A stretch of DNA of 64,000 nucleotides from Streptosporangium sp. NBC_01756 (GTDB lineage: Bacteria > Actinomycetota > Actinomycetes > Streptosporangiales > Streptosporangiaceae), in assembly GCF_035917975.1 (NCBI RefSeq), contig NZ_CP109130.1, positions 1,674,001 to 1,738,000 of the forward strand, in the 5' to 3' direction. Under the pieces are notes generated by a model. That model made no database searches. It saw only the letters and a program-made list of their open reading frames with translations, and had not been told where the DNA came from. This document shows, piece by piece, positions 1 through 64,000 of the stretch (its first letter is position 1; the number at the start of each line of letters is the position of its first letter). A program made the position numbers and the translations under genes.

Positions 1-37
1 GCAGGACCGTGGCAGCGGATCCGCCACCGGGTGAGGA

Positions 38-1771
38 CTATTTGACGAAGCCGATGTCCTGGTACTTCAGGTCGTAGAAACCTCGGGCGCCGTAGTTGGC
101 GACGGTGTCCTTGACGGCGACGTTCTGCGGGCGCTGGTAGAGGGTCACCACGTTCACCGCCTGCCAGATCAGCCTGTCCGCGGCGTTGGTGTCGGCGATG
201 GCCCGGGTGCCGTCGAGATCGGCGGTCGCCTTGCTCATGGCCGCGTCGATCTGCTGGGAGCCGATACGGCCGAGGTTGGCGTTCCACCGCGGCTGCCCCT
301 TGGCGTCCCTGGTGGCGTCGGCGTACTGGCCGTAGCTGCTGGAGACGGGGAAGGGCGTGCCCACGTAGGCGAAGGCGGTGATGTCGTAGTTGCCGGGGAT
401 GATGTATCTGGTGAAGTAGTCGTCGCCGGGCACGGCATGGAGGGTGACCTTGACGCCGAGCTGGGACAGCATGCTCTGGGTGATCTCAGCCTCGGACTTG
501 GTGAGCTGCAGACCGGACGGCATGACGAACCGCAGAGTCAGCTCCTTGCCGTCCTTCTTCCGGGTCTGTCCGGAGAGCCGCCAGCCGGCGGCGTCGAGCA
601 GTTGCCCGGCTTTCTGGACGTTGTAGACACCGATCTCGCCGGCGTTGTCCTGGTATCCCTCCTGGGTGTTCATGAAGAAGTGGTTGTTGAGCAGGACGAT
701 GGGCCAGTCCAGGCCCTGCAGGTCGGACTGGGCGATGGCCTGACGGTTGATGCCCATCGCGATGGCCCGGCGGACGTTGACGTCGGAGAGCACCGCGCTC
801 TCGCCGTTCATCGTGATGTGCCGGAAGTCGGGTCCGGCCGCCTGCCGTACGATCGCCCCCGGGGTGCTCTTGGCCCGCGTGTAGTCGGGTGCGGACGGGC
901 CGACGTCGAAGGTGTCGAGTTCGCCGTTGCTGAAGGCGCCGACCAGCGCGTCGCTCTCCAGCGCCCGGTAGATGATCTGGTCCAGCTTGGCCTTCTCCCC
1001 CCACCAGGCGTCGTCCCTGACGATGGTGACGGTCTTGGCCGTCTGGTCGAAGGACGCGAACCTGAACGGGCCCGCGGTCACCGGGATCTTGTTCAGCCAG
1101 CCGTCGTTGAACGTGGCGGGGGTGGCGTTGGTCGCCTTGGGGTACAGCGGCCCGAACAGCGACTGCCAGTCGCCGAAGGGCTTGGCGAAGGTGACGACGA
1201 CCTCGTAGGCGTCCTTGCCCTTCCGCACACTCTCGATGTCCTGGTAACCGGTGGTGCCCGCCACCCGGTAGTCGCCGTTCTTGCCGTTCAACGCCTGCCA
1301 CTGGGCCCGGTAGTCCTCCCAGGTGATCGGTTTGCCGTCGGACCACCTGGCGCTCCGGTTGAGCGTCAGCCTGACGACCTGCTTGGGCCGGTCAGCCGTG
1401 ACCTTCCCTTCCGACAGGTAGTCGGTGTTCGGCGAGATCTCCCCCTTCTCGTCGGACCGGAAGGCCGAGGGCATGAGCGCGTCGATGACCTTCTTGACCA
1501 TCGCCAGGTTTCCGTCGACGTGGTTGAGGTTCCAGTTGGTCGGATACTCGTTGAGTCCCCAGCGGAGCAGCCCTCCGTCCCGGACCCGGTCCCGGGCGAC
1601 CGGGTTGATGTCGTAGGCCTTGACGGCCGAGGCGGAACCGGTCGAGGACTCGTCTCCGTCGCTCGGCCCGCCTCCACCGCTCCCGCCCTGGCCGCCGCAG
1701 CCGGCCAGGGCCAACGCGCCGGCCACGCCCAGAGCGGCGGCGAACACGCCCACGCGCCGGATTGATGTCAC
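38..1771 (-). CDS. ABC transporter substrate-binding lipoprotein, family 5 (peptide type)
   Basis: 577 aa, the extracellular solute-binding component of an oligopeptide-type importer. The N-terminus is a lipoprotein signal peptide: basic MTSIRR, a hydrophobic stretch, then a lipobox LALAGC with the lipidated Cys near residue 25, followed by a Gly/Ser-rich linker. The rest is a long SBP_bac_5-type two-lobe domain. It lies 13 bp downstream of the ATPase gene and is the last gene of a four-gene minus-strand operon (permease, permease, ATPase, binding protein). Family membership suggests peptide uptake; the actual ligand cannot be read from sequence. Length is normal for the family. Confidence 0.9.
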   Translation of the reverse strand: MTSIRRVGVFAAALGVAGALALAGCGGQGGSGGGGPSDGDESSTGSASAVKAYDINPVARDRVRDGGLLRWGLNEYPTNWNLNHVDGNLAMVKKVIDALMPSAFRSDEKGEISPNTDYLSEGKVTADRPKQVVRLTLNRSARWSDGKPITWEDYRAQWQALNGKNGDYRVAGTTGYQDIESVRKGKDAYEVVVTFAKPFGDWQSLFGPLYPKATNATPATFNDGWLNKIPVTAGPFRFASFDQTAKTVTIVRDDAWWGEKAKLDQIIYRALESDALVGAFSNGELDTFDVGPSAPDYTRAKSTPGAIVRQAAGPDFRHITMNGESAVLSDVNVRRAIAMGINRQAIAQSDLQGLDWPIVLLNNHFFMNTQEGYQDNAGEIGVYNVQKAGQLLDAAGWRLSGQTRKKDGKELTLRFVMPSGLQLTKSEAEITQSMLSQLGVKVTLHAVPGDDYFTRYIIPGNYDITAFAYVGTPFPVSSSYGQYADATRDAKGQPRWNANLGRIGSQQIDAAMSKATADLDGTRAIADTNAADRLIWQAVNVVTLYQRPQNVAVKDTVANYGARGFYDLKYQDIGFVK

Positions 1772-1784
1772 AGTTCCTCCTGGG

Positions 1785-3917
1785 TCATACGACTTTTAGC
1801 TTCTCGGCGAAATGACATGCGGAGCCGTGGTCCTCCTCAAGCCGGCGGACCTGGGGCTCCTCGTGCACGCATCTTGCCCGGCCGGCCTCGTCGAGGGTCG
1901 TGAACAGGGGGCAGCGGGTGTGGAAGCGGCAGCCGGAGGGAGGCGCGGCCGGGCTGGGCAGGTCGCCTTCGAGCAGGATGCGCCTCCTGGAACGCTCCTT
2001 CTCGGGGTCGGGCAGCGGGATCGCCGACAGCAGCGCCTGCGTGTAGGGGTGCAGCGGGGTGTCGTACACCTGGCCGACCTGCCCGATCTCAGCGATCTTG
2101 CCGAGATACATGACCGCCACCCGGTCGGCGATGTGCCGGACGACGGCCAGATCGTGCGCCACGAACAGATAGGACAGGCCCAGGCGGTCCTTCAGGCCCT
2201 CCAGCAGGTTGATCACACCTGCCTGGATGGACACGTCGAGCGCCGAGACCGGCTCGTCCAGCACGAGCAGCCGGGGTTCGAGCGCGAGCGCCCGGGCGAT
2301 ACCGATGCGCTGGCGCTGCCCGCCCGAGAAGTCCTGCGGGTAGCGGGCGGCGTGGCCGGGGTCGAGACCGACGAGATGGAGCAGCTCCCGGACTCTTGGG
2401 CCGGGATCCCTGGTCCCGTGTGTGCGCAGCGGCTCGGCGACGATGTCGTAAACGGTCATCCTCGGGTCCAGCGACGCCATCGGATCCTGGAAGACCACCT
2501 GCATGTCCCGCCGGATCGCCATCCGGTCGCGGCGGCCGAGCCTCGCCGTGTCGTGTCCCAGCACCGTTATCGTGCCGCTCTGCGGTCTGGCCAGTTCCAG
2601 GATCTCCATCAGCGTGGTCGTCTTGCCGCAGCCCGACTCACCGACCAGGCCGAGCGTCTCCATTCGGCGGATGTCGAAGCTGATGCCGTCCACCGCGTGG
2701 ACCGTGCCGACCCGATGCCGCAGGACCGTCCCTTTCAGCTGGGGGTAGTGCCTGGTCAGGTCCTTGACCTCCAGCACCACGTCACGACCGTCACGCGGCG
2801 GCCGTACCGGCGGCGGCCCGGTCTCGTGCGCGTCCGGACCGCCGGACCCCGCCCGGTAGATCCGCGCGGGCGTCCAGCCCTCCGCCTCGATCTCGGCCGA
2901 GCGGACGCAGGCGGCCCGGTGGCCGGGGGAGCCCACCGGTTCCAGCGGCGGTTCCGCCTCGACGCAGACCGGGACCGCCATCGGACAGCGCGGCTCGAAC
3001 GGGCAGCCGGGCGGCAGCGCCGCCGGCGACGGAGGGTTTCCCTCGATCGGCACCAGCGGCTGCCCGGCGCCCCGGTCCAGGCGCGGGACCGAGGCGAGCA
3101 GACCCATGGTGTACGGCATGCGCGGGCGGTAGTAGACGTCGTCCACCGACCCGATCTCGACGGGCCGCCCGGCATACATGACCAGGACGCGGTCGACGGA
3201 CCCGGCCACCACCCCGAGGTCATGGGTGATCATGACGATCGCCGCACCGGTCTCGCGCTGTGCCCTCTTCAGCACCTCCAGCACCTGGGCCTGGATGGTC
3301 ACGTCGAGCGCGGTGGTCGGCTCGTCGCAGATGATCACGTCGGGGTCGTTGGCGATCGCCATCGCGATCATCACGCGCTGACGCATGCCGCCGGAGAACT
3401 CGTGCGGGAACGCCTTGGCGCGCTGGGCGGCACTGGGGATGCCGACCAGGTCGAGCAGTTCGACGGCCCGCTCCGCGGCCCGCCTCCTGGTGACCTTCTG
3501 GTGGATCCGCACGGCCTCGGCGATCTGGTCCCCCACCCGGTAGACCGGGGTGAGCGCGGAGAGCGGGTCCTGGAAGATCATTGAGATCGTCTTGCCCCGG
3601 AAGGCGGCAAGGGTCTTCTCGGACGCCCCGAGGATCTCCCTGCCCCGCAACCGCACCGAGCCGGTGGCGTGGGCGTGCGGCGGGAGCAGGCCCATCACGG
3701 CCAGCGACGTGACCGACTTGCCGGACCCCGACTCCCCGACGACACCGAGCACCTCGCCGGGGCGGACGGTGTATCCCACCCCGCGGACGGCGCGCACCGC
3801 GGCGGGACCGGAGCCGAAGGTCACGTTGAGGTCGGTCACCTCGAGGACCGGGTCGGCCAGGGCCGCCGCACCGGACCGGGCCGCCATGCCCGACCGGCGC
3901 TCGTCACACTCTCTCAT
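1785..3917 (-). CDS. Dual ATP-binding protein of oligopeptide ABC importer (OppD-OppF fusion)
   Basis: 710 aa carrying two complete ABC ATPase domains in one chain. The N-terminal half has Walker A GESGSGKS, signature FSGGMRQR and Walker B VIICDEP. The C-terminal half has [17 protein letters not shown] and LLVLDEP. Each half ends in the Cys-containing C-terminal extension typical of OppD/OppF ([14 protein letters not shown] and [10 protein letters not shown]). A single chain therefore replaces the usual OppD/OppF heterodimer, a common actinobacterial arrangement. Its start overlaps the end of the upstream permease gene by 4 bp, which indicates translational coupling. Confidence 0.93.
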
Positions 3918-4837
3918 CGTCCGTCCCTCTTCGCCCCGGGGTCGAAGGCGTCACGCAGGGAGTCGCCGACCAGGTTGACCGCGAGCACGGTGACGATCAG
4001 CAGTCCGGCGGAGAACCAGAACGTCCACGGGGCGTAGACGGCCGTCTTGGCACCGTCGGCGATGAGGCTGCCCAGCGAGACGTCGGGCGGCTGGATGCCG
4101 AAGCCGAAGTAGGACAGGGAGGTCTCGGTGAGGATCGCGGCGCTGACGTTCAGCGTGGCGTCCACGGCCAGCAGCGAGGACATGTTCGGGATGACGTGCC
4201 GGAAGATGATCGTGGCCGGGGGGACGCCCATGAACCTGGCCGCCTGGATGAACTCCCGCTCCTTCAGGGAGATGGTCATGCTTCGGACGATCTTCGAGGT
4301 GACCATCCAGAGGAAGAGCGCCAGCACGAACACGAACAGCACCCACTGCCCCTCGGCGAAGAGCGGCGACATGATCGCCAGGATCAGGAAGGCCGGGAGC
4401 ACCAGCAACAGGTCGGTGACCCAGGTCAGCGCCCTGTCGGTCCAGCCCGTGAAGTATCCGGCGAAGGCACCGACCACCGCTGCCAGCGTGGTGCCGATCA
4501 CCGCCGCGAGCAGGCCGACGACCAGTGACTTCTGCATGCCGCGCAAGGTGACCGCGTACACGTCGGCGCCGGTCTGCAGGGTGCCCCACCAGTGCTCGGC
4601 GGAGGGGGGCTGCAGGAACGCCATGAAGTCCTTGTCGGTGTAGCCCCACCTGCCGAGGTAGGGGCCGACGAACGCCAGCAGGAACATCAGGGCCAGGAGC
4701 GCGGCCCCGATCCTGCCCTGGGTGGAACGGAGGAAGCGGCCGGCGACCACCCGCAGCCGCGACGGTGCCCTGATTCTTCCGACGGCCGCCGCCTGCTCGG
4801 CGAGCTCCTCGTCTGAGATGGTCAACTTCTCGCTCAC
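3914..4837 (-). CDS. ABC transporter permease (OppC/DppC type)
   Basis: 307 aa inner-membrane permease. A cytoplasmic N-terminus of about 40 residues precedes the first membrane helix ([20 protein letters not shown]); several further helices follow. The BPD_transp_1 EAA-type loop is seen as [26 protein letters not shown]. The extended N-terminal region before the core is typical of the OppC subunit. It overlaps both neighbours by 4 bp, so the operon is tightly coupled. Confidence 0.9.
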
Positions 4838-5817
4838 CCCACCCTTACCCGGGGATCGAGGACGGCATGGAGCACATCGGAGGCCAGAGAGGCCACCAGC
4901 ACGGCGAAGGCCGCGAAACAGCTGATCGCGGCCACGGTGTTGACGTCGTTGGTGGAGATGGAGTTGACGAGCTGCTCCCCCATGCCGTGCCAGCCGAAGA
5001 TCTTCTCCGTGAAGGTCGTACCGACCAGCAGCGACCCGAAGGTGAAGGCGAAGTAGGTGACCGCCGGGATCAGCGCCGTGCGCAACGCGTGCCTGACCAG
5101 CGCGGTACGGCGGCGCAGCCCCTTGGCCATGGCCGTGCGGATGAAGTCGGCGCCGAGCACGTCGAGCATCATGTTGCGCTGGTAGCGGCTGTAGACGGCG
5201 ACCAGTCCCAGCGAGAGCGAGAGCGTCGGCAGGATCAGATGCCGGCCCCGGTCCGTCAACTGGGTGAGAAGGCCCCCCTGCAGCCCGGGGGTCGCCTCAC
5301 CGCTGACCAGGAAGACCTGGCCTCCGACCAGCTCGTTGAACCACACTCCGGTGATGATGAGGATGTTGGCCAGCACGACCGTGGGGACCGCGAGGACGAC
5401 GAAGGAGGCACCGGTCGACAGCCGGTCGAACGCCCCGTACTGCCTGACCGCCGCACCGGCACCGATCAGTACACCGGCGACACTGCCCAGGACCAGTCCG
5501 ATGGTGATCAGGCGCAGGGTGACGCCGGCCCGTCGCGCGAGGTCGTCCCTGACCGAGTCACCGGTCACCGTCCGGCCGAAGTCACCGTGGGCTACACCAC
5601 CCGCCCAGGTCAGGTAGCGCTCGAACAGCGGGGTCCGGTCGTTCAGGTTGAGCTCGGTGAGACGCGCGTCGACGACCGCCTGGGGGATCGGCGGGTTGCG
5701 GCCCTCGTAGTTCGACCGGGGATCGAGTGCGGCCGCCGCCAGCATGTAGGCCAGGCTCGTGGCGACGACGATCAGCACCAGGTAGTTGAGCAGCCTGCGA
5801 AGAAGGAATCCTGCCAT
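4834..5817 (-). CDS. ABC transporter permease (OppB/DppB type)
   Basis: 327 aa permease, first gene of the importer operon. The N-terminal helix (LLNYLVLIVVATSLAYMLAAA) and the EAA-type loop (LGADFIRTAMAKGLRRRTALVRHALRTALIPAV) are typical of OppB. About six membrane helices are expected. The 313 bp upstream of it holds the operon promoter region and a tandem repeat. It pairs with the OppC-like subunit to form the transmembrane pore. Confidence 0.9.
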   Translation of the reverse strand: MAGFLLRRLLNYLVLIVVATSLAYMLAAAALDPRSNYEGRNPPIPQAVVDARLTELNLNDRTPLFERYLTWAGGVAHGDFGRTVTGDSVRDDLARRAGVTLRLITIGLVLGSVAGVLIGAGAAVRQYGAFDRLSTGASFVVLAVPTVVLANILIITGVWFNELVGGQVFLVSGEATPGLQGGLLTQLTDRGRHLILPTLSLSLGLVAVYSRYQRNMMLDVLGADFIRTAMAKGLRRRTALVRHALRTALIPAVTYFAFTFGSLLVGTTFTEKIFGWHGMGEQLVNSISTNDVNTVAAISCFAAFAVLVASLASDVLHAVLDPRVRVG

Positions 5818-5995
5818 CGTCTCCCCTCCGAGATCCCGCCGTCGATGGCCATCCTGCTACAAGTTGCACCCGAACAACTACAGAGAGTCCTCAATCGGGG
5901 GTGCGATCTCGGTCAAGGGCCGTGTCCGCCACCCGCGCCGCGGTAGTCCGCCGGGCGGTGTACGGGTCACCCGCGACGGAGCCGGCCGGGATGCG

Positions 5996-6136
5996 CCCGG
6001 TGGGCAGGGCCGTACGTCATGCGGATCACACCCGGTGGGCAGGGCCGCACACCACGCGGGTCAACGCCCGGTGGGCAGGGCCGTACGTCATGCGGGTCAC
6101 ACCCGGTGCACCGCCCGCACACCGCGCGGGTCAACG
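5996..6136. repeat. Four tandem ~35-bp repeats
   Basis: Copies of a unit beginning CCCGGTGGGCAGGGCCG start at 5996, 6031, 6067 and 6102, and a fifth partial copy begins at 6137, so the period is 35-36 bp. The second half of the unit alternates between a GTACGTCATGCGG-type and a GCACACCACGCGG-type version, so it is really a ~71-bp dimer repeated twice. The array fills much of the gap between the importer operon and the AAA ATPase gene and runs into the ATPase stop codon at 6131. There are no spacers, so it is not a CRISPR. Function unknown. Confidence 0.85.
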
Positions 6137-8476
6137 CCCGGCGAGCTCGTCCACGGCGGCACGCAGGTCGGCGCTGGTGATCGTGGTCAGGTCGGCGGCG
6201 CTGGCGGTGCCGCCCCCCAGGGCGGCCAGGCGCACGTCACGGCGCATCGCGGCCCGCTCGAACAGCGAGCGCGCGAACCGGCCGTTTCCGAGGCCGTCGA
6301 TCAGGCCTTCGTCGCAGACCCAGGTGAAGACCTCGGTCAGATCCCGGTGGGCGGCCTCGTCGAAGCGGTCCCCCGACTGTTCGGCCAGCAGCCCCGCGAT
6401 CTCGGCCAGCTCGCCCGGCTCGTAGGAAGGGAACAGCACGCGCTGGCTGAACCTGCTGGCCAGGCCGGGATTCGTCGCGAGGAACCCGTCCATCTCCCGC
6501 TCGTATCCGGCCAGGATGATCACCAGCCGGTCACGGTCGTCCTCGGCCCGTTTGAGCAGCGTCTGCACGGCCTCGGAGCCGAAGGCGTCGCCCCCGGCGT
6601 AGCCGGTGTTGACCAGGCTGTAGGCCTCGTCGATGAACAGCACCCCGCCGAGCGCCCGGTTCACCAGCTCGTTCGTCTTGATCGCGGTGGCCCCGAGGTG
6701 CTGGCCGACCAGATCGGCCCGCTGAGCCTCCACCACGTCGGACTGGGTGAGCAGCCCCAGCGCCGCGAAGATGCGGCCGAGGATGCGGGCCACCGTGGTC
6801 TTGCCGGTGCCCGGCGGTCCGGCGAAGACGAAGTGCCGCATCTGCGGCGGGGTCGGCAGGCCCCGCTCCTGGCGCATCCTGGCCACCCTGAGCTGCGCGG
6901 TGATCGCGTGAACCTGCCGCTTGACCGGCTCCAGGCCGGCCATCCGGTCGAGGTCGGCGAGCGCCTCCTCCAGTGTGGGTGTGGCCTGGTAGGCGTGGAA
7001 ACGGACGGTGAGCTCGTCGAAGGCCTTGACGACATCCTGCGCGGAGGTGGTCACCAGGTCCTCGGTCGTGGGTGAGCCGCCCGCACCCACCACCCGCACG
7101 TCCCGCGCCTGGGCCGCGGCCTCCACAAGGCTGCGGACGAACCGGGCGTTGCCCAGCTCGTCCACGATCGCGCGCCTGTGCACGTCCTCGAAGCGTGTGA
7201 GCAGCGCGGGCCCGGCGTCCCCGGCCAGCCGGTCACCGCGCCGTCGCTGCAACAGCTCGGTGATCTGGAGCAGCTCCTCCGGTGCGTAGCTGGGGAAGCG
7301 GACCCGGCTGGCGAACCGGCTCGAAAGGCCGGGGTTGGAGGACAGGAAGGCGGACATCTCCTTCTCGTATCCGGCCAGGATGATGATCAGACGGTTGCGG
7401 TCGTCCTCGGCCCGTTTGAGCAGCGTCTGCACGGCCTCGGAGCCGAACCGGTCGGGCTGGCCGTCACCGGAGTTGATCAGACTGTAGGCCTCGTCGATGA
7501 ACAGCACCCCGCCCAGCGCCCGGTCGATCAGCTCGTTCGTCTTGATCGCGGTGGCTCCGAGATACTCCCCGACGAGGTCGGCGCGCTGGGCCTCCACCAC
7601 GTACGGCGTCTCCAGCAGTCCGAACGCGTAAAAAATCTTCGCTACGGTCCTGGCCACGCTGGTCTTGCCGGTGCCCGGAGGGCCGACGAACACGAAGTGG
7701 CGCATCGGCGGATCGTTGGAGTATCCGGCCTCCCTGCGGAGACGGGAGGCCTCGATCGAGGCGGCGATGGAACGCACCTGCTCCTTCACCGGAGCCAGTC
7801 CGATCATGCTGTCGAGTTCGCCGAGGGCCTCCTCCACCGAGATCGGGGGCGGCGCGGTCCGGTCGCCGGTCACGGCGACGGGCTGGCCGCCCTCGCGGGC
7901 CCGCAGCCGGGCCGGTTGTTCCTCCCCACCCAGCGCGGCTCTGACCTGACGGGCCTGAACGAAACGGTAGACCAGCACCGCGGCGGCCACTCCGTACGCG
8001 GCCCACAGGACGCCGCCGGGCCACAGTGCGGCGCACACGGGGGCCACCAGGGCGGCCGGAACCAGCGCCATGAGCGTGGTCAGCCACGGGGGGACCCAGC
8101 GGATGAGGTGGGCGACACCGGCCACGGGCAGGGCAAGGAGCATCAGCCCCGCCGGGGGGGTCGGCTGCGTGCCGTACAGGCTATGGAAGAGCAGCAGGAA
8201 CAGCGGCCAGGCGGCCACCACCACCAGGGTCGCGGCGGCGCGGGGGAAGCGGAGGGTCAGGGACATGAAGGCGAGCAGCGTGAGCGTGCCGAGGAACGCG
8301 TTCAGCGGCGACCAGCCCATGCCCAGTGCCAGGCCGACCGCGCCGATCAGCGGCACCACGTAGATCAGCCTGCGCAGGAAGGGCGACAGCTGGAAATAAC
8401 GCAGCCTGACGTGTTCGAACGCATCCCGTGCCGCCGCGCGCCCCGCCGGCCGGGCCCTGTCGGGCTCCCGCATCAC
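6131..8476 (-). CDS. Membrane-anchored protein with two CbxX/CfqX-type AAA+ ATPase domains
   Basis: 781 aa. Residues about 33-170 contain four to six hydrophobic segments. Two AAA+ modules of the CbxX/EccA type follow. Module 1 has Walker A GPPGTGKT (~265-272) and Walker B VLFIDEAY (~324-331); module 2 has Walker A at ~553-560 with the same VLFIDEAYSL. Both contain the EAQRADLVGxxLGATAIKTNE block and the FGSEAVQTLLKRAEDDR block, so the second arose by internal duplication. Related modules occur in Rubisco activase CbbX and in the type VII secretion ATPase EccA; no ESX genes are visible nearby. Likely role: an ATP-driven remodelling factor at the membrane, partner unknown. The start has two adjacent ATGs (8476, 8473). 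Confidence 0.85.
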   Translation of the reverse strand: MMREPDRARPAGRAAARDAFEHVRLRYFQLSPFLRRLIYVVPLIGAVGLALGMGWSPLNAFLGTLTLLAFMSLTLRFPRAAATLVVVAAWPLFLLLFHSLYGTQPTPPAGLMLLALPVAGVAHLIRWVPPWLTTLMALVPAALVAPVCAALWPGGVLWAAYGVAAAVLVYRFVQARQVRAALGGEEQPARLRAREGGQPVAVTGDRTAPPPISVEEALGELDSMIGLAPVKEQVRSIAASIEASRLRREAGYSNDPPMRHFVFVGPPGTGKTSVARTVAKIFYAFGLLETPYVVEAQRADLVGEYLGATAIKTNELIDRALGGVLFIDEAYSLINSGDGQPDRFGSEAVQTLLKRAEDDRNRLIIILAGYEKEMSAFLSSNPGLSSRFASRVRFPSYAPEELLQITELLQRRRGDRLAGDAGPALLTRFEDVHRRAIVDELGNARFVRSLVEAAAQARDVRVVGAGGSPTTEDLVTTSAQDVVKAFDELTVRFHAYQATPTLEEALADLDRMAGLEPVKRQVHAITAQLRVARMRQERGLPTPPQMRHFVFAGPPGTGKTTVARILGRIFAALGLLTQSDVVEAQRADLVGQHLGATAIKTNELVNRALGGVLFIDEAYSLVNTGYAGGDAFGSEAVQTLLKRAEDDRDRLVIILAGYEREMDGFLATNPGLASRFSQRVLFPSYEPGELAEIAGLLAEQSGDRFDEAAHRDLTEVFTWVCDEGLIDGLGNGRFARSLFERAAMRRDVRLAALGGGTASAADLTTITSADLRAAVDELAGR

Positions 8477-8818
8477 GCCTCCCCGGTCCGACCCCGGTTA
8501 TACCGCACCGGGAAGACGTTTGCGCGTGCCTGGGCAACGCGCCACGCCGTCGGACGACACGATCAGATAAACGGATGAGACCGGATGAAACCTACGATCC
8601 TGACAGCGCCTTCCGGTGACCTGTCCTTCCATGGGAGGAAGCCTGCTCCCGCCGAGCCGCTCGACCCGGTGATCCGGCGGGCCGGAGCGGGCTCGCCCGT
8701 CACGGTCCGCCGCCACGGCACCGGTGGTCGGGCATGGGAATGTCACCCGCGGGAAAGGGGTCGCCCGGGTCTCTCGGCCGAGGTCCGGCGCCCCTGAACG
8801 CGAGCCGGGAGACCCACC
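8477..8818. other. Intergenic region, no gene seen
   Basis: 342 bp between the AAA ATPase start and the stop of the TPR gene, both on the minus strand. It presumably contains the promoter of the ATPase gene. Short open frames on both strands lack a ribosome site and recognisable content. I see no terminator or repeat. Confidence 0.5.
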
Positions 8819-10687
8819 TCACCCGGGCCGCGGGCGACCCTGATGACGACCGGGATACTCGCCGACCACGACGTGTTCGGGGGTGACCCGGAGTACGGCG
8901 GCCTCGGTGTCGCCGACGGCGATGCCCCGCACCTCGGCCCAGAACCGGCGGTCCAGGGGATCCGCGACGAACACCGCCACCCTGGGGTCACGCTCGGCGG
9001 CCTCCCACGCGTCGTCGCCGGCGATGAGGCGGAGCTCGCCGTCCGGACCGACCGAGCTGACCGAGCCGACGGCCAGTGCTCGGGGCCCGGTGGAGTCGGC
9101 GTAGGCGAGCACCACCTCGCGGGCGTGGGTGAAGGCCCGGCGCACCTCTCCGCTGAGCCCCACCGGGGGCCTGACATCGCCCGGCAGGCGGCGGTCACCG
9201 CTCTCGGACATGATCAGGGATGCCCGCCACGGCCCCGGCACGCCCCGCCACCAGGCCCACGCCGACCTTGCGGCGAAGACCGCCACCAGCGCGGCCAGCA
9301 TCCCGATCCCGATCAGTCGGAACCAGCCGCCGACCGTTCCGGGAAGTCCCGGTCCGGGTACGGCGGCCGCCGCGCCGAGCGCCAGAGAGGCGGTCGTCAG
9401 GAGGGCCAGTGCCGCCTTGAGCCAGCGGTCGGCGGCGAGCACCTGGTGGAGGCAGGGGGCCAGACCGCCCCGGGCCCGGGCCCAGCCGAACGCGAGCGGG
9501 ACGGCGAGCGCGGCAAAGGCCCATCCCGGCTCGTCCAGGACGACGGTCATCCCCACGACCAGGGCAAGCGCCGACCACGCACGGCCCGCCATCAGCCAGA
9601 GGGTCACGTCGATGTCCCGCCGGGCCGTACGGTCCTCGTGCACCGCGGTGAACTCGGCCATCGCCCTGACCGGCCGTCCCCGCCACGCCTCGACCAGCAC
9701 GCGCAGGACGATCACGAGCGCGCCGTTGAAGACGACCAGCGCGGCGAGAGCCGCCCACACACCGTCCACCGGCTCCGGCGCGGGACCGAAGAAGAGTGGA
9801 AAAGCCGCCCGGGGAAGGGTGGTGATCGCAGCGACGTAGGCGGCGACGGCGAGCAGGGTGATCGAGACCGACACGCCGAGCCACGGATCACGGGAGAGCA
9901 TGCCGGGGACATAGGGCCAGAGTCTGACCCGGTGGGCCTGCCGGAGGGTGATCACCAGGACGGCGGCCAGCATCGCCCCGCCGCCGATCCTCGCCTCGTT
10001 GGCGACACCGGTCCCGAGGGCCACCGCGACGACCGCGGTGAGCGACACGGCGAGCAGGACACGGACCTGACGGGACCATACCTCCAGGGCTCGCCTGGCC
10101 CTGCCGGTCTCACGAGGATCGACCGGCCAGGCGGGGTCGTGATGCCCTCGGGGACGTTTCCAGCGCAGGAAGGCCAGGCCGAGGTTGACTCTGGCACCCG
10201 GATGGTCGTCCAGGTGGCGTAGCGCGTTGCGGTAGGCGGCCTCCGCACGGCGGTGCTCGCCGCGCAGCAGTGCGAGATCCCCGATGAGCACGTGCGGATC
10301 GGGCTCCTCGGGCGCGTAACGGACAGCCCTGGTCGCCTGAGCCCACGACTCCCGCCAACGTCCCGGTATCCGGCGGAGGGCCGCACCGAGGCGCAGCCGC
10401 GCGGTCCAGGAACCCGGCGCCAGCCGTACGGCCTCCTCTGCGGCGGCCACGGCCTCCGCGTCACGGCCGAGCCGTTCGAAGGCGAGGCTGGCGAGGCGGT
10501 ATCCCCAGTCGGTTCCGGATCCGGCCTGTGGATCACGCTCCACCGCCTGACGGGCGGCTTCCAATGCGCTCTCCGGTCGGCCTCGGTCCAGCCATGCGGC
10601 GGCGACAGCACACCATTCACGGGGGTCGTCAGGATCCGGCGGGGCCGGGACCTGAGCGGAGTCCTGCCCGCTGGCACCGCTCACCAC
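8819..10687 (-). CDS. TPR - multi-TM - flavin-split-barrel-like fusion protein
   Basis: 622 aa from a GTG start preceded by AAGG. Residues about 15-180 are TPR-like helical repeats (for example ALEAARQAVERDPQAG, AVAAAEEAVRLAPGSW, RRAEAAYRNALRHLDDHPGARVNLGLAF). Residues ~210-490 contain about eight hydrophobic helices. The last ~110 residues (EVRRAFTHAREVVLAYADS to VVVGEYPG) read like a pyridoxamine-phosphate-oxidase-type split barrel, with strand patterns such as ALAVGSVSSVGPDGELRLI, WEAAERDPRVAVFVADP and FWAEVRGIAVG. That last assignment is by pattern only. Such a three-part fusion is not a standard family; function unknown. Confidence 0.7.
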   Translation of the reverse strand: MVSGASGQDSAQVPAPPDPDDPREWCAVAAAWLDRGRPESALEAARQAVERDPQAGSGTDWGYRLASLAFERLGRDAEAVAAAEEAVRLAPGSWTARLRLGAALRRIPGRWRESWAQATRAVRYAPEEPDPHVLIGDLALLRGEHRRAEAAYRNALRHLDDHPGARVNLGLAFLRWKRPRGHHDPAWPVDPRETGRARRALEVWSRQVRVLLAVSLTAVVAVALGTGVANEARIGGGAMLAAVLVITLRQAHRVRLWPYVPGMLSRDPWLGVSVSITLLAVAAYVAAITTLPRAAFPLFFGPAPEPVDGVWAALAALVVFNGALVIVLRVLVEAWRGRPVRAMAEFTAVHEDRTARRDIDVTLWLMAGRAWSALALVVGMTVVLDEPGWAFAALAVPLAFGWARARGGLAPCLHQVLAADRWLKAALALLTTASLALGAAAAVPGPGLPGTVGGWFRLIGIGMLAALVAVFAARSAWAWWRGVPGPWRASLIMSESGDRRLPGDVRPPVGLSGEVRRAFTHAREVVLAYADSTGPRALAVGSVSSVGPDGELRLIAGDDAWEAAERDPRVAVFVADPLDRRFWAEVRGIAVGDTEAAVLRVTPEHVVVGEYPGRHQGRPRPG

Positions 10688-10777
10688 GATGGCTCATGGA
10701 CCTTGCGCTGACTCACCACGACCGCAATGGTCCGTGCGAGATCGTCGTTTGCCTAGATGGCGGATATATGCCTGTAT

Positions 10778-10789
10778 CTCTCTAGAGAG
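10778..10789. promoter_or_regulatory. 12-bp perfect palindrome in divergent promoter region
   Basis: CTCTCTAGAGAG lies between the divergent TPR-fusion gene and the MFS exporter. It contains CTAG, which tends to be scarce in such genomes. It is a candidate operator, but no regulator gene is adjacent. Confidence 0.3.
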
Positions 10790-10917
10790 GTCGCCTCTGG
10801 CGCACGATGGAGGCGCGCGTCCGCACCAGCGGATCACCCAATGCCGTCTCGTGCAGTGCCCCACTTCGCCTAGGCTGCGACACATGTCCGTCAAGGCTGG
10901 TAACTTCTGAGCCGCCC

Positions 10918-12525
10918 ATGACCACTACGGGGATCGTGAGCGGCCCGACTCGCGGCGGAATCGATCCGCAAGCGGGTGGGGCCGGCCGCTGGTCGGTTCT
11001 GACACTCCTCTGCTTCAGTCTGCTGCTGATCGCGGTGGACGCCACGGTGCTGCACATCGCGGTCCCGGCGCTGACCGCCGCACTGGAGCCGAGTTCGGTC
11101 GAACTGCTGTGGATCATCGACGCCTACTCCTTGGTGGTGGCGCCGCTGCTGTTGACCTTCGGCACACTCGGCGACCGCCACGGACGGAAACGGCTGGTGC
11201 TCGCCGGATACCTGGTGTTCGGTGCCGCCTCCGCGGCGGCCGCGTTCGCGCCGACTCCAACCACCCTGATCGCCGCCCGGGCGCTCCTCGGCATCGGCGG
11301 TGCGATGATCATGCCTGCCACGCTGTCCATCATCCGGCAGGTGTTCACCGACCGCCGGGAGCGCGCGATCGCGCTGGGTGTGTGGAGCGCGGTCGCGGCT
11401 GCCGGAGCCGCCGTCGGGCCGCTCATCGGCGGCCTGCTCGTGGAGCATCTCTGGTGGGGCGCCGTCTTTCTGATCAACGTGCCGATTCTGCTGGTGCTGC
11501 TGCCCACCGCCGTCAGGATTCTGCCCGAGTCGCGCCCGCGCACCTCACAACCCTGGGACGCGCCCAGCGCGCTGCTGTCCGTGCTCGGCGTTCTCGCCCT
11601 GGCCTTCGGCCTCAAGGAGGCGGGATCCGGACAGCTGGGCGGGGTGGCGGCGTTTCTGTGCGGGGCCGGGTTGCTGGTCTGGTTCGTGCGCAGACAGCGG
11701 CGGCTGCCCTTCCCGCTACTCGACCTCGGCCTGTTCAGGCAGCGGGCGTTCTCCGTCGGGGTGGCCGCCGTGCTGTTGACCGTCTTCGCGCTGGTCGGCC
11801 TGGAATTGATGCTCGCCCAGTATCTGCAGCTCGTGCTCGGTGACAGCCCGCTCGCCGCCGCGGTCCGCATGCTGCCGTTGATGATCGCCTCTGTCGCGGG
11901 CGGCCTCGCCGGGGCGCGGCTGCTGCGCCGGGTCGGACTACGCGCCACCATGAGCGGCGGCCTCGCACTGACCACCCTGTCACTGTTTCCCCCACTGGGC
12001 TGGGGCACCGAGCCACATCCCCTGGTGCTCGCGCTCTGCTTCATCGGCATCGGCTTCGGCATCCAGGTCACCCTGCTGGCGGCCTCCGACACGATCATGT
12101 CCTCCGCCCCGGAGTCGCGTGCGGGTTGCGCCGCCGCGATCGAGGAGACCGCCTACGAGCTCGGGGCCGGGCTCGGCGTGGCGGTCCTCGGCACTGTCAC
12201 CACCATCGTCTATGCGCCCTCGCTGGCCTCGGTGCCCGGCGTGTCCCCCGATCTGATGAGCCTGGCCCGCCAATCGCTCGCCGCCGCTGCGCACGCGGCG
12301 CAGGAACTCGGCGGCGCCGCCGGGACGGCCCTGCTCGGAGCCGCCCGTGTCGCGTTCGTCTCCGGGCTGCACTCCACCATCATCGTGAGCGTGCTCCTGC
12401 TGGGTGTGACGACCGTGGCGGTGGCGCTGCTGGTCCCCGGCGACCGGCCGACCCGGACGGCTTCGGCCGACCGGACTCTTGCGGGGCGCACGCCCGGTCG
12501 TTCGGAGCGGGTCGGCCCGGAGTGA
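10918..12525 (+). CDS. MFS drug exporter, DHA2 (EmrB/QacA) family
   Basis: 535 aa. I chose the ATG at 10918 because the homologous part begins here and the longer frame upstream has no membrane-protein character. About 14 membrane helices are expected. Motif A is visible as GDRHGRKRLVLAGY and motif C as ALGVWSAVAAAGAAVGPLIGGLLVEH; an early VDATVLHIAVPAL matches the D1 segment of DHA2 proteins. Family role is proton-driven export of hydrophobic or cationic compounds; the substrate is unknown. It is divergent from the TPR fusion gene. Confidence 0.88.
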   Translation: MTTTGIVSGPTRGGIDPQAGGAGRWSVLTLLCFSLLLIAVDATVLHIAVPALTAALEPSSVELLWIIDAYSLVVAPLLLTFGTLGDRHGRKRLVLAGYLVFGAASAAAAFAPTPTTLIAARALLGIGGAMIMPATLSIIRQVFTDRRERAIALGVWSAVAAAGAAVGPLIGGLLVEHLWWGAVFLINVPILLVLLPTAVRILPESRPRTSQPWDAPSALLSVLGVLALAFGLKEAGSGQLGGVAAFLCGAGLLVWFVRRQRRLPFPLLDLGLFRQRAFSVGVAAVLLTVFALVGLELMLAQYLQLVLGDSPLAAAVRMLPLMIASVAGGLAGARLLRRVGLRATMSGGLALTTLSLFPPLGWGTEPHPLVLALCFIGIGFGIQVTLLAASDTIMSSAPESRAGCAAAIEETAYELGAGLGVAVLGTVTTIVYAPSLASVPGVSPDLMSLARQSLAAAAHAAQELGGAAGTALLGAARVAFVSGLHSTIIVSVLLLGVTTVAVALLVPGDRPTRTASADRTLAGRTPGRSERVGPE

Positions 12526-12693
12526 TCCCGTAGCGGCTGGGCGGTGCGCTCGGCCACCGCAACCGCCTGCCAGGCGTGCCGCCGGCACGGGGAATCCCGG
12601 TCACTTGAGGGCGGGGTGGAAGTCAAGGGTTTGGACGGCCTCTGTTCGGTCAGCTATGGGCAACGACGGGGAATCTGACCAGAATGAGGAACC

Positions 12694-13455
12694 GTGCGAC
12701 AGACTCTTCACGATCTCGCCACCTTCGCCGCCAGGCTTGGCGTGGGTGGAATCTTCTTCGCCAACGGCTGGCACAAACTGGAAGCAGGACTGACCGCCAC
12801 CGGTGACCAGTTCGCGACCCTGGGCGCTCCGGTCCCCGGAGCCTGGGCGGCCACCACGATGTTGATGGAACTCATCGGCGGAGCCCTGCTTGTGGCGGGG
12901 CTCGCCGTACCAGCCTGCGGGCTGCTGTTGTTCGCCGAGGCCGTCGCCGTGTTCGTCGTGGCCAGCGGCGAGCAGGGGCTTCCGCTGACCGGCGGCGACG
13001 TCAATCTGATCGTGGCACTGGGTGCGGCCTCCATCCTTCTGGCAGTCGGCGGCGCGGGCCGCCTGTCGGTCGACCACATGGTGGTGATCAAACGGCGTGA
13101 GGCCGAGGCCGCCGAGGACTTCGCCGCCGATACCGAGGCCGACGACGTCATCGCCGCACTGCGCGAACCCGAATCCGGCGACCTCACCCGGGAGGGGCCG
13201 GCGCAGGCCGAGAAGCCGGTCCGACGGGAAGACCCGGCCCAGACCACCAGGACGGGCAAGACCCCTCGGGCTGAGAAACCGGCCAGGGACGGCCGCGTGG
13301 AGACCTCCGAGACCGGAAAGGACACCGCGGAGTTCCCAGCCGTCCCGGCCCGGCCCCGCCGGAGCACGACGAGCGAGCAGGGGGCCACCTCGCGGCCGGG
13401 CAAGGACGCCGACGCCCTGGTAGCCGGCCGGAAAACGGAATCAGCCGAAGATTGA
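12694..13455 (+). CDS. DoxX family membrane protein with charged C-terminal tail
   Basis: 253 aa from a GTG start with an upstream GAGGA. Residues 1-130 form a four-helix DoxX domain (LATFAARLGVGGIFFANGWHKLEAGL, with FFANGWHKL as the conserved opening). From about residue 140 on, the tail is hydrophilic and low in complexity, rich in Arg, Lys, Glu, Thr and Ala (for example REDPAQTTRTGKTPRAEKPA), and probably disordered in the cytoplasm. DoxX proteins are poorly defined; some link to thiol redox balance. Confidence 0.85.
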   Translation: MRQTLHDLATFAARLGVGGIFFANGWHKLEAGLTATGDQFATLGAPVPGAWAATTMLMELIGGALLVAGLAVPACGLLLFAEAVAVFVVASGEQGLPLTGGDVNLIVALGAASILLAVGGAGRLSVDHMVVIKRREAEAAEDFAADTEADDVIAALREPESGDLTREGPAQAEKPVRREDPAQTTRTGKTPRAEKPARDGRVETSETGKDTAEFPAVPARPRRSTTSEQGATSRPGKDADALVAGRKTESAED

Positions 13456-13907
13456 ACAGCACCGCCCGGCGGACATCCGTCATGCCGGAGAGGGCCGGAA
13501 TACCAGGAGGCCCGCCGACCCCAGGGGTTGGGCCGATCAATCGCTAGCAATAGAACAGATGCTGCTATTTTCTGGCACTAGCGACATTCTACGGTCAGAT
13601 TAAATTCTTGCATGTGTTCACCTGGTTTTAGGAAGCTTCACGTCGGCAACCCGCGCCCTGTACGGGTATCGCGCGTTGATGGATCTTGAACTTCTGTTCA
13701 CCATCACATTCTGGTCACTCACTTGCTTCTGGGTACGGAATTCCCTGGTGAGGACATTCGGCGGAGAGAACTGAACTCAACGGACATTCTTGGCACATAT
13801 GGGTGCTATCAGGCGTTGAGTGGTGATTCACCAATCCCATCATCAATTCATCTCACCGATCATTCATCAGTCAGATTTCGATCGAGACATGCAGAATTGA
13901 GACAAGA
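13456..13907. other. AT-rich intergenic leader of the collagen-like gene
   Basis: 452 bp of distinctly lower GC than the rest of the window, most clearly from about 13560 on. No gene is convincing; an 89-codon open frame at 13723-13992 overlaps the collagen gene start and has no coding character. It presumably holds the promoter and long 5' leader of the collagen-like gene. Confidence 0.5.
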
Positions 13908-16748
<2,841 letters not shown>

Positions 16749-16769
16749 TCTGAGTTTCCGATAGTCAAC

Positions 16770-16799
16770 GGGCCCGGCGCGATCATTCGTGCCGGGCCC
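16770..16799 (+). terminator. Hairpin terminator after the collagen-like gene
   Basis: Perfect 9-bp arms GGGCCCGGC (16770-16778) and GCCGGGCCC (16791-16799) around a 12-nt loop, 21 bp after the stop codon. No U-run follows, which is usual in high-GC actinomycetes. Confidence 0.75.
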
Positions 16800-16818
16800 A
16801 CCGCCTGTGCGTCACTGT

Positions 16819-16842
16819 TGAGGTTCCCCCCGTACGACAGCC
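16819..16842. repeat. IS3 element left inverted repeat
   Basis: 24-bp end at the orfB side, 20 of 24 bases matching the right end at 18063-18086. Confidence 0.9.
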
Positions 16843-16857
16843 ACCGATGGTGTGGGA

Positions 16858-17682
16858 TCACGAGGTTGCGTCTGAGGGCTTGTAGAGCTCCTCGAACGTG
16901 ATTGGGCTGTTCATGCCGATGCTGGAATGACGCCTATACGGGTTATACCAGCACTCGATCCATTCAAACATCGCGCTGGCCAACTCGGCTCTTGTTGACC
17001 ATTTGTTAACGTCGAGCAGTTCGAGCTGCATCGTCCCCCAGAACGATTCCATCATGGCATTGTCGTAGCAATCGCCGACGGTTCCCATCGAGCCGAGGAG
17101 TTCAGCATCGCGGAGCCGTTTCCCGTACGAGAACGATGTGTACTGTGTTCCGTGGTCAGAATGCAGGATCGTCTTCCTGCTGGGCGGGTTACGGCGGGCG
17201 ACGGCCATGACCATCGCGTCGACGACCAGAGCGCTGGTCTGGCGTATGTCGATAGAATGGCCGATGATGCGACGAGAATAGGCGTCCATGACAGCGGCGC
17301 AATACAGCTTCCCTTCGTCGGTGGGGTGCTCGGTGATGTCGCTGACCCACAGCCGGTCCGGCGCTTCCACCGTGAAGGCCCGGCGGACCAGATCCTCCTC
17401 GGTGGCGGCGTTGACGAGGTTGCGGCGGCCCTTGCGCCGGTAGATGCCCTGGATGCCGGCCTCGCGCATGAGCCGCTCGACGCGCTTGCGGTTGATCTCC
17501 AGATCCAGGCCGAGCGTCAGCTCCGCGTGGACCCGCGGCGAGCCGTAGCTGTAACGTGACGTCTCATGGATGGCACGGATCAGCTTCAATAGTTCGGTAT
17601 TTCTTTGGTCGCGTGGGGACTGCGGCCGGCCGACCCAGTCTTTGTAGCCCGATCTGGAAATGTTCAACACCCGGCAGGCCAC
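16858..17682 (-). CDS. IS3-family transposase OrfB (DDE integrase domain)
   Basis: 274 aa from the GTG shown, normally made as an OrfAB fusion by -1 frameshifting from orfA. An HTH_21-type segment (SYGSPRVHAELTLGLDLEINRKRVERLMRE) precedes the rve catalytic core. The catalytic triad is visible as Asp in LWVSDITEH, Asp in LHSDHGTQYTS and Glu in DNAMMESFWGTMQ. The C-terminal WYNPYRRHSSIGMNSP is a family hallmark. No disabling mutation is seen. Confidence 0.93.
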   Translation of the reverse strand: MACRVLNISRSGYKDWVGRPQSPRDQRNTELLKLIRAIHETSRYSYGSPRVHAELTLGLDLEINRKRVERLMREAGIQGIYRRKGRRNLVNAATEEDLVRRAFTVEAPDRLWVSDITEHPTDEGKLYCAAVMDAYSRRIIGHSIDIRQTSALVVDAMVMAVARRNPPSRKTILHSDHGTQYTSFSYGKRLRDAELLGSMGTVGDCYDNAMMESFWGTMQLELLDVNKWSTRAELASAMFEWIECWYNPYRRHSSIGMNSPITFEELYKPSDATS

Positions 17683-17729
17683 CGCGACAGGGAAGTCGTC
17701 ATCGGCGAGTTCGCGGACCAGCGCGTACC

Positions 17730-18050
17730 CTATTTTGGGAGCACGTTCTCCCGGGCGAAATACGCAGCCGCCCGCTTGAGGATCTCATTTTCCAGCTCAA
17801 GCTGCCGGGTTCGACGCCGTAGATCGGAGAGTTCCTTCTTCTCCGCGCTGGTCAGCTTCGCACCGCCGTTGTCATCGGTGTCGGCCTGGCGCATCCAACT
17901 CCGCAGACAGGAATCGCTGATACCCAGGTTTTCAGCAAGGACAGAGACCGGTTTATCGCCCTTACGGGCAAGCTCGACGGCACGCTGACGGAACTCGATC
18001 GGGTGAGGTGCAGGCACGAAGCACTTCCTTCCCAGCCGACACAGGGTCAA
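17730..18050 (-). CDS. IS3-family transposase OrfA (HTH)
   Basis: 106 aa. HTH_Tnp_1-type DNA-binding segment (FRQRAVELARKGDKPVSVLAENLGISDSCLRSWMRQ), then a leucine-zipper-like coiled coil (LRRRTRQLELENEILKRAAAYFA) used for multimer formation. It ends at LPK-stop exactly at the slippery site, from which orfB is reached by a -1 shift. Start near 18050, immediately inside the right terminal repeat. Confidence 0.9.
   Translation of the reverse strand: MTLCRLGRKCFVPAPHPIEFRQRAVELARKGDKPVSVLAENLGISDSCLRSWMRQADTDDNGGAKLTSAEKKELSDLRRRTRQLELENEILKRAAAYFARENVLPK
17733..17739 (-). other. -1 programmed frameshift heptamer C CCA AAA
   Basis: On the minus strand the last sense codons of orfA read CTC CCA AAA followed by TAG. 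C CCA AAA fits the X XXY YYZ slippery pattern. A -1 slip gives CCC AAA ATA and continues without a stop into the orfB frame, joining OrfA to OrfB. Confidence 0.8.
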
Positions 18051-18062
18051 CTCAGGTGAGGT

Positions 18063-18086
18063 GGCCGTGCTACGGGGGGAAGCTCA
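18063..18086. repeat. IS3 element right inverted repeat
   Basis: 24-bp end upstream of orfA. Its reverse complement begins TGAGCTTCCCCCCGTA, against TGAGGTTCCCCCCGTA at the left end. Confidence 0.9.
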
Positions 18087-18239
18087 TGTAAGGTCTGCTC
18101 TCGGAGTCCTGTCCCGGTCACACCCGACAGTGAACGGTGCACTTCCGGTAACGAGTGGCGAAGCGCCGTATGTTGCCGATGTGCTGCGGCGATGACGAAT
18201 TTCACCGCCGGAGACGCTCCTGTCCAGGCCGTCGACGAC

Positions 18240-18515
18240 CTAAGCGGTGGTCGTCTCCTGCGCACCCTGCTGGGTGGGAATCCCGGCCCGGTCGACGATC
18301 GCCTCCGCACCCTCTCGGCGGGCGCAGTGCGCGCAGCAGAACCAGCGCCGGCCGGCCTGGACGCCGTGCCCGACGATACGGACCCCGCAGTGCTCGCATA
18401 TCGGCGCCATGCGCTGGATGGCGCATTCGAAGCTGTCGAAGACATGCACGACCCCCTGGGCGTGCACCTCGAAGCTCATGTCATAGTCATTGCCACAGAC
18501 TTCACATTGCGCCAT
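18240..18515 (-). CDS. Small Cys-rich zinc-ribbon-like protein
   Basis: 91 aa starting MAQCEVCGNDYD, with AGGGGGAG a few bases upstream of the ATG at 18515. Cys/His pairs are CEVC, then FECA, CEHCG, FCCAHC, plus His residues, which fits one or two treble-clef/zinc-ribbon sites. Small proteins of this pattern (CEHCGxRIVGHGV, FFCCAHCAR) are widespread in actinobacteria but uncharacterised; metal binding is inferred. The frame is open further upstream but lacks coding character there. Confidence 0.75.
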   Translation of the reverse strand: MAQCEVCGNDYDMSFEVHAQGVVHVFDSFECAIQRMAPICEHCGVRIVGHGVQAGRRWFCCAHCARREGAEAIVDRAGIPTQQGAQETTTA

Positions 18516-18813
18516 GTCTCCCCCTAAAATCACGGCGACCTGCGGTGAGTCTTCCCAGGCCGGATGTGTCCTACCCGGGTCGCAAGGGGCCGGGGTTCCC
18601 AGGCCGTCGGCACACCGTCTCGTGTGACGCGCAAAGCTCTGCGGGGCGGTCTGCGCCACTGGACGGCCGAGAGCCTCCACGCCCTGAGAAGGCGAGCCCT
18701 GCCTCCTCGACGCTTTTATCGTGTTCATAGAGGTATGCCCCGATGTGCGCAGGAAACGCAGGCGGAGAACACGTGGCCTTCACAGATGCCGGACCCACCG
18801 TCCTCCAAAGGTT

Positions 18814-21800
18814 CTAGGCAGGACAGACATCGCGGTACGGAACATCGCCGAGGTAGGCACGCCACTCGTCCCGTGACAGGGTACGGCCGGCCCGCTCGCA
18901 CACCACGAGCACCACCGCCTCCGGATCGACCGGCTGCTCGGTCAGGATGCCCGCGGAGTCGACCGTGACCAGTCTGGACCCGTCGGCGCTGAACGCCAGG
19001 GACTGCAGATCCCCGGTTCCCGTGACGATCGGCTGGCCGAGACGGCGAGCGGTCGCGACGTCCCAGAGCGCCACCGACCGGCTGTCGATCCCGGCGGCGA
19101 TCACATCGCCGTGCGGTGAGTAGGCCAGTTCCGCCCCGGCGCCGGCACCACCACGGATCGGGGTGCCGACCGGCCTCCTGGAACCGGTCTCCCACACCGA
19201 TATCCGCCCGACCTGGTCGGCGGTGACGGAGCGGGCACCGTCCGCGCTGAAGGCCAATGCCTCCACCGGGGTGCCGACGGTCGGCGAACCGTACGCTTCT
19301 CCGAACGGTCTCCCGGTCGCCGTATCGAGGAGGCGCTGCTCTCCTCCGGCGACCCCGATGGCCCTGCCGTCCGGGGTGAACCTGAGCTCCTCGACGTAAT
19401 CCTGGGGGCGGGACCAGCGGTGACGGCCACCGGGCACGTCCCACAGGTGGATCTCCCCGCCGGGTGCCTTCGTCGAGTCGTAGTACAGGACGTAGGAGGC
19501 CACGGCGGTGCCGTCGGCGTTCATCGCCAGGGCGGGCACCTGTCCCTCACGCACGGTCTGCACGGTGGCGAGCCGCCTGAATGTGGCGGTATCCCAGATC
19601 GTCAGCCTGGAGCTCTCCCCGCCGGTGTTGACCGCCAGCCGTCCGCCGTCCCCGCTGAAGGCCATCGCGAAGTATCCGTCGGCGCCCTTGGGACCGATGG
19701 TCAGTGCCGCGAGGAGCCTGCGCCGCCGTACGTCCCAGAGGCGGACCTCGCTCGCCTGGCTGTCCCTGGAGGCGAGCAGACGTCCGTCCGGACTCAGCCG
19801 CGCCCAGCGGGTTCCAGCGCCTTTGAGCGGAACCGGCCGGGTCAGCGCGGTGATGTCGAGGGCGGTGACCGATCCTTCGGAGAGGTAGCGCAGCGTACGC
19901 CCGTCCGGGTCGAAGGCCGTGACCGGCATGAACGCGTCGATCTGCTGAGTGAGCAGGAGCCTGCCGTCCTGAACATGCCAGAGTTTTATGCTCGTGTCGT
20001 CCGTGGCGGACAGGAAACGGCCGTCGGGGCTGAAGCGCAGCTTCCCGCCGTTGCCCGCGGTGAACGGGCGTTCCAGGTCGGTCCCGGTGCGGACGTCATG
20101 CAACCGGACCGTCTTCCCGCGGCTGACCGCGACGGTCCTGCCGTCGGGACTGTAGGCGACACGCGGCCCGCAGGCCTTGCACCTGTCTCCCAGTGGGGTC
20201 CGGTCGAGGCCGTCCAGGACGAAGACCGCCGCGTCCCCGTCGAGGGTGCCCACCACGAGGCTCCGTCCGTCGGCGGCGGTGTCGAAGTCCAGGCCGGCGG
20301 CGGGCGGGAACCGCTTCTGGCCGGTCAGGGGGTTCCAGACGGTGAGGCCCTCCCCCTGGGTGACCAGCACCCGGTTCTCTGCCTGGCCGAAGAAGACCTG
20401 GGTGTCACCGCCGGCTTCACGCCCCTGAACGGCCAGGGTCGCGCCGGTCGGCCTGCCCCGGGCCACGTCCCAGATCGTGAGCTGCAGGCCGTTGACCACC
20501 GCGAGGGTCCTGCCGCTCGGGCTCAGCGCGATCCCTCGCAGGTCGTCCCCGATTCCCTTGAACCCGCCGACCCGCCGGCCCGTCCGCACATCCCAGATCC
20601 GCGCCTCGCCCCCGCCCGCGCTGACGAGTGTGCGACCGTCGCGGCTCAGCGCCCGGAGCGTCTGGATGGCGGTGGCCGGGTCGTGGAAGGTGGTCGTCTC
20701 GCGCTGGGCGAGCGAGCCTGCCAGGCTCGCCCGGGCCTCCACCACCGGGGCCAGCCGCCACGCCGCCACGCTGAGCAGCATGGCCTTGACCGGTTCGGCC
20801 ACCCGGAGCGAGTCGGCCGTCGCGGCGAGCTGGCGGGCCTCCGCCTGGTCGCGCTGGAGCGCGATGGTGACGCTGCGCGCGCCGGCCACTCTGTTCTGCT
20901 GTACGGCGAGCGCCCCGGCGGCCAGCGCGACCACCAGCAGCACGGCCAGCGTCATGGAGAGCAACCGTCCCCGGCGGGCGCGGAGCCTGGTGAGCGCGGC
21001 GCCCGCCTCCAGGAAGTCGCGCTCGACCGGGCTCAGGGTGATGGCGCGGCGGCCGGTGGCCGCCCAGTGCATGGCGTTCTCCAGGGTGTCGCCCTGGAAC
21101 AGGTCACCGTCCCTGCGCCCCTGGGACTGCCAGCGCCACGCGGCGGTGAGGATCCCCCGATGAACAGCCAGGCCGTCCCGGTTGGCCTGCCCCCACAGGC
21201 GCAGCCGGGGCCACGCCTGCGGCAGGGCGGGCCGCGACAGCCAGACCTCTCTGTCGTCGTGGGCGACCAGATAGGCGAAGACCTGGACCACCCGGCGGAT
21301 GGCGGCGGTCTCGTCCTCGTGCCGCCCGTCGAGGAGTTCGGCCCACTGTGCCCGCCGTACGGCCGGCTCGCCGTCGTCGGTCACGGTGACCAGCCGGAGG
21401 AAGACCTCGGGGGCGAGGTCCCGCTCGGCCGGACCGAGCGCGGCATAGGCGTCCTCGGCGAGGGTGCCGAGTGCCGGGTCGGCGGAGGCGGCCCGGATCC
21501 GGGCTCCGGCATCGCTGCCCGCCGCGAGCAGGCGGGGGGTGTCGAGCCGGTTGTCGCCGCTGACAAGGGCGAGCAGCAGTTCCTTCGCCGACGGCCTGGC
21601 CTGCGGTTCCTTGGCGAGCGAGGCCGCGATGAACGGGCGGAGCCGCTCGGGCAGCATGTCCAGCTGGGGCTCGACGGAGAGCACCCGGTGCATGACCCCG
21701 CCCAGGCTCTCGGCCCGGAACGGGTCGACTCCGGTTGCGGCGAAGACCATGATCCCGCCCCAGGCGAACACGTCGGCCGGTGTGTCCGCACGCCGGCCCA

Positions 21801-22353
21801 TGAACACCTCGGGGGCCATGTAGGTGGGGGTGCCCGCCACCATGCCGGTCGCGGTCAGCGACATGTCCACCGTGCGGGCGACGCCGAAGTCGATGACCCG
21901 GGGACCGTCCGGGCCGAGCAGCACGTTGTCGGGTTTGAGATCGCGGTGGATGACTCCGGCGTCGTGGATGGCGGTCAGCGCGGTGGCGATCGCGGTCGCC
22001 AGGCGGTGCAGGTCGCCTCCGGTGAAGCGGCGCCCGTCGGCGACCGCTCTGCGCAGGCTGGGACCCTCGACGTATTCGGAGACGATGTAGGGCCTGGGCC
22101 CGTCGAGGTCGGCGTCGATCACGCCTGCCGTACAGAACGAGGCGACCCGCCGGGCGGCGGCCGCCTCACGTCCGAACCTGTCGCGCAGTTCGGGGTCGGT
22201 GCCCGCGTCGCCGTGCAGGACCTTGACCGCGACCCGCGTGCCCTCGGCGTCGTACGCCTCGTAGACCACTCCCTGACCGCCCGCGCCCAGCCGCCCGGCC
22301 AGCCAGTAGTCGCCCAGCCGCTGCGGATCCCCGTCGATCAGTCCGGTGCTCAT
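18814..22353 (-). CDS. Membrane Ser/Thr protein kinase with C-terminal WD40 propeller
   Basis: 1179 aa starting MSTGLIDGDPQRLGDYW at 22353 (GGAG nine bases upstream). The N-terminal PknB-type kinase domain has glycine loop LGAGGQGVVYE, catalytic Lys in VAVKVL, catalytic loop VIHRDLKPDNVLL and metal-binding DFG in VIDFGVAR. An insert of about 200 residues leads to one membrane helix (LLSMTLAVLLVVALAAGALAV). Beyond it lies a large region of WD40 repeats (for example LSRDGRTLVSAGGGEARIWDVRTG, YSPHGDVIAAGIDSRSVALWDV), with some 12-14 recognisable blades, probably two propellers. The topology puts the propeller outside the membrane as a sensor (inference). Confidence 0.9.
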   Translation of the reverse strand: MSTGLIDGDPQRLGDYWLAGRLGAGGQGVVYEAYDAEGTRVAVKVLHGDAGTDPELRDRFGREAAAARRVASFCTAGVIDADLDGPRPYIVSEYVEGPSLRRAVADGRRFTGGDLHRLATAIATALTAIHDAGVIHRDLKPDNVLLGPDGPRVIDFGVARTVDMSLTATGMVAGTPTYMAPEVFMGRRADTPADVFAWGGIMVFAATGVDPFRAESLGGVMHRVLSVEPQLDMLPERLRPFIAASLAKEPQARPSAKELLLALVSGDNRLDTPRLLAAGSDAGARIRAASADPALGTLAEDAYAALGPAERDLAPEVFLRLVTVTDDGEPAVRRAQWAELLDGRHEDETAAIRRVVQVFAYLVAHDDREVWLSRPALPQAWPRLRLWGQANRDGLAVHRGILTAAWRWQSQGRRDGDLFQGDTLENAMHWAATGRRAITLSPVERDFLEAGAALTRLRARRGRLLSMTLAVLLVVALAAGALAVQQNRVAGARSVTIALQRDQAEARQLAATADSLRVAEPVKAMLLSVAAWRLAPVVEARASLAGSLAQRETTTFHDPATAIQTLRALSRDGRTLVSAGGGEARIWDVRTGRRVGGFKGIGDDLRGIALSPSGRTLAVVNGLQLTIWDVARGRPTGATLAVQGREAGGDTQVFFGQAENRVLVTQGEGLTVWNPLTGQKRFPPAAGLDFDTAADGRSLVVGTLDGDAAVFVLDGLDRTPLGDRCKACGPRVAYSPDGRTVAVSRGKTVRLHDVRTGTDLERPFTAGNGGKLRFSPDGRFLSATDDTSIKLWHVQDGRLLLTQQIDAFMPVTAFDPDGRTLRYLSEGSVTALDITALTRPVPLKGAGTRWARLSPDGRLLASRDSQASEVRLWDVRRRRLLAALTIGPKGADGYFAMAFSGDGGRLAVNTGGESSRLTIWDTATFRRLATVQTVREGQVPALAMNADGTAVASYVLYYDSTKAPGGEIHLWDVPGGRHRWSRPQDYVEELRFTPDGRAIGVAGGEQRLLDTATGRPFGEAYGSPTVGTPVEALAFSADGARSVTADQVGRISVWETGSRRPVGTPIRGGAGAGAELAYSPHGDVIAAGIDSRSVALWDVATARRLGQPIVTGTGDLQSLAFSADGSRLVTVDSAGILTEQPVDPEAVVLVVCERAGRTLSRDEWRAYLGDVPYRDVCPA

Positions 22354-22409
22354 CGAATCTCCGTTCACCGGCTTGTTGAACGTGCCGGTGGACACCATAG
22401 TTCGCCCGG

Positions 22410-22436
22410 TGTCACAGACTGGGAAGATGTCTCGTC
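22410..22436 (+). promoter_or_regulatory. ECF41-type promoter TGTCACA-N16-CGTC (autoregulation)
   Basis: TGTCACA at 22410-22416, then exactly 16 bases, then CGTC at 22433-22436. This is the motif described for ECF41-group promoters. Transcription would start near 22443-22445, at the GTG codon of the sigma gene, giving a leaderless transcript. Confidence 0.7.
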
Positions 22437-22444
22437 CTTGTTGT

Positions 22445-23311
22445 GTGAACAGCGATGAAGATCTCGCAGCCGAGTTCGAGGCCATCCGGCCGCGGCTGGT
22501 GGGCGTGGCCTACGGCCTGCTCGGCAGTCTCGACGAGGCCGAGGACGTGGTCCAGGACGCCTGGTTCCGGTTGGGCCGGGCAGAGCGCGGGCAGATCCAG
22601 GACGTCACCGGCTGGCTGGTGGTGACGGTGTCCAGGCTCGCGCTGGATGTGCTGCGCTCGGCGCGGGTGCGCCGGGAGGAGTATGTCGGGCCGTGGCTTC
22701 CCGAGCCGGTGGTGGCCGAGGCCGATCCGGCGGACCGGGTGACGCTGACCGAGTCGATGAGCATGGCGATGCTGGTGGTGCTGGAGTCGCTCAGCCCGGC
22801 CGAGCGCACCGCGTTCGTGCTGCACGACGTGTTCGGGCTGTCGTTCGAGGAGGTGGCCCAGGCGGTCGGGCGCTCCCCTGCGGCCTGCCGCCAGCTCGCC
22901 ACCCGGGCCCGCAAGCACGTCACGGCCCGGGCGCCCCGCTTCGAGGTGGACGCGACCGAGCACCGCAGGGTGGTCGAGGCCTTCGCCCGCGCCAGCACGG
23001 GCGACGACATCGACGCCCTGGTGGCGCTGCTCGATCCGGACGTGGTGCTCCGCAGCGACGGCGGCGGCGTGGTCCACGCGGCCAGACGGCCGATCCACGG
23101 TGCCGAGCAGGTGGCCCGCTTCCTGATCAGGGTGGCCGTTCGGCTCGGTGCCCGCAGCCGGTTCGCTCCGGCCACGGTCAACGGCTGGCCGGGGCTCCTG
23201 CGGTTCCGGAACGGCGAGCTGAGCGGCGTCTTCGGGCTGACCGTGGCCGACGGCCGTGTGATGGAGATCTTCATTGTGATGAACCCGGAGAAACTGAGGA
23301 GTGTGCGATGA
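22445..23311 (+). CDS. ECF41-group RNA polymerase sigma factor (SigJ-like, SnoaL-type C-domain)
   Basis: 288 aa from the GTG at 22445, chosen because the promoter's -10 element ends 9 bp before it; an ATG at 22427 lies inside the promoter. Sigma region 2 contains GLLGSLDEAEDVVQDAWFRLGR. Sigma region 4 contains LSPAERTAFVLHDVFGLSFEEVAQAVGRSPAACRQLATRARKHV. The C-terminal SnoaL/NTF2-like domain carries the group signatures DGGG (SDGGGVVHAARRPI) and an NPDKL-like end (MNPEKL). In ECF41 this fused domain replaces an anti-sigma factor and tunes activity. It overlaps the next gene by 4 bp, the typical ECF41 partner. Confidence 0.92.
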   Translation: MNSDEDLAAEFEAIRPRLVGVAYGLLGSLDEAEDVVQDAWFRLGRAERGQIQDVTGWLVVTVSRLALDVLRSARVRREEYVGPWLPEPVVAEADPADRVTLTESMSMAMLVVLESLSPAERTAFVLHDVFGLSFEEVAQAVGRSPAACRQLATRARKHVTARAPRFEVDATEHRRVVEAFARASTGDDIDALVALLDPDVVLRSDGGGVVHAARRPIHGAEQVARFLIRVAVRLGARSRFAPATVNGWPGLLRFRNGELSGVFGLTVADGRVMEIFIVMNPEKLRSVR

Positions 23312-23772
23312 AGGCACGGATCAACGTCGGGAAACTCGCCCCCGAGGGCTACCAGGCCATGCTCGGCCTGGAGAAATACCTGGCCACGTGCGGGCTGCCG
23401 CACGCCACGCTGGAACTGGTGAAGCTGCGGGCCAGTCAGATCAACGGCTGTGGCTTCTGTGTGGACATGCACAGCCACGACGCCAAGAAGGCGGGCGAGA
23501 GCGACGAACGGCTGTTCTCGGTGGCCGCCTGGCGGGATGCCCCGTACTACACCGACGCGGAGCGGGCCGCGCTGGCCCTGGCAGAGGAGGCCACCCGGCT
23601 CAGCGACCGCGGGGAGACGGTGCCGGACCACGTGTGGGACGAGGCCGCCAGGCATTACGAGCCGGAGGCACTGGCCGCACTGGTGATCGCGATCGCGGCG
23701 ATCAACGCATGGAACCGGATTGCCGTCACCACGCGTTCGGTCGCGGGTTCCTTGCGTAACCAAACGGGTTGA
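23308..23772 (+). CDS. Carboxymuconolactone decarboxylase / AhpD-family protein
   Basis: 154 aa. The AhpD core is clear: LELVKLRASQINGCGFCVDMHSHDAKKAGES contains the redox CxxC (CGFC) and downstream His of peroxidase-like AhpD proteins. Families of this kind are the most common partners of ECF41 sigma factors (the COE group). The start overlaps the sigma stop (ATGA). Likely a peroxide- or quinone-related redox enzyme and the main regulon target of the sigma factor; substrate unknown. Confidence 0.9.
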   Translation: MKARINVGKLAPEGYQAMLGLEKYLATCGLPHATLELVKLRASQINGCGFCVDMHSHDAKKAGESDERLFSVAAWRDAPYYTDAERAALALAEEATRLSDRGETVPDHVWDEAARHYEPEALAALVIAIAAINAWNRIAVTTRSVAGSLRNQTG

Positions 23773-23798
23773 TCGGCGTCATGCCACCGGGCTAGGTT

Positions 23799-23824
23799 GG
23801 CTCGCACGGGCATCCGTGCGAGCC
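23799..23824 (+). terminator. Hairpin terminator after the ECF41 operon
   Basis: Perfect 11-bp arms GGCTCGCACGG and CCGTGCGAGCC with a GCAT loop, 26 bp past the stop codon of the AhpD-like gene. Confidence 0.8.
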
Positions 23825-24083
23825 GATCGGCCGTACCTGCCCACAGAAGTGGATCATGATTGGCCCGGGGAACGGTGAGCACGAGAGAGCGGGAGGGCGC
23901 ATACATGCGACGAATCAGGATCAACCGGCCACAGAGTCGGCGCCGTCCCGCCCGCACACCTGGTCTGGACCTGCGGTCGCCATCAGGCCGCCGCCTCCCT
24001 TACTGAGCGGAACTTTACGGCGGTTTTACGCGTCTCTCTGTAGAGATATCTCGCATAACGGATTCATCACGCCGGGGGGCCCA

Positions 24084-24257
24084 ATGAGGAGATTCGCAGT
24101 CGTGCCGCCATATGTCACGCGGCTCAAGATCAGAGATATCCGTTCGGCGACCCGCCGGAAGTCTGCCACGGACGCCAAGGTCGTCGACCTGCGCGCCTAC
24201 ACCGGACGGAACATCCTGCGCTTCCCACTCGCCGGCGATCCCACCCCCGCCGCCTGA
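24084..24257 (+). CDS. Small basic hypothetical protein
   Basis: 57 aa starting MRRFAVVPPYVTRLK, with a GGGGGG run about five bases before the ATG. Rich in Arg/Lys, no Cys, no signal peptide (RDIRSATRRKSATDAKVV; ends NILRFPLAGDPTPAA). It stands alone between a terminator at 23799 and its own terminator at 24270, which argues that it is a real transcription unit. Function not recognised. The 311 bp upstream (23773-24083) holds that first terminator and presumably the promoter. Confidence 0.55.
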   Translation: MRRFAVVPPYVTRLKIRDIRSATRRKSATDAKVVDLRAYTGRNILRFPLAGDPTPAA

Positions 24258-24269
24258 CCTCACCCTGCG

Positions 24270-24298
24270 AAAGACCCGCCGCGCGCGGGTCTTTCCCC
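24270..24298 (+). terminator. Hairpin terminator with T-rich tail
   Basis: Perfect arms AAAGACCCGC (24270-24279) and GCGGGTCTTT (24285-24294) followed by CCCCTTTT, 12 bp after the 57-aa gene. Confidence 0.85.
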
Positions 24299-24405
24299 TT
24301 TTCCGGCCCCGGCCGGATGCCGACCGGGGCCGCGTCCGAGGCCGTCGGCCGGAGCCTGACCACGAGAGGGCCCACCTGATCCGGGACCCGGAACAGGGCT
24401 CTCGA

Positions 24406-25722
24406 TCATGTCGACGGCTGTACGGGAACCCGGCCCTCCCGACCTGACGTACGGCGCCGGGCGGCGAGAGCAGACCCGGCCAGGCCCACGAGAACGAGCC
24501 CGGTGAGGCCCGCGGCCACGAGCAGGGCGTGGGAGGTGTCGTCGGCCGTACCATGCGCGATGACGCCCATCACCGCCACTCCGAGGATCGCGCCGGTCTG
24601 ACGTGCCGCGTTGAGCAGGCCGCCCGCCGTGCCCGCCGTACCCGGCGGGGCCATCGCGACGACGCCGGCCATCAGGGCGGGCAGGCAGCACGACAGCCCG
24701 AAACCTATAATGATCATTCCAACTATCGAGGGGGCCAGGAGCAGGCCTCCCGTCAGCAGGACGAGACCGGCCAGGATCGAGGGCCTCGGGCCGTACCGGG
24801 CGACGAGACGACCGGTGAAGAAGGCGTTGAAGGTCATCGGGACGGTCAGCGGCAGAAACGCCAGTCCCGCCTCCAGCGGGGTGAAGCCCCGTCCGTCCTG
24901 CAGCAGAAGGGTGATCACGAAGAGCGCGCCGGAGAAGGCGAAGTTCACCACCGTGCCGGCGAGCAGAATCGTCCAGGAGGCTCGGAGCAGCCCGCCGGGC
25001 AGCGCGGGCATGGCGGCGCCCCGCTCCAGCAGGACCAGCACGGCGAGCGCCACCAGGGCGAGCACCCCGGCGAGGACGGAGGCCTCGGTGATCGCCGCGG
25101 CGAGCAGTGCGAGAAAGGCGCAGGCCGCGGCCTGCGTCCGCCAGCCGATCCCGCGTGTCCCGGGGCCGGACACCAGCCCCCGGACCGCGGCGAGACTCAC
25201 GAGCGCGAGCGGCGGGTTGATGAGGAAGACCGCGCGCCAGCCGTAGGACTCCACGAGCAGGCCGCCGAGCAGCGGGCCCGCGGCGAGCGCGGTGCCGGTG
25301 AGGGCCGCCCACGTACCCATGGCCCGCGCCCGCCGGGCGGGATCGGGATTGAGCTGGGCGATCAGTCCGAGGGAACTGCCCAGGCAGAGCGCGCCCGCCA
25401 GACCCAGCAGCGCCCGCAGGACGATGAGGATCTCCAGGCCGGGAGCGAACGCACAGATCAAGGACACGATCCCGAACCCGGCGACACCCACCCGGAACAC
25501 CCGGGCCGCGCCGTACCGGTCGGAGATCGCGCCACCGGTCAGCAGGGACGCGGCGAAGGCGATCGTGTATCCGTTGACGGCCCACTGCTGCCCGGCGAAC
25601 GACCCGCCCAGTGAGGCGCGCAGGTCGGGCAGGGCGACGGTGAGCACGGTGGTGTCAAGGAGAACGAGGAAGTAGGCGAGAGAAATCCCGACGAGCCGCC
25701 GGGAGGATGATGTCGCGAGCAT
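24406..25722 (-). CDS. MFS transporter, DHA2-like drug exporter
   Basis: 438 aa from the ATG at 25722 (residues MLATSSSRRLVGISLAY); an earlier in-frame start adds a non-membrane leader. Family motifs: LLDTTVLTVALPDLRASLGGS at helix 1, motif A-like GGAISDRYGAARVFRVGV, and motif C TGTALAAGPLLGGLLVESYGWRAVF. Helix count is about 12-14. It is divergent from the LysR regulator starting at 25804, an arrangement in which the regulator usually controls the pump. Confidence 0.85.
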   Translation of the reverse strand: MLATSSSRRLVGISLAYFLVLLDTTVLTVALPDLRASLGGSFAGQQWAVNGYTIAFAASLLTGGAISDRYGAARVFRVGVAGFGIVSLICAFAPGLEILIVLRALLGLAGALCLGSSLGLIAQLNPDPARRARAMGTWAALTGTALAAGPLLGGLLVESYGWRAVFLINPPLALVSLAAVRGLVSGPGTRGIGWRTQAAACAFLALLAAAITEASVLAGVLALVALAVLVLLERGAAMPALPGGLLRASWTILLAGTVVNFAFSGALFVITLLLQDGRGFTPLEAGLAFLPLTVPMTFNAFFTGRLVARYGPRPSILAGLVLLTGGLLLAPSIVGMIIIGFGLSCCLPALMAGVVAMAPPGTAGTAGGLLNAARQTGAILGVAVMGVIAHGTADDTSHALLVAAGLTGLVLVGLAGSALAARRRTSGREGRVPVQPST

Positions 25723-25803
25723 GCCGCAACTCTGCTGAATCAGACATTCCACCTCAACCGTCGCAGCCGTACAGGGCATTCGGGAAAACCGTATGCTTCA
25801 CCC

Positions 25804-26631
25804 ATGGATTTGCGACAGCTACGAGGTTTCGTCGCGGTGGCCGGGACGGGCACGATCACCGGGGCGGCGCAACTGCTCGACCTGGCTCCGGCGACGACAT
25901 CGGAGCAGATCCGCAGGCTGGAGGGGTCTCTCGGGGTCACGCTCTTCGACCGCACCGCGCAGGGCATGCGGCTCACCGAAGCCGGACGGATCCTGCTCAC
26001 CCAGGCCCGCGGACTGCTCGACCACGCCGAGTCGGTACGGCTCGCGGTGACCGGGCGGAGGCGGAAAGTTCGGGTGGGCGCGCTGGAGATGCTGGCGGCG
26101 ACCCGGCTGCCCGGAATCATGCGACATCTGGCGGAGCTCCGCCCCGACATCGATTTCGACGTCATCGTGCTCACCCGGCAGCTGATGTTCGACGGGATCG
26201 CCCAGGGCACCCTCGACGCCGGACTGCTGCTCGACTCCGGCGTACAGCTCGGCGCCCTCGGGTTCGCACCCCCGCCGGGACTGGACTTCCTCGATGTCGG
26301 AGACGTGCGGCTGGCCATGGTCGCGTCCCCGGCGGAACACGCCGACACACTGCTGACGACCGGTCCGGGCTGCTCGATCCGGATGGCCTGTGACCGGCTG
26401 ACCGACCTCGGCACCGGACGGCGGGAGCTGTCCAGCGTCGTCGCCGTCAGGGAATGGGCCAAGCAGGGGCTGGGCATCGCCCTGCTTCCCGACTTCGCGA
26501 TCGCCGAGGACCTGGCGGCCGGCGCCCTGGTGGAGCTCGAATGCCCCGCCCCCGCCCTGGCCCTGCGCCTGGTCTGGCTCGGCGATCGCGAGGAGGCTCT
26601 TCGTGACGTGCTCTACGCGTTGAGCTCCTGA
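25804..26631 (+). CDS. LysR-family transcriptional regulator
   Basis: 275 aa. N-terminal winged HTH (MDLRQLRGFVAVAGTGTITGAAQLLDLAPATTSEQIRRLEGSLGVTLFDRT) followed by a periplasmic-binding-like effector domain of normal but short length. It is divergent from the MFS gene 81 bp away and so is the likely regulator of that exporter. Effector unknown. Confidence 0.9.
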   Translation: MDLRQLRGFVAVAGTGTITGAAQLLDLAPATTSEQIRRLEGSLGVTLFDRTAQGMRLTEAGRILLTQARGLLDHAESVRLAVTGRRRKVRVGALEMLAATRLPGIMRHLAELRPDIDFDVIVLTRQLMFDGIAQGTLDAGLLLDSGVQLGALGFAPPPGLDFLDVGDVRLAMVASPAEHADTLLTTGPGCSIRMACDRLTDLGTGRRELSSVVAVREWAKQGLGIALLPDFAIAEDLAAGALVELECPAPALALRLVWLGDREEALRDVLYALSS

Positions 26632-26864
26632 CCGATCATCGGGCCGGCAGCCCGCGGGGCAGGCGTTCCGTCGGCCGCGCGTCTCCTCGCCCTGCTGCCC
26701 CATGGCTGCAAAACAGGCAGGCCCCTGATTGTCGACAACCCATCCGGGAGAGGAACGACGCCACGGGGAGCCATCGACGACCGACGTGGCCCCGCGCAGG
26801 CTCGGCACCCAGACGGGGCGGTCGGCGCGATGGATTTTCTCAGGTTTTTGTTCATCAATAGAAC

Positions 26865-26879
26865 GGAATATACTGTTCC
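26865..26879 (+). promoter_or_regulatory. Candidate TetR operator over the -10 region
   Basis: GGAATATACTGTTCC is an inverted repeat with one mismatch per half and a 3-bp centre. It overlaps a plausible -10 hexamer TATACT (26869-26874), 19 bp before the TetR gene start. This fits autorepression. Confidence 0.5.
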
Positions 26880-26897
26880 AGTAGCTATATTGGCGTG

Positions 26898-27533
26898 ATG
26901 GAGACAACCACCACGCCCATGAACGGGCGCAAAGCCCAGGCCGCCCGTAACGACCAGGTGATCCTCGACGCCGCCCGCGCGGTCTTCGTCGCCGACCCGG
27001 GCGCCCCCATCGCGGCGGTGGCGGAGCGCGCCGGAGTGGGCATCAGCGCGCTCTACCGCCGTTACGCCGGCAAGGAGGACCTGCTGCGGCAGCTGTGCTC
27101 CGACGGCTTGGAAACCTTCGCCGCCGAGGCGGAGGCCGCCCTGGCCGAGGAGGGCGACCCATGGAGCTCCTTCGCCGGCTTCGTCCGCCGGATCGTGGAC
27201 GCCGACGTCCACTCCCTGACGATCAATCTGGCGGGCACCTTCACCCCCGACGAGCACCTTCGCCGCGCGGCCGCCCACGCCTCCGATCTCGCCACGCGGA
27301 TCTTCGACCGCGCCGTCCAGGCCGGGGTGCTCCGCCCCGGTCTGGACGCCACCGACATGCCGATGATCTTCGAGCAGCTCGCCGCCCTGCATCTCGGCGA
27401 CAAGGAGCGCACCTCGCAGATCAGACGGCGGTATCTGACCTTGATGCTCGACGCCCTGCGCCTGACCGAGGCCACCTCCCCGCCAGGCCCGGCACCGAGC
27501 GCCGAGGAGATCGGCAGACGCTGGGTCGTCTGA
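26898..27533 (+). CDS. TetR-family transcriptional regulator
   Basis: 211 aa from the ATG at 26898 (a GTG directly before it is less likely). The HTH region is ARNDQVILDAARAVFVADPGAPIAAVAERAGVGISALYRRYAGKEDLLRQL. The C-terminal ligand domain is of the common TetR_C type. It stands alone; the next gene (DUF418) starts 120 bp downstream on the same strand. Target and ligand unknown. Confidence 0.88.
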   Translation: METTTTPMNGRKAQAARNDQVILDAARAVFVADPGAPIAAVAERAGVGISALYRRYAGKEDLLRQLCSDGLETFAAEAEAALAEEGDPWSSFAGFVRRIVDADVHSLTINLAGTFTPDEHLRRAAAHASDLATRIFDRAVQAGVLRPGLDATDMPMIFEQLAALHLGDKERTSQIRRRYLTLMLDALRLTEATSPPGPAPSAEEIGRRWVV

Positions 27534-27653
27534 CCCGTCTTCTCCCGGGTCTTCCCGGACCGGCGGCCCGGCTTCTCCGCGTTGGTCGATCGACGGGCAA
27601 ACTAACCGGAAGGAGGCGGCGGCGAACATCGGGGGGCCACCAGGCTGTGGATC

Positions 27654-28682
27654 ATGTCCTTGTCCCTTTCTCCGTCACGGCCCTCTCTCCGGCGGGCACG
27701 TGTCCAGGCTCTGGACGCGCTGCGCGGACTAGCGCTGGGCGGCATCCTGGTCGTCAACATCACCCAGCTCGCGCAGATGTACCGCTACGACGCCACCGTC
27801 TCGGGGCTCATCGTCGACGTCGGCTTCCACCAGCGGTTCTTCCCGATCTTCTCGTTCCTGTTCGGGATCGGATTCGCGCTCTTCCTGGAGTCGGCGCGGG
27901 GGCGGGCCAGACGGCCGAGGCTGGTGCTGGTGCGCAGGCTCGTCATCCTGGCCGGGTTCGGGATACCGCACCACCTCGCGCAGCCGGGTGAGGCGCTGCT
28001 GCCGTACGCCCTCTTCGGGATCCTCTTCCTGCTGCCGGCCTCCTACCTGCCGTGTACGGCGGTGCTCGTGCTCGGCGCCGTCGGTTCGGCGGCCGCACTG
28101 GTCGTGGCCGGGGGCGGCGTTCTCCTGGTCCCCGGCCTTTTCCTGCTCGGGATGGCCGCCGCCCGGTCCGGCCTGGTCCGGGACGTCGAGCGGCGGCCGG
28201 GAATGCTCACCGGGCTACTGGTGGCCGGACTGGCCATCGCTGTCCCCCTGACGATCTGGTATCTCACGATGCCGCTCCGCGAACGCTTCGCCGGGTACGG
28301 CGGGCCGGTCGCCGCCGTCGCCGGACTGTCCGCGGCCATGGCCTACACCGGCGGATTCCTGCTGTGGCTGCGCACCCGGGCCGGAGCGGTCGCCTGCCGC
28401 GCCCTGGCGCCACTCGGCCGGATGGCCCTGACCAACTACGTGGTGGCCACCGCCCTCGTACTGCTCCTCATCGGACCGCTGGGGTTGGTGGGATCGGAGT
28501 CCTACGGGGTGGTCTTCGCCCTGGCCGCCGCGGTCATCGCGGCACAGGCCGGGTTCAGCGTCTGGTGGCTGGGCCGGTTCCGGTACGGGCCGCTGGAATG
28601 GTTGTGGAGATGCGGCACCTGGTGGCAGGCCGTACCACTCCGCGCGCCCGGTCCGGGGGAGCCTCCGGAGCCGGTCGGCTGA
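27654..28682 (+). CDS. DUF418 domain membrane protein
   Basis: 342 aa. The N-terminus RVQALDALRGLALGGILVVNITQ and the segment FFPIFSFLFGIGFALFLE are hallmarks of the DUF418/acyltransferase-3-like group. About eight to ten membrane helices. The C-terminal ALAPLGRMALTNYVVATAL and FSVWWLGRFRYGPLEWLWR are typical DUF418 endings. Biochemical role not known for the family. Confidence 0.85.
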   Translation: MSLSLSPSRPSLRRARVQALDALRGLALGGILVVNITQLAQMYRYDATVSGLIVDVGFHQRFFPIFSFLFGIGFALFLESARGRARRPRLVLVRRLVILAGFGIPHHLAQPGEALLPYALFGILFLLPASYLPCTAVLVLGAVGSAAALVVAGGGVLLVPGLFLLGMAAARSGLVRDVERRPGMLTGLLVAGLAIAVPLTIWYLTMPLRERFAGYGGPVAAVAGLSAAMAYTGGFLLWLRTRAGAVACRALAPLGRMALTNYVVATALVLLLIGPLGLVGSESYGVVFALAAAVIAAQAGFSVWWLGRFRYGPLEWLWRCGTWWQAVPLRAPGPGEPPEPVG

Positions 28683-28835
28683 GGGCCCGCGCAACGGCTC
28701 GGGTCCGATGCGGCGGCTCATCCGCGGCGGCCTCCGGACCCGGATGAGCTCGCGGATGAACCGGTGCCGGGCCGCCGCCGAGGTCATGTCGGTTTTCCGC
28801 CAGCACCCGGAGTGAGCACGGGGAATGCTGACGAT

Positions 28836-30308
28836 ATGCATGACGACGTGGCCCGGTGTATCCGGGCGGTGCAGTCCAAGGACGCCCGGTTCGACGGCTG
28901 GTTCTTCGGCGGGGTGATCACCACCGGGATCTACTGCAGGCCCAGCTGTCCGGTGGTGCCCCCCAAGATCGAGAATATGCGCTTCTATCCCAGCGCCGCC
29001 GCGGCGCAGTCGGCCGGGTTCCGGGCGTGCAAGCGCTGCCGGCCCGACGCCAGTCCGGGCTCTCCGGAGTGGAACAGGCGCGCCGACGTCGTAGCACGGG
29101 CGATGCGCCTGATCGCCGACGGGGTCGTCGACCGCGAGGGGGTGTCCGGCCTGGCCGCACGGCTCGGCTACAGCACCCGCCAGATCGAACGGCAACTGCT
29201 CGCCGAACTCGGAGCGGGCCCGCTCGCACTGGCACGGGCACAACGGTCCCAGACCGCCCGGCTACTGATCGAGACCAGCACCCTGCCCATGGGCGACGTC
29301 GCCTTCGCCGCCGGATTCTCCAGCATCCGGGCCTTCAACGACACCGTGCTGCAGGTCTTCGCCCTGACCCCGACCCAGCTACGGGACCGCGCCGCCCACG
29401 GACGTCCGGCGGTCACCCCCGGGATTCTGTCGCTGCGGCTGCCGTTCCGGGCCCCGCTCTGCCCGGACAACCTGTTCGGGCATCTCGCCGCGACCGCCGT
29501 ACCCGGAGTGGAGGAGTGGCGGAGCGGTGCGTACCGCCGTACTCTGCGCCTGCCGCACGGCCACGGCATCGCCGATCTGCGTCCCCTGTCCGATCACGTC
29601 GGTTGCCGGCTGGCCCTCACCGACCTCCGCGATCTCTCCACCGCGATCGGCCGGTGCCGGCGGCTGCTCGACCTCGACGCCGATCCCGTCGCCGTCGACG
29701 GTCTTCTCCGCGGCGACCCGGTGCTCGCCCCCCTCGTGGAGGAGGCTCCCGGCCGCCGGGTGCCCCGCACCGTCGACGCGTCCGAGTTCGCGGTGCGCGC
29801 GGTGCTCGGTCAGCAGGTGTCCACCGCGGCCGCCCGCACCCACGCGGCCCGATTGGTCACCGCCCATGGCGAACCGATCACGGACCCCGCCGGAGCCCTC
29901 ACCCATCTTTTCCCCGACCCTGCGGCACTCGCCTCGATGGACCCCGCGGCGCTCGCGCTCCCTCGGGCCCGCCGCACCACACTGGCCACGCTGATCGCCG
30001 CCTTGGCAGCCGACGAGATCGACCTCGGCGTCGGAGGCGACTGGCATCGAGCCCGCGCCCAGTTGTCGGCGCTGCCGGGGTTCGGGCCCTGGACCGTCGA
30101 GACCATCGCGATGCGCGCTCTCGGCGATCCCGACGCCTTCATACCCACCGACCTGGGGATCCGCGCCGCCGCCCGCGTGCTCGGCCTTCCCGTCACCCCT
30201 GCCGCACTCACCCGCCGTGCCGCCGCCTGGCGACCCTGGCGCGCCTACGCCGTCCAGCATCTCTGGGCCACCGGCGACCATGCCGTCAACCGGCTGCCTG
30301 CCGACTGA
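28836..30308 (+). CDS. alkA: Ada-type regulatory domain fused to AlkA DNA-3-methyladenine glycosylase
   Basis: 490 aa from the ATG at 28836. Residues ~1-75 form the Ada zinc domain that accepts methyl from phosphotriesters (FFGGVITTGIYCRPSC ... CKRCRPDA gives the four Cys). Residues ~80-180 are an AraC-type HTH pair (GVSGLAARLGYSTRQIERQL). The rest is AlkA: an N-terminal sheet domain, then HhH-GPD (LSALPGFGPWTVETIAMRALGDPDAFIPTDLG) with catalytic Asp in PTDLG. The O6-methylguanine transferase domain of E. coli Ada is absent, replaced by the glycosylase. It both senses methylation damage and excises alkylated bases. Confidence 0.92.
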   Translation: MHDDVARCIRAVQSKDARFDGWFFGGVITTGIYCRPSCPVVPPKIENMRFYPSAAAAQSAGFRACKRCRPDASPGSPEWNRRADVVARAMRLIADGVVDREGVSGLAARLGYSTRQIERQLLAELGAGPLALARAQRSQTARLLIETSTLPMGDVAFAAGFSSIRAFNDTVLQVFALTPTQLRDRAAHGRPAVTPGILSLRLPFRAPLCPDNLFGHLAATAVPGVEEWRSGAYRRTLRLPHGHGIADLRPLSDHVGCRLALTDLRDLSTAIGRCRRLLDLDADPVAVDGLLRGDPVLAPLVEEAPGRRVPRTVDASEFAVRAVLGQQVSTAAARTHAARLVTAHGEPITDPAGALTHLFPDPAALASMDPAALALPRARRTTLATLIAALAADEIDLGVGGDWHRARAQLSALPGFGPWTVETIAMRALGDPDAFIPTDLGIRAAARVLGLPVTPAALTRRAAAWRPWRAYAVQHLWATGDHAVNRLPAD

Positions 30309-30466
30309 ACTCCCGTACCGGCCAGACCGACCCGAAGAATCTCCGATGTCCCAGGTGGGACACGGGCCGCACACCGTGGTGGCCGGCTCTGCCGATCCGT
30401 TCACCCACGTGGCGGCCAACCGGCCGCTATCTGTCCCGGTCCCAGCAGGGACCGGGGACAGTGCGC

Positions 30467-31744
30467 TCATTCCTGGGGTGCGGCGTTCATCCGCTCCCGC
30501 CCTCGGGTACCGACGAAGGCAGCGCCTGCGGCCGCCATGACGATCATGACTACCCCGAAGATCGTCGAGCTGGCCGTCAGCCCGACCGCGTCGCCGAGAT
30601 ACCCGGCGGTGACCGGAAGGAGCGCCGCCGGCACGTAGCCGCCGACGTTGAGAGCCGCGTTGGCCTCGGCCCGGCGGTGTGGCGGCACGGCCACGCCGAT
30701 CAGCGACAGGCCACCGAACTGCCCAAGCCCCTGGGCGGCACCGGCCAGGACCGCGGCCACGATCAGCCAAGTCGCCGACTGGACGTGCACGGCGAGGATC
30801 AGTGCGGCCATCGACACGGCGGTGGAGGCGCCCCCGCCGAGCAGGACGGAGCGCACGCCCAGCCGTCGCGCGGCGAACTGCACGCCCGTCGCCGCCGCGA
30901 ACATCACGAACGCCATCCCTCCGGCGACAAGCCGGCTGTCCGTGGCGAGGAGGTCGGCCAGCAGCGACGGTCCCAGCGACAGCACGAACGAGGTCGAGGT
31001 GATTCCCGGCGCGAACACCGCGATCCCCAGAGCCACCTGCACGCGGTTTCGCGGCGGCACCGACGGCAGCCGCAGCCATCCTCCGTCCGCATCCGCGTCG
31101 GGTCGCGACAGGGGCAGCCAGAGCACCACCGCGACGGCGGAGAGCAACAGCACGATCTCCACCAGGAAGATCGTGACAGTCGGCCCCGGCAGTGCCTGCG
31201 ACAGCAGACCCGCCGACAGCGGTCCCAGCCCGGCTCCGAGGACCATCGCCGTGGACGCCGCCAGCGTGGCCTGCCGGACCCGCGACGCTCCACCCATGTC
31301 GACGACGGCCGCCATGCCCGCCGACACCGTTATGCCGATCGCGATACCGGTCAGCAGCCGCGCGACGGCCAGTTCGGGTACGGAGGTCGCCGTGGCGAAA
31401 GTGACGCACGCCGCGACCGCGAGCAGCAGTCCCGGCAGCAGCACGGGCTTGCGGCCGATGCGGTCCGACAGCCGTCCGGCCACCATCAACGCGGCGAGCA
31501 GTCCGACGATGTAGCAGGCGAAGATGACCGTCATCGTCCCGGCGGAGAAGCCCATCCGCTGTTTCCACAGCGGATACAGCGGAGTCGGCATGTTGGACAG
31601 TACGAAGACGCCGGTCACCGGCCATGCCGCCAGCCAGATCTTCCAGCGCGGCGGTTCGCCAGCGGTGGCGACGGCCTTCGCCGCCCGCGCCTCCGGAGCT
31701 GGCCGGAGTGTGTCAACGTCTGATGTGCCGGAACCGGTCACCAT
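30467..31744 (-). CDS. MFS transporter
   Basis: 425 aa from the ATG at 31744, which has GGAGGACCTC directly upstream. Twelve helices are expected; motif A is visible as GRLSDRIGRKPVLLPGLL. An early WLAAWPVTGVFVLSNMPTPLYPLWKQRMGFS is typical of a small actinobacterial exporter group. It is divergent from an ArsR-type regulator, with a large palindrome between them, so it is probably an effector-induced exporter. Confidence 0.85.
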   Translation of the reverse strand: MVTGSGTSDVDTLRPAPEARAAKAVATAGEPPRWKIWLAAWPVTGVFVLSNMPTPLYPLWKQRMGFSAGTMTVIFACYIVGLLAALMVAGRLSDRIGRKPVLLPGLLLAVAACVTFATATSVPELAVARLLTGIAIGITVSAGMAAVVDMGGASRVRQATLAASTAMVLGAGLGPLSAGLLSQALPGPTVTIFLVEIVLLLSAVAVVLWLPLSRPDADADGGWLRLPSVPPRNRVQVALGIAVFAPGITSTSFVLSLGPSLLADLLATDSRLVAGGMAFVMFAAATGVQFAARRLGVRSVLLGGGASTAVSMAALILAVHVQSATWLIVAAVLAGAAQGLGQFGGLSLIGVAVPPHRRAEANAALNVGGYVPAALLPVTAGYLGDAVGLTASSTIFGVVMIVMAAAGAAFVGTRGRERMNAAPQE

Positions 31745-31808
31745 GAGGTCCTCCCTCGTCCGACGATGTACGAAAAAAATCGAACTTGTACGAGCGAAGT
31801 CGAACTTA

Positions 31809-31838
31809 ACACATGTACGACTGGAGTCGTACATGTGT
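31809..31838. promoter_or_regulatory. Perfect 14-bp inverted repeat operator between MFS and ArsR genes
   Basis: Arms ACACATGTACGACT (31809-31822) and AGTCGTACATGTGT (31825-31838) with a GG centre. The core heptamer TGTACGA also occurs at 31767-31773 and 31787-31793. This looks like one strong and two half sites for the ArsR-type regulator, whose start lies 15 bp after the palindrome. Confidence 0.8.
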
Positions 31839-31852
31839 GATTCAATGAGGAC

Positions 31853-32239
31853 ATGGCAGCGAGCTATCGAACGACCATCTCCGGACGCGACGCCGCGCCC
31901 CCGGACCTGCCCGAGCCACTACCCGAGCCCGCGCGCGACGAGCTGCGCCTGGAAGTGGTCATGGGCGCGCTGAGCGACCCGCTGCGCATGACCATCGTGC
32001 GCAAGCTCCTCCTGGAGGCGGAAGACTTCGACCACACCTGCGGCTGGTTCGGACTGGACCGGCCGAAGTCCTCGCTCACCCATCACTTCCGCGCTCTCCG
32101 CGAGGCCGGGCTCACGCGCCAGCGCCAGTACGGCCTCGAACGGCGGAGCCGGCTCCGCACCGAAGACCTCAACGCCCGTTTCCCCGGCCTGCTGGACCTC
32201 GTCGCCGCCTGGACGCCCCCGCAACGCGCCGACCGCTAG
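31853..32239 (+). CDS. ArsR-type winged-helix regulator
   Basis: 128 aa. The segment LEVVMGALSDPLRMTIVRKLLLEAEDFDHTCGWFGLDRPKSSLTHHFRALREAGLTRQRQYGLERRSRLR is a classic ArsR winged helix, with recognition helix around KSSLTHHFRALREAGL. Only one Cys is present, so a metal-thiol sensing type is unlikely and a small organic effector is more plausible. Expected to repress itself and the divergent MFS gene through the palindrome at 31809. Confidence 0.85.
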   Translation: MAASYRTTISGRDAAPPDLPEPLPEPARDELRLEVVMGALSDPLRMTIVRKLLLEAEDFDHTCGWFGLDRPKSSLTHHFRALREAGLTRQRQYGLERRSRLRTEDLNARFPGLLDLVAAWTPPQRADR

Positions 32240-32341
32240 AACCCAGCCCCGACCCGGAACTCCGGTCGGCGACCACTGCCCGCGGCGGACTACCGGGCCG
32301 GTGACCGGCCTGGGCTCGTGCGCAGGGAAGGTGTGGAACAC

Positions 32342-32518
32342 GTGACTCTTCCGATAGCACCGCCGGGTATCTCCACGGGTCACCTGAAGCCCGCCGGACC
32401 TGCGGACCGCTCCTCACACATGGGCAACTCGACAACGGTCGAGGAAGGCTCCGGCACGGGCGTACATTCTCCGGCCACGGGCGGATACGCCGGTTGCAGC
32501 ACCTGCGACGACAGGTGA
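32342..32518 (+). CDS. Small peptide with C-terminal GCSTC motif (possible RiPP precursor)
   Basis: 58 aa from a GTG with GGGAAGG about ten bases upstream. Hydrophilic, rich in Gly/Ser/Thr/Pro. The only two Cys sit near the end (TGGYAGCSTCDDR), a layout resembling leader-plus-core precursors of modified peptides. A hairpin just after the stop supports a separate transcript. No modification enzyme of a known RiPP class lies next to it; the PQQ-like propeller is convergent. Could also be a non-functional open frame. Confidence 0.35.
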   Translation: MTLPIAPPGISTGHLKPAGPADRSSHMGNSTTVEEGSGTGVHSPATGGYAGCSTCDDR

Positions 32519-32531
32519 GGGCAACCCGAAC

Positions 32532-32558
32532 GGGGCGCCGGCCTGTCGCCGACGCCCC
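32532..32558 (+). terminator. Hairpin after the small Cys-tailed peptide gene
   Basis: 11-bp arms GGGGCGCCGGC (32532-32542) and GCCGACGCCCC (32548-32558), one mismatch, 5-nt loop, no U-run. Confidence 0.6.
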
Positions 32559-32683
32559 GCCCTGACCAGATGTTTCGCGCCTGAAAGGCGCCCGGAATAC
32601 CGGGGCAGTGCACTTATTCGAGGTGTGCGCTATTCATCGAAGGTTCGTCATCGGAGCTCGGGAGCCGGCGAACCACCGAGCCG

Positions 32684-33772
32684 TCACAGCTGGCCGGAAG
32701 TCCGAAATCCGGATGGCCCAGGCCTGAGTGCCGTGCTCACCGGATTCACCTCGTCGGCATGGTCGATGGAAATCATCCTCAGGGTTCCCTTGGTCACCAT
32801 GAGCATCTTCCCCGCTCCAAGGTCTCGCAATGCGGCCACCCTGGTGGCCGACAAGGACCGCTCCAGGATGTGTCCGTCAGACCGCAGGCGGAAGAGCACA
32901 CCGCCCGCGCTGGCCACCACGAAACCCTCGCCGTCCCGAACCACCCCACCGACGAGTGGCTGCCCGACGTCCACGTTCCACAGCACCGATCCGTCTCCGG
33001 GGTCGACGGCGAGATAACCGGCCCCTCGCTCTCGCAACCACACCACACCACCGATGAACTCGGCGGCCGAGGACGAGAGGTCGGCATCGTGATGGAAGAA
33101 CCGCTCGACGAGACCCGATGACAATCGAATGCTCGCGACGGATCGCGGGCCGCACGGTACCAGACACCGGTCAGGGCCGATCATGGTGAACGCCGGACGA
33201 TCGTCGGTTTCGACCGATGGCTCCGGCAATCGCCAGCGGTCCAGTTCCGTGCCATCTCGTGGATCCATCGACCACGCTTCCGAGCCCTCTCCCAGCAGCA
33301 TGCCGCCGTTCCAAGACAGAGGACGCACCGTGGCCACGCGTCGCTGTGTCCGCCACAGAAGCCGCCCATCCTTCACGTTAAAGGCAAGCATGGGCGTGTA
33401 ACCCCGCCAGCCGCCGACGACGACCGTCTCTGCGGTGGCCACGACATGCCCGGAGTATTGCGGCAACCCTGCACGCCACACCGCGGATCCCGTCGTGAGA
33501 TCGAGACAGAACAGCTGGTCGGTGTCCTGCGGCAGAACCAGGCAACGATCACCGGCGACCACGACGGCACGCGGCCAGGTTCCGATCGGAACGTCCCAGC
33601 GGACAGAGCAGTCGTGGCGGTCCAGGCAGACAAGCCGGGTGTGGCGCTCATGGACGACGACAAGGGCTTCTGTCACCGCCAGCGCCGAAGCAGAACCCCT
33701 CTGATGAAGCTGCCGCTCCCACAGCGTCTTTCCGATCATCTGCCGATTCCACCAGGTGGGCACCGGCGACAT
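32684..33772 (-). CDS. PQQ-like beta-propeller repeat protein
   Basis: 362 aa starting MSPVPTWWNRQMIG at 33772 (a TTG precedes it). Several propeller blades of the PQQ/PQQ-2 kind are visible, each with a sheet and a G.V.W-like end: RLVCLDRHDCSVRWDVPIG, LFCLDLTTGSAVWRAGLP, LAFNVKDGRLLWRTQRR, GYLAVDPGDGSVLWNVDVG. There is no signal peptide, so it acts in the cytosol. No catalytic residues are recognised; it is probably a scaffold or binding protein. A clear ribosome site is lacking, so the start is uncertain. Confidence 0.75.
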   Translation of the reverse strand: MSPVPTWWNRQMIGKTLWERQLHQRGSASALAVTEALVVVHERHTRLVCLDRHDCSVRWDVPIGTWPRAVVVAGDRCLVLPQDTDQLFCLDLTTGSAVWRAGLPQYSGHVVATAETVVVGGWRGYTPMLAFNVKDGRLLWRTQRRVATVRPLSWNGGMLLGEGSEAWSMDPRDGTELDRWRLPEPSVETDDRPAFTMIGPDRCLVPCGPRSVASIRLSSGLVERFFHHDADLSSSAAEFIGGVVWLRERGAGYLAVDPGDGSVLWNVDVGQPLVGGVVRDGEGFVVASAGGVLFRLRSDGHILERSLSATRVAALRDLGAGKMLMVTKGTLRMISIDHADEVNPVSTALRPGPSGFRTSGQL

Positions 33773-33885
33773 CAATCACATTGAAACGGGAGGTCATACC
33801 GGCCGAAGCGAGGCATGGAACTCAGCGGGCCTCGTTTGACCAGGCATTTCGTTCCCCGGCGGCGCCGAGGGCACCGATTACTCCT

Positions 33886-34551
33886 CTAGGCTCCCCGGCG
33901 CCGGTTCGTGCCGGCAGGCGTGAAGGCGAAGCTGTCGGTGAAGTCGGAACCCTCGCCCCGGACGGCCAGGAGCATGGGCTCGTTGTACAGAGCGGTCTGA
34001 TCTGTGCGCGAATCAAGCAACTCGTTCCAGAAATGGAAGCAGAACAAAGGATCTCGAGAATGCCCCGCCGCATATACCAGGGTCTTGGGAAAGTACGGGT
34101 TCGTGCCACCGCAGTAGACCGACGGCGGCCCGAACATGCCGAGGGTCTGGCCGAGGGTTCGATCGCTTTCACACCAAGCCTTGTTGACGCCGATCAGCTC
34201 ATCGTACTCGTCCCGCGACAGGATACGGTCAAGGTGGAGCCACCCGTGACGATGGGCGAACTCGGCATAGACGGACGCGGCCATGTCATCGGTTCCGGCA
34301 CCCCAGAGAGACTCGAAGGCTCCCCGCGTCCCCGTGGAGAGAAAAGCCCTCCGGGCCTGGAGGGAGCCCCGTTCCTCACTCCAGGCCTGTTCACGATCGT
34401 CCGCGAATGCCATCGCGTCGAAGTAGATCCTGAGGGCGATCTCTCCGCCGAACATGCCTGGCCGGCGGAGAGCCGCGTTGATCTCAGCGAGCAGGTACTC
34501 GCGCACCTGCTCGCCCGTCCGCGCTTCCCGCCGGCCGTTCGCATCGGTCAT
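33886..34551 (-). CDS. Hypothetical protein, mixed alpha/beta
   Basis: 221 aa, start ATG 34551 with GGAAGGAGGGG upstream. No family recognised. Notable blocks that look conserved: FESLWGAGTDDMAASVYAEFAHRHGWLHLDR, DELIGVNKAWCESDRTLGQTLGMFGPPSVYCGGTNPYFPKTL, and FCFHFWNEL. Soluble, no signal peptide. It follows the nrdJ terminator on the same strand and is probably its own unit. Confidence 0.7.
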   Translation of the reverse strand: MTDANGRREARTGEQVREYLLAEINAALRRPGMFGGEIALRIYFDAMAFADDREQAWSEERGSLQARRAFLSTGTRGAFESLWGAGTDDMAASVYAEFAHRHGWLHLDRILSRDEYDELIGVNKAWCESDRTLGQTLGMFGPPSVYCGGTNPYFPKTLVYAAGHSRDPLFCFHFWNELLDSRTDQTALYNEPMLLAVRGEGSDFTDSFAFTPAGTNRRRGA

Positions 34552-34594
34552 CGACCGCCCCTCCTTCCGCCGCCATGACCTCCCGCGAACGCCG

Positions 34595-34624
34595 AAAGGG
34601 GCCGGACTCGATACCGGCCCCCTT
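34595..34624 (-). terminator. Terminator of the nrdRJ operon
   Basis: GGGGCCGG (34598-34605) pairs with CCGGCCCC (34614-34621). On the minus strand it is followed by TTT. It lies 42 bp after the nrdJ stop. Confidence 0.75.
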
Positions 34625-34665
34625 CGTCACAAGGCACTACGCAGGCGCTGCTTTTCCGCCCGGAA

Positions 34666-37485
34666 TCAGCTGCAGCCGCTGGTGGAGCCGCAGCCCTCAC
34701 AGACGTAGCAGCTACCGGCCGGGCGCATCTTGGTGCCACAGGTCATGCAGAGCGGCGCGTCGGCGGTGCGGCCCTGGTGGGACTCCAGGGAACCGACCCG
34801 TTCCGGCGCGGCCTGGACCGGAGCCTCCAGCTGCGGCTGCTCGATCGGCGCCGATGTGGCCAGCTCGGCGATGACCTCGTCGGTCTGGATCGGGGTCGGG
34901 TCCTCGCCGCGCTGCTGGGCGGCGCGCTCGGAGGCGGAGAAGATCCCGAGGGCGGCCCGCTCGTCGTAGGGCAGATGATCCAGGGCCAGCCGACGGAAGA
35001 TGTAGTCCATCACCGAGGCGGCCATGCGGATGTCCGGGTCGTCGGTCATGCCGGCCGGGTCGAAGCGCATGTTGACGAACTTGCCGACATAGGTCTCCAG
35101 CGGCACGCCGTACTGCAGGCCGATGGAGATGGCCACCGAGAAGGCGTCCATGACGCCCGCGAGGGTCGAGCCCTGCTTGGACATCTTCAGGAAGACCTCG
35201 CCGAGACCGTCGTCGGGGTAGGACGAGGCGGTCATGTAGCCCTTGGCCCCACCCACGGTGAAGCGGGTGGTGGTGCTGGGACGCTGGTTCGGCATCCGGC
35301 GACGGGTCGGGCGGCTGATCTCCACGACCTGGATCTCCGGCTCCGCGGGTGCGGCCTTCTCCTCGGTCTTCTTACCGGCGACCGAGAGCGGCTGGCCCAC
35401 CTTGCAGTTGTCACGGTAGACGGCCAGGGCCTTGAGGCCGAGCTTCCAGCCCTCCATGTAGACCTGCTCGATGTCCTCGACCGTCGCGGACTCGGGCAGG
35501 TTGACCGTCTTGGAGATGGCGCCGGACAGGAACGGCTGGGCGGCGGCCATCATGCGGACGTGGCCCATCGGGGCGATCGCCCGCTCCCCCATCGCGCAGT
35601 CGAACACCTCGTAGTGCTCGGGCCTGAGCCCGGGGGCGTCCACGACGTGGCCGTTGGCCGCGATGTACTCGACGATCGCCTCGACCTGCTCCTCCGGGTA
35701 GGACAGCTGCCGCAGTGCCCGGGGAATCGTCTGGTTGACGATCTGCATGGAGCCGCCGCCGACGAGCTTCTTGAACTTGACCAGGGCGAGGTCGGGCTCG
35801 ATGCCGGTGGTGTCGCAGTCCATCATGAGCCCGATGGTCCCCGTGGGCGCCAGCAACGAGGCCTGCGCGTTCCGGTATCCGTTCTTGTCTCCGACGCGGA
35901 GGCATTCCTGCCACTGCTTGGAGGCCTCGGCGTGGATCGCCCCGTCGATCGCGTCCAGCGTGCGCAGGCCGTCGTTCGCCTCCGCGTGCTTGCGCATCAC
36001 GCGCTTGTGCGCGTCGGCGTTGCGCGCGTAGCCGTCGTACGGACCGACGACTCCGGCCAGTTCGGCGCTGCGGCGGTAGGAGGCACCGGTCATCAGCGAG
36101 GTGATGGCTCCGGCGACGGCCCGGCCGCCCTCGGAGTCGTAGGCGTGGCCGGTGGCCATGAGCAGCGCGCCGAGGTTGGCGTAACCGATGCCGAGCTGGC
36201 GGTAGGCGCGCGTGGTCTGCTCGATCTTCTCGGTCGGGAAGTCGGCGAAGGTGATGGAGACGTCCATCGCGGTGATGATCAGCTCAGTGATCTTCACGAA
36301 GTTCGCGATGTCGAAGGAGTTGTCGTCCTTCAGGAACTTCATCAGGTTGATGCTGGCCAGGTTGCAGGAGGAGTTGTCCAGGTGGAGATACTCCGAGCAC
36401 GGGTTGCTGGCGGTGATGCGGCCCGTCTCCGGGCTGGTGTGCCAGTCGTTGATCGTGTCGTCGTACTGGACACCGGGGTCGGCGCACTCCCATGCGGCCG
36501 TCGCCATCTTACGGAACAGCGCCCTGGCGTCGATCTTCTCGATGACCTCGCCGGTGAGGCGGGCACGCAGGCCGAACTGGTCGCCCTTCTTCACCGCGTC
36601 CATGAACTCATCGGAGACGCGCACGGAGTTGTTGGCGTTCTGGTACTGGACGGAGACGATGTCCTTGCCGCCCAGGTCCATGTCGAATCCGGCGTCGCGC
36701 AGCGCGCGGACCTTGTCCTCCTCACGCGCCTTGGTCTCGATGAACTCCTCGATGTCGGGGTGGTCCACATCCAGGACGACCATCTTGGCCGCGCGGCGGG
36801 TGGCGCCACCGGATTTGATGGTGCCCGCGGAGGCGTCCGCGCCACGCATGAAGGAGACCGGGCCGCTGGCCGTGCCGCCGCTGGAGAGCAGTTCCTTCGA
36901 CGAACGGATCCGGGAGAGGTTGACACCGGACCCCGAACCGCCCTTGAAGATCACACCCTCTTCCTTGTACCAGTCGAGGATGGACTCCATCTGGTCGTCG
37001 ACGGCCAAGATGAAGCAGGCGCTGACCTGCTGCGGCGAAGCCGTGCCCACGTTGAACCAGACCGGCGAGTTGAAGCTGAAGACCTGGTTGATCAGCGCGT
37101 GCTTGAGCTCGTGGTCGAAGATCTCGGCATCCTCGTCGCCGGCGAAGTAGCCCTCCTCGATCGCGGTCCTGGTGTAGACGCCCACCACCCGGTCGACGAG
37201 CTGCTTCAGGCTCCACTCGCGCTGCGAGGTGCCGACCGCGCCACGGAAGTATTTGGTGGTCACGATGTTGGCGGCGTTGACCGACCAGGAGTCCGGAAAC
37301 TCCACGTCCCGCTGCTCGAAGTTGATCGAGCCGTCCCGCCAGTTGGTCATCACGACGTCACGGCGCTCCCAGCGCACCTCGTCATAGGGATGCACCCCGG
37401 GGGTGGTGAAGATCCGCTTCATCTTCAACCCCTTGCGCAACCGCTTGCCCCCACGCGCGGCTGCGCCACTGACCGTCTCTGTCAT
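34666..37485 (-). CDS. nrdJ: Class II (adenosylcobalamin-dependent) ribonucleotide reductase
   Basis: 939 aa from the ATG at 37485 (GGGGGAAG upstream). It makes deoxyribonucleotides from ribonucleotides using vitamin B12, with or without oxygen. The core barrel includes ASACFILAVDD with the first active-site Cys; GGSGSGVNLSRIRSS; NPCSEYLHLDNSSCNLASINLMKF around the second active-site Cys; and TGTIGLMMDCDTTGIEPDLALVKFKKL. The C-terminus carries a Cys-rich tail (CMTCGTKMRPAGSCYVCEGCGSTSGCS) that serves as zinc/redox relay. It is co-transcribed with nrdR upstream (85-bp gap). Length is normal for the actinobacterial form. Confidence 0.97.
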   Translation of the reverse strand: MTETVSGAAARGGKRLRKGLKMKRIFTTPGVHPYDEVRWERRDVVMTNWRDGSINFEQRDVEFPDSWSVNAANIVTTKYFRGAVGTSQREWSLKQLVDRVVGVYTRTAIEEGYFAGDEDAEIFDHELKHALINQVFSFNSPVWFNVGTASPQQVSACFILAVDDQMESILDWYKEEGVIFKGGSGSGVNLSRIRSSKELLSSGGTASGPVSFMRGADASAGTIKSGGATRRAAKMVVLDVDHPDIEEFIETKAREEDKVRALRDAGFDMDLGGKDIVSVQYQNANNSVRVSDEFMDAVKKGDQFGLRARLTGEVIEKIDARALFRKMATAAWECADPGVQYDDTINDWHTSPETGRITASNPCSEYLHLDNSSCNLASINLMKFLKDDNSFDIANFVKITELIITAMDVSITFADFPTEKIEQTTRAYRQLGIGYANLGALLMATGHAYDSEGGRAVAGAITSLMTGASYRRSAELAGVVGPYDGYARNADAHKRVMRKHAEANDGLRTLDAIDGAIHAEASKQWQECLRVGDKNGYRNAQASLLAPTGTIGLMMDCDTTGIEPDLALVKFKKLVGGGSMQIVNQTIPRALRQLSYPEEQVEAIVEYIAANGHVVDAPGLRPEHYEVFDCAMGERAIAPMGHVRMMAAAQPFLSGAISKTVNLPESATVEDIEQVYMEGWKLGLKALAVYRDNCKVGQPLSVAGKKTEEKAAPAEPEIQVVEISRPTRRRMPNQRPSTTTRFTVGGAKGYMTASSYPDDGLGEVFLKMSKQGSTLAGVMDAFSVAISIGLQYGVPLETYVGKFVNMRFDPAGMTDDPDIRMAASVMDYIFRRLALDHLPYDERAALGIFSASERAAQQRGEDPTPIQTDEVIAELATSAPIEQPQLEAPVQAAPERVGSLESHQGRTADAPLCMTCGTKMRPAGSCYVCEGCGSTSGCS

Positions 37486-37570
37486 GACTTCCCCCTTCCG
37501 GAGCTCCGCGGAGCCCTCGAGTCGGACCACATCGATGCGCCGCCTTGTCCCCCGGCGCTCGGGGTGTGAT

Positions 37571-38032
37571 TCAGTCCTGCTCAGCGGGACGATCCGCCCG
37601 CAGTTGCATGATCTCGGTCTCGAAATCCGCCAGGGTCTCGAAACTCCGGTAGACCGAGGCGAATCTCAGGTAGGCCACCTCGTCCAGCTCGCGGAGCGGC
37701 CCCAGGATCGCCAGCCCGACCTCATGGGCCGCGATCTCCGCCGACCCGGTCGCCCGGATGCCCTCCTCCACTCGCTGGCCCAGCTGGGCCAGCGAGTCTT
37801 CACTGACCGGGCGTCCCTGGCATGCCCGCCGGACGCCCGCGATCACCTTTTCCCTGAAGAAGGGCTCGGTCACCCCACTGCGCTTGCTGACCATGAGCAG
37901 CACGGTCTCCTGAGTGGTGAACCTGCGCCCACACTCCGGACACGTGCGCCTGCGGCGGATGGCCCCGCCGTCCTCGGTGGACCGGCTGTCGATGACCCGC
38001 GTGTCAGGGTGCCTGCAGAACGGACAGTGCAC
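37571..38032 (-). CDS. nrdR: Transcriptional repressor NrdR
   Basis: 153 aa. Start GTG at 38032, giving [17 protein letters not shown], with AAGGAGG upstream. N-terminal zinc ribbon CPFC...CPECGRRF, then an ATP-cone ([33 protein letters not shown]). It senses dATP/ATP and represses ribonucleotide reductase genes. Two NrdR boxes lie 100-150 bp upstream, so the nrdR-nrdJ operon is autoregulated. Confidence 0.97.
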
Positions 38033-38131
38033 GCGTGTCGCCTCCTTGGCCCGGCCAGCGGCCCACTTCCACAGCGTCCATGCCGAGATGCTCGTGCACA
38101 CACCTCAAACGGTCGAGATGCGGTAATGGAA

Positions 38132-38178
38132 ACACAATCTATGGTGAAGCGAGCAGATGTTGCCACTAGATGTTGTGG
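38132..38178 (-). promoter_or_regulatory. Two NrdR boxes in the nrdRJ promoter
   Basis: Box 1 ACACAATCTATGGTGA (38132-38147) and box 2 CCACTAGATGTTGTGG (38163-38178). Both fit the NrdR consensus with outer ACAC/GTGT-like ends. Their starts are 31 bp apart, about three helical turns, the spacing seen for NrdR sites. Confidence 0.75.
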
Positions 38179-38296
38179 TCCAACGGTAGGAGGGTCGACC
38201 CATGAACGCAAGTTGAGAAGGCCCTGCCGAGCGAAGTCGCTGATCAGCGCGCCACATTCACCTGAGTCGGGCGTGTCGCGCCTGAAGGAGGCCACT

Positions 38297-38686
38297 TCAG
38301 GAGGAGGGACCGCCGGGGAGATAGAGCCGGGCCCCCGGCTGGATCACCGATCCGGACAGGCCGTTGAGATCCATGATCCGATTGACCGTCGGGGTGAGGT
38401 CCTTCTCCTTGGTGACCGCGTCCGCGATCTCCCACAGCGTGTCACCGCCACGCACCACGACCCGCGGCAGCCCCGCCCGCCCCTTCTGCTCGACCGCCGA
38501 GGCGGCGTCGATGCGCGCGGCAGCCCAGAGCACCCCCAGGGCGATCAGCGCGAGAGCCGCCAGCACCACTCCCCTCCCCCGCTTGGTGAGCCGGAAGGGC
38601 GCACCAGCGTATCGGATGTCCCCCACCGGACCCGGCCGCCGGGCGCCCGCCCGCCCGGCTCCCCCTGCCGCCACAGCCGTTTTCAT
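38297..38686 (-). CDS. LysM-domain membrane protein, ChiZ/DivS-like SOS cell-division regulator
   Basis: 129 aa from the ATG at 38686 (GGGGGAGG upstream). A short cytoplasmic N-terminus, one membrane helix (GVVLAALALIALGVLWAAARI), then an extracellular LysM domain (RVVVRGGDTLWEIADAVTKEKDLTPTVNRIMDLNGLSGSVIQPGARLYLP). It is divergent from lexA and downstream of SOS boxes. The same order (nrdR, LysM protein, lexA) occurs in mycobacteria (chiZ) and corynebacteria (divS), where the protein blocks division after DNA damage. Function here is inferred from that synteny. Confidence 0.85.
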   Translation of the reverse strand: MKTAVAAGGAGRAGARRPGPVGDIRYAGAPFRLTKRGRGVVLAALALIALGVLWAAARIDAASAVEQKGRAGLPRVVVRGGDTLWEIADAVTKEKDLTPTVNRIMDLNGLSGSVIQPGARLYLPGGPSS

Positions 38687-38760
38687 GATGGCCTCCCCCG
38701 AGCCTTCGACCTGGCCGAACACATATCGAAGAAAGATCAGCGAATCGAACACGATGTCGA

Positions 38761-38776
38761 TCGAACTCCCGTACGA
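38761..38776. promoter_or_regulatory. Candidate SOS (LexA) box, LysM-gene side
   Basis: TCGAACTCCCGTACGA fits TCGAAC-N4-GTTCGA with one mismatch. A weaker match, TCGAACACGATGTCGA, lies at 38745-38760. Confidence 0.6.
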
Positions 38777-38813
38777 TGTTGTACACCACGCCGCCGCTGA
38801 TTTCCCGTACGAC

Positions 38814-38829
38814 TCGAACAATTGTTTGA
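38814..38829. promoter_or_regulatory. SOS (LexA) box, lexA side
   Basis: TCGAACAATTGTTTGA matches TCGAAC-N4-GTTCGA with one mismatch, 72 bp before the lexA start. This fits autorepression by LexA and co-control of the divergent LysM gene. Confidence 0.8.
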
Positions 38830-38901
38830 ATATGATCTTCAACGAGAGTACGGTCGCCGTGTGCGACGGAAGAAACACAGGCCGGGAGGCGAGGAGATCG
38901 T

Positions 38902-39612
38902 ATGAGCGAGCATGACAAGAACGGTTCGGCCGTCAGTGACCTGGCGGTGCGCAGGCGTGACTCCCTTGGCCTCACCCCCAGGCAGCGGAAGATCCTTGAA
39001 GTGATCCGCGATTCGGTGCAGCAGCGCGGCTACCCGCCTTCCATGCGAGAGATCGGCGAGGCGGTGCAGCTCACCAGCACCTCCAGTGTGTCGCACCAGT
39101 TGACGGCGCTGCAGCGCAAGGGATATCTGCGCCGCGATCCGCACCGCCCCCGTGCGCTCGAGGTCCGCCTCCCCGGAGAGCCGGCGTTGTGGATGGATCC
39201 CGCCACGGGCGACGACGAGACCCCGATCAGCCGCCCGACCGCCGCCTACGTGCCGCTCGTCGGCCGGATCGCCGCCGGTGGCCCGATCCTCGCGGAGGAG
39301 AGCGTCGAGGACGTCTTCGCCCTCCCCAAGCAGCTCGTCGGTGAGGGCACGCTCTTCCTGCTCCAGGTGACCGGTGACTCGATGATCGAGGCCGCCATCG
39401 CCAACGGCGACTGGGTGGTCGTCCGCCAGCAGCCCGTCGCGGACAACGGAGACGTGGTCGCCGCCATGATCGACGGCGAGGCCACGGTCAAGACTTTCAA
39501 GCGCAAGGACGGCCACGTCTGGCTCGTCCCGCACAACCCGAACTACGACCCGATCCCCGGCGACGATGCCACCGTCCTGGGCAAGGTCGTGGCGGTGCTG
39601 CGCAAGCTCTGA
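38902..39612 (+). CDS. lexA: SOS repressor LexA
   Basis: 236 aa, ATG 38902 with GAGGAG upstream. Winged HTH ([65 protein letters not shown]), then the S24 peptidase domain. The self-cleavage site is the Ala-Gly in [13 protein letters not shown]. The catalytic Ser is in [10 protein letters not shown] and the Lys in [10 protein letters not shown]. Cleavage stimulated by RecA filaments lifts repression of the SOS genes. Confidence 0.97.
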
Positions 39613-39827
39613 GACGGCGCTGCGGAGTTCTCCGCCGTGCCCGCCTTCCGGCGGCTCCCGTGACGGCCGGCCGTCGCCTCTGAGCGACCAGGTATCGGTG
39701 TCGCCGGAGGACTCCCGCCGTCTGAAGGTGATTCCCGGTCCGGTCGCGGGTTCGATCCGCAGTCCGAGCGTTGCGAAGAAATCGTTGTGCCCCGGAGTTT
39801 CGAGTCGTCAAACGGGTGATCAGGCTC

Positions 39828-39852
39828 GGGGCGCCCGCCGTACGGGCGCCCC
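39828..39852. terminator. Bidirectional terminator between lexA and leuS
   Basis: Perfect 10-bp arms GGGGCGCCCG (39828-39837) and CGGGCGCCCC (39843-39852) with a CCGTA loop. It lies 8 bp past the leuS stop and can also end lexA transcripts. Confidence 0.8.
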
Positions 39853-39859
39853 GGCATGA

Positions 39860-42346
<2,487 letters not shown>

Positions 42347-42403
42347 GTCAATCTTCCCTCGGTATACGTCTGCGCAGATGATCTGGCTCATCCGACCCAA
42401 TAG

Positions 42404-42428
42404 AAAAACCCTCCGCTCACGCGAAGGG
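42404..42428 (-). terminator. Attenuator terminator in the leuS leader
   Basis: In the minus-strand RNA, CCCUUCGC (42428-42421) pairs fully with GCGGAGGG (42416-42409) around GUGA, one G-U pair, followed by UUUUU (42408-42404). A true U-run terminator 58 bases before the leuS start codon can only be a conditional (attenuation) signal. Confidence 0.85.
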
Positions 42429-42430
42429 CA

Positions 42431-42472
42431 GCCGCATCGGCGGGCGTCTAACGCCGGGAAGGCCGATGCGGC
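42431..42472 (-). promoter_or_regulatory. Leader hairpin of the leuS attenuator
   Basis: Perfect 11-bp inverted arms GCCGATGCGGC (42462-42472) and GCCGCATCGGC (42431-42441). The leader-peptide stop codon lies in the loop. A ribosome stalled at the upstream Leu codons would change pairing of this hairpin relative to the terminator that follows directly. Confidence 0.75.
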
Positions 42473-42501
42473 CCGATAAGCAGCAGGGTCTCGGCACGCA
42501 T
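42448..42501 (-). CDS. leuS leader peptide with three consecutive Leu codons
   Basis: 17 codons reading [17 protein letters not shown], with Leu codons CTG CTG CTT and a TAG stop in the loop of the following hairpin. No clear ribosome site precedes it, so it may be translated from a nearly leaderless transcript (a GATAGT-like -10 lies about ten bases before). It serves as a sensor of leucyl-tRNA supply by classical ribosome-mediated attenuation, as predicted for leuS in some Streptomyces. Confidence 0.8.
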
Positions 42502-42884
42502 ACGTCAAGACTATCGCAGTCCGCAAGCCGTATTCATGGCCTGGGGAAACAAGTCTGATCACGGTAAACCGGGGACACGGGCACCGGCAGGTCAGCACAA
42601 TGGAAACCCGTGAGTCCGGGACAGATGGCGAGTCGACGGCGGTACGTCCGTTGTGAGCTCACATGTCTCATCAGTTTACTCTTTTCAACGTGGCACACTC
42701 AGTCGAGCCGGGGCAGGGCCCGGATCCATCGGAGGTCGGCCTGCCGATGCAGGACCCGCCCACCGACCCCACCGGGCTCCAGTTCAGGGGGGCGTTCTCC
42801 AGTTTCCCTGCAAACCCCCCCGTCTCACGTGAGACCATGCCCAATACCCCTAATTCGGGCGCTCGCCCGGGAGGTAAGGAAGCC
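42502..42884. other. Divergent promoter region of leuS leader and Pro-rich membrane protein
   Basis: 383 bp. It should contain the leuS leader promoter (minus strand) close to 42510 and the promoter of the gene at 42885. The frame of the latter stays open to 42663, but that stretch has no upstream ribosome site. No terminator or repeat seen. Confidence 0.45.
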
Positions 42885-44726
42885 ATGGCCTCGGAGCAGT
42901 CCAGCCAATCCCACCTGCCTCCGGCATGGCCGGAGGCAGCCGATCCGCCGCCCGCCTGGGCGAGAGACTCTTCGGGCACCGGTCCACGGCTCCCCCTTCC
43001 TCCGGAGGAGCCCCCCGGAGGCGGCACCTCGTGGCAGGCCAGCGTTCCCGGCAACGGCTCCTGGCAACAGATCTTCGGGACATCGGCCTCCGCCTCCCCG
43101 CATCCGCGATCCCCGGATCGGCAGCCCGGCGGCGACTCCCCGCAGGCCGTACCGCAGGGCAGCCCCGACCCCTGGCCGTCTGCCCAGCCCTCCCCTCCGG
43201 CCGAGAACGGCGGCTGGGGCACGCCACAGACCGCTGACAGCCAGGGCTGGAACACGGCTCCGGCCACCGAGAACGGCGGCTGGGGAGCGGCCCAGAACAC
43301 CGGCAACGGAGGGTGGGACACCGCCTCGACGGCGAGCGGCGGCGGATGGAACGCCTCCTCGGCGACCGACAACGGGGGGTGGGGCAGCCCGCCGGCCGAG
43401 CCTCCGAACCACGCCTCCTCGCCTTCGTGGCCGGTCCCCCCGGGTGCCGGCCCGGCCCCCTTCACGGGCCAGGACCCTCTGACCAGCCCCAACCCCTTCG
43501 CGGGCCAAGGACACCCCAGCAGCCCCGCCAACCCCAACCCCTTCGCGGGCCAAGGACACCCCAGCAGCCCCGCCAACCCCAACCCCTTCGCGAACCAAGA
43601 CCCCCTCACCAGCCCCAACCCCTTCGCGGGCCAGCAGGAGGCGTTCCGGAACCCGCTGGGTGACGGCGCCGGCCCGGACGGCCCGCCGGTGTGGACCACG
43701 GCGGGAGCGACCGCCCCTCCCGGCGCCCCGGCGCAGGCTCCGCCGTACGATCCCGCACAGGGGGCACCCACGCACGGCCAGCCCCATCCCGGGCAGCCCC
43801 ATCCCGGGCAGCCTCCGATGCAGGGGCAGTCGGCTCCGCCGGGCGGCCATCTGAGCCGGGACCCCTCCGACCCCAACAGGCCCTTCGTCACCGCCGGTCA
43901 GATCAGCGGGCCGAAGACCCCTCCGCCGGAGCGTCAGCAGGAGCTGTGGAACACGGTCTTCGGCGACAACTACCAGGCCATGGACGACGGACAGGACCTT
44001 GACGAACAGGGCAGGCCGGTCTGGGTCTTCGCGCTCGCGGGTTCCGTGGCGATCGCCTTGGTCGGTGCCGTGCTCTGGGCCTTCCTGGCCGGTCCGCTGG
44101 CCTCCACTGAGGAGGAGGCCGCTCCTGCGGTGAAGCCCTCCGCGACCGCCAAGAAGCCCGCCAGGTCCCAGGCCGTGGGTCGCCTGCCGCGCTTCCCCGG
44201 CAAGGCCTCGGCGGTCGCGGGCACCCTGCCCGATCAGGCTGCGGCGATCAGTGTGGCGAGGCTTGGCACTCCCTGGCGCCAGGACCAGCGGCAGAGCATG
44301 TCCATCAGCTACGGTTTCACCACGCGTCAGTATGTCCCGGCCGGCACGGACTCCCTGGGCAAGGCCCAGTTCGCCCAGGTGATGTCGGGGGCACTGTCGC
44401 CCCGGCTGAAGAGCAAGTACACCTCGCCGGACAAACTGGCCCCGGTGATCAACGCGGTCGCCTCCGCCGGACGCAAGAAGTTCTTCCCCGAGGACAACAC
44501 CGCGCGCAAGACCGCCCAGCAGACCCTGTCCGTCAACGGCCTGGCCGGGCAGCTCGCCGCCTACGAGATCACCTCCGGCACGTCCAAGACGACCATGGTC
44601 GTGGCGGCCGTGAACACCGGCGCCGAACTGCCCGTGATCGTCTACATGTCGGTCCCGGACAGCAAGAAGGAACTGTTGCCCGACATCAACACCGTGTTCA
44701 AGTCGATTCGGAAGACGACCACCTGA
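42885..44726 (+). CDS. Pro/Gly/Asn-rich single-pass membrane protein
   Basis: 613 aa from the ATG at 42885 with GGGAGG and AAGGA upstream. Residues 1-~370 are low-complexity and cytoplasmic, with tandem units of the kind NPFAGQGHPSSPANP and repeats of GGW-containing blocks (ENGGWG, DNGGWGS). One membrane helix (VWVFALAGSVAIALVGAVLWAFLAGPL) follows near residue ~455. The extracellular ~160-residue domain (LPDQAAAISVARLGTPWRQDQRQSMSISYGF to the end) has no Cys. No family recognised. The divergent location from leuS does not imply related function. Confidence 0.75.
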   Translation: MASEQSSQSHLPPAWPEAADPPPAWARDSSGTGPRLPLPPEEPPGGGTSWQASVPGNGSWQQIFGTSASASPHPRSPDRQPGGDSPQAVPQGSPDPWPSAQPSPPAENGGWGTPQTADSQGWNTAPATENGGWGAAQNTGNGGWDTASTASGGGWNASSATDNGGWGSPPAEPPNHASSPSWPVPPGAGPAPFTGQDPLTSPNPFAGQGHPSSPANPNPFAGQGHPSSPANPNPFANQDPLTSPNPFAGQQEAFRNPLGDGAGPDGPPVWTTAGATAPPGAPAQAPPYDPAQGAPTHGQPHPGQPHPGQPPMQGQSAPPGGHLSRDPSDPNRPFVTAGQISGPKTPPPERQQELWNTVFGDNYQAMDDGQDLDEQGRPVWVFALAGSVAIALVGAVLWAFLAGPLASTEEEAAPAVKPSATAKKPARSQAVGRLPRFPGKASAVAGTLPDQAAAISVARLGTPWRQDQRQSMSISYGFTTRQYVPAGTDSLGKAQFAQVMSGALSPRLKSKYTSPDKLAPVINAVASAGRKKFFPEDNTARKTAQQTLSVNGLAGQLAAYEITSGTSKTTMVVAAVNTGAELPVIVYMSVPDSKKELLPDINTVFKSIRKTTT

Positions 44727-44777
44727 CATCGTCCGGTCCCGAAGAACGGAACGTTCGCGCTCCGGATGCTTGACGGC

Positions 44778-46064
44778 TCAGAACGCACAGTCCATGTGCT
44801 TGATGCCGTTGATGAAACTGGAGTAGAGCCGCTCCGGCCTGCCGCCCTCGATCCGCGGTATGCGCCGGAGCAGCTCGCGGAACATCACGGTGATCTCCCG
44901 GCGGGCCAGGTGGGCGCCGAGACAGAAGTGCGGTCCCGGGCCGCCGAAGCCCACATGGGGCCCCTCGGTCCGCTGGATGTCGAACCGGTAGGGGTCGGTG
45001 AAGACCGCCTCGTCGCGATTGGCCGCCCAGTAGTAAAGGACCACCTTCTGACCCTTGCGGTAGAGGTGACCGTTCATCTCGTGGTCGCGGGTTACCTTGC
45101 GGCGCATGAAGTTCACCGGGGAGGCCAGCCGGACGATCTCCTCGACCGCGCCGGGGAGGCGGCCGTCCAGATCGGCCAGGAGCAGCTCCCGCTGGTCCGG
45201 ATTCTGGGTGAGCAGGCGCAGGCCGTAGGAGATGGCGTTGCGCGTGGTCTCGTTGCCCGCCACGACCAACAGGATGAAGAACGACCCGAGCTCCTGAGCG
45301 GTGAGCTGCTCCCCGTCGATGTTGGCGTTGACCAGCGATGAGGTGAGATCCCCCGTGGGATGCTCGACCCGGTGCGCGGCAAGGTCCTGGACGAGCTGCT
45401 GCAGCTCCATGCCGGCGGTCAGCAGTTTCTCGGCGACCGTGGTCATGTCGTCGCCGCCGTATTCGGGATCGAACCCGCCGAGGATCACATTGGACCGGTC
45501 GAAGACGGAACCGTAGTCCTTCTCCGGGATCCCCATCATGTCGCAGATGATCTTCAAGGGCAGCTTGGCGGCGACCTCGGTGACGAAGTCGCAGCCGGGT
45601 CCGGTCGCGACCAGGTCGTCCACGATCCGGATGGCCGCCGCATCGACGTCGGCCTCGAACTGCTTGATCATTTTGGGGGTGAACGCCCGGGAGACGATCC
45701 GGCGGAGCCGGGCGTGCCTCGGATCGTCCATATTGATCATCGACCCGAAGTACTCGGTGAACTCCGGCGGCATGTCCGGGATGTTGGTGGCTCCGCCCTC
45801 TCCTGAGGAGAACACCTCGGGGTTACGGCTGGCTTCCAGGATGTCGGCGTGTTTGACCAGTGCGTAGTAACCGGGCCCCCGTGGCGCGAAGGAGATCTCC
45901 GCCTCCTCGTAGAAGGCGGGGCGGTCCAGGCCGCGCAGGAGCTGGAAGGCGTGTTCCCGTTCCGCCATGGGTCTGGCCCAGAAGTCGTAGTCCGACAGGT
46001 CGAAGTCGGCGACCGAGACGATGGGCTTCCGTTCGGCTGGCGTTACGCTCATATCGTCAATCAT
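44778..46064 (-). CDS. Cytochrome P450, CYP124-like (downstream copy)
   Basis: 428 aa. Heme loop FGGPGPHFCLGAHLARREI with Cys ligand; I-helix SFFILLVVAGNETTRNAI with the acid-alcohol pair as E-T; ExxR as EEIVRLASP region. EYFGSMINMDDPRHARLRRIVSRAFTPK, LPLKIICDMMGIP and the ending FINGIKHMD closely match the CYP124 group, which omega-hydroxylates methyl-branched lipids. No ferredoxin or reductase gene nearby. The gene is 16 bp after a close paralogue, same strand. The start may be the second Met (46052). Confidence 0.85.
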   Translation of the reverse strand: MIDDMSVTPAERKPIVSVADFDLSDYDFWARPMAEREHAFQLLRGLDRPAFYEEAEISFAPRGPGYYALVKHADILEASRNPEVFSSGEGGATNIPDMPPEFTEYFGSMINMDDPRHARLRRIVSRAFTPKMIKQFEADVDAAAIRIVDDLVATGPGCDFVTEVAAKLPLKIICDMMGIPEKDYGSVFDRSNVILGGFDPEYGGDDMTTVAEKLLTAGMELQQLVQDLAAHRVEHPTGDLTSSLVNANIDGEQLTAQELGSFFILLVVAGNETTRNAISYGLRLLTQNPDQRELLLADLDGRLPGAVEEIVRLASPVNFMRRKVTRDHEMNGHLYRKGQKVVLYYWAANRDEAVFTDPYRFDIQRTEGPHVGFGGPGPHFCLGAHLARREITVMFRELLRRIPRIEGGRPERLYSSFINGIKHMDCAF

Positions 46065-46080
46065 TTTCGCGAGCAGCCGC

Positions 46081-47331
46081 TCACGTCAATGGAGCGCTTC
46101 CGAAGTCGCAGTCAAGGTGCTTGATGCCGTTGATGAAGCTGGAGCGGAGGCGGTCGGGCTCGCCGACGGAGCGGATGTCCGGGATCCGGGTGAACAGCTC
46201 GCGGAACATCACGGTGATCTCCCGGCGGGCCAGGTGGGCGCCGAGACAGAAGTGCGGTCCCGGGCCGCCGAAGCCCACATGGGGCCCCTCGGTCCGCTGG
46301 ATGTCGAACCGGTAGGGGTCGGTGAAGACCGCCTCGTCGCGATTGGCCGCCCAGTAGTAGAGCAGGACCTTGTCGCCCTTGCGGTAGAGGTGCCCGTTCA
46401 TCTCGTGATCACGGGTGAGGGTGCGGCGCATCCAGGCGACCGGGGAGGCCAGTCGGACGATCTCCTCGACCGCGCCGGGGAGGCCACCGTCCAGATCGGC
46501 CAGGAGCAGCTCCCGCTGGTCCGGATTCTCGGTGAACAGGTGCAGACCATGCGAGATCGCGTTGCGCGTGGTCTCGTTGCCCGCCACGACCAACAAGATG
46601 AAGAACGACCCGAGCTCCTGCATCGTCAGCTTCTCGCCGTCGATGTTGGCGTTGGTCAGGGAGGTGATGAGGTTGTCGCCGCCTTCGGCGGCCAGGGAGA
46701 CGACGAGATCCTGGAGGCGTTGCCCGGCGCCGAGGAGCAGCTCGGCCGCGCGGCTGATGTCCTGGATGAACTCCGGGTCGCCGCCGGACAGAATGATGTT
46801 GGAGGCGTCGAAGACCGTCTGGTAGTGCTCGGGGCCGATGCCCATCATGTCGCAGATGACCTTCAGCGGCAGCTTGGCGGCGGCCTCGGTGACGAAGTCG
46901 CAGCCGGGTCCGGTCGCGATCAGGTCGTCCACGATCCGGGTGGCCTCGACCTGGACGTCGGCCTCGAACTGCTTGATCATCTTGGGGGTGAACGCCCGGG
47001 AGACGATCCGGCGGAGCCGGGCGTGCCTCGGATCGTCCATATTGATCATCGACCCGAAGTATTCACCGAACTCCGAGCCCAGGTCCTGGATGGAGGTGGA
47101 GCCCCGGCCCGAGGAGAAGACCTCGGGATTGCGGCTGGCCTCGATGATATCGGCATGCCTCACCACGGCGTAGTAGCCCGGGCCCGGAGGGGCGAAGCTG
47201 ATCTCCGGCTCGGCGAACCGGACCGGAGCCGCCTGGGCGCGCAGCAAGGCGAAGGCCGCCTCACGCTCGGCCATCGGCCGCTCCCAGAAGGCGATGTCCG
47301 ACAGATCGATGTCCGACAGTGAAACCGTCAC
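46081..47331 (-). CDS. Cytochrome P450, CYP124-like (upstream copy)
   Basis: 416 aa if started at the GTG 47331 (GGGGG eight bases upstream); a GTG at 47376 would add 15 residues. Same motifs as the neighbouring copy: SFFILLVVAGNETTRNAI, FGGPGPHFCLGAHLARREI, EYFGSMINMDDPRHARLRRIVSRAFTPKMI, ending FINGIKHLD. The two genes share a 165-bp exactly identical stretch at the heme-binding end, which shows tandem duplication with recent exchange. Likely partner in oxidation of a lipid chain; divergence elsewhere suggests different substrate ranges. Confidence 0.85.
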   Translation of the reverse strand: MTVSLSDIDLSDIAFWERPMAEREAAFALLRAQAAPVRFAEPEISFAPPGPGYYAVVRHADIIEASRNPEVFSSGRGSTSIQDLGSEFGEYFGSMINMDDPRHARLRRIVSRAFTPKMIKQFEADVQVEATRIVDDLIATGPGCDFVTEAAAKLPLKVICDMMGIGPEHYQTVFDASNIILSGGDPEFIQDISRAAELLLGAGQRLQDLVVSLAAEGGDNLITSLTNANIDGEKLTMQELGSFFILLVVAGNETTRNAISHGLHLFTENPDQRELLLADLDGGLPGAVEEIVRLASPVAWMRRTLTRDHEMNGHLYRKGDKVLLYYWAANRDEAVFTDPYRFDIQRTEGPHVGFGGPGPHFCLGAHLARREITVMFRELFTRIPDIRSVGEPDRLRSSFINGIKHLDCDFGSAPLT

Positions 47332-47680
47332 ACCAGCCCCCAGTAGAACCAAATTCGGTTTTTCTGATCCTGCCACAGGATCATCGACCTAACCAGTCCA
47401 GGATGAGGTCGTTGCCCTTGCGAGGCCGCTCCGGACGGAGAGGGTGATCCGCGCTCGAGGCGTGTGCCATCCTCGCGCGGACGACGCCGACACCGTTGGC
47501 GACCGAAGCTCCCTGGGGCGGAACCTAGCACCCGCTCGGCGAAAGGGTCGGCGGTACCCGGAAACCACTCGGGACAACAGAAGTCACCCTGTACGGCGAC
47601 GCCCCATCCAACAGCGGCCCGTATCGCTCCCCGTGACCATTCACGGAGCTGTGAGGTATTCGTTCATATCTGTGGGATGG

Positions 47681-48038
47681 TCGCGCTGCGGTGGGGTGTT
47701 CCAGAAGGATGAGGGGCCGTACGCGCTGCGGTGGGGTGTTCCGGAGGGGTGGGTGGCCGTTCGCGCTGCGGTGGGTGGGTGTTCCGGCCGGCCGTCGCAG
47801 TCACCGTCTCGTTTTTCAGGCCTCCGGCCTGACGGGCGCGCTGGTTACGGTTTTTTATAAGCCGGCCGGAACACCCACCCACCTCCGCGCCAGACGGCCC
47901 CGCCGTACAGCGTGCAGACCGTAGCCGCTCACTCTCCGGCCGCCCAGCGATCTCACGGACGCTGAAGCAATCCGTACGGGACCGTTCAGAGTCGCCCGCC
48001 GTAGCTGACGCGTTCCTCTCCGACCAGTGCAGGGCCGA
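47681..48038 (+). repeat. Left arm of 358-bp inverted repeat
   Basis: By eye more than 90% identical to the reverse complement of 48506-48863. It starts with three 40-bp direct repeats (47681, 47721, 47761; each opening with GCGCTGCGGTGGG), followed by a MITE-like palindromic unit, and ends in AGTGCAGGGCCGA. Confidence 0.85.
47770..47883. mobile_element. MITE-like palindromic element (left copy)
   Basis: 114 bp with perfect 23-bp terminal inverted repeats (47770-47792 and 47861-47883; each contains GTGTTCCGGCCGGC or its complement) and an internal palindrome CAGGCCTCCGGCCTG. No coding capacity. A second copy sits at 48661-48774. Confidence 0.6.
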
Positions 48039-48112
48039 GCAGCGCTCGGGAAGCACGTCTCACCATCGGAACATGATGATCGTCATCGCCGGACGTGGTC
48101 CCTGCCTTCCGC

Positions 48113-48361
48113 CGTTGTACTTCCGAGATCGACGCCTGGCGCGGCACCGGTCCCGACCAGAGCCGCCGCGTGCTCGCCAAGCATCTCAGCCGGATCGCCG
48201 ACCAGAGGCTTCTCGATGTAGCAGACCTGGACAAAGCCACCCGCCATCTCACCACGCTCATCTGCAATCCGCCGCAGACTCTCTCGTTCTTTGGTGTCCT
48301 GCCCCTCGCCGAAGAATGCACCCGGCCGAGGAGTGACGGCCAAGCTGTCAACGTCGGCTGA
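48113..48361 (+). pseudogene. Remnant of a TetR-family regulator (C-terminal domain)
   Basis: An open stretch reads EIDAWRGTGPDQSRRVLAKHLSRIADQRLLDVADLDKATRHLTTLI...FFGVLPLAEE, which has the shape of the TetR C-terminal ligand domain (the AW..AGP..RR.LA.HL..LADRGLL pattern). The DNA-binding N-terminus is missing, and the frame lies in the spacer between the inverted repeat arms. Probably a decayed regulator of the adjacent P450 or GMC genes (inference). Confidence 0.55.
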
Positions 48362-48505
48362 ATTCTGACCCTCTGCCCTATAACCCGCGCGTCGCCACAG
48401 GGGTCAGTTTTCACCCGTCGTCGACACAAGCGTCCTTCTGCCGGAACCTCTGATGCGGCGTCATGTGAGCAGCTCTTGACGACCCCGCCCGCACCGTGAC
48501 GGTGA

Positions 48506-48863
48506 TCGGCCCTGCACTGGTCGGAGAGGTACGCGTCAGCTACGGCGGCCGGCCCTGAACGGTCCCGTACGGATTGCTTCAGCGTCCGTGAGATCCATGG
48601 GCGGCCTGGAAGTGAGCGGCTACGGTCTGCACGCCGTACGGCGGGGCCGTCTGGCGCGGAGGTGGGTGGGTGTTCCGGCCGGCTTGTAAAAAACCGTAAC
48701 CAGAGCGCCCGTCAGGCCGGAGGCCTGAAAAACGAGACGGTGACTGCGACGGCCGGCCGGAACACCCACCCACCGCAGCGCGAACGGCCACCCACCCCTC
48801 CGGAACACCCCACCGCACCGCGCACGGCCCCTCACCCTTCCGGAACACCCCACCGCACGGCGA
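48506..48863 (-). repeat. Right arm of 358-bp inverted repeat
   Basis: Inverted copy of 47681-48038, differing by scattered substitutions. Its outer end lies 37 bp from the GMC oxidoreductase stop codon. The 467-bp spacer between the arms holds the TetR remnant. Confidence 0.85.
48661..48774. mobile_element. MITE-like palindromic element (right copy)
   Basis: Same 23-bp terminal inverted repeats (48661-48683 and 48752-48774), in the opposite orientation to the left copy, lying inside the right arm. Confidence 0.6.
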
Positions 48864-48899
48864 ACACGACCAAGCAGCCCAAAACCCGAGAGCGGCCGG

Positions 48900-50444
48900 T
48901 CAGCGGGTGGAGGCGATGAGATCGGCGGCCCTTTCGGCGATCATCACGGTGGGAGCATGGGTGTGGCCCCGGTTGATGACCGGCATGATCGAGGCGTCGA
49001 CGACCCGGAGGGCGTCGACGCCGCGGACCCTCAGCGCCGGATCCACCACCGCGTCCGCGTCCTCGCCCATCCGGCAGGTCCCCACCGGGTGGTAGAGGGT
49101 CTCGCTGCGCTCGCGAATCCAGCGGGCGAGCTCCTCGTCGCTCTCCGCACCCCAGTACGGATCCATCGGCGCCCCGGCGAACGGGCTGAGCGCTACGGTG
49201 GCGAACAGTTCCCTGGCCTTTCTCAGTCCGGCGACCTGCCGACTGACGTCGGCCGCCGCCGTCAGGTAACCGGGGTCGATCACCACGTCGCGGCCGGCGA
49301 GGAAGACGCGGCCACGGCTCTCGGGCCGGAGCAGGATCGAGGCGATGGTCAGTCCGTGACCGGGCGGCGGAGTGAGGCCGTGGTCGATGAAAGGCCCTGG
49401 AGCGAAGATCAACTCAATGTCAGGGGCGGGCTCGCCGGGAGAGGTGCGGACGAAGGCCACGGCCTCCCCGACGTTCGAGGTCAGCATGCCGCTGCGGCCG
49501 ACCAGAAATCGGAGCAGGTTTCCGGCCGACTCGGCGCCCGTGAGCGTGACCGGCCTGGGACAGTGCAGGATGATGCCCGAGGCCAGGTGGTCCTGAAGGT
49601 TTCTGCCGACCTGGGGCAGCTCGTGGACCGGCTCCACGCCCTCGGCCCGCAGTTCGTCGGCCGCTCCGACGCCTGACAGCATCAACAGGTGCGGCGAGCC
49701 GATCGCCCCGGCCGACAGGATGACCTCCCTGCGCGCCCGAACCACTGTGCCGTCGCCGTAGCGTACGCCGATCGCACGCCCGTCCTCGATCAGCACCCCG
49801 CTTACGTGCGAGGAGGTCAGCACGGTGAGGTTGGGCCGTTTCATGGCGGGCCGGAGGTAGGCGTCCGCGGAGCTCCAGCGGCGGCCCCGGTGCTGGGTGA
49901 CAGGGGTCGGGGAACAGCCCTCGTTGGAGGGGCCGTTCAGCTCCTCCAACCGGGCGATTCCCAGTTCCTCGCACGCCCGCATGAAGACCGCGGTGACCGG
50001 GTTCGGGGTGCGCAGCTCGGAGATGTGGATCGGGCCCGCGGTGCCGTACACGGCGGCGCGGTTGGAGCCGGCGCGGCGCTCGGCCCGCTGAAAGTAGGGG
50101 ACGACCTCGTCGTAGGACCAGCCGGGCACGTCCCAGCCGTCGTAGTCGGCCCGGTGGCCGCGCACCCACATCTGGGCGTTCATCGAAGAGGAGCCGCCGA
50201 GCATCCGGCCACGCGGCCAGTAGAGCTCGCGACCGGACAGTCCGGGCTGTTCGGCGGTGGTGAAGTTCCAGTCGCGGTCGGTCTTGAACAGTTTGGAGAA
50301 GCCGGCGGGCATCCTGACCTTCAGTCCGCCGTCGTGCCCTCCCGCCTCCAGGAGGACCACCGCCGTCGAAGGATCGGCTGAGAGCCGGTTGGCCAGCACG
50401 CATCCCGCCGAGCCGGCGCCCACGATCACATAGTCGTACTCCAT
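48900..50444 (-). CDS. GMC-family FAD oxidoreductase (alcohol/choline dehydrogenase type)
   Basis: 514 aa. Rossmann ADP-binding N-terminus DYVIVGAGSAGCVLANRLSADPSTAVVLLEAG; GMC signature 1 WPRGRMLGGSSSMNAQMWVRG; signature 2 region GAIGSPHLLMLSGVG. Active-site His in LYHPVGTCRMGEDADAVVD and a second His in NRGHTHAPTVMIAERAADL. Enzymes of this kind oxidise primary or long-chain alcohols to aldehydes. Beside the P450 pair and an acyl-CoA ligase, it could oxidise omega-hydroxylated lipids (inference). It is divergent from the ligase gene. Confidence 0.88.
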   Translation of the reverse strand: MEYDYVIVGAGSAGCVLANRLSADPSTAVVLLEAGGHDGGLKVRMPAGFSKLFKTDRDWNFTTAEQPGLSGRELYWPRGRMLGGSSSMNAQMWVRGHRADYDGWDVPGWSYDEVVPYFQRAERRAGSNRAAVYGTAGPIHISELRTPNPVTAVFMRACEELGIARLEELNGPSNEGCSPTPVTQHRGRRWSSADAYLRPAMKRPNLTVLTSSHVSGVLIEDGRAIGVRYGDGTVVRARREVILSAGAIGSPHLLMLSGVGAADELRAEGVEPVHELPQVGRNLQDHLASGIILHCPRPVTLTGAESAGNLLRFLVGRSGMLTSNVGEAVAFVRTSPGEPAPDIELIFAPGPFIDHGLTPPPGHGLTIASILLRPESRGRVFLAGRDVVIDPGYLTAAADVSRQVAGLRKARELFATVALSPFAGAPMDPYWGAESDEELARWIRERSETLYHPVGTCRMGEDADAVVDPALRVRGVDALRVVDASIMPVINRGHTHAPTVMIAERAADLIASTR

Positions 50445-50549
50445 ATGGCCAACGACCCTTCGTCGTACGAACGCACCGACAGCCGGCCCACCCCCGTAAG
50501 CGAACTTTTATCTGATCTGCTTACTCCCCGCTGCTTTTCACGTCAATTC

Positions 50550-50576
50550 GTAACCTTGGTTACCTACCGGTAGGTA
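50550..50576. promoter_or_regulatory. Two overlapping palindromes in the GMC - acyl-CoA ligase promoter region
   Basis: GTAACCTTGGTTAC (50550-50563) and TACCTACCGGTAGGTA (50561-50576) are perfect palindromes that overlap by three bases. The second has the form of a TetR-type operator. Located 54 bp before the ligase start and 106 bp before the GMC start. Confidence 0.65.
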
Positions 50577-50630
50577 TTTCGGGGCTGCGATTATGGGCGC
50601 GTCAGAGCTTGTCCGGAGGAGGACCCCACC

Positions 50631-52166
50631 ATGCTCAACCTGTCGATCACGCTGGAGGACAGCGCCCGCGATCAGCCCGACCGCACCGCACTGGTCTTCG
50701 GCGATCTGCGGCTGTCTTACTCCCTGGTCAACACGGTCGCGAACCAGGTTGCCAACCTGCTGGTCTCCAGGGGCGTCGGCAAGGGCGACAAGGTCGCACT
50801 GGCCTGCCCGAACCTGCCCTACTTCCCCTTCGTGTACTACGGGATCCTCAAGGCCGGCGCCACGGTCGTACCGCTCAACGTGCTGCTGCAGCCCAGGGAG
50901 ATCGCCTACCATCTGGCGGACTGCGAGGCCAAGGCGCTGTTCTGCTTCGAGGGCACCCCCGAGCTGCCGCTGGGCGAGCGCGGGCGGGCAGGATTCGACC
51001 AGGCGGAGGCCACTGAGCACTTCTTCGTGCTGCCCGCCGCCGCGTTCGCCACCGAGTCCGAGCACGGCGAGACGCTGTGGGCGGCGCTGGACGGTGTGTC
51101 CGGCGAGTTCTCGACGGTGCAGACCGCACCGGACGACACCGCGGTGATCCTCTACACCAGCGGTACCACCGGCCAGCCCAAGGGCGCCGAGCTCAGTCAT
51201 CTGAACATGCTGCTCAACGCCATGGTCTCGGATGAGATGTTCCCGCGTGGCGAAGACGGCGACGTCTTCCTGGCGGCGCTGCCGCTGTTCCATTCCTTCG
51301 GCCAGACCGTCGTCATGAACCTCGGCTTCCGCCGCGGGGCCACCGTCGTGCTCGTACCGCGCTTCGATCCGGGCCCCGCCCTGGAGTTGATGCGCACCGA
51401 GAACGTCACGTTCTTCGCGGGTGTGCCGACCATGTACTGGGCCATGCTGACGAAGATCCACGCCGATGGCGACGAGGTGCCCACCTCTCTCAGGGTCGCG
51501 TGTGCCGGCGGCGCCTCCTCACCGGTCGAGGTGCTCAGGGACTTCGAGGCCACCTTCGGCATCGGCATTCTTGAGGGCTACGGCCTGTCGGAGACCTCCC
51601 CGGTGGCCAGCTTCAACCAGCTGGGCAGGCCCACCAAACCCGGCACGATCGGCACCCCGCTCTGGGGAGTGGAGATGAAGCTGATCGACAGCGAGTGGAA
51701 GACGGTCGAGGGTCAGGGACCCGGCGAGATCGCGATCCGCGGGCACAACGTGATGAAGGGCTACTACAACCGCCCCGAGGCGACCGCCGAGGTCATGAAT
51801 GACGGCTGGTTCCGGACCGGCGACATCGCCACCCGCGACGAGGACGGCTACTACGCCATCATCGACCGGGCCAAGGACATGATCATCCGTGGCGGTTTCA
51901 ATGTTTACCCGCGCGAGTTGGAGGAAGTCCTGACAACCCACCCCGAGGTCTCCCTCGCCGCGGTGGTCGGGGTCTCCCACGAGTCACACGGTGAGGAGAT
52001 CAAGGCCTACATCATCCGCACCCCCGGGGCGTCCGTCACCGAGGAGGAGCTGATCGGCTGGTGCAGGGAGAACATGGCGGCCTACAAGTATCCGCGGATC
52101 GTCGAGTTCCGCGACGCCCTGCCGATGACCGCCACCGGGAAGATCCTCAAGCGCGAGCTCAGGTAA
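50631..52166 (+). CDS. Acyl-CoA ligase (AMP-forming, long-chain FadD type)
   Basis: 511 aa. AMP-binding P-loop ILYTSGTTGQPKGAELSH; GYGLSETSP; GWFRTGDIATRDEDGYY; the hinge region IDRAKDMIIRGGFNVYPRELEE; catalytic Lys in TATGKILKRELR. It activates a carboxylic acid, most likely a fatty acid, to its CoA ester. Start ATG 50631 with GGAGGA upstream. Preceded by two palindromes and followed by a strong hairpin. Confidence 0.9.
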   Translation: MLNLSITLEDSARDQPDRTALVFGDLRLSYSLVNTVANQVANLLVSRGVGKGDKVALACPNLPYFPFVYYGILKAGATVVPLNVLLQPREIAYHLADCEAKALFCFEGTPELPLGERGRAGFDQAEATEHFFVLPAAAFATESEHGETLWAALDGVSGEFSTVQTAPDDTAVILYTSGTTGQPKGAELSHLNMLLNAMVSDEMFPRGEDGDVFLAALPLFHSFGQTVVMNLGFRRGATVVLVPRFDPGPALELMRTENVTFFAGVPTMYWAMLTKIHADGDEVPTSLRVACAGGASSPVEVLRDFEATFGIGILEGYGLSETSPVASFNQLGRPTKPGTIGTPLWGVEMKLIDSEWKTVEGQGPGEIAIRGHNVMKGYYNRPEATAEVMNDGWFRTGDIATRDEDGYYAIIDRAKDMIIRGGFNVYPRELEEVLTTHPEVSLAAVVGVSHESHGEEIKAYIIRTPGASVTEEELIGWCRENMAAYKYPRIVEFRDALPMTATGKILKRELR

Positions 52167-52177
52167 CCGTCCGGAAC

Positions 52178-52218
52178 GCGGTACGGCCCGTGCCCACGAG
52201 GGGCCCGGGCCGTACCGC
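52178..52218. terminator. Convergent terminator (acyl-CoA ligase / tmsB)
   Basis: Perfect 13-bp arms GCGGTACGGCCCG (52178-52190) and CGGGCCGTACCGC (52206-52218), in the 62-bp gap between the two convergent genes. Confidence 0.85.
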
Positions 52219-52228
52219 AGAACCTCGA

Positions 52229-53488
52229 TCAGGGCCAGTCGAGGGAGGGGCGGAGCGGCATGTGCGCCGCGCCCCTGTCGTCGAGCTTCACACCGAGGAC
52301 CTGGTGGAGCTGAATCTTGTTGCGTTCGAAGCCGACCACGCAGCCGGCCATGTAGAGCCGCCAGACTCTGGCCGTTCCCTGACCGACCTCCTCGACCGCC
52401 TCGTCCCAGTGCTCGTCGAGGTTGGCGCACCAGTAACGGAGGGTCTGGGCGTAGTGCTCACGCAGATTCTCCTCGTGGCGGATCTCGAAACCGAGATCCT
52501 CCATCTGGCGAATCAGGTAACCGACCGACTCCAGCTCACCGTCGGGGAAGACGTAGCGGTTGATGAAGCCGCCGGCGTTGATGGTCTTCTCGGTGCCGGT
52601 CGGCCGGGTGATGCAGTGGTTGAGGATCCGGCCGCCGGGGTTGAGCTTGTCGTAGAGGAACCGGAAGTAGAACGGCAGCTGTTCCTTGCCGATGTGCTCG
52701 GTCAGGCCGATCGAGCTGACCGCGTCGAATCCGGTCTCCCGGACGTCCCGGTAGTCCATGTAACGGACCTCGGCCAGCTCGTTCAGCCCCGCGTCGGCGA
52801 TGGCCTTCTGCGCCCACTCGGCCTGCTGGCGCGAGAGGGTGACCCCCAGCGCCTTCACACCGTACTCACGGGCCGCGTGGATGACCATGCCGCCCCAGCC
52901 GCAGCCCACGTCCAGCAGCCGCATCCCGGGCTTGAGGTCCAGTTTCCGGGCGACCAGGTCGAACTTGGCGTACTGCGCCTCCTCCAGCGAGGACTCCTCG
53001 CCGGGGAAGACCGCGCAGGTGTAGGCCATGGAGGGGCCCAGCACCCACTCGTAGAACGCGTTGGAGACGTCGTAGTGGTGGTGGATCGCCTCGGCGTCGC
53101 GCTGCTTGGCGTGCCTGCTGCCCATCTTGGCCAGCATGCTGCGCCGCATCTCCTGGGGAGGCAGCGGCACCCGCATCAGCAGGGGCTTGACGCCGAGGGC
53201 ACGGATGGCCGCCAGCTTCTCGCTCGCCGGGATGTCGTTGATGGTCAGCGACCACATCCGCGACAGCAGCTCGTACATGTCGCCCTGGACGTCGAGATGG
53301 CCGGAGACGTACGCCCGCGCGAGGCCCAGTTCTCCGGGAGCCTGCGCCAAGTAGGCGACCGCGGCCGGGGACTTCACCTCAACGCTGATGTCCGCGTCTT
53401 CCGGACCGACCATGCTTCCGTCATAGGCGGTGAAACGGATGTCCGCTTCATTTCCTATGACCTTCTCGAAGATCTCTGCCAGCTTCAC
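52229..53488 (-). CDS. tmsB: SAM-dependent fatty-acyl methyltransferase (TmsB/cyclopropane synthase family)
   Basis: 419 aa. SAM-binding motif RLLDVGCGWGGMVIHAAREYGVKALGVTLS and family segments AYTCAVFPGEESSLEEAQYAKFDLVARKLDL and SSIGLTEHIG. It belongs to the cyclopropane-fatty-acid synthase superfamily. The upstream FAD-dependent partner 12 bp away identifies it as TmsB (BfaB), which adds a methylene at C10 of an oleoyl chain in phospholipid; TmsA then reduces it to 10-methylstearate (tuberculostearic acid). Such fatty acids are common membrane lipids in this part of the Actinobacteria. Confidence 0.85.
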   Translation of the reverse strand: MKLAEIFEKVIGNEADIRFTAYDGSMVGPEDADISVEVKSPAAVAYLAQAPGELGLARAYVSGHLDVQGDMYELLSRMWSLTINDIPASEKLAAIRALGVKPLLMRVPLPPQEMRRSMLAKMGSRHAKQRDAEAIHHHYDVSNAFYEWVLGPSMAYTCAVFPGEESSLEEAQYAKFDLVARKLDLKPGMRLLDVGCGWGGMVIHAAREYGVKALGVTLSRQQAEWAQKAIADAGLNELAEVRYMDYRDVRETGFDAVSSIGLTEHIGKEQLPFYFRFLYDKLNPGGRILNHCITRPTGTEKTINAGGFINRYVFPDGELESVGYLIRQMEDLGFEIRHEENLREHYAQTLRYWCANLDEHWDEAVEEVGQGTARVWRLYMAGCVVGFERNKIQLHQVLGVKLDDRGAAHMPLRPSLDWP

Positions 53489-53500
53489 AGAAACAACCTC

Positions 53501-54868
53501 CTAACGCCCCCGTACACATTTGTCGTAGAGGTCGAGCAACCGGCCACCCGCGTCGTATGCCCGTTTGACCGACCAGTAGGCGATACCGTTATAAAACCGC
53601 CAGAAATCATCACGGGTGTAGAACGATGTCGAGTAGAGCGACTTGTGCCCGTCCAACTCGTGGACCTTGTTCTCGATGAGACGGTTGTAGTAGCCGTCGA
53701 ACTGGCCCCGGGGCAGGGGAACCGTGCCCCAGAAACCGAAGTTAACGTACAGCCGTCCGGGCTCCAGCGGGTAGAGCGGCCACTCGCCGGTGGACTTCAG
53801 CGGGCACATCCACACCGGCTCCATGCCGACCTTGTCGTGGAAGAACTCCAGGAACTCCGCGCCGCGCTCCACGGGCACCTCGATGTCCTGGATGACCGAC
53901 TCCTGGATCGGTTGCCCCCGCCACCGGTCCACTCGGGCGATCACCCCGTACTTGCGGTCCAGGCCGACGAGCTTGCGATAGACGTCCGAGCGCATCCACT
54001 TGCGCGGCATCAGGGAGCGCACCAGCGCACTCTGCACGCCGAACGCGCGCGAGCACCAGAACCAGTCGGTGTCCCAGCGCCACAGGTAGTCGCGGATGCT
54101 CAGCCAGTCGCGCGTCCTGGTCTGGATCGACCGGTAGTAGATGCGCATGCCGGTGTAGTCGGAGAGGTAGGGAGCGCGCTCGGCGAACCGGCCGACGGTC
54201 ACATAGAGCTCGCCGGGGCCGAAGAACGTGCCGTCCACGAAGTCGATCGGCTCACCGTCGTGCTCGCCGCTCTCGCAGATCTCCTTCATCGCGATCATGC
54301 ACTTGTCGGCGTCGGTGAACGGGATGTGGGTGAGCCGGACGTACGGCTGCACGGGCTTGAGCTTGATCCGGATCCGGAGCGCGTAGCCGAGCGTGCCGTA
54401 GGAGTTGGGAAAAGCGCGGAACAGGTCGCGGTGCTCGTTGTCGTCGCGCGCCACGACGATCCGGCCGTCACCGGTGAGGATCTCCAGCTCCTCCACGGAC
54501 TCGTGCGGAAGTCCGTCCCGGAAGCTGGTGGACTCGATGCCCAGCCCGGTCACCGCGCCGCCCAGCGTGATCGTCTTCAGCTGCGGCACGACGTACGGCA
54601 TGAGCCCGTGCGGGAGCGTGGCGTCCACCAGATGCTCGTAGGTGGTCATGCCCTGAACCTCGGCGGTCATGGTCACCGGATCCACCTCGATGACCTGATC
54701 CAGGTCCCGGGCCGACAGCTTCGCTCCGGAAGCTCCGTCCCGGAAGCGGAACAGGTTGGTGGTGGCCTTGGCCAACCGGGGCGCCGCGCCCTCGGGGATC
54801 GCGGCGTAGGACTCTCTGATCTGCTCCACGGCGCGCCGATGCGCCGACATCTGTGTCATCTGTTGCAC
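53501..54868 (-). CDS. tmsA: FAD-dependent 10-methylene acyl reductase
   Basis: 455 aa. N-terminal PCMH-type FAD-binding domain (VEVDPVTMTAEVQGMTTYEHLVDATLPHGLMPYVVPQLKTITLGGAVTGLGIESTSFRDGLPHESV), typical of FAD oxidoreductases that form operons with TmsB. The C-terminal half holds a substrate cap domain. It reduces the 10-methylene group to a methyl branch. First gene of the tmsA-tmsB pair; start GTG 54868 or ATG 54859. Confidence 0.82.
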   Translation of the reverse strand: MQQMTQMSAHRRAVEQIRESYAAIPEGAAPRLAKATTNLFRFRDGASGAKLSARDLDQVIEVDPVTMTAEVQGMTTYEHLVDATLPHGLMPYVVPQLKTITLGGAVTGLGIESTSFRDGLPHESVEELEILTGDGRIVVARDDNEHRDLFRAFPNSYGTLGYALRIRIKLKPVQPYVRLTHIPFTDADKCMIAMKEICESGEHDGEPIDFVDGTFFGPGELYVTVGRFAERAPYLSDYTGMRIYYRSIQTRTRDWLSIRDYLWRWDTDWFWCSRAFGVQSALVRSLMPRKWMRSDVYRKLVGLDRKYGVIARVDRWRGQPIQESVIQDIEVPVERGAEFLEFFHDKVGMEPVWMCPLKSTGEWPLYPLEPGRLYVNFGFWGTVPLPRGQFDGYYNRLIENKVHELDGHKSLYSTSFYTRDDFWRFYNGIAYWSVKRAYDAGGRLLDLYDKCVRGR

Positions 54869-54969
54869 AGGACCTCACCCCCAGAGCCCTCATAGTAAAG
54901 ATCGCCCCTAGCACGTTATATCTCGGGTCTCTCCGGGGCCAGGTGGGACACGTTAAACGCGCGAAAACT

Positions 54970-55950
54970 CTACACGGGCCCCGTTCGAAGGCGACGGCGG
55001 GCCACCGGTTCCACTCCGTTGAGCACGCCGGCCACCGGCCTGCCCTCCACCGCCGCCGTCAGATTGTCCAGGACACGGCGGATCAGACGGCCGGTGGACT
55101 GCGGGGTCACCCCGGCCACATGCGGTGACAGCAGCACCCGGGGGCTGTCGCGCAGCGGGTCGCCGGGCGGGAGCGGCTCGGTCGCGAACACGTCCAGTGC
55201 GGCGCCGCCCAGGTGCCCGGACCCCAGGGCGGCCAGCAGCGCGGTCTGCTCCACCACCTCCCCGCGGGCGGCGTTGACCAGCAGCGACCCCGCGGGCATC
55301 CGGGAGGGGTCGACCAGCCCCCGGGTCTCCTCCGACAGGGCGATCACCACCACGAGCACGTCGGAGCCGGCGACGAGCTCGGCCGGCTCACGGTAGGTGT
55401 AGGGCACCTCCCGGGGCCGCCTCGTCCAGTAGGAGACCTCGCAGCCGTGCCCGTGGAACATCCGGGCGCACGCCTCGCCGATCGGGCCGAGGCCGACGAT
55501 GCCCACGCGTGAGCCGTACAGCTCCCTGGGCCCGAGGTCGAGCTGCGGCCAGCCGCCCGCGCGGACCGCGGCGTCGGCGTCGAGCAGCCGCCGCGACAGC
55601 GCGAGCGCCGCCGTGAAGCACCACTCGGCCACCGCGATCGTGTTCACCCCGGCGGTGTTGGCGAGCGGCACTCCCGCGGCGGCCAGTGCGCCGAGATCGT
55701 GTCCGTCCACGCCCACCGAGGGCTGCTGCACGAACGCCAGGCGCGGAGCGGCTCGGACGGCGTCGGCGTCCAGCGCGAGCCCGCCGCTCCAGTCGCCGAG
55801 CACGATCTCCGCCTCGGGCAGGGCGGCAAGCAGGGACGCGCGGTCCCGGCCGGCCGGGACCGACACGCTGACCCGATCGCCCAGCGGGCCGAGCAGGTTG
55901 CGCAGCGCCTTCTCGGGCAGCGGCGGCAACGCCAGCACCCTCCAGCTCAT
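54970..55950 (-). CDS. D-isomer-specific 2-hydroxyacid dehydrogenase
   Basis: 326 aa. NAD-binding motif VGIVGLGPIGEACARMFHGHGCEVSYW; catalytic Arg in LVNAARGEVVEQ, Glu in ALDVFATEPLPPGDPL, His in LLSPHVAGVTP. Interconverts a 2-oxo acid and a D-2-hydroxy acid. The substrate is not fixed by sequence. It starts 1 bp after the end of the kinase gene on the same strand, so the two are probably co-transcribed. Confidence 0.88.
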   Translation of the reverse strand: MSWRVLALPPLPEKALRNLLGPLGDRVSVSVPAGRDRASLLAALPEAEIVLGDWSGGLALDADAVRAAPRLAFVQQPSVGVDGHDLGALAAAGVPLANTAGVNTIAVAEWCFTAALALSRRLLDADAAVRAGGWPQLDLGPRELYGSRVGIVGLGPIGEACARMFHGHGCEVSYWTRRPREVPYTYREPAELVAGSDVLVVVIALSEETRGLVDPSRMPAGSLLVNAARGEVVEQTALLAALGSGHLGGAALDVFATEPLPPGDPLRDSPRVLLSPHVAGVTPQSTGRLIRRVLDNLTAAVEGRPVAGVLNGVEPVARRRLRTGPV

Positions 55951-55951
55951 G

Positions 55952-57541
55952 TCACTCGCCGCCGCGCGGGTGGAAGCTCTTGAACGCCAGGTTCATCTGA
56001 CCCAGCTGGCTCTTCCACTCGCTGTCGGTGGTGGTCCAGCTCAGCACCATGACCGTGTCGCCGACCCCGACGAACCGGCGCGTCTCGTGGTAGGTCACTC
56101 CGGGACGGGCCCACGGCGCGCCGCCGCCGTCCTTCATCGTCCAGGTGAACTCCCAGTCGAGTCCGGTGCCGTAGGGCAGGGGGATCCGCGCGGTGTCGTC
56201 GGAGGCGATCTCGCTCCACTGCTCCGCGTCGGCCTTGACGGTCTCCTGGAACGCGTTCAGGTCGTCGTACGGGCCGGGAAGCACCTCCACCGACAGGTGC
56301 GCGTTACCGTCGCGGCGCAGCCACTGGGTGTAGCCCGTCTCGGGGGCCCAGTCCCCCTTCCAGCCGGCCGGATACCGGATGGACCAGTTCTCCGGGGCCT
56401 TGGCCTGCCACGGCTTCCACTGCGGTGCGGACTCGGCCGGACGCTGGGATCTCGACGGACGGGGCGAAGGGGAGCGGCTCGGCGGTTCCGTCTCGGCGAC
56501 CGAGGCGGCGGCGGAGGTGTCCGAGGCGGGAGCGGCCTGCGCGGTGTCCGGCGTGTCGGGCTGTGTCATCGCCACGGCCGCCGCCGCGCCCCCGCCGGCC
56601 AGGACCACCACCGCGGCCACGATCAGCGGGATCCGGCCGCGGCTGCCGTCCCGGCGCCGCCGGGTGGGCATCGCCGAGGTGGGCGTCTCCTGCCTGCGGT
56701 GCCGCTCGGTACGGCGCGGCGCCTCCGTGGGAGCACCGCCCGCCTCCGCGAGGAGCCTGTCGGCCTGATCGGGGCTCAGCCGGTGGGCGGGATCGCGCTG
56801 GAGCATGCCCGTGAGCACCTCCCGCATCGCGGGAGGCACCCGGCTGAAGTCGGGCTCCTCGGTGAGGAGGGCGCCGAGGGTGGCGATGGCGGTGGTGCGC
56901 TCGAAGGGGCCGTGGCCCAGTAGCGCCGCGTAGAGGGTGGCGCCGAGCGACCACAGATCGGACCAGGGACCGGCTTCGGTGCCCGTGGCGCGTTCGGGCG
57001 GCAGGAAGCTGGGCGAGCCCGTCACCATGCCGGTCTGGGTCAGCGAGGCGTCGCCCTCCACGGTCGCGATGCCGAAGTCGGTCAGCACGGCCCGGCCGTC
57101 GGGGGTGACAAGGATGTTGCTGGGTTTGACGTCGCGGTGCAGGATCCCCGCCTCGTGCGCCGCCCGGAGCGCCGAAAGCACCTGACGGCCGATGTCGGCG
57201 GCCTGACCGACCTGCAGGGGGCCGAACTCATCCAGTCCCCGGGCCCGGACCAGCTCCATGACGATCCAGGGGCGGCCGTCCTGCTCGGCGACGTCGTAGA
57301 CCGCCACGATGCCCCGGTGGTTGAGCCGGGCCGCGGTCCGGGCCTCACGAGAGGTACGGGCCAACTGACGCGCGTGCTCCTCCGGGTGGAGGTTCGGCGG
57401 GAGCAACACCTCTTTGACAGCGACGGGGCGGTCGAGGAGCGTGTCGTATCCCTCCCACACCACGCCCATGCCGCCCCGGCCGAGCTCCCTCAGCAGTCGG
57501 TACCGCCCAGCGACCACCCGTTCACTTTGCGGATATGTCAT
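55952..57541 (-). CDS. Membrane Ser/Thr protein kinase (PknB type) with external domain
   Basis: 529 aa from the ATG at 57541 (GAGGGG upstream). Kinase domain: LGRGGMGVVWE, AVKEV (Lys), ILHRDVKPSNILV, LTDFGIATV, APE-like PPERATG. A Pro/Arg juxtamembrane region leads to one membrane helix (IPLIVAAVVVLAGGGAAAAVAM). The outer ~190 residues (from about WKPWQAKAPENWSIRYPAGWKGDW) have no PASTA repeats and are of an unknown, Trp-rich type also seen in other actinobacterial kinases. It presumably senses an extracellular cue. Confidence 0.9.
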   Translation of the reverse strand: MTYPQSERVVAGRYRLLRELGRGGMGVVWEGYDTLLDRPVAVKEVLLPPNLHPEEHARQLARTSREARTAARLNHRGIVAVYDVAEQDGRPWIVMELVRARGLDEFGPLQVGQAADIGRQVLSALRAAHEAGILHRDVKPSNILVTPDGRAVLTDFGIATVEGDASLTQTGMVTGSPSFLPPERATGTEAGPWSDLWSLGATLYAALLGHGPFERTTAIATLGALLTEEPDFSRVPPAMREVLTGMLQRDPAHRLSPDQADRLLAEAGGAPTEAPRRTERHRRQETPTSAMPTRRRRDGSRGRIPLIVAAVVVLAGGGAAAAVAMTQPDTPDTAQAAPASDTSAAASVAETEPPSRSPSPRPSRSQRPAESAPQWKPWQAKAPENWSIRYPAGWKGDWAPETGYTQWLRRDGNAHLSVEVLPGPYDDLNAFQETVKADAEQWSEIASDDTARIPLPYGTGLDWEFTWTMKDGGGAPWARPGVTYHETRRFVGVGDTVMVLSWTTTDSEWKSQLGQMNLAFKSFHPRGGE

Positions 57542-57739
57542 CGAGCAACCCCTCGGTCCCATTCGGCTAAGGCGCAAGTTTCCCATACACCCACGCGCCA
57601 CGCGGCCGCATGCCGGATGTCTTGCCACCGAAAGCCGAATGTTGTTCTACTTGCCCCTTAGGGGAGGTCGTATGACGCCGAGCGATCGTCTGTCGAAGCC
57701 GCCCCGGACCGTGTCGAGACCGCACCTGAGGAGATGGCG

Positions 57740-58873
57740 ATGGAGCGCGTGACCAGGAAGGGCCCACTGGCCGGAGTGCGCGTGCTCGAACTGGCCGGCC
57801 TGGCCCCCGGGCCGTTCGCCGGGATGATGCTGGCCGACCACGGCGCGGAGGTGCTGAGGGTGGAGCGCACCGCCGCCGTCACCGCCGCCGGAGACCGGCC
57901 GCGCGCCGACGTGATGGACCGGGGCAAGCGGACGATCGGCCTCGACCTGAAGTCACCCGAGGGTGTGTCGGCGTTCAAGAAGCTGGCCGGGAACGCCGAC
58001 GTGGTCATCGAGGTCTACCGGCCGGGCGTGGCCGAGCGGCTCGGCATCGGCCCCGCCGACCTGCACGCGGTCAACCCGCGGCTGATCTACGGGCGGATGA
58101 CCGGCTGGGGCCAGGAGGGCCCGCTGGCGCCGACCGCCGGGCACGACATCGACTACATCGCGGTCTCCGGCATCCTGTCGATGCTGGGCCGCGAGGGCGA
58201 CAGGCCCACTCCGCCGATCAACATCCTCGGCGACTTCGCGGGCGGCGGCCTGATGCTGGCGTACGGCGTGCTGCTGGCGCTCATCGAGCGGGAGCGGACC
58301 GGCGAGGGCCGGGTGGTCGACGCGGCCATGGTCGACGGGGCGGCGACCCTGTTCGCGATGTTCTACCAGGGCGTCCAGAGCGGTTTCTGGGGGCCTCGCG
58401 GGACCAACCTGCTCGACACCGGCGCGCCCATGTACGACACCTACGAGACCGCCGACGGCCGTTTCCTCGCGGTCGGGGCGCTGGAACCGCAGTTCTGGGC
58501 GGAGATGGTCACCCTGATGGGGCTGGCGGACCTGCCCGACCGGAACGACAGATCCCAGTGGCCCGCCCTGCGCGAGCGGCTGGCCGAGGCGTTCCGGTCC
58601 AGGACCCGCGCCGAGTGGGAGGCGGTGTTCGAGGGTTCGGACGCGTGCGTCTCCCCCGTGCTGGAGATGACCGAGGCCGCCGACCACCCGCACAACAAGG
58701 CGCGCGGCACCTTCGTCGAGGTCGGCGGCGTCCGGCAGCCCGCCCCCGCGCCACGCCTGCTCGGCACCGCCGAGCAGGACCTCTCCCCCGCGACCCGGCT
58801 GGCGGACCTGTCCTCCTGGGGGCTGCCTGAGGAGGCCGCCGCCGGGCTGCGCGCGGCGGGGGTGCTCGCGTGA
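57740..58873 (+). CDS. CoA-transferase family III protein, alpha-methylacyl-CoA racemase type
   Basis: 377 aa from the ATG at 57740, which has GAGGAG six bases away; the ATG at 57734 abuts it. GVRVLELAGLAPGPFAGMMLADHGAEVLRVER is the family opening. TAGHDIDYIAVSG and AMVDGAATL match the His and Asp of alpha-methylacyl-CoA racemases rather than the true CoA-transferases. The enzyme epimerises 2-methylacyl-CoA so that beta-oxidation of methyl-branched chains can proceed. This fits the branched-lipid genes nearby. Confidence 0.85.
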   Translation: MERVTRKGPLAGVRVLELAGLAPGPFAGMMLADHGAEVLRVERTAAVTAAGDRPRADVMDRGKRTIGLDLKSPEGVSAFKKLAGNADVVIEVYRPGVAERLGIGPADLHAVNPRLIYGRMTGWGQEGPLAPTAGHDIDYIAVSGILSMLGREGDRPTPPINILGDFAGGGLMLAYGVLLALIERERTGEGRVVDAAMVDGAATLFAMFYQGVQSGFWGPRGTNLLDTGAPMYDTYETADGRFLAVGALEPQFWAEMVTLMGLADLPDRNDRSQWPALRERLAEAFRSRTRAEWEAVFEGSDACVSPVLEMTEAADHPHNKARGTFVEVGGVRQPAPAPRLLGTAEQDLSPATRLADLSSWGLPEEAAAGLRAAGVLA

Positions 58874-58890
58874 CCTGATCCTCGCAGCTC

Positions 58891-58926
58891 AAGGGCGGTA
58901 CACCTGGCACAGGCGTACCGCCCTTT
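58891..58926 (+). terminator. Hairpin terminator after the racemase gene
   Basis: 11-bp perfect arms AAGGGCGGTAC (58891-58901) and GTACCGCCCTT (58915-58925) with T following, 17 bp after the stop codon. Confidence 0.85.
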
Positions 58927-58940
58927 GTCGTAGAGGTTGT

Positions 58941-58970
58941 TATGAATATAGTAGATGTACTACATTCATA
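58941..58970 (+). promoter_or_regulatory. 30-bp near-palindromic operator of the ABC-2 operon
   Basis: Symmetric element with outer arms TATGAAT/ATTCATA and inner arms TAGTA/TACTA, one mismatched pair between them and a 4-bp centre. It ends 3 bp before the ATG at 58974, so a bound repressor would cover both promoter and start. A TATAGT-like -10 lies at 58947-58952. Leaderless or near-leaderless transcription is likely. Confidence 0.7.
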
Positions 58971-58973
58971 CAC

Positions 58974-59819
58974 ATGAGTACTGCGGTGAGTGTTCGCGGG
59001 CTGCGGATGACATACGGCGCGGCCGAAGTGTTACGAGGAGTCGACCTTGAGATCGAGCAGGGCGAGATCTTCACCCTGCTGGGGCCCAACGGAGCGGGAA
59101 AGACCACCACGATCGAGATCCTGGAGGGTTTCCGGAACAGGACGGCGGGCGAGGTGAGCGTGCTGGGGGCGGACCCCGCGGACGGCACCGACGCCTGGCG
59201 GGCCAGGCTCGGCATCGTGCTGCAGAGCTGGCGCGACCACCCCCGCTGGAGCGCCAGGGACCTCCTTGCCCATCTCGGCGAGTTCTACGACGATCCTCGC
59301 GATCCGGACGAGCTGCTGTCCGCGCTCGGCCTGACCGCGCAGGCCGGGCAGCGGGTGAGCCGCCTGTCGGGCGGCCAGCGCCGCCGGCTGGACGTCGCAC
59401 TGGGCATCGTGGGCCGCCCCGAACTGCTGTTCCTCGACGAACCCACCACCGGGTTCGACCCGGAGGCGCGCCGGGAGTTCCACCTGCTGATCAAGAAGCT
59501 GGCCGCCGACGAGGGCATCACGGTGCTGCTGACCACCCATGACCTCGTCGAGGCCGAGAAGCTGGCGCACCGGACCGCGATCCTGGTCGGCGGGGAGATC
59601 GCCGTGTGCGGAACCCCGGCCGAGCTGGCGGAGGCCGTACAGGCCCAGTCGCACGTCCGCTGGCTGGAGGACGGCCGGGAGCGGGTCGTGACCACCTCGG
59701 ATCCGTCCCAGACCGCGTGGGAGCTGCACCGCAGGTTCGACGGTCCGGTGCCCGGCCTGGAGATCCGGCGCCCGTCGCTGGAGGAGAACTACCTGAACCT
59801 CATCGGGAGGGCCGCATGA
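58974..59819 (+). CDS. ABC-2 exporter ATP-binding protein
   Basis: 281 aa. Walker A LGPNGAGKTTT, signature RLSGGQRRRLDVA, Walker B LLFLDEPTTGFDPEARR, His-loop TTHDLVEAEKLAHR. The first gene of a four-gene cluster; its stop overlaps the permease start (ATGA). The 'drug-resistance exporter' type by sequence; substrate unknown. Confidence 0.92.
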   Translation: MSTAVSVRGLRMTYGAAEVLRGVDLEIEQGEIFTLLGPNGAGKTTTIEILEGFRNRTAGEVSVLGADPADGTDAWRARLGIVLQSWRDHPRWSARDLLAHLGEFYDDPRDPDELLSALGLTAQAGQRVSRLSGGQRRRLDVALGIVGRPELLFLDEPTTGFDPEARREFHLLIKKLAADEGITVLLTTHDLVEAEKLAHRTAILVGGEIAVCGTPAELAEAVQAQSHVRWLEDGRERVVTTSDPSQTAWELHRRFDGPVPGLEIRRPSLEENYLNLIGRAA

Positions 59820-60649
59820 ACGTCAAGGCACTGCGCATCGGGGTACGGCGAGGCTGGAGAGAGCAGCTGCACCTGGTCAAGGACCGCAAGGAGCTGATCA
59901 CCAACCTGGTCGGCACGGTGGGGGTCTTCGCCCTGCTGATCCTCTGGATCGGAGACGGCAAGGTGGAGGGGACCGGCGTCTCGCAGGGCACCTTCATGAC
60001 GATCGGCTTCCTGGCCTTCACCGTCTTCTCCAACGGCCTGATGACGCTCCCGATGGCGATCGCCGCCGACCGCGAGGAGGGTACGCTCCTGCGGCTGCGG
60101 ACCGTTCCCGGCGGGATCCCGGCCTATCTCACCGGGCGGGCGGTGACCATCCTGTGCCAGATCGCCATGCAGAGCGTGCTGATCCTGGGCACCGGCGTCG
60201 CCGTGGGCGGGGTGGCGCCGCCCCGCGACTGGCCCACCCTGGTGTGGGTGCTGCTGCTGGGCACGGTCGCCGTAGTACCGCTGGGAGCGGCGATCGGCTG
60301 CCTGGTCCCCGGGCCGAAGGCCGCGGCGGGGCTGCTGGGACTGCCGATGATGGTCCTGATGGTCACCTCGGGGGTCATGGTCCCCATCACGTTCATGCCC
60401 GAGGCCGTCCAGTGGATCTCCCAGGCGTTCCCGCTCTACTGGCAGGGACTGGGCCTGCGGGCCGCGTTCATGCCCGACACCATGCTCGCCGCCGAGATCG
60501 GCCGGAGCTGGCGCCTGCCCTGGGTGGCCGTCGTGCTCGCGGCCTGGACGGTCGCCGGGATGCTGGCGGCGCCGGGACTGATCCGCCGGGTCACCCGCCG
60601 CGAGTCCGGCTCCCGGCTCGCCGAGCGGCAACTCGTCGCCCAGGGCTAG
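59816..60649 (+). CDS. ABC-2 exporter permease
   Basis: 277 aa, about six membrane helices (for example LVGTVGVFALLILWIGD, VLLLGTVAVVPLGAAIGCLV, LLGLPMMVLMVTSGVMVPITFM). The segment MVTSGVMVPITFMPEAVQWISQAFPLYWQGLGLR is characteristic of ABC-2 permeases. Pairs with the ATPase gene it overlaps. Confidence 0.88.
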   Translation: MNVKALRIGVRRGWREQLHLVKDRKELITNLVGTVGVFALLILWIGDGKVEGTGVSQGTFMTIGFLAFTVFSNGLMTLPMAIAADREEGTLLRLRTVPGGIPAYLTGRAVTILCQIAMQSVLILGTGVAVGGVAPPRDWPTLVWVLLLGTVAVVPLGAAIGCLVPGPKAAAGLLGLPMMVLMVTSGVMVPITFMPEAVQWISQAFPLYWQGLGLRAAFMPDTMLAAEIGRSWRLPWVAVVLAAWTVAGMLAAPGLIRRVTRRESGSRLAERQLVAQG

Positions 60650-60671
60650 TGAGTGCTGGGAGACTGCTGGG

Positions 60672-60908
60672 ATGTCCGCGGAAGATGTGTACAACCGGAT
60701 CTCGGTGCTGAGAGCCGAGCGTGGTGTCTCACGCAAGGATCTGGCGGCCGCGCTGGGCGTCCACTACCAGACGATCGGCTACCTGGAACGCGGCGAGTAC
60801 AGCCCGAGCCTGTTCCTCGCCCTGCGCATCGCCGAGTACTTTGAGGTTCCGTTGGAAGTCGTTTTCTCGTTGCGGCCGTTCCCCCGGCTGGGCAGTGAGG
60901 TGAAGTGA
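60672..60908 (+). CDS. XRE-family HTH regulator (short)
   Basis: 78 aa consisting almost entirely of a Cro/CI-type HTH (ISVLRAERGVSRKDLAAALGVHYQTIGYLERGEYSPSLFLALRIAEYFEVPLEVVFSL), the form often linked to small membrane proteins. It begins 23 bp after the permease and overlaps the next gene (TGATG). Could act on the operator at 58941 (inference). Confidence 0.85.
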   Translation: MSAEDVYNRISVLRAERGVSRKDLAAALGVHYQTIGYLERGEYSPSLFLALRIAEYFEVPLEVVFSLRPFPRLGSEVK

Positions 60909-61507
60909 TGGGTGAGCTGAACTCCGAACGGCTGGAGACCCGCTATCGCGACTGGCCTCCGCGCTCCTGGTACGCCACCCGCAGGAGCCGCCGAACCCTG
61001 GTCGGAGCCGGCGCCTGCTCCGCCGGGCTGATCTGGGTCAGCGCGATCGTGTGCCTGTACCTGGCGCCGAGCGACCTCGCCATGTGGACCACCTTCGCCC
61101 TGATGGGGGCCGCATTGGTGATCTACGTCATGGTCTACTCGGCGCTGGTCGGAGCCACCCGCGGCATGGTCGGCCTCGCCGAGCGCTACCTGGACGAACG
61201 CCAGTCCCGCGAACGCCAGAGGATTCAGGTGGAAGCCCGCCGGGGCACTACGGCGGTCCTCATCGCGCTCGGCGCGTTGCTCTCGCTGGCCATGCCCAGG
61301 GGCGAGATGTTCGTCCAGGTCCCCGCGGCGGCGGTCATCATGCTCATGCTCGGCGTGATCGCGACGCATGTCATCCTGCCGGCGCTCGTGGCGGGCTGGC
61401 GGATGTCGGATCCGCCCCCGGACGACGAGGACGAGGACGGACGGCAAGGCGAGGCCACCGGCCGGACCGGGAACGGTCAGCCCATCGACCCGAACACCGC
61501 CACGTAG
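60908..61507 (+). CDS. Small multi-pass membrane protein, partner of XRE regulator
   Basis: 199 aa. Four hydrophobic helices (for example LVGAGACSAGLIWVSAIVCLYLA, FALMGAALVIYVMVYSALVGAT, TTAVLIALGALLSLAM, PAAAVIMLMLGVIATHVILPALVAGW) and an acidic C-terminal tail. An XRE regulator followed by a four-helix protein is a recurring actinobacterial pair of unknown role. The last 31 bp overlap the convergent gene. Confidence 0.75.
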   Translation: MGELNSERLETRYRDWPPRSWYATRRSRRTLVGAGACSAGLIWVSAIVCLYLAPSDLAMWTTFALMGAALVIYVMVYSALVGATRGMVGLAERYLDERQSRERQRIQVEARRGTTAVLIALGALLSLAMPRGEMFVQVPAAAVIMLMLGVIATHVILPALVAGWRMSDPPPDDEDEDGRQGEATGRTGNGQPIDPNTAT

Positions 61508-61944
61508 AGGTCCACGCCCGCCGGGTGGTGGATCTCCACGTCGGTGGTGAAGGCACGGGGCGGGGTGCCGCCGGACTCGGTGTGCTTCCACACCCGCTGC
61601 CACGCCTCCTGGAGCGCTCCAGGCATCGGCCCCCGGGCCTCCAGCTTCAGCGCCTGGCTCCTGGGCACCCGGACCGCGACCATGCCCTCGGGCAGCGCGG
61701 CGGCGGTCCGGACGGCCACCCCGACGATCTGGGTGTAGGCGCCGTGATGGTCGCTCTCGTAGTCGGTCAGCACGGCGTAGATGTGCTCGTCCACCCGTCC
61801 GGGGACATGGGCGAAGGCGCCGGGCACCCCCGCGCGCGCCCACAGCGCGCCGAGCCGTCCCCTGCCGGGCTCCGTCTCATCGGCGTTGGAGGTCCGTACG
61901 GCATGGCCGACGACAATCATCTCGGGCCGATCAACGACGATCAC
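61477..61944 (-). CDS. GyrI-like / effector-binding domain protein
   Basis: 155 aa. The pattern HIYAVLTDYESDHHGAYTQIVGVAVRTAAALPEGMVAVRVPRSQALKLEARG resembles the SHS2-type effector-binding domain of AraC/BltR relatives and GyrI. It stands alone as a small-molecule binding protein. Convergent with the membrane protein gene, overlapping 31 bp. Confidence 0.7.
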   Translation of the reverse strand: MIVVDRPEMIVVGHAVRTSNADETEPGRGRLGALWARAGVPGAFAHVPGRVDEHIYAVLTDYESDHHGAYTQIVGVAVRTAAALPEGMVAVRVPRSQALKLEARGPMPGALQEAWQRVWKHTESGGTPPRAFTTDVEIHHPAGVDLYVAVFGSMG

Positions 61945-61992
61945 AGCGCCTCCTCATGGCCACCCATTGAATTCAAGCAAATGGGATCTTAG

Positions 61993-63519
<1,527 letters not shown>

Positions 63520-63619
63520 TCCCCGCCAGGAAGATCTCTCCCGAAGTCCCGCATTGTCGGCGGGGTGGGGGGTAGTCGCCGGGCCGGATCACTCCCTACG
63601 CGTGGGAAGGCGAACGGAC

Positions 63620-64000
63620 ATGGCAGAGCTCTCCACCCCCCTGGCGGCGACTCAGGTCGTCGTGGACCGAAGAGTCCTGGTCGGTTACGACAACTATCTG
63701 GCCGCGCAGCGAGCCGTGGACTCGCTCTCCGACGCGGGCTTCCCCGTCGAGCACGTGGCGATCGTCGGCAGCGACCTGAAGCTGGAGGAGACCGTCACCG
63801 GCAGGATGACCAACGGACGCGCCGCGCTCGCCGGAGCCGGGAGCGGTGTGGCCTTCGGCGCCGTGGTGGGGATGTTCCTCGGGCTGTTCACCTCGACCAC
63901 GATGTCGTTCGTCGTGCTCGTCCTCTGGGCGGCGCTCTGGGGCGCCGTGATGGGTGCCGCCTTCGGGTTCATCAACCACTTCTTCACCCGCGGCAAGCGC
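63620..64000 (+). CDS. YflT-domain (general stress) membrane protein, 3' truncated
   Basis: 127 codons visible from the ATG at 63620; the frame runs off the window. VLVGYDNYLAAQRAVDSLSDAGFPVEHVAIVGSDLKLEETVTGRM is the general-stress (YflT/17M) domain. Two Gly/Ala-rich helices follow (AGAGSGVAFGAVVGMFLGLF, VLVLWAALWGAVMGAAFGFI). Membrane-associated, role in stress unclear. Confidence 0.8.
   Translation, partial: MAELSTPLAATQVVVDRRVLVGYDNYLAAQRAVDSLSDAGFPVEHVAIVGSDLKLEETVTGRMTNGRAALAGAGSGVAFGAVVGMFLGLFTSTTMSFVVLVLWAALWGAVMGAAFGFINHFFTRGKR

Follow-up and report, generated by a model that had tools for sequence, protein, structure and literature searches.

In Streptomyces avermitilis and S. coelicolor, classical attenuators in front of leuS have been predicted by Seliverstov et al. 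(2005; PMC1262725, in the portion of the text available), as an earlier note on this DNA had rightly indicated when it spoke of such leaders in some Streptomyces. In S. lividans TK24, the available part of PMC8079986 reports the leader peptide leuL2, MRAVRLLLSEPR, as leaderless, with a hairpin and then a U stretch between it and leuS. These two papers were the only reports of a leuS leader found in the literature that was available in whole or in part, subscription papers lying outside the scope of the search; the available portions of PMC3896937, PMC2965389, PMC9413887, PMC11525245 and PMC11995493 report none, and the remaining papers listed were assessed from their titles. Here, we describe an element of this kind in the window, by which we mean the whole stretch of 64,000 nucleotides that was analysed from the genome of Streptosporangium sp. 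NBC_01756 (a single contig of 9.0 Mb). On the evidence of sequence comparison, the leader in front of leuS is a real and conserved leader-peptide attenuator that is predicted to be leaderless and whose mechanism is well supported by its relatives, and we consider it highly probable that a ribosome-mediated transcription attenuator controls leuS. The features of the locus, with the basis of each assignment, are as follows.

42508–42513, minus strand: TAGTCT, −10 hexamer of a promoter predicted to give a leaderless transcript (sequence)
42448–42501, minus strand: leader peptide ORF of 17 codons, with its ATG at 42501 and its stop codon TAG at 42450–42448 (sequence and relatives)
42478–42486, minus strand: regulatory Leu codons CTG CTG CTT (string match)
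42472–42477, minus strand: spacer of 6 nt, ATCGGG, that separates the Leu codons from the segment 1 core (parsed family leaders, 62/62)
42462–42472, minus strand: segment 1, the 5' arm of the 1:2 hairpin, GCCGCATCGGC, with its core CCGCAT at 42471–42466 (compensatory changes)
42431–42441, minus strand: segment 2, the 3' arm of the 1:2 hairpin, GCCGATGCGGC, with its core ATGCGG at 42437–42432 (compensatory changes)
42419–42424, minus strand: segment 3, UCGCGU, proposed antiterminator partner of segment 2 (complementarity and folding)
42404–42429, minus strand: intrinsic terminator (3:4 hairpin) with its U-run, GCCCTTCGC-GTGA-GCGGAGGGT with TTTTT (scan and covariation)
39860–42346, minus strand: leuS, leucyl-tRNA synthetase of 828 aa and of the short type, with a GTG start at 42346 (TIGR00396 and PDB 1h3n)

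The leuS product scored 933.6 bits against TIGR00396 (cut-off 548.4) and matched the leucyl-tRNA synthetase of PDB 1h3n with an E-value of 4.8e-250. The 17-codon minus-strand peptide with CTG CTG CTT that the earlier note had described was confirmed by direct reading and by string match, and the two hairpins that it had placed behind the peptide were also found as described: a perfect 11-bp hairpin (11/11 positions paired around a 20-nt loop), whose loop encloses the stop codon, and, just before leuS, a U-run terminator that ends 57 nt from the leuS start. Within the 1:2 loop the stop codon is flanked by an additional 5-bp helix (GGCGT/ACGCC), and the spacer and the hairpin arm share one base, the last of the former and the first of the latter. 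The terminator stem has nine pairs and is followed by T5, whose first T still belongs to the stem as its final base, and segment 3 overlaps both the 5' arm and the loop of this terminator. In the 401-nt region scanned, one terminator was found versus 0.2 expected from shuffled sequences. The same note had held that all parts of classical attenuation were present, which was right for the leader, the hairpin and the terminator, but it had named no antiterminator, for which the 2:3 pairing is now proposed. A long plus-strand frame at 42663–44726 neighbours the leader and is directed away from leuS; we judge it to be the next gene, with overlapping minus-strand frames present. The plus-strand frame has no Pfam match, and the GC content by codon position in that interval gives no clear strand preference. 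No Rfam family, T-box included, reached its gathering score in the window, and a search of 42350–42600 at E-values up to 1 returned mir-2331 (E 0.62) as the sole match; a T-box or other Rfam element was rejected.

The leader ATG is placed 6 nt after the −10 hexamer, a spacing typical of a leaderless transcript, which explains why a ribosome site is missing. The earlier note had remarked that the peptide seems to lack such a site; this holds, in that no Shine-Dalgarno-like motif was found before the leader start codon in the window or in any of 66 family and 54 class leaders, but it is no oddity, as the leader mRNA of the window's species is predicted to be leaderless, like that of S. lividans leuL2 (PMC8079986, available part). 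Scanning for the sigma-70 consensus, TTGACA box included, gave no match and no −35 element was found, the −10 hexamer being of the TANNNT type. Across the class leaders the start codon follows TANNNT by 6 nt (37 leaders) or 7 nt (17 leaders), in 54/54 leaders obtained with a parser that required a TANNNT box and allowed 3–10 nt to the start codon. The whole leuL2-like pattern is thus present in the window: a start codon 6–7 nt after TANNNT, LLL, 6 nt, CCGCR, a U-run terminator and leuS.

Conservation of the peptide was assessed in 95 leuS upstream regions from the window's family (35 loci fetched by searches and 60 picked by hand from the listed hits, spread over genera). A short ORF containing Leu-Leu and starting 4–8 nt past TANNNT was present in 67/95 of these regions, and in 16/16 of those from Streptosporangium. 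Under stricter limits (an LL doublet in an ORF of 7–20 aa that starts 4–8 nt after TANNNT) the count was 66/95; the frame that was lost, a 32-residue GTG frame in L085, is probably spurious. In 20 mononucleotide shuffles the LL count was 0–2/95 each time, and on the reverse strand it was 0/95. When other doublets were counted in the same way, RR was found in 33 regions, AA in 25, PP in 8, SS in 4 and GG in 2, with 0/95 for the remaining 14 doublets, and many of the RR and AA doublets were observed, uncounted, to fall within the same Leu peptides. The corresponding triplet counts among the 95 regions were 55 for LLL, 6 for AAA and 1 for PPP.

By the stricter criteria, 29/95 family regions yielded no leader peptide. 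In L041, L045, L062, L085 and L091 the promoter motif TGCGCTANNCT is kept and the Leu peptide is gone, and these loci are possible examples of natural attenuator decay. Two other loci that have no standard leader are L073, which keeps the promoter motif and has an LL frame starting at TTG, and L084, in which the peptide is retained with a single Leu. Outside the window's family, 57 class loci were scanned and leaders were parsed in 54, the other three being L266, with one Leu only, and L223 and L280, which were left unparsed and both match the covariance model introduced below. The layout of the window's leader had been called unusually clean, a description that we do not uphold, because the related leaders compared across the class look alike in layout. 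The leader pattern was also seen at L163, on a contig from a MAG that bears the label uncultured Methylocystaceae, where it reflects either contamination or a chance match.

The distance from the last Leu codon to the segment 1 core was 6 nt in every family leader in which pairing with segment 2 allowed segment 1 to be located (62 of 66 leaders), and the 6-mer found at that distance in the class leaders was CCGCGC in 40/54 and another CCGNNN in 12/54. In the LLLL leaders L254 and L286, CCG comes after 3 nt instead, and the codon counted as their last Leu codon is the one 6 nt before CCG. Several leaders (L069; L249, L250, L261, L262, L267, L275 and L282) have a stop codon directly after LLLT, LLLS or LLA, which leaves the CCG stretch outside the ORF and its distance to the Leu codons unchanged. 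The last Leu codon itself was CTT in 57/66 family and 52/54 class leaders, and CTC in the rest. For comparison, the coding stretches of leuS at the class loci use CTT for 18/1467 Leu codons, and the leuS of the window uses it for 0/68. The tRNA that reads CUU as well as CUC is tRNA-Leu(GAG). A rare CTT at the sensing position offers a direct test case for selective-charging theory in high-GC bacteria. Selective charging and leader codon choice are discussed in the available part of PMC1183508, and that of PMC4427996 held nothing of use on LeuS types or leader codon choice.

To compare the RNA structures, 57 of the 62 segment-parsed family leaders were aligned with plain MAFFT (alignment A1), leaving out four leaders with more than 25 nt between stop codon and segment 2 and one duplicate; the segment 2 parser had itself dropped 4/66 leaders (L051, L052, L053 and L059), which stand outside the segment counts. 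RNAalifold applied to A1 returned, unaided, precisely two elements, the 1:2 hairpin and the terminator, and 98.3% of cells in A1 were paired versus 43–58% in slid versions of the alignment. Double changes occurred in 7/17 pairs and amounted to 93 compensatory cells, where shuffles averaged 29.4. After class members were added (94 sequences), 98.4% of cells were paired and 12/17 pairs carried double changes (152 cells versus 45.6 in shuffles), in an alignment that was fitted to the structure model, all 94 loci having matched it, and is thus biased towards it. Two positions of the 1:2 hairpin are nearly balanced between alternatives (AU 29/GC 27 and GC 25/AU 24). The first of these is the middle base of the codon four places past the Leu run, and a His/Arg switch in the peptide thereby tracks the hairpin partner base. 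The anti-antiterminator 1:2 overlaps the leader ORF and is maintained by compensatory change, and the simple terminator hairpin was missing in 3/116 loci (L272, L274 and L285). Folded in isolation, the 103-nt leader RNA gave a folding z of −3.05; its minimum-energy fold was rejected as the functional form, since it swaps the terminator for another pairing that is absent from the consensus fold. The earlier note had named a lack of conserved Leu codons or of hairpin pairing in relatives as the result that would speak against it. The relatives keep the Leu codons, the 6-nt distance and the U-run, both hairpins show compensatory changes among them, and the comparison supports that note's reading of the locus as classical ribosome-mediated attenuation.

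For the antiterminator we propose, more tentatively than for the two hairpins, that ATGCGG of segment 2 pairs with UCGCGU of segment 3. Among 62 family leaders this 2:3 pairing reaches 6/6 bp in 41 and 5/6 bp in 21, versus a shuffled mean of 4.2. When partners were swapped between species the mean fell only from 5.66 to 5.62, and covariation by partner swapping was thus negative in the family set. It was weak in the set with a 6-nt terminator loop, in which 22 distinct sets paired at 5.0/6, versus 3.0 with shuffled loop letters (0/2000) and 4.8/6 with permuted partners (the observed value being reached in 23/2000). The 2:3 complementarity was above all 300 shuffles in each of the family, short-type and long-type sets. 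These data indicate that the proposed pairing is supported mainly by conserved complementarity and little by covariation. When the fold excludes segment 1 as well as the 3' arm of the terminator, the window RNA is predicted to fold into the 2:3 antiterminator at −7.6 kcal/mol. The same omission gave at least 4/6 segment 2 bases paired downstream in 50/62 leaders, a count that has no shuffled control, and 2:3 was not formed in 12/62 even with segment 1 omitted. The predicted terminator was more stable than the antiterminator in 62/62 leaders (medians of −16.5 and −6.3 kcal/mol, respectively), so that antitermination, if it occurs, must be kinetic.

From these parts we infer stalling, antitermination and a response to leucine in the following way. 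RNA polymerase would start at or beside the leader ATG, and a ribosome would load onto the leaderless message. With ample charged Leu-tRNA, the ribosome would clear CTG CTG CTT and reach the stop codon inside the 1:2 hairpin, upon which the 3:4 terminator would form and transcription would end before leuS. When charged Leu-tRNA is short, chiefly the isoacceptor for CUU/CUC, the ribosome would stall on the Leu codons. Given the size of the ribosome footprint, segment 1 would lie beneath the ribosome paused there, whose front edge would reach the core 6 nt downstream; segment 2 would then be free to pair with segment 3, the terminator would be blocked and leuS would be transcribed. If the leader is not translated, the 1:2 hairpin is expected to form and the terminator to win.

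This mechanism has to be weighed against simpler readings, of which one is a constitutive terminator, serving for example against antisense or read-through transcription, that happens to follow a meaningless short ORF. A terminator alone would have scored in our scans, and the 29/95 family regions that gave no leader peptide are in keeping with it, but it would predict neither Leu codons fixed 6 nt from a covarying hairpin nor CTT as the last of them. The plus-strand frame at 42663–44726, if a gene, would also leave no near upstream minus-strand gene from which read-through could come, although overlapping minus-strand frames, the lack of a Pfam match and the ambiguous GC content weaken this point, and we consider this reading very unlikely. 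Still less probable is nascent-peptide arrest, in which the LLLxxPR peptide would itself stall the ribosome in response to a drug or metabolite. The P-R ending is common among class leaders, as such a mechanism would suggest; in the early-stop leaders listed above, however, the stop codon precedes the CCG stretch, which means that P-R is never translated there and yet the nucleotides stay, and where P-H and P-R alternate the change goes with the hairpin partner base.

The two remaining readings concern the direction and the level of control. In the untranslated RNA the Leu-codon region could pair with the terminator 3' arm, making antitermination the default, so that any ribosome on the leader would lead to termination; the window RNA folded in isolation shows this pairing at minimum energy, but the consensus fold of the 57 relatives lacks it, and a stall during leucine shortage would then shut leuS down, the opposite of what would be expected for a synthetase. 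Such a reversed arrangement we rate lower again. Control of leuS translation instead of transcription is proposed for some actinobacterial leaders, namely the T-boxes of ileS, in the available text of PMC1262725, but the conserved U-run terminator, at which the alignment ends, speaks against it here, and it is the least credible of these alternatives. Ribosome-mediated transcription attenuation is therefore the reading that we carry forward.

To assess how far the element extends, a covariance model built from A1 was searched against the class genomes at E-values up to 0.01. It matched in 223/394 class genomes and 97/137 genera, the window's family included. At 93 of the loci (30 search loci, 40 picked from the stronger hits, 22 further loci and the own genome's second hit) the downstream gene was leuS in 68 and cimA in 24, and one locus was too short to tell. 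Thirty loci from twelve by-genome searches, some of them repeats of loci already counted, preceded leuS (11), cimA (9) or an ilvB-like acetolactate synthase gene (8, of which two were confirmed and six assigned by sequence likeness), with L319 too short and L327 having no assigned gene. Because cimA and ilvB-like targets occur among the matches, 223 is not a tally of leuS leaders.

In the source genome itself, a sister attenuator stands before cimA at L240:1501-1606 (G000:C1:2631772-2631877, minus strand), and others were seen at L288–L310. The own-genome cimA product (citramalate synthase) scored 593.9 bits against TIGR00977. The cimA leader peptides, for example MFYGLLIIGRRAG, MPSQVLIIVRRAG and MPPQAIIIVRRAG, carry Ile and Leu codons and are accompanied by a GCGCG hairpin arm and a U-run, and a short ORF with at least three L, I or V residues in a row was present at 24/24 cimA loci, which were found by the model and so give no prevalence. 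No cimA leader report was judged relevant by title in the literature search, from which subscription papers were out of scope, and the cimA leader may be an undescribed isoleucine attenuator. In the ilvB-like leaders inspected by eye (L321, L322, L326, L331, L336 and L338–L340), an Ile-Leu-Val run ends in CTT in 7/8, L338 being the exception.

The leader also occurs with two types of LeuS, a short type like that of the window and a long type taken to be Streptomyces-like, which are ~40% identical. Among the 54 class leaders from outside the window's family, 22 stand before the short type, 31 before the long type and one before a LeuS of undetermined type. Genomes of families f9, f19 and f20 carry either type and one carries both: in f9 and f20, genomes have one or the other (21 genomes, two with no match and several incompletely assembled), and G396 has both (L258 and L259), each with its own leader. 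In a comparison that covers three short-type loci and turns on small margins, the leaders of these loci are nearest to leaders of long-type genes. The leader of short-type L231 (f9), a locus that holds only 74 leuS residues, is nearest to that of long-type L235 (f9) at 81%, and is 73% identical to those of short-type L232 (f20) and of L061 in the window's family. The leader of short-type L232 is nearest to those of long-type L223 (f9, 75%) and L220 (f20, 74%), and then to that of L231 (73%), and the leader of short-type L258 (f19) is nearest to that of long-type L281 (f19) at 64%. A cleaner pair for such a comparison would be that of G306 (f9), where a short leuS (C179:1112-3562) and its leader (3625-3731) lie on one contig. 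We offer it as a tentative scenario, rather less likely to hold in full than to fail in some part, that the attenuator arose early in Actinomycetes and stayed in place while two anciently diverged LeuS types were swapped behind it, that it senses tRNA-Leu(GAG) through a near-fixed CUY 6 nt before the core, and that an Ile-codon sister controls cimA. With two LeuS types found behind a single kind of leader, there is a chance to learn whether a regulatory leader can outlive its gene.

Set beside the known systems, the window element resembles the ilvBNC attenuator of C. glutamicum (PMC11857589, available part) in having an anti-antiterminator, a terminator and, as proposed for the window, an antiterminator, the last two of which overlap, but that attenuator has another target operon and other regulatory codons and is backed there by mutational analysis. 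With the LEU element of leuA it shares a Leu-rich leader peptide in Actinobacteria, whereas the LEU element, as given in the available text of PMC1262725, has a pseudoknot and a base stem in which the Leu codon run pairs with the leuA SD box, where the window has a U-run terminator. Much closer is S. lividans TK24 leuL2 (PMC8079986, available part), which has LLL, the arrangement LLL-2 residues-PR, the same codon spacing and a hairpin with a U stretch; its peptide has 12 residues versus 17 in the window, in which the stop codon sits in the hairpin loop. The Streptomyces leuS attenuators of PMC1262725, as far as its available text describes them, share the gene, the Leu-codon leader peptide, the terminator hairpin and the antiterminator hairpin that is proposed here, but Streptomyces-like loci, judged to be so from the peptide MRAVRLLLSEPR, have the long LeuS and the window has the short one. 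The window element is thus a member of the known leuS-attenuator kind in another lineage, and not of a new kind. The available portions of PMC1262725 and PMC8079986 do not mention how widely the element is spread, that its 6-nt geometry is fixed, the bias to CTT or the existence of two LeuS types; the former names two species, versus model matches in 223/394 class genomes here, other target genes included. Taken together, these comparisons turn a 2005 prediction from two Streptomyces into a device that is well supported, widespread and strict in its geometry, and that can be put to the test with simple reporter mutants.
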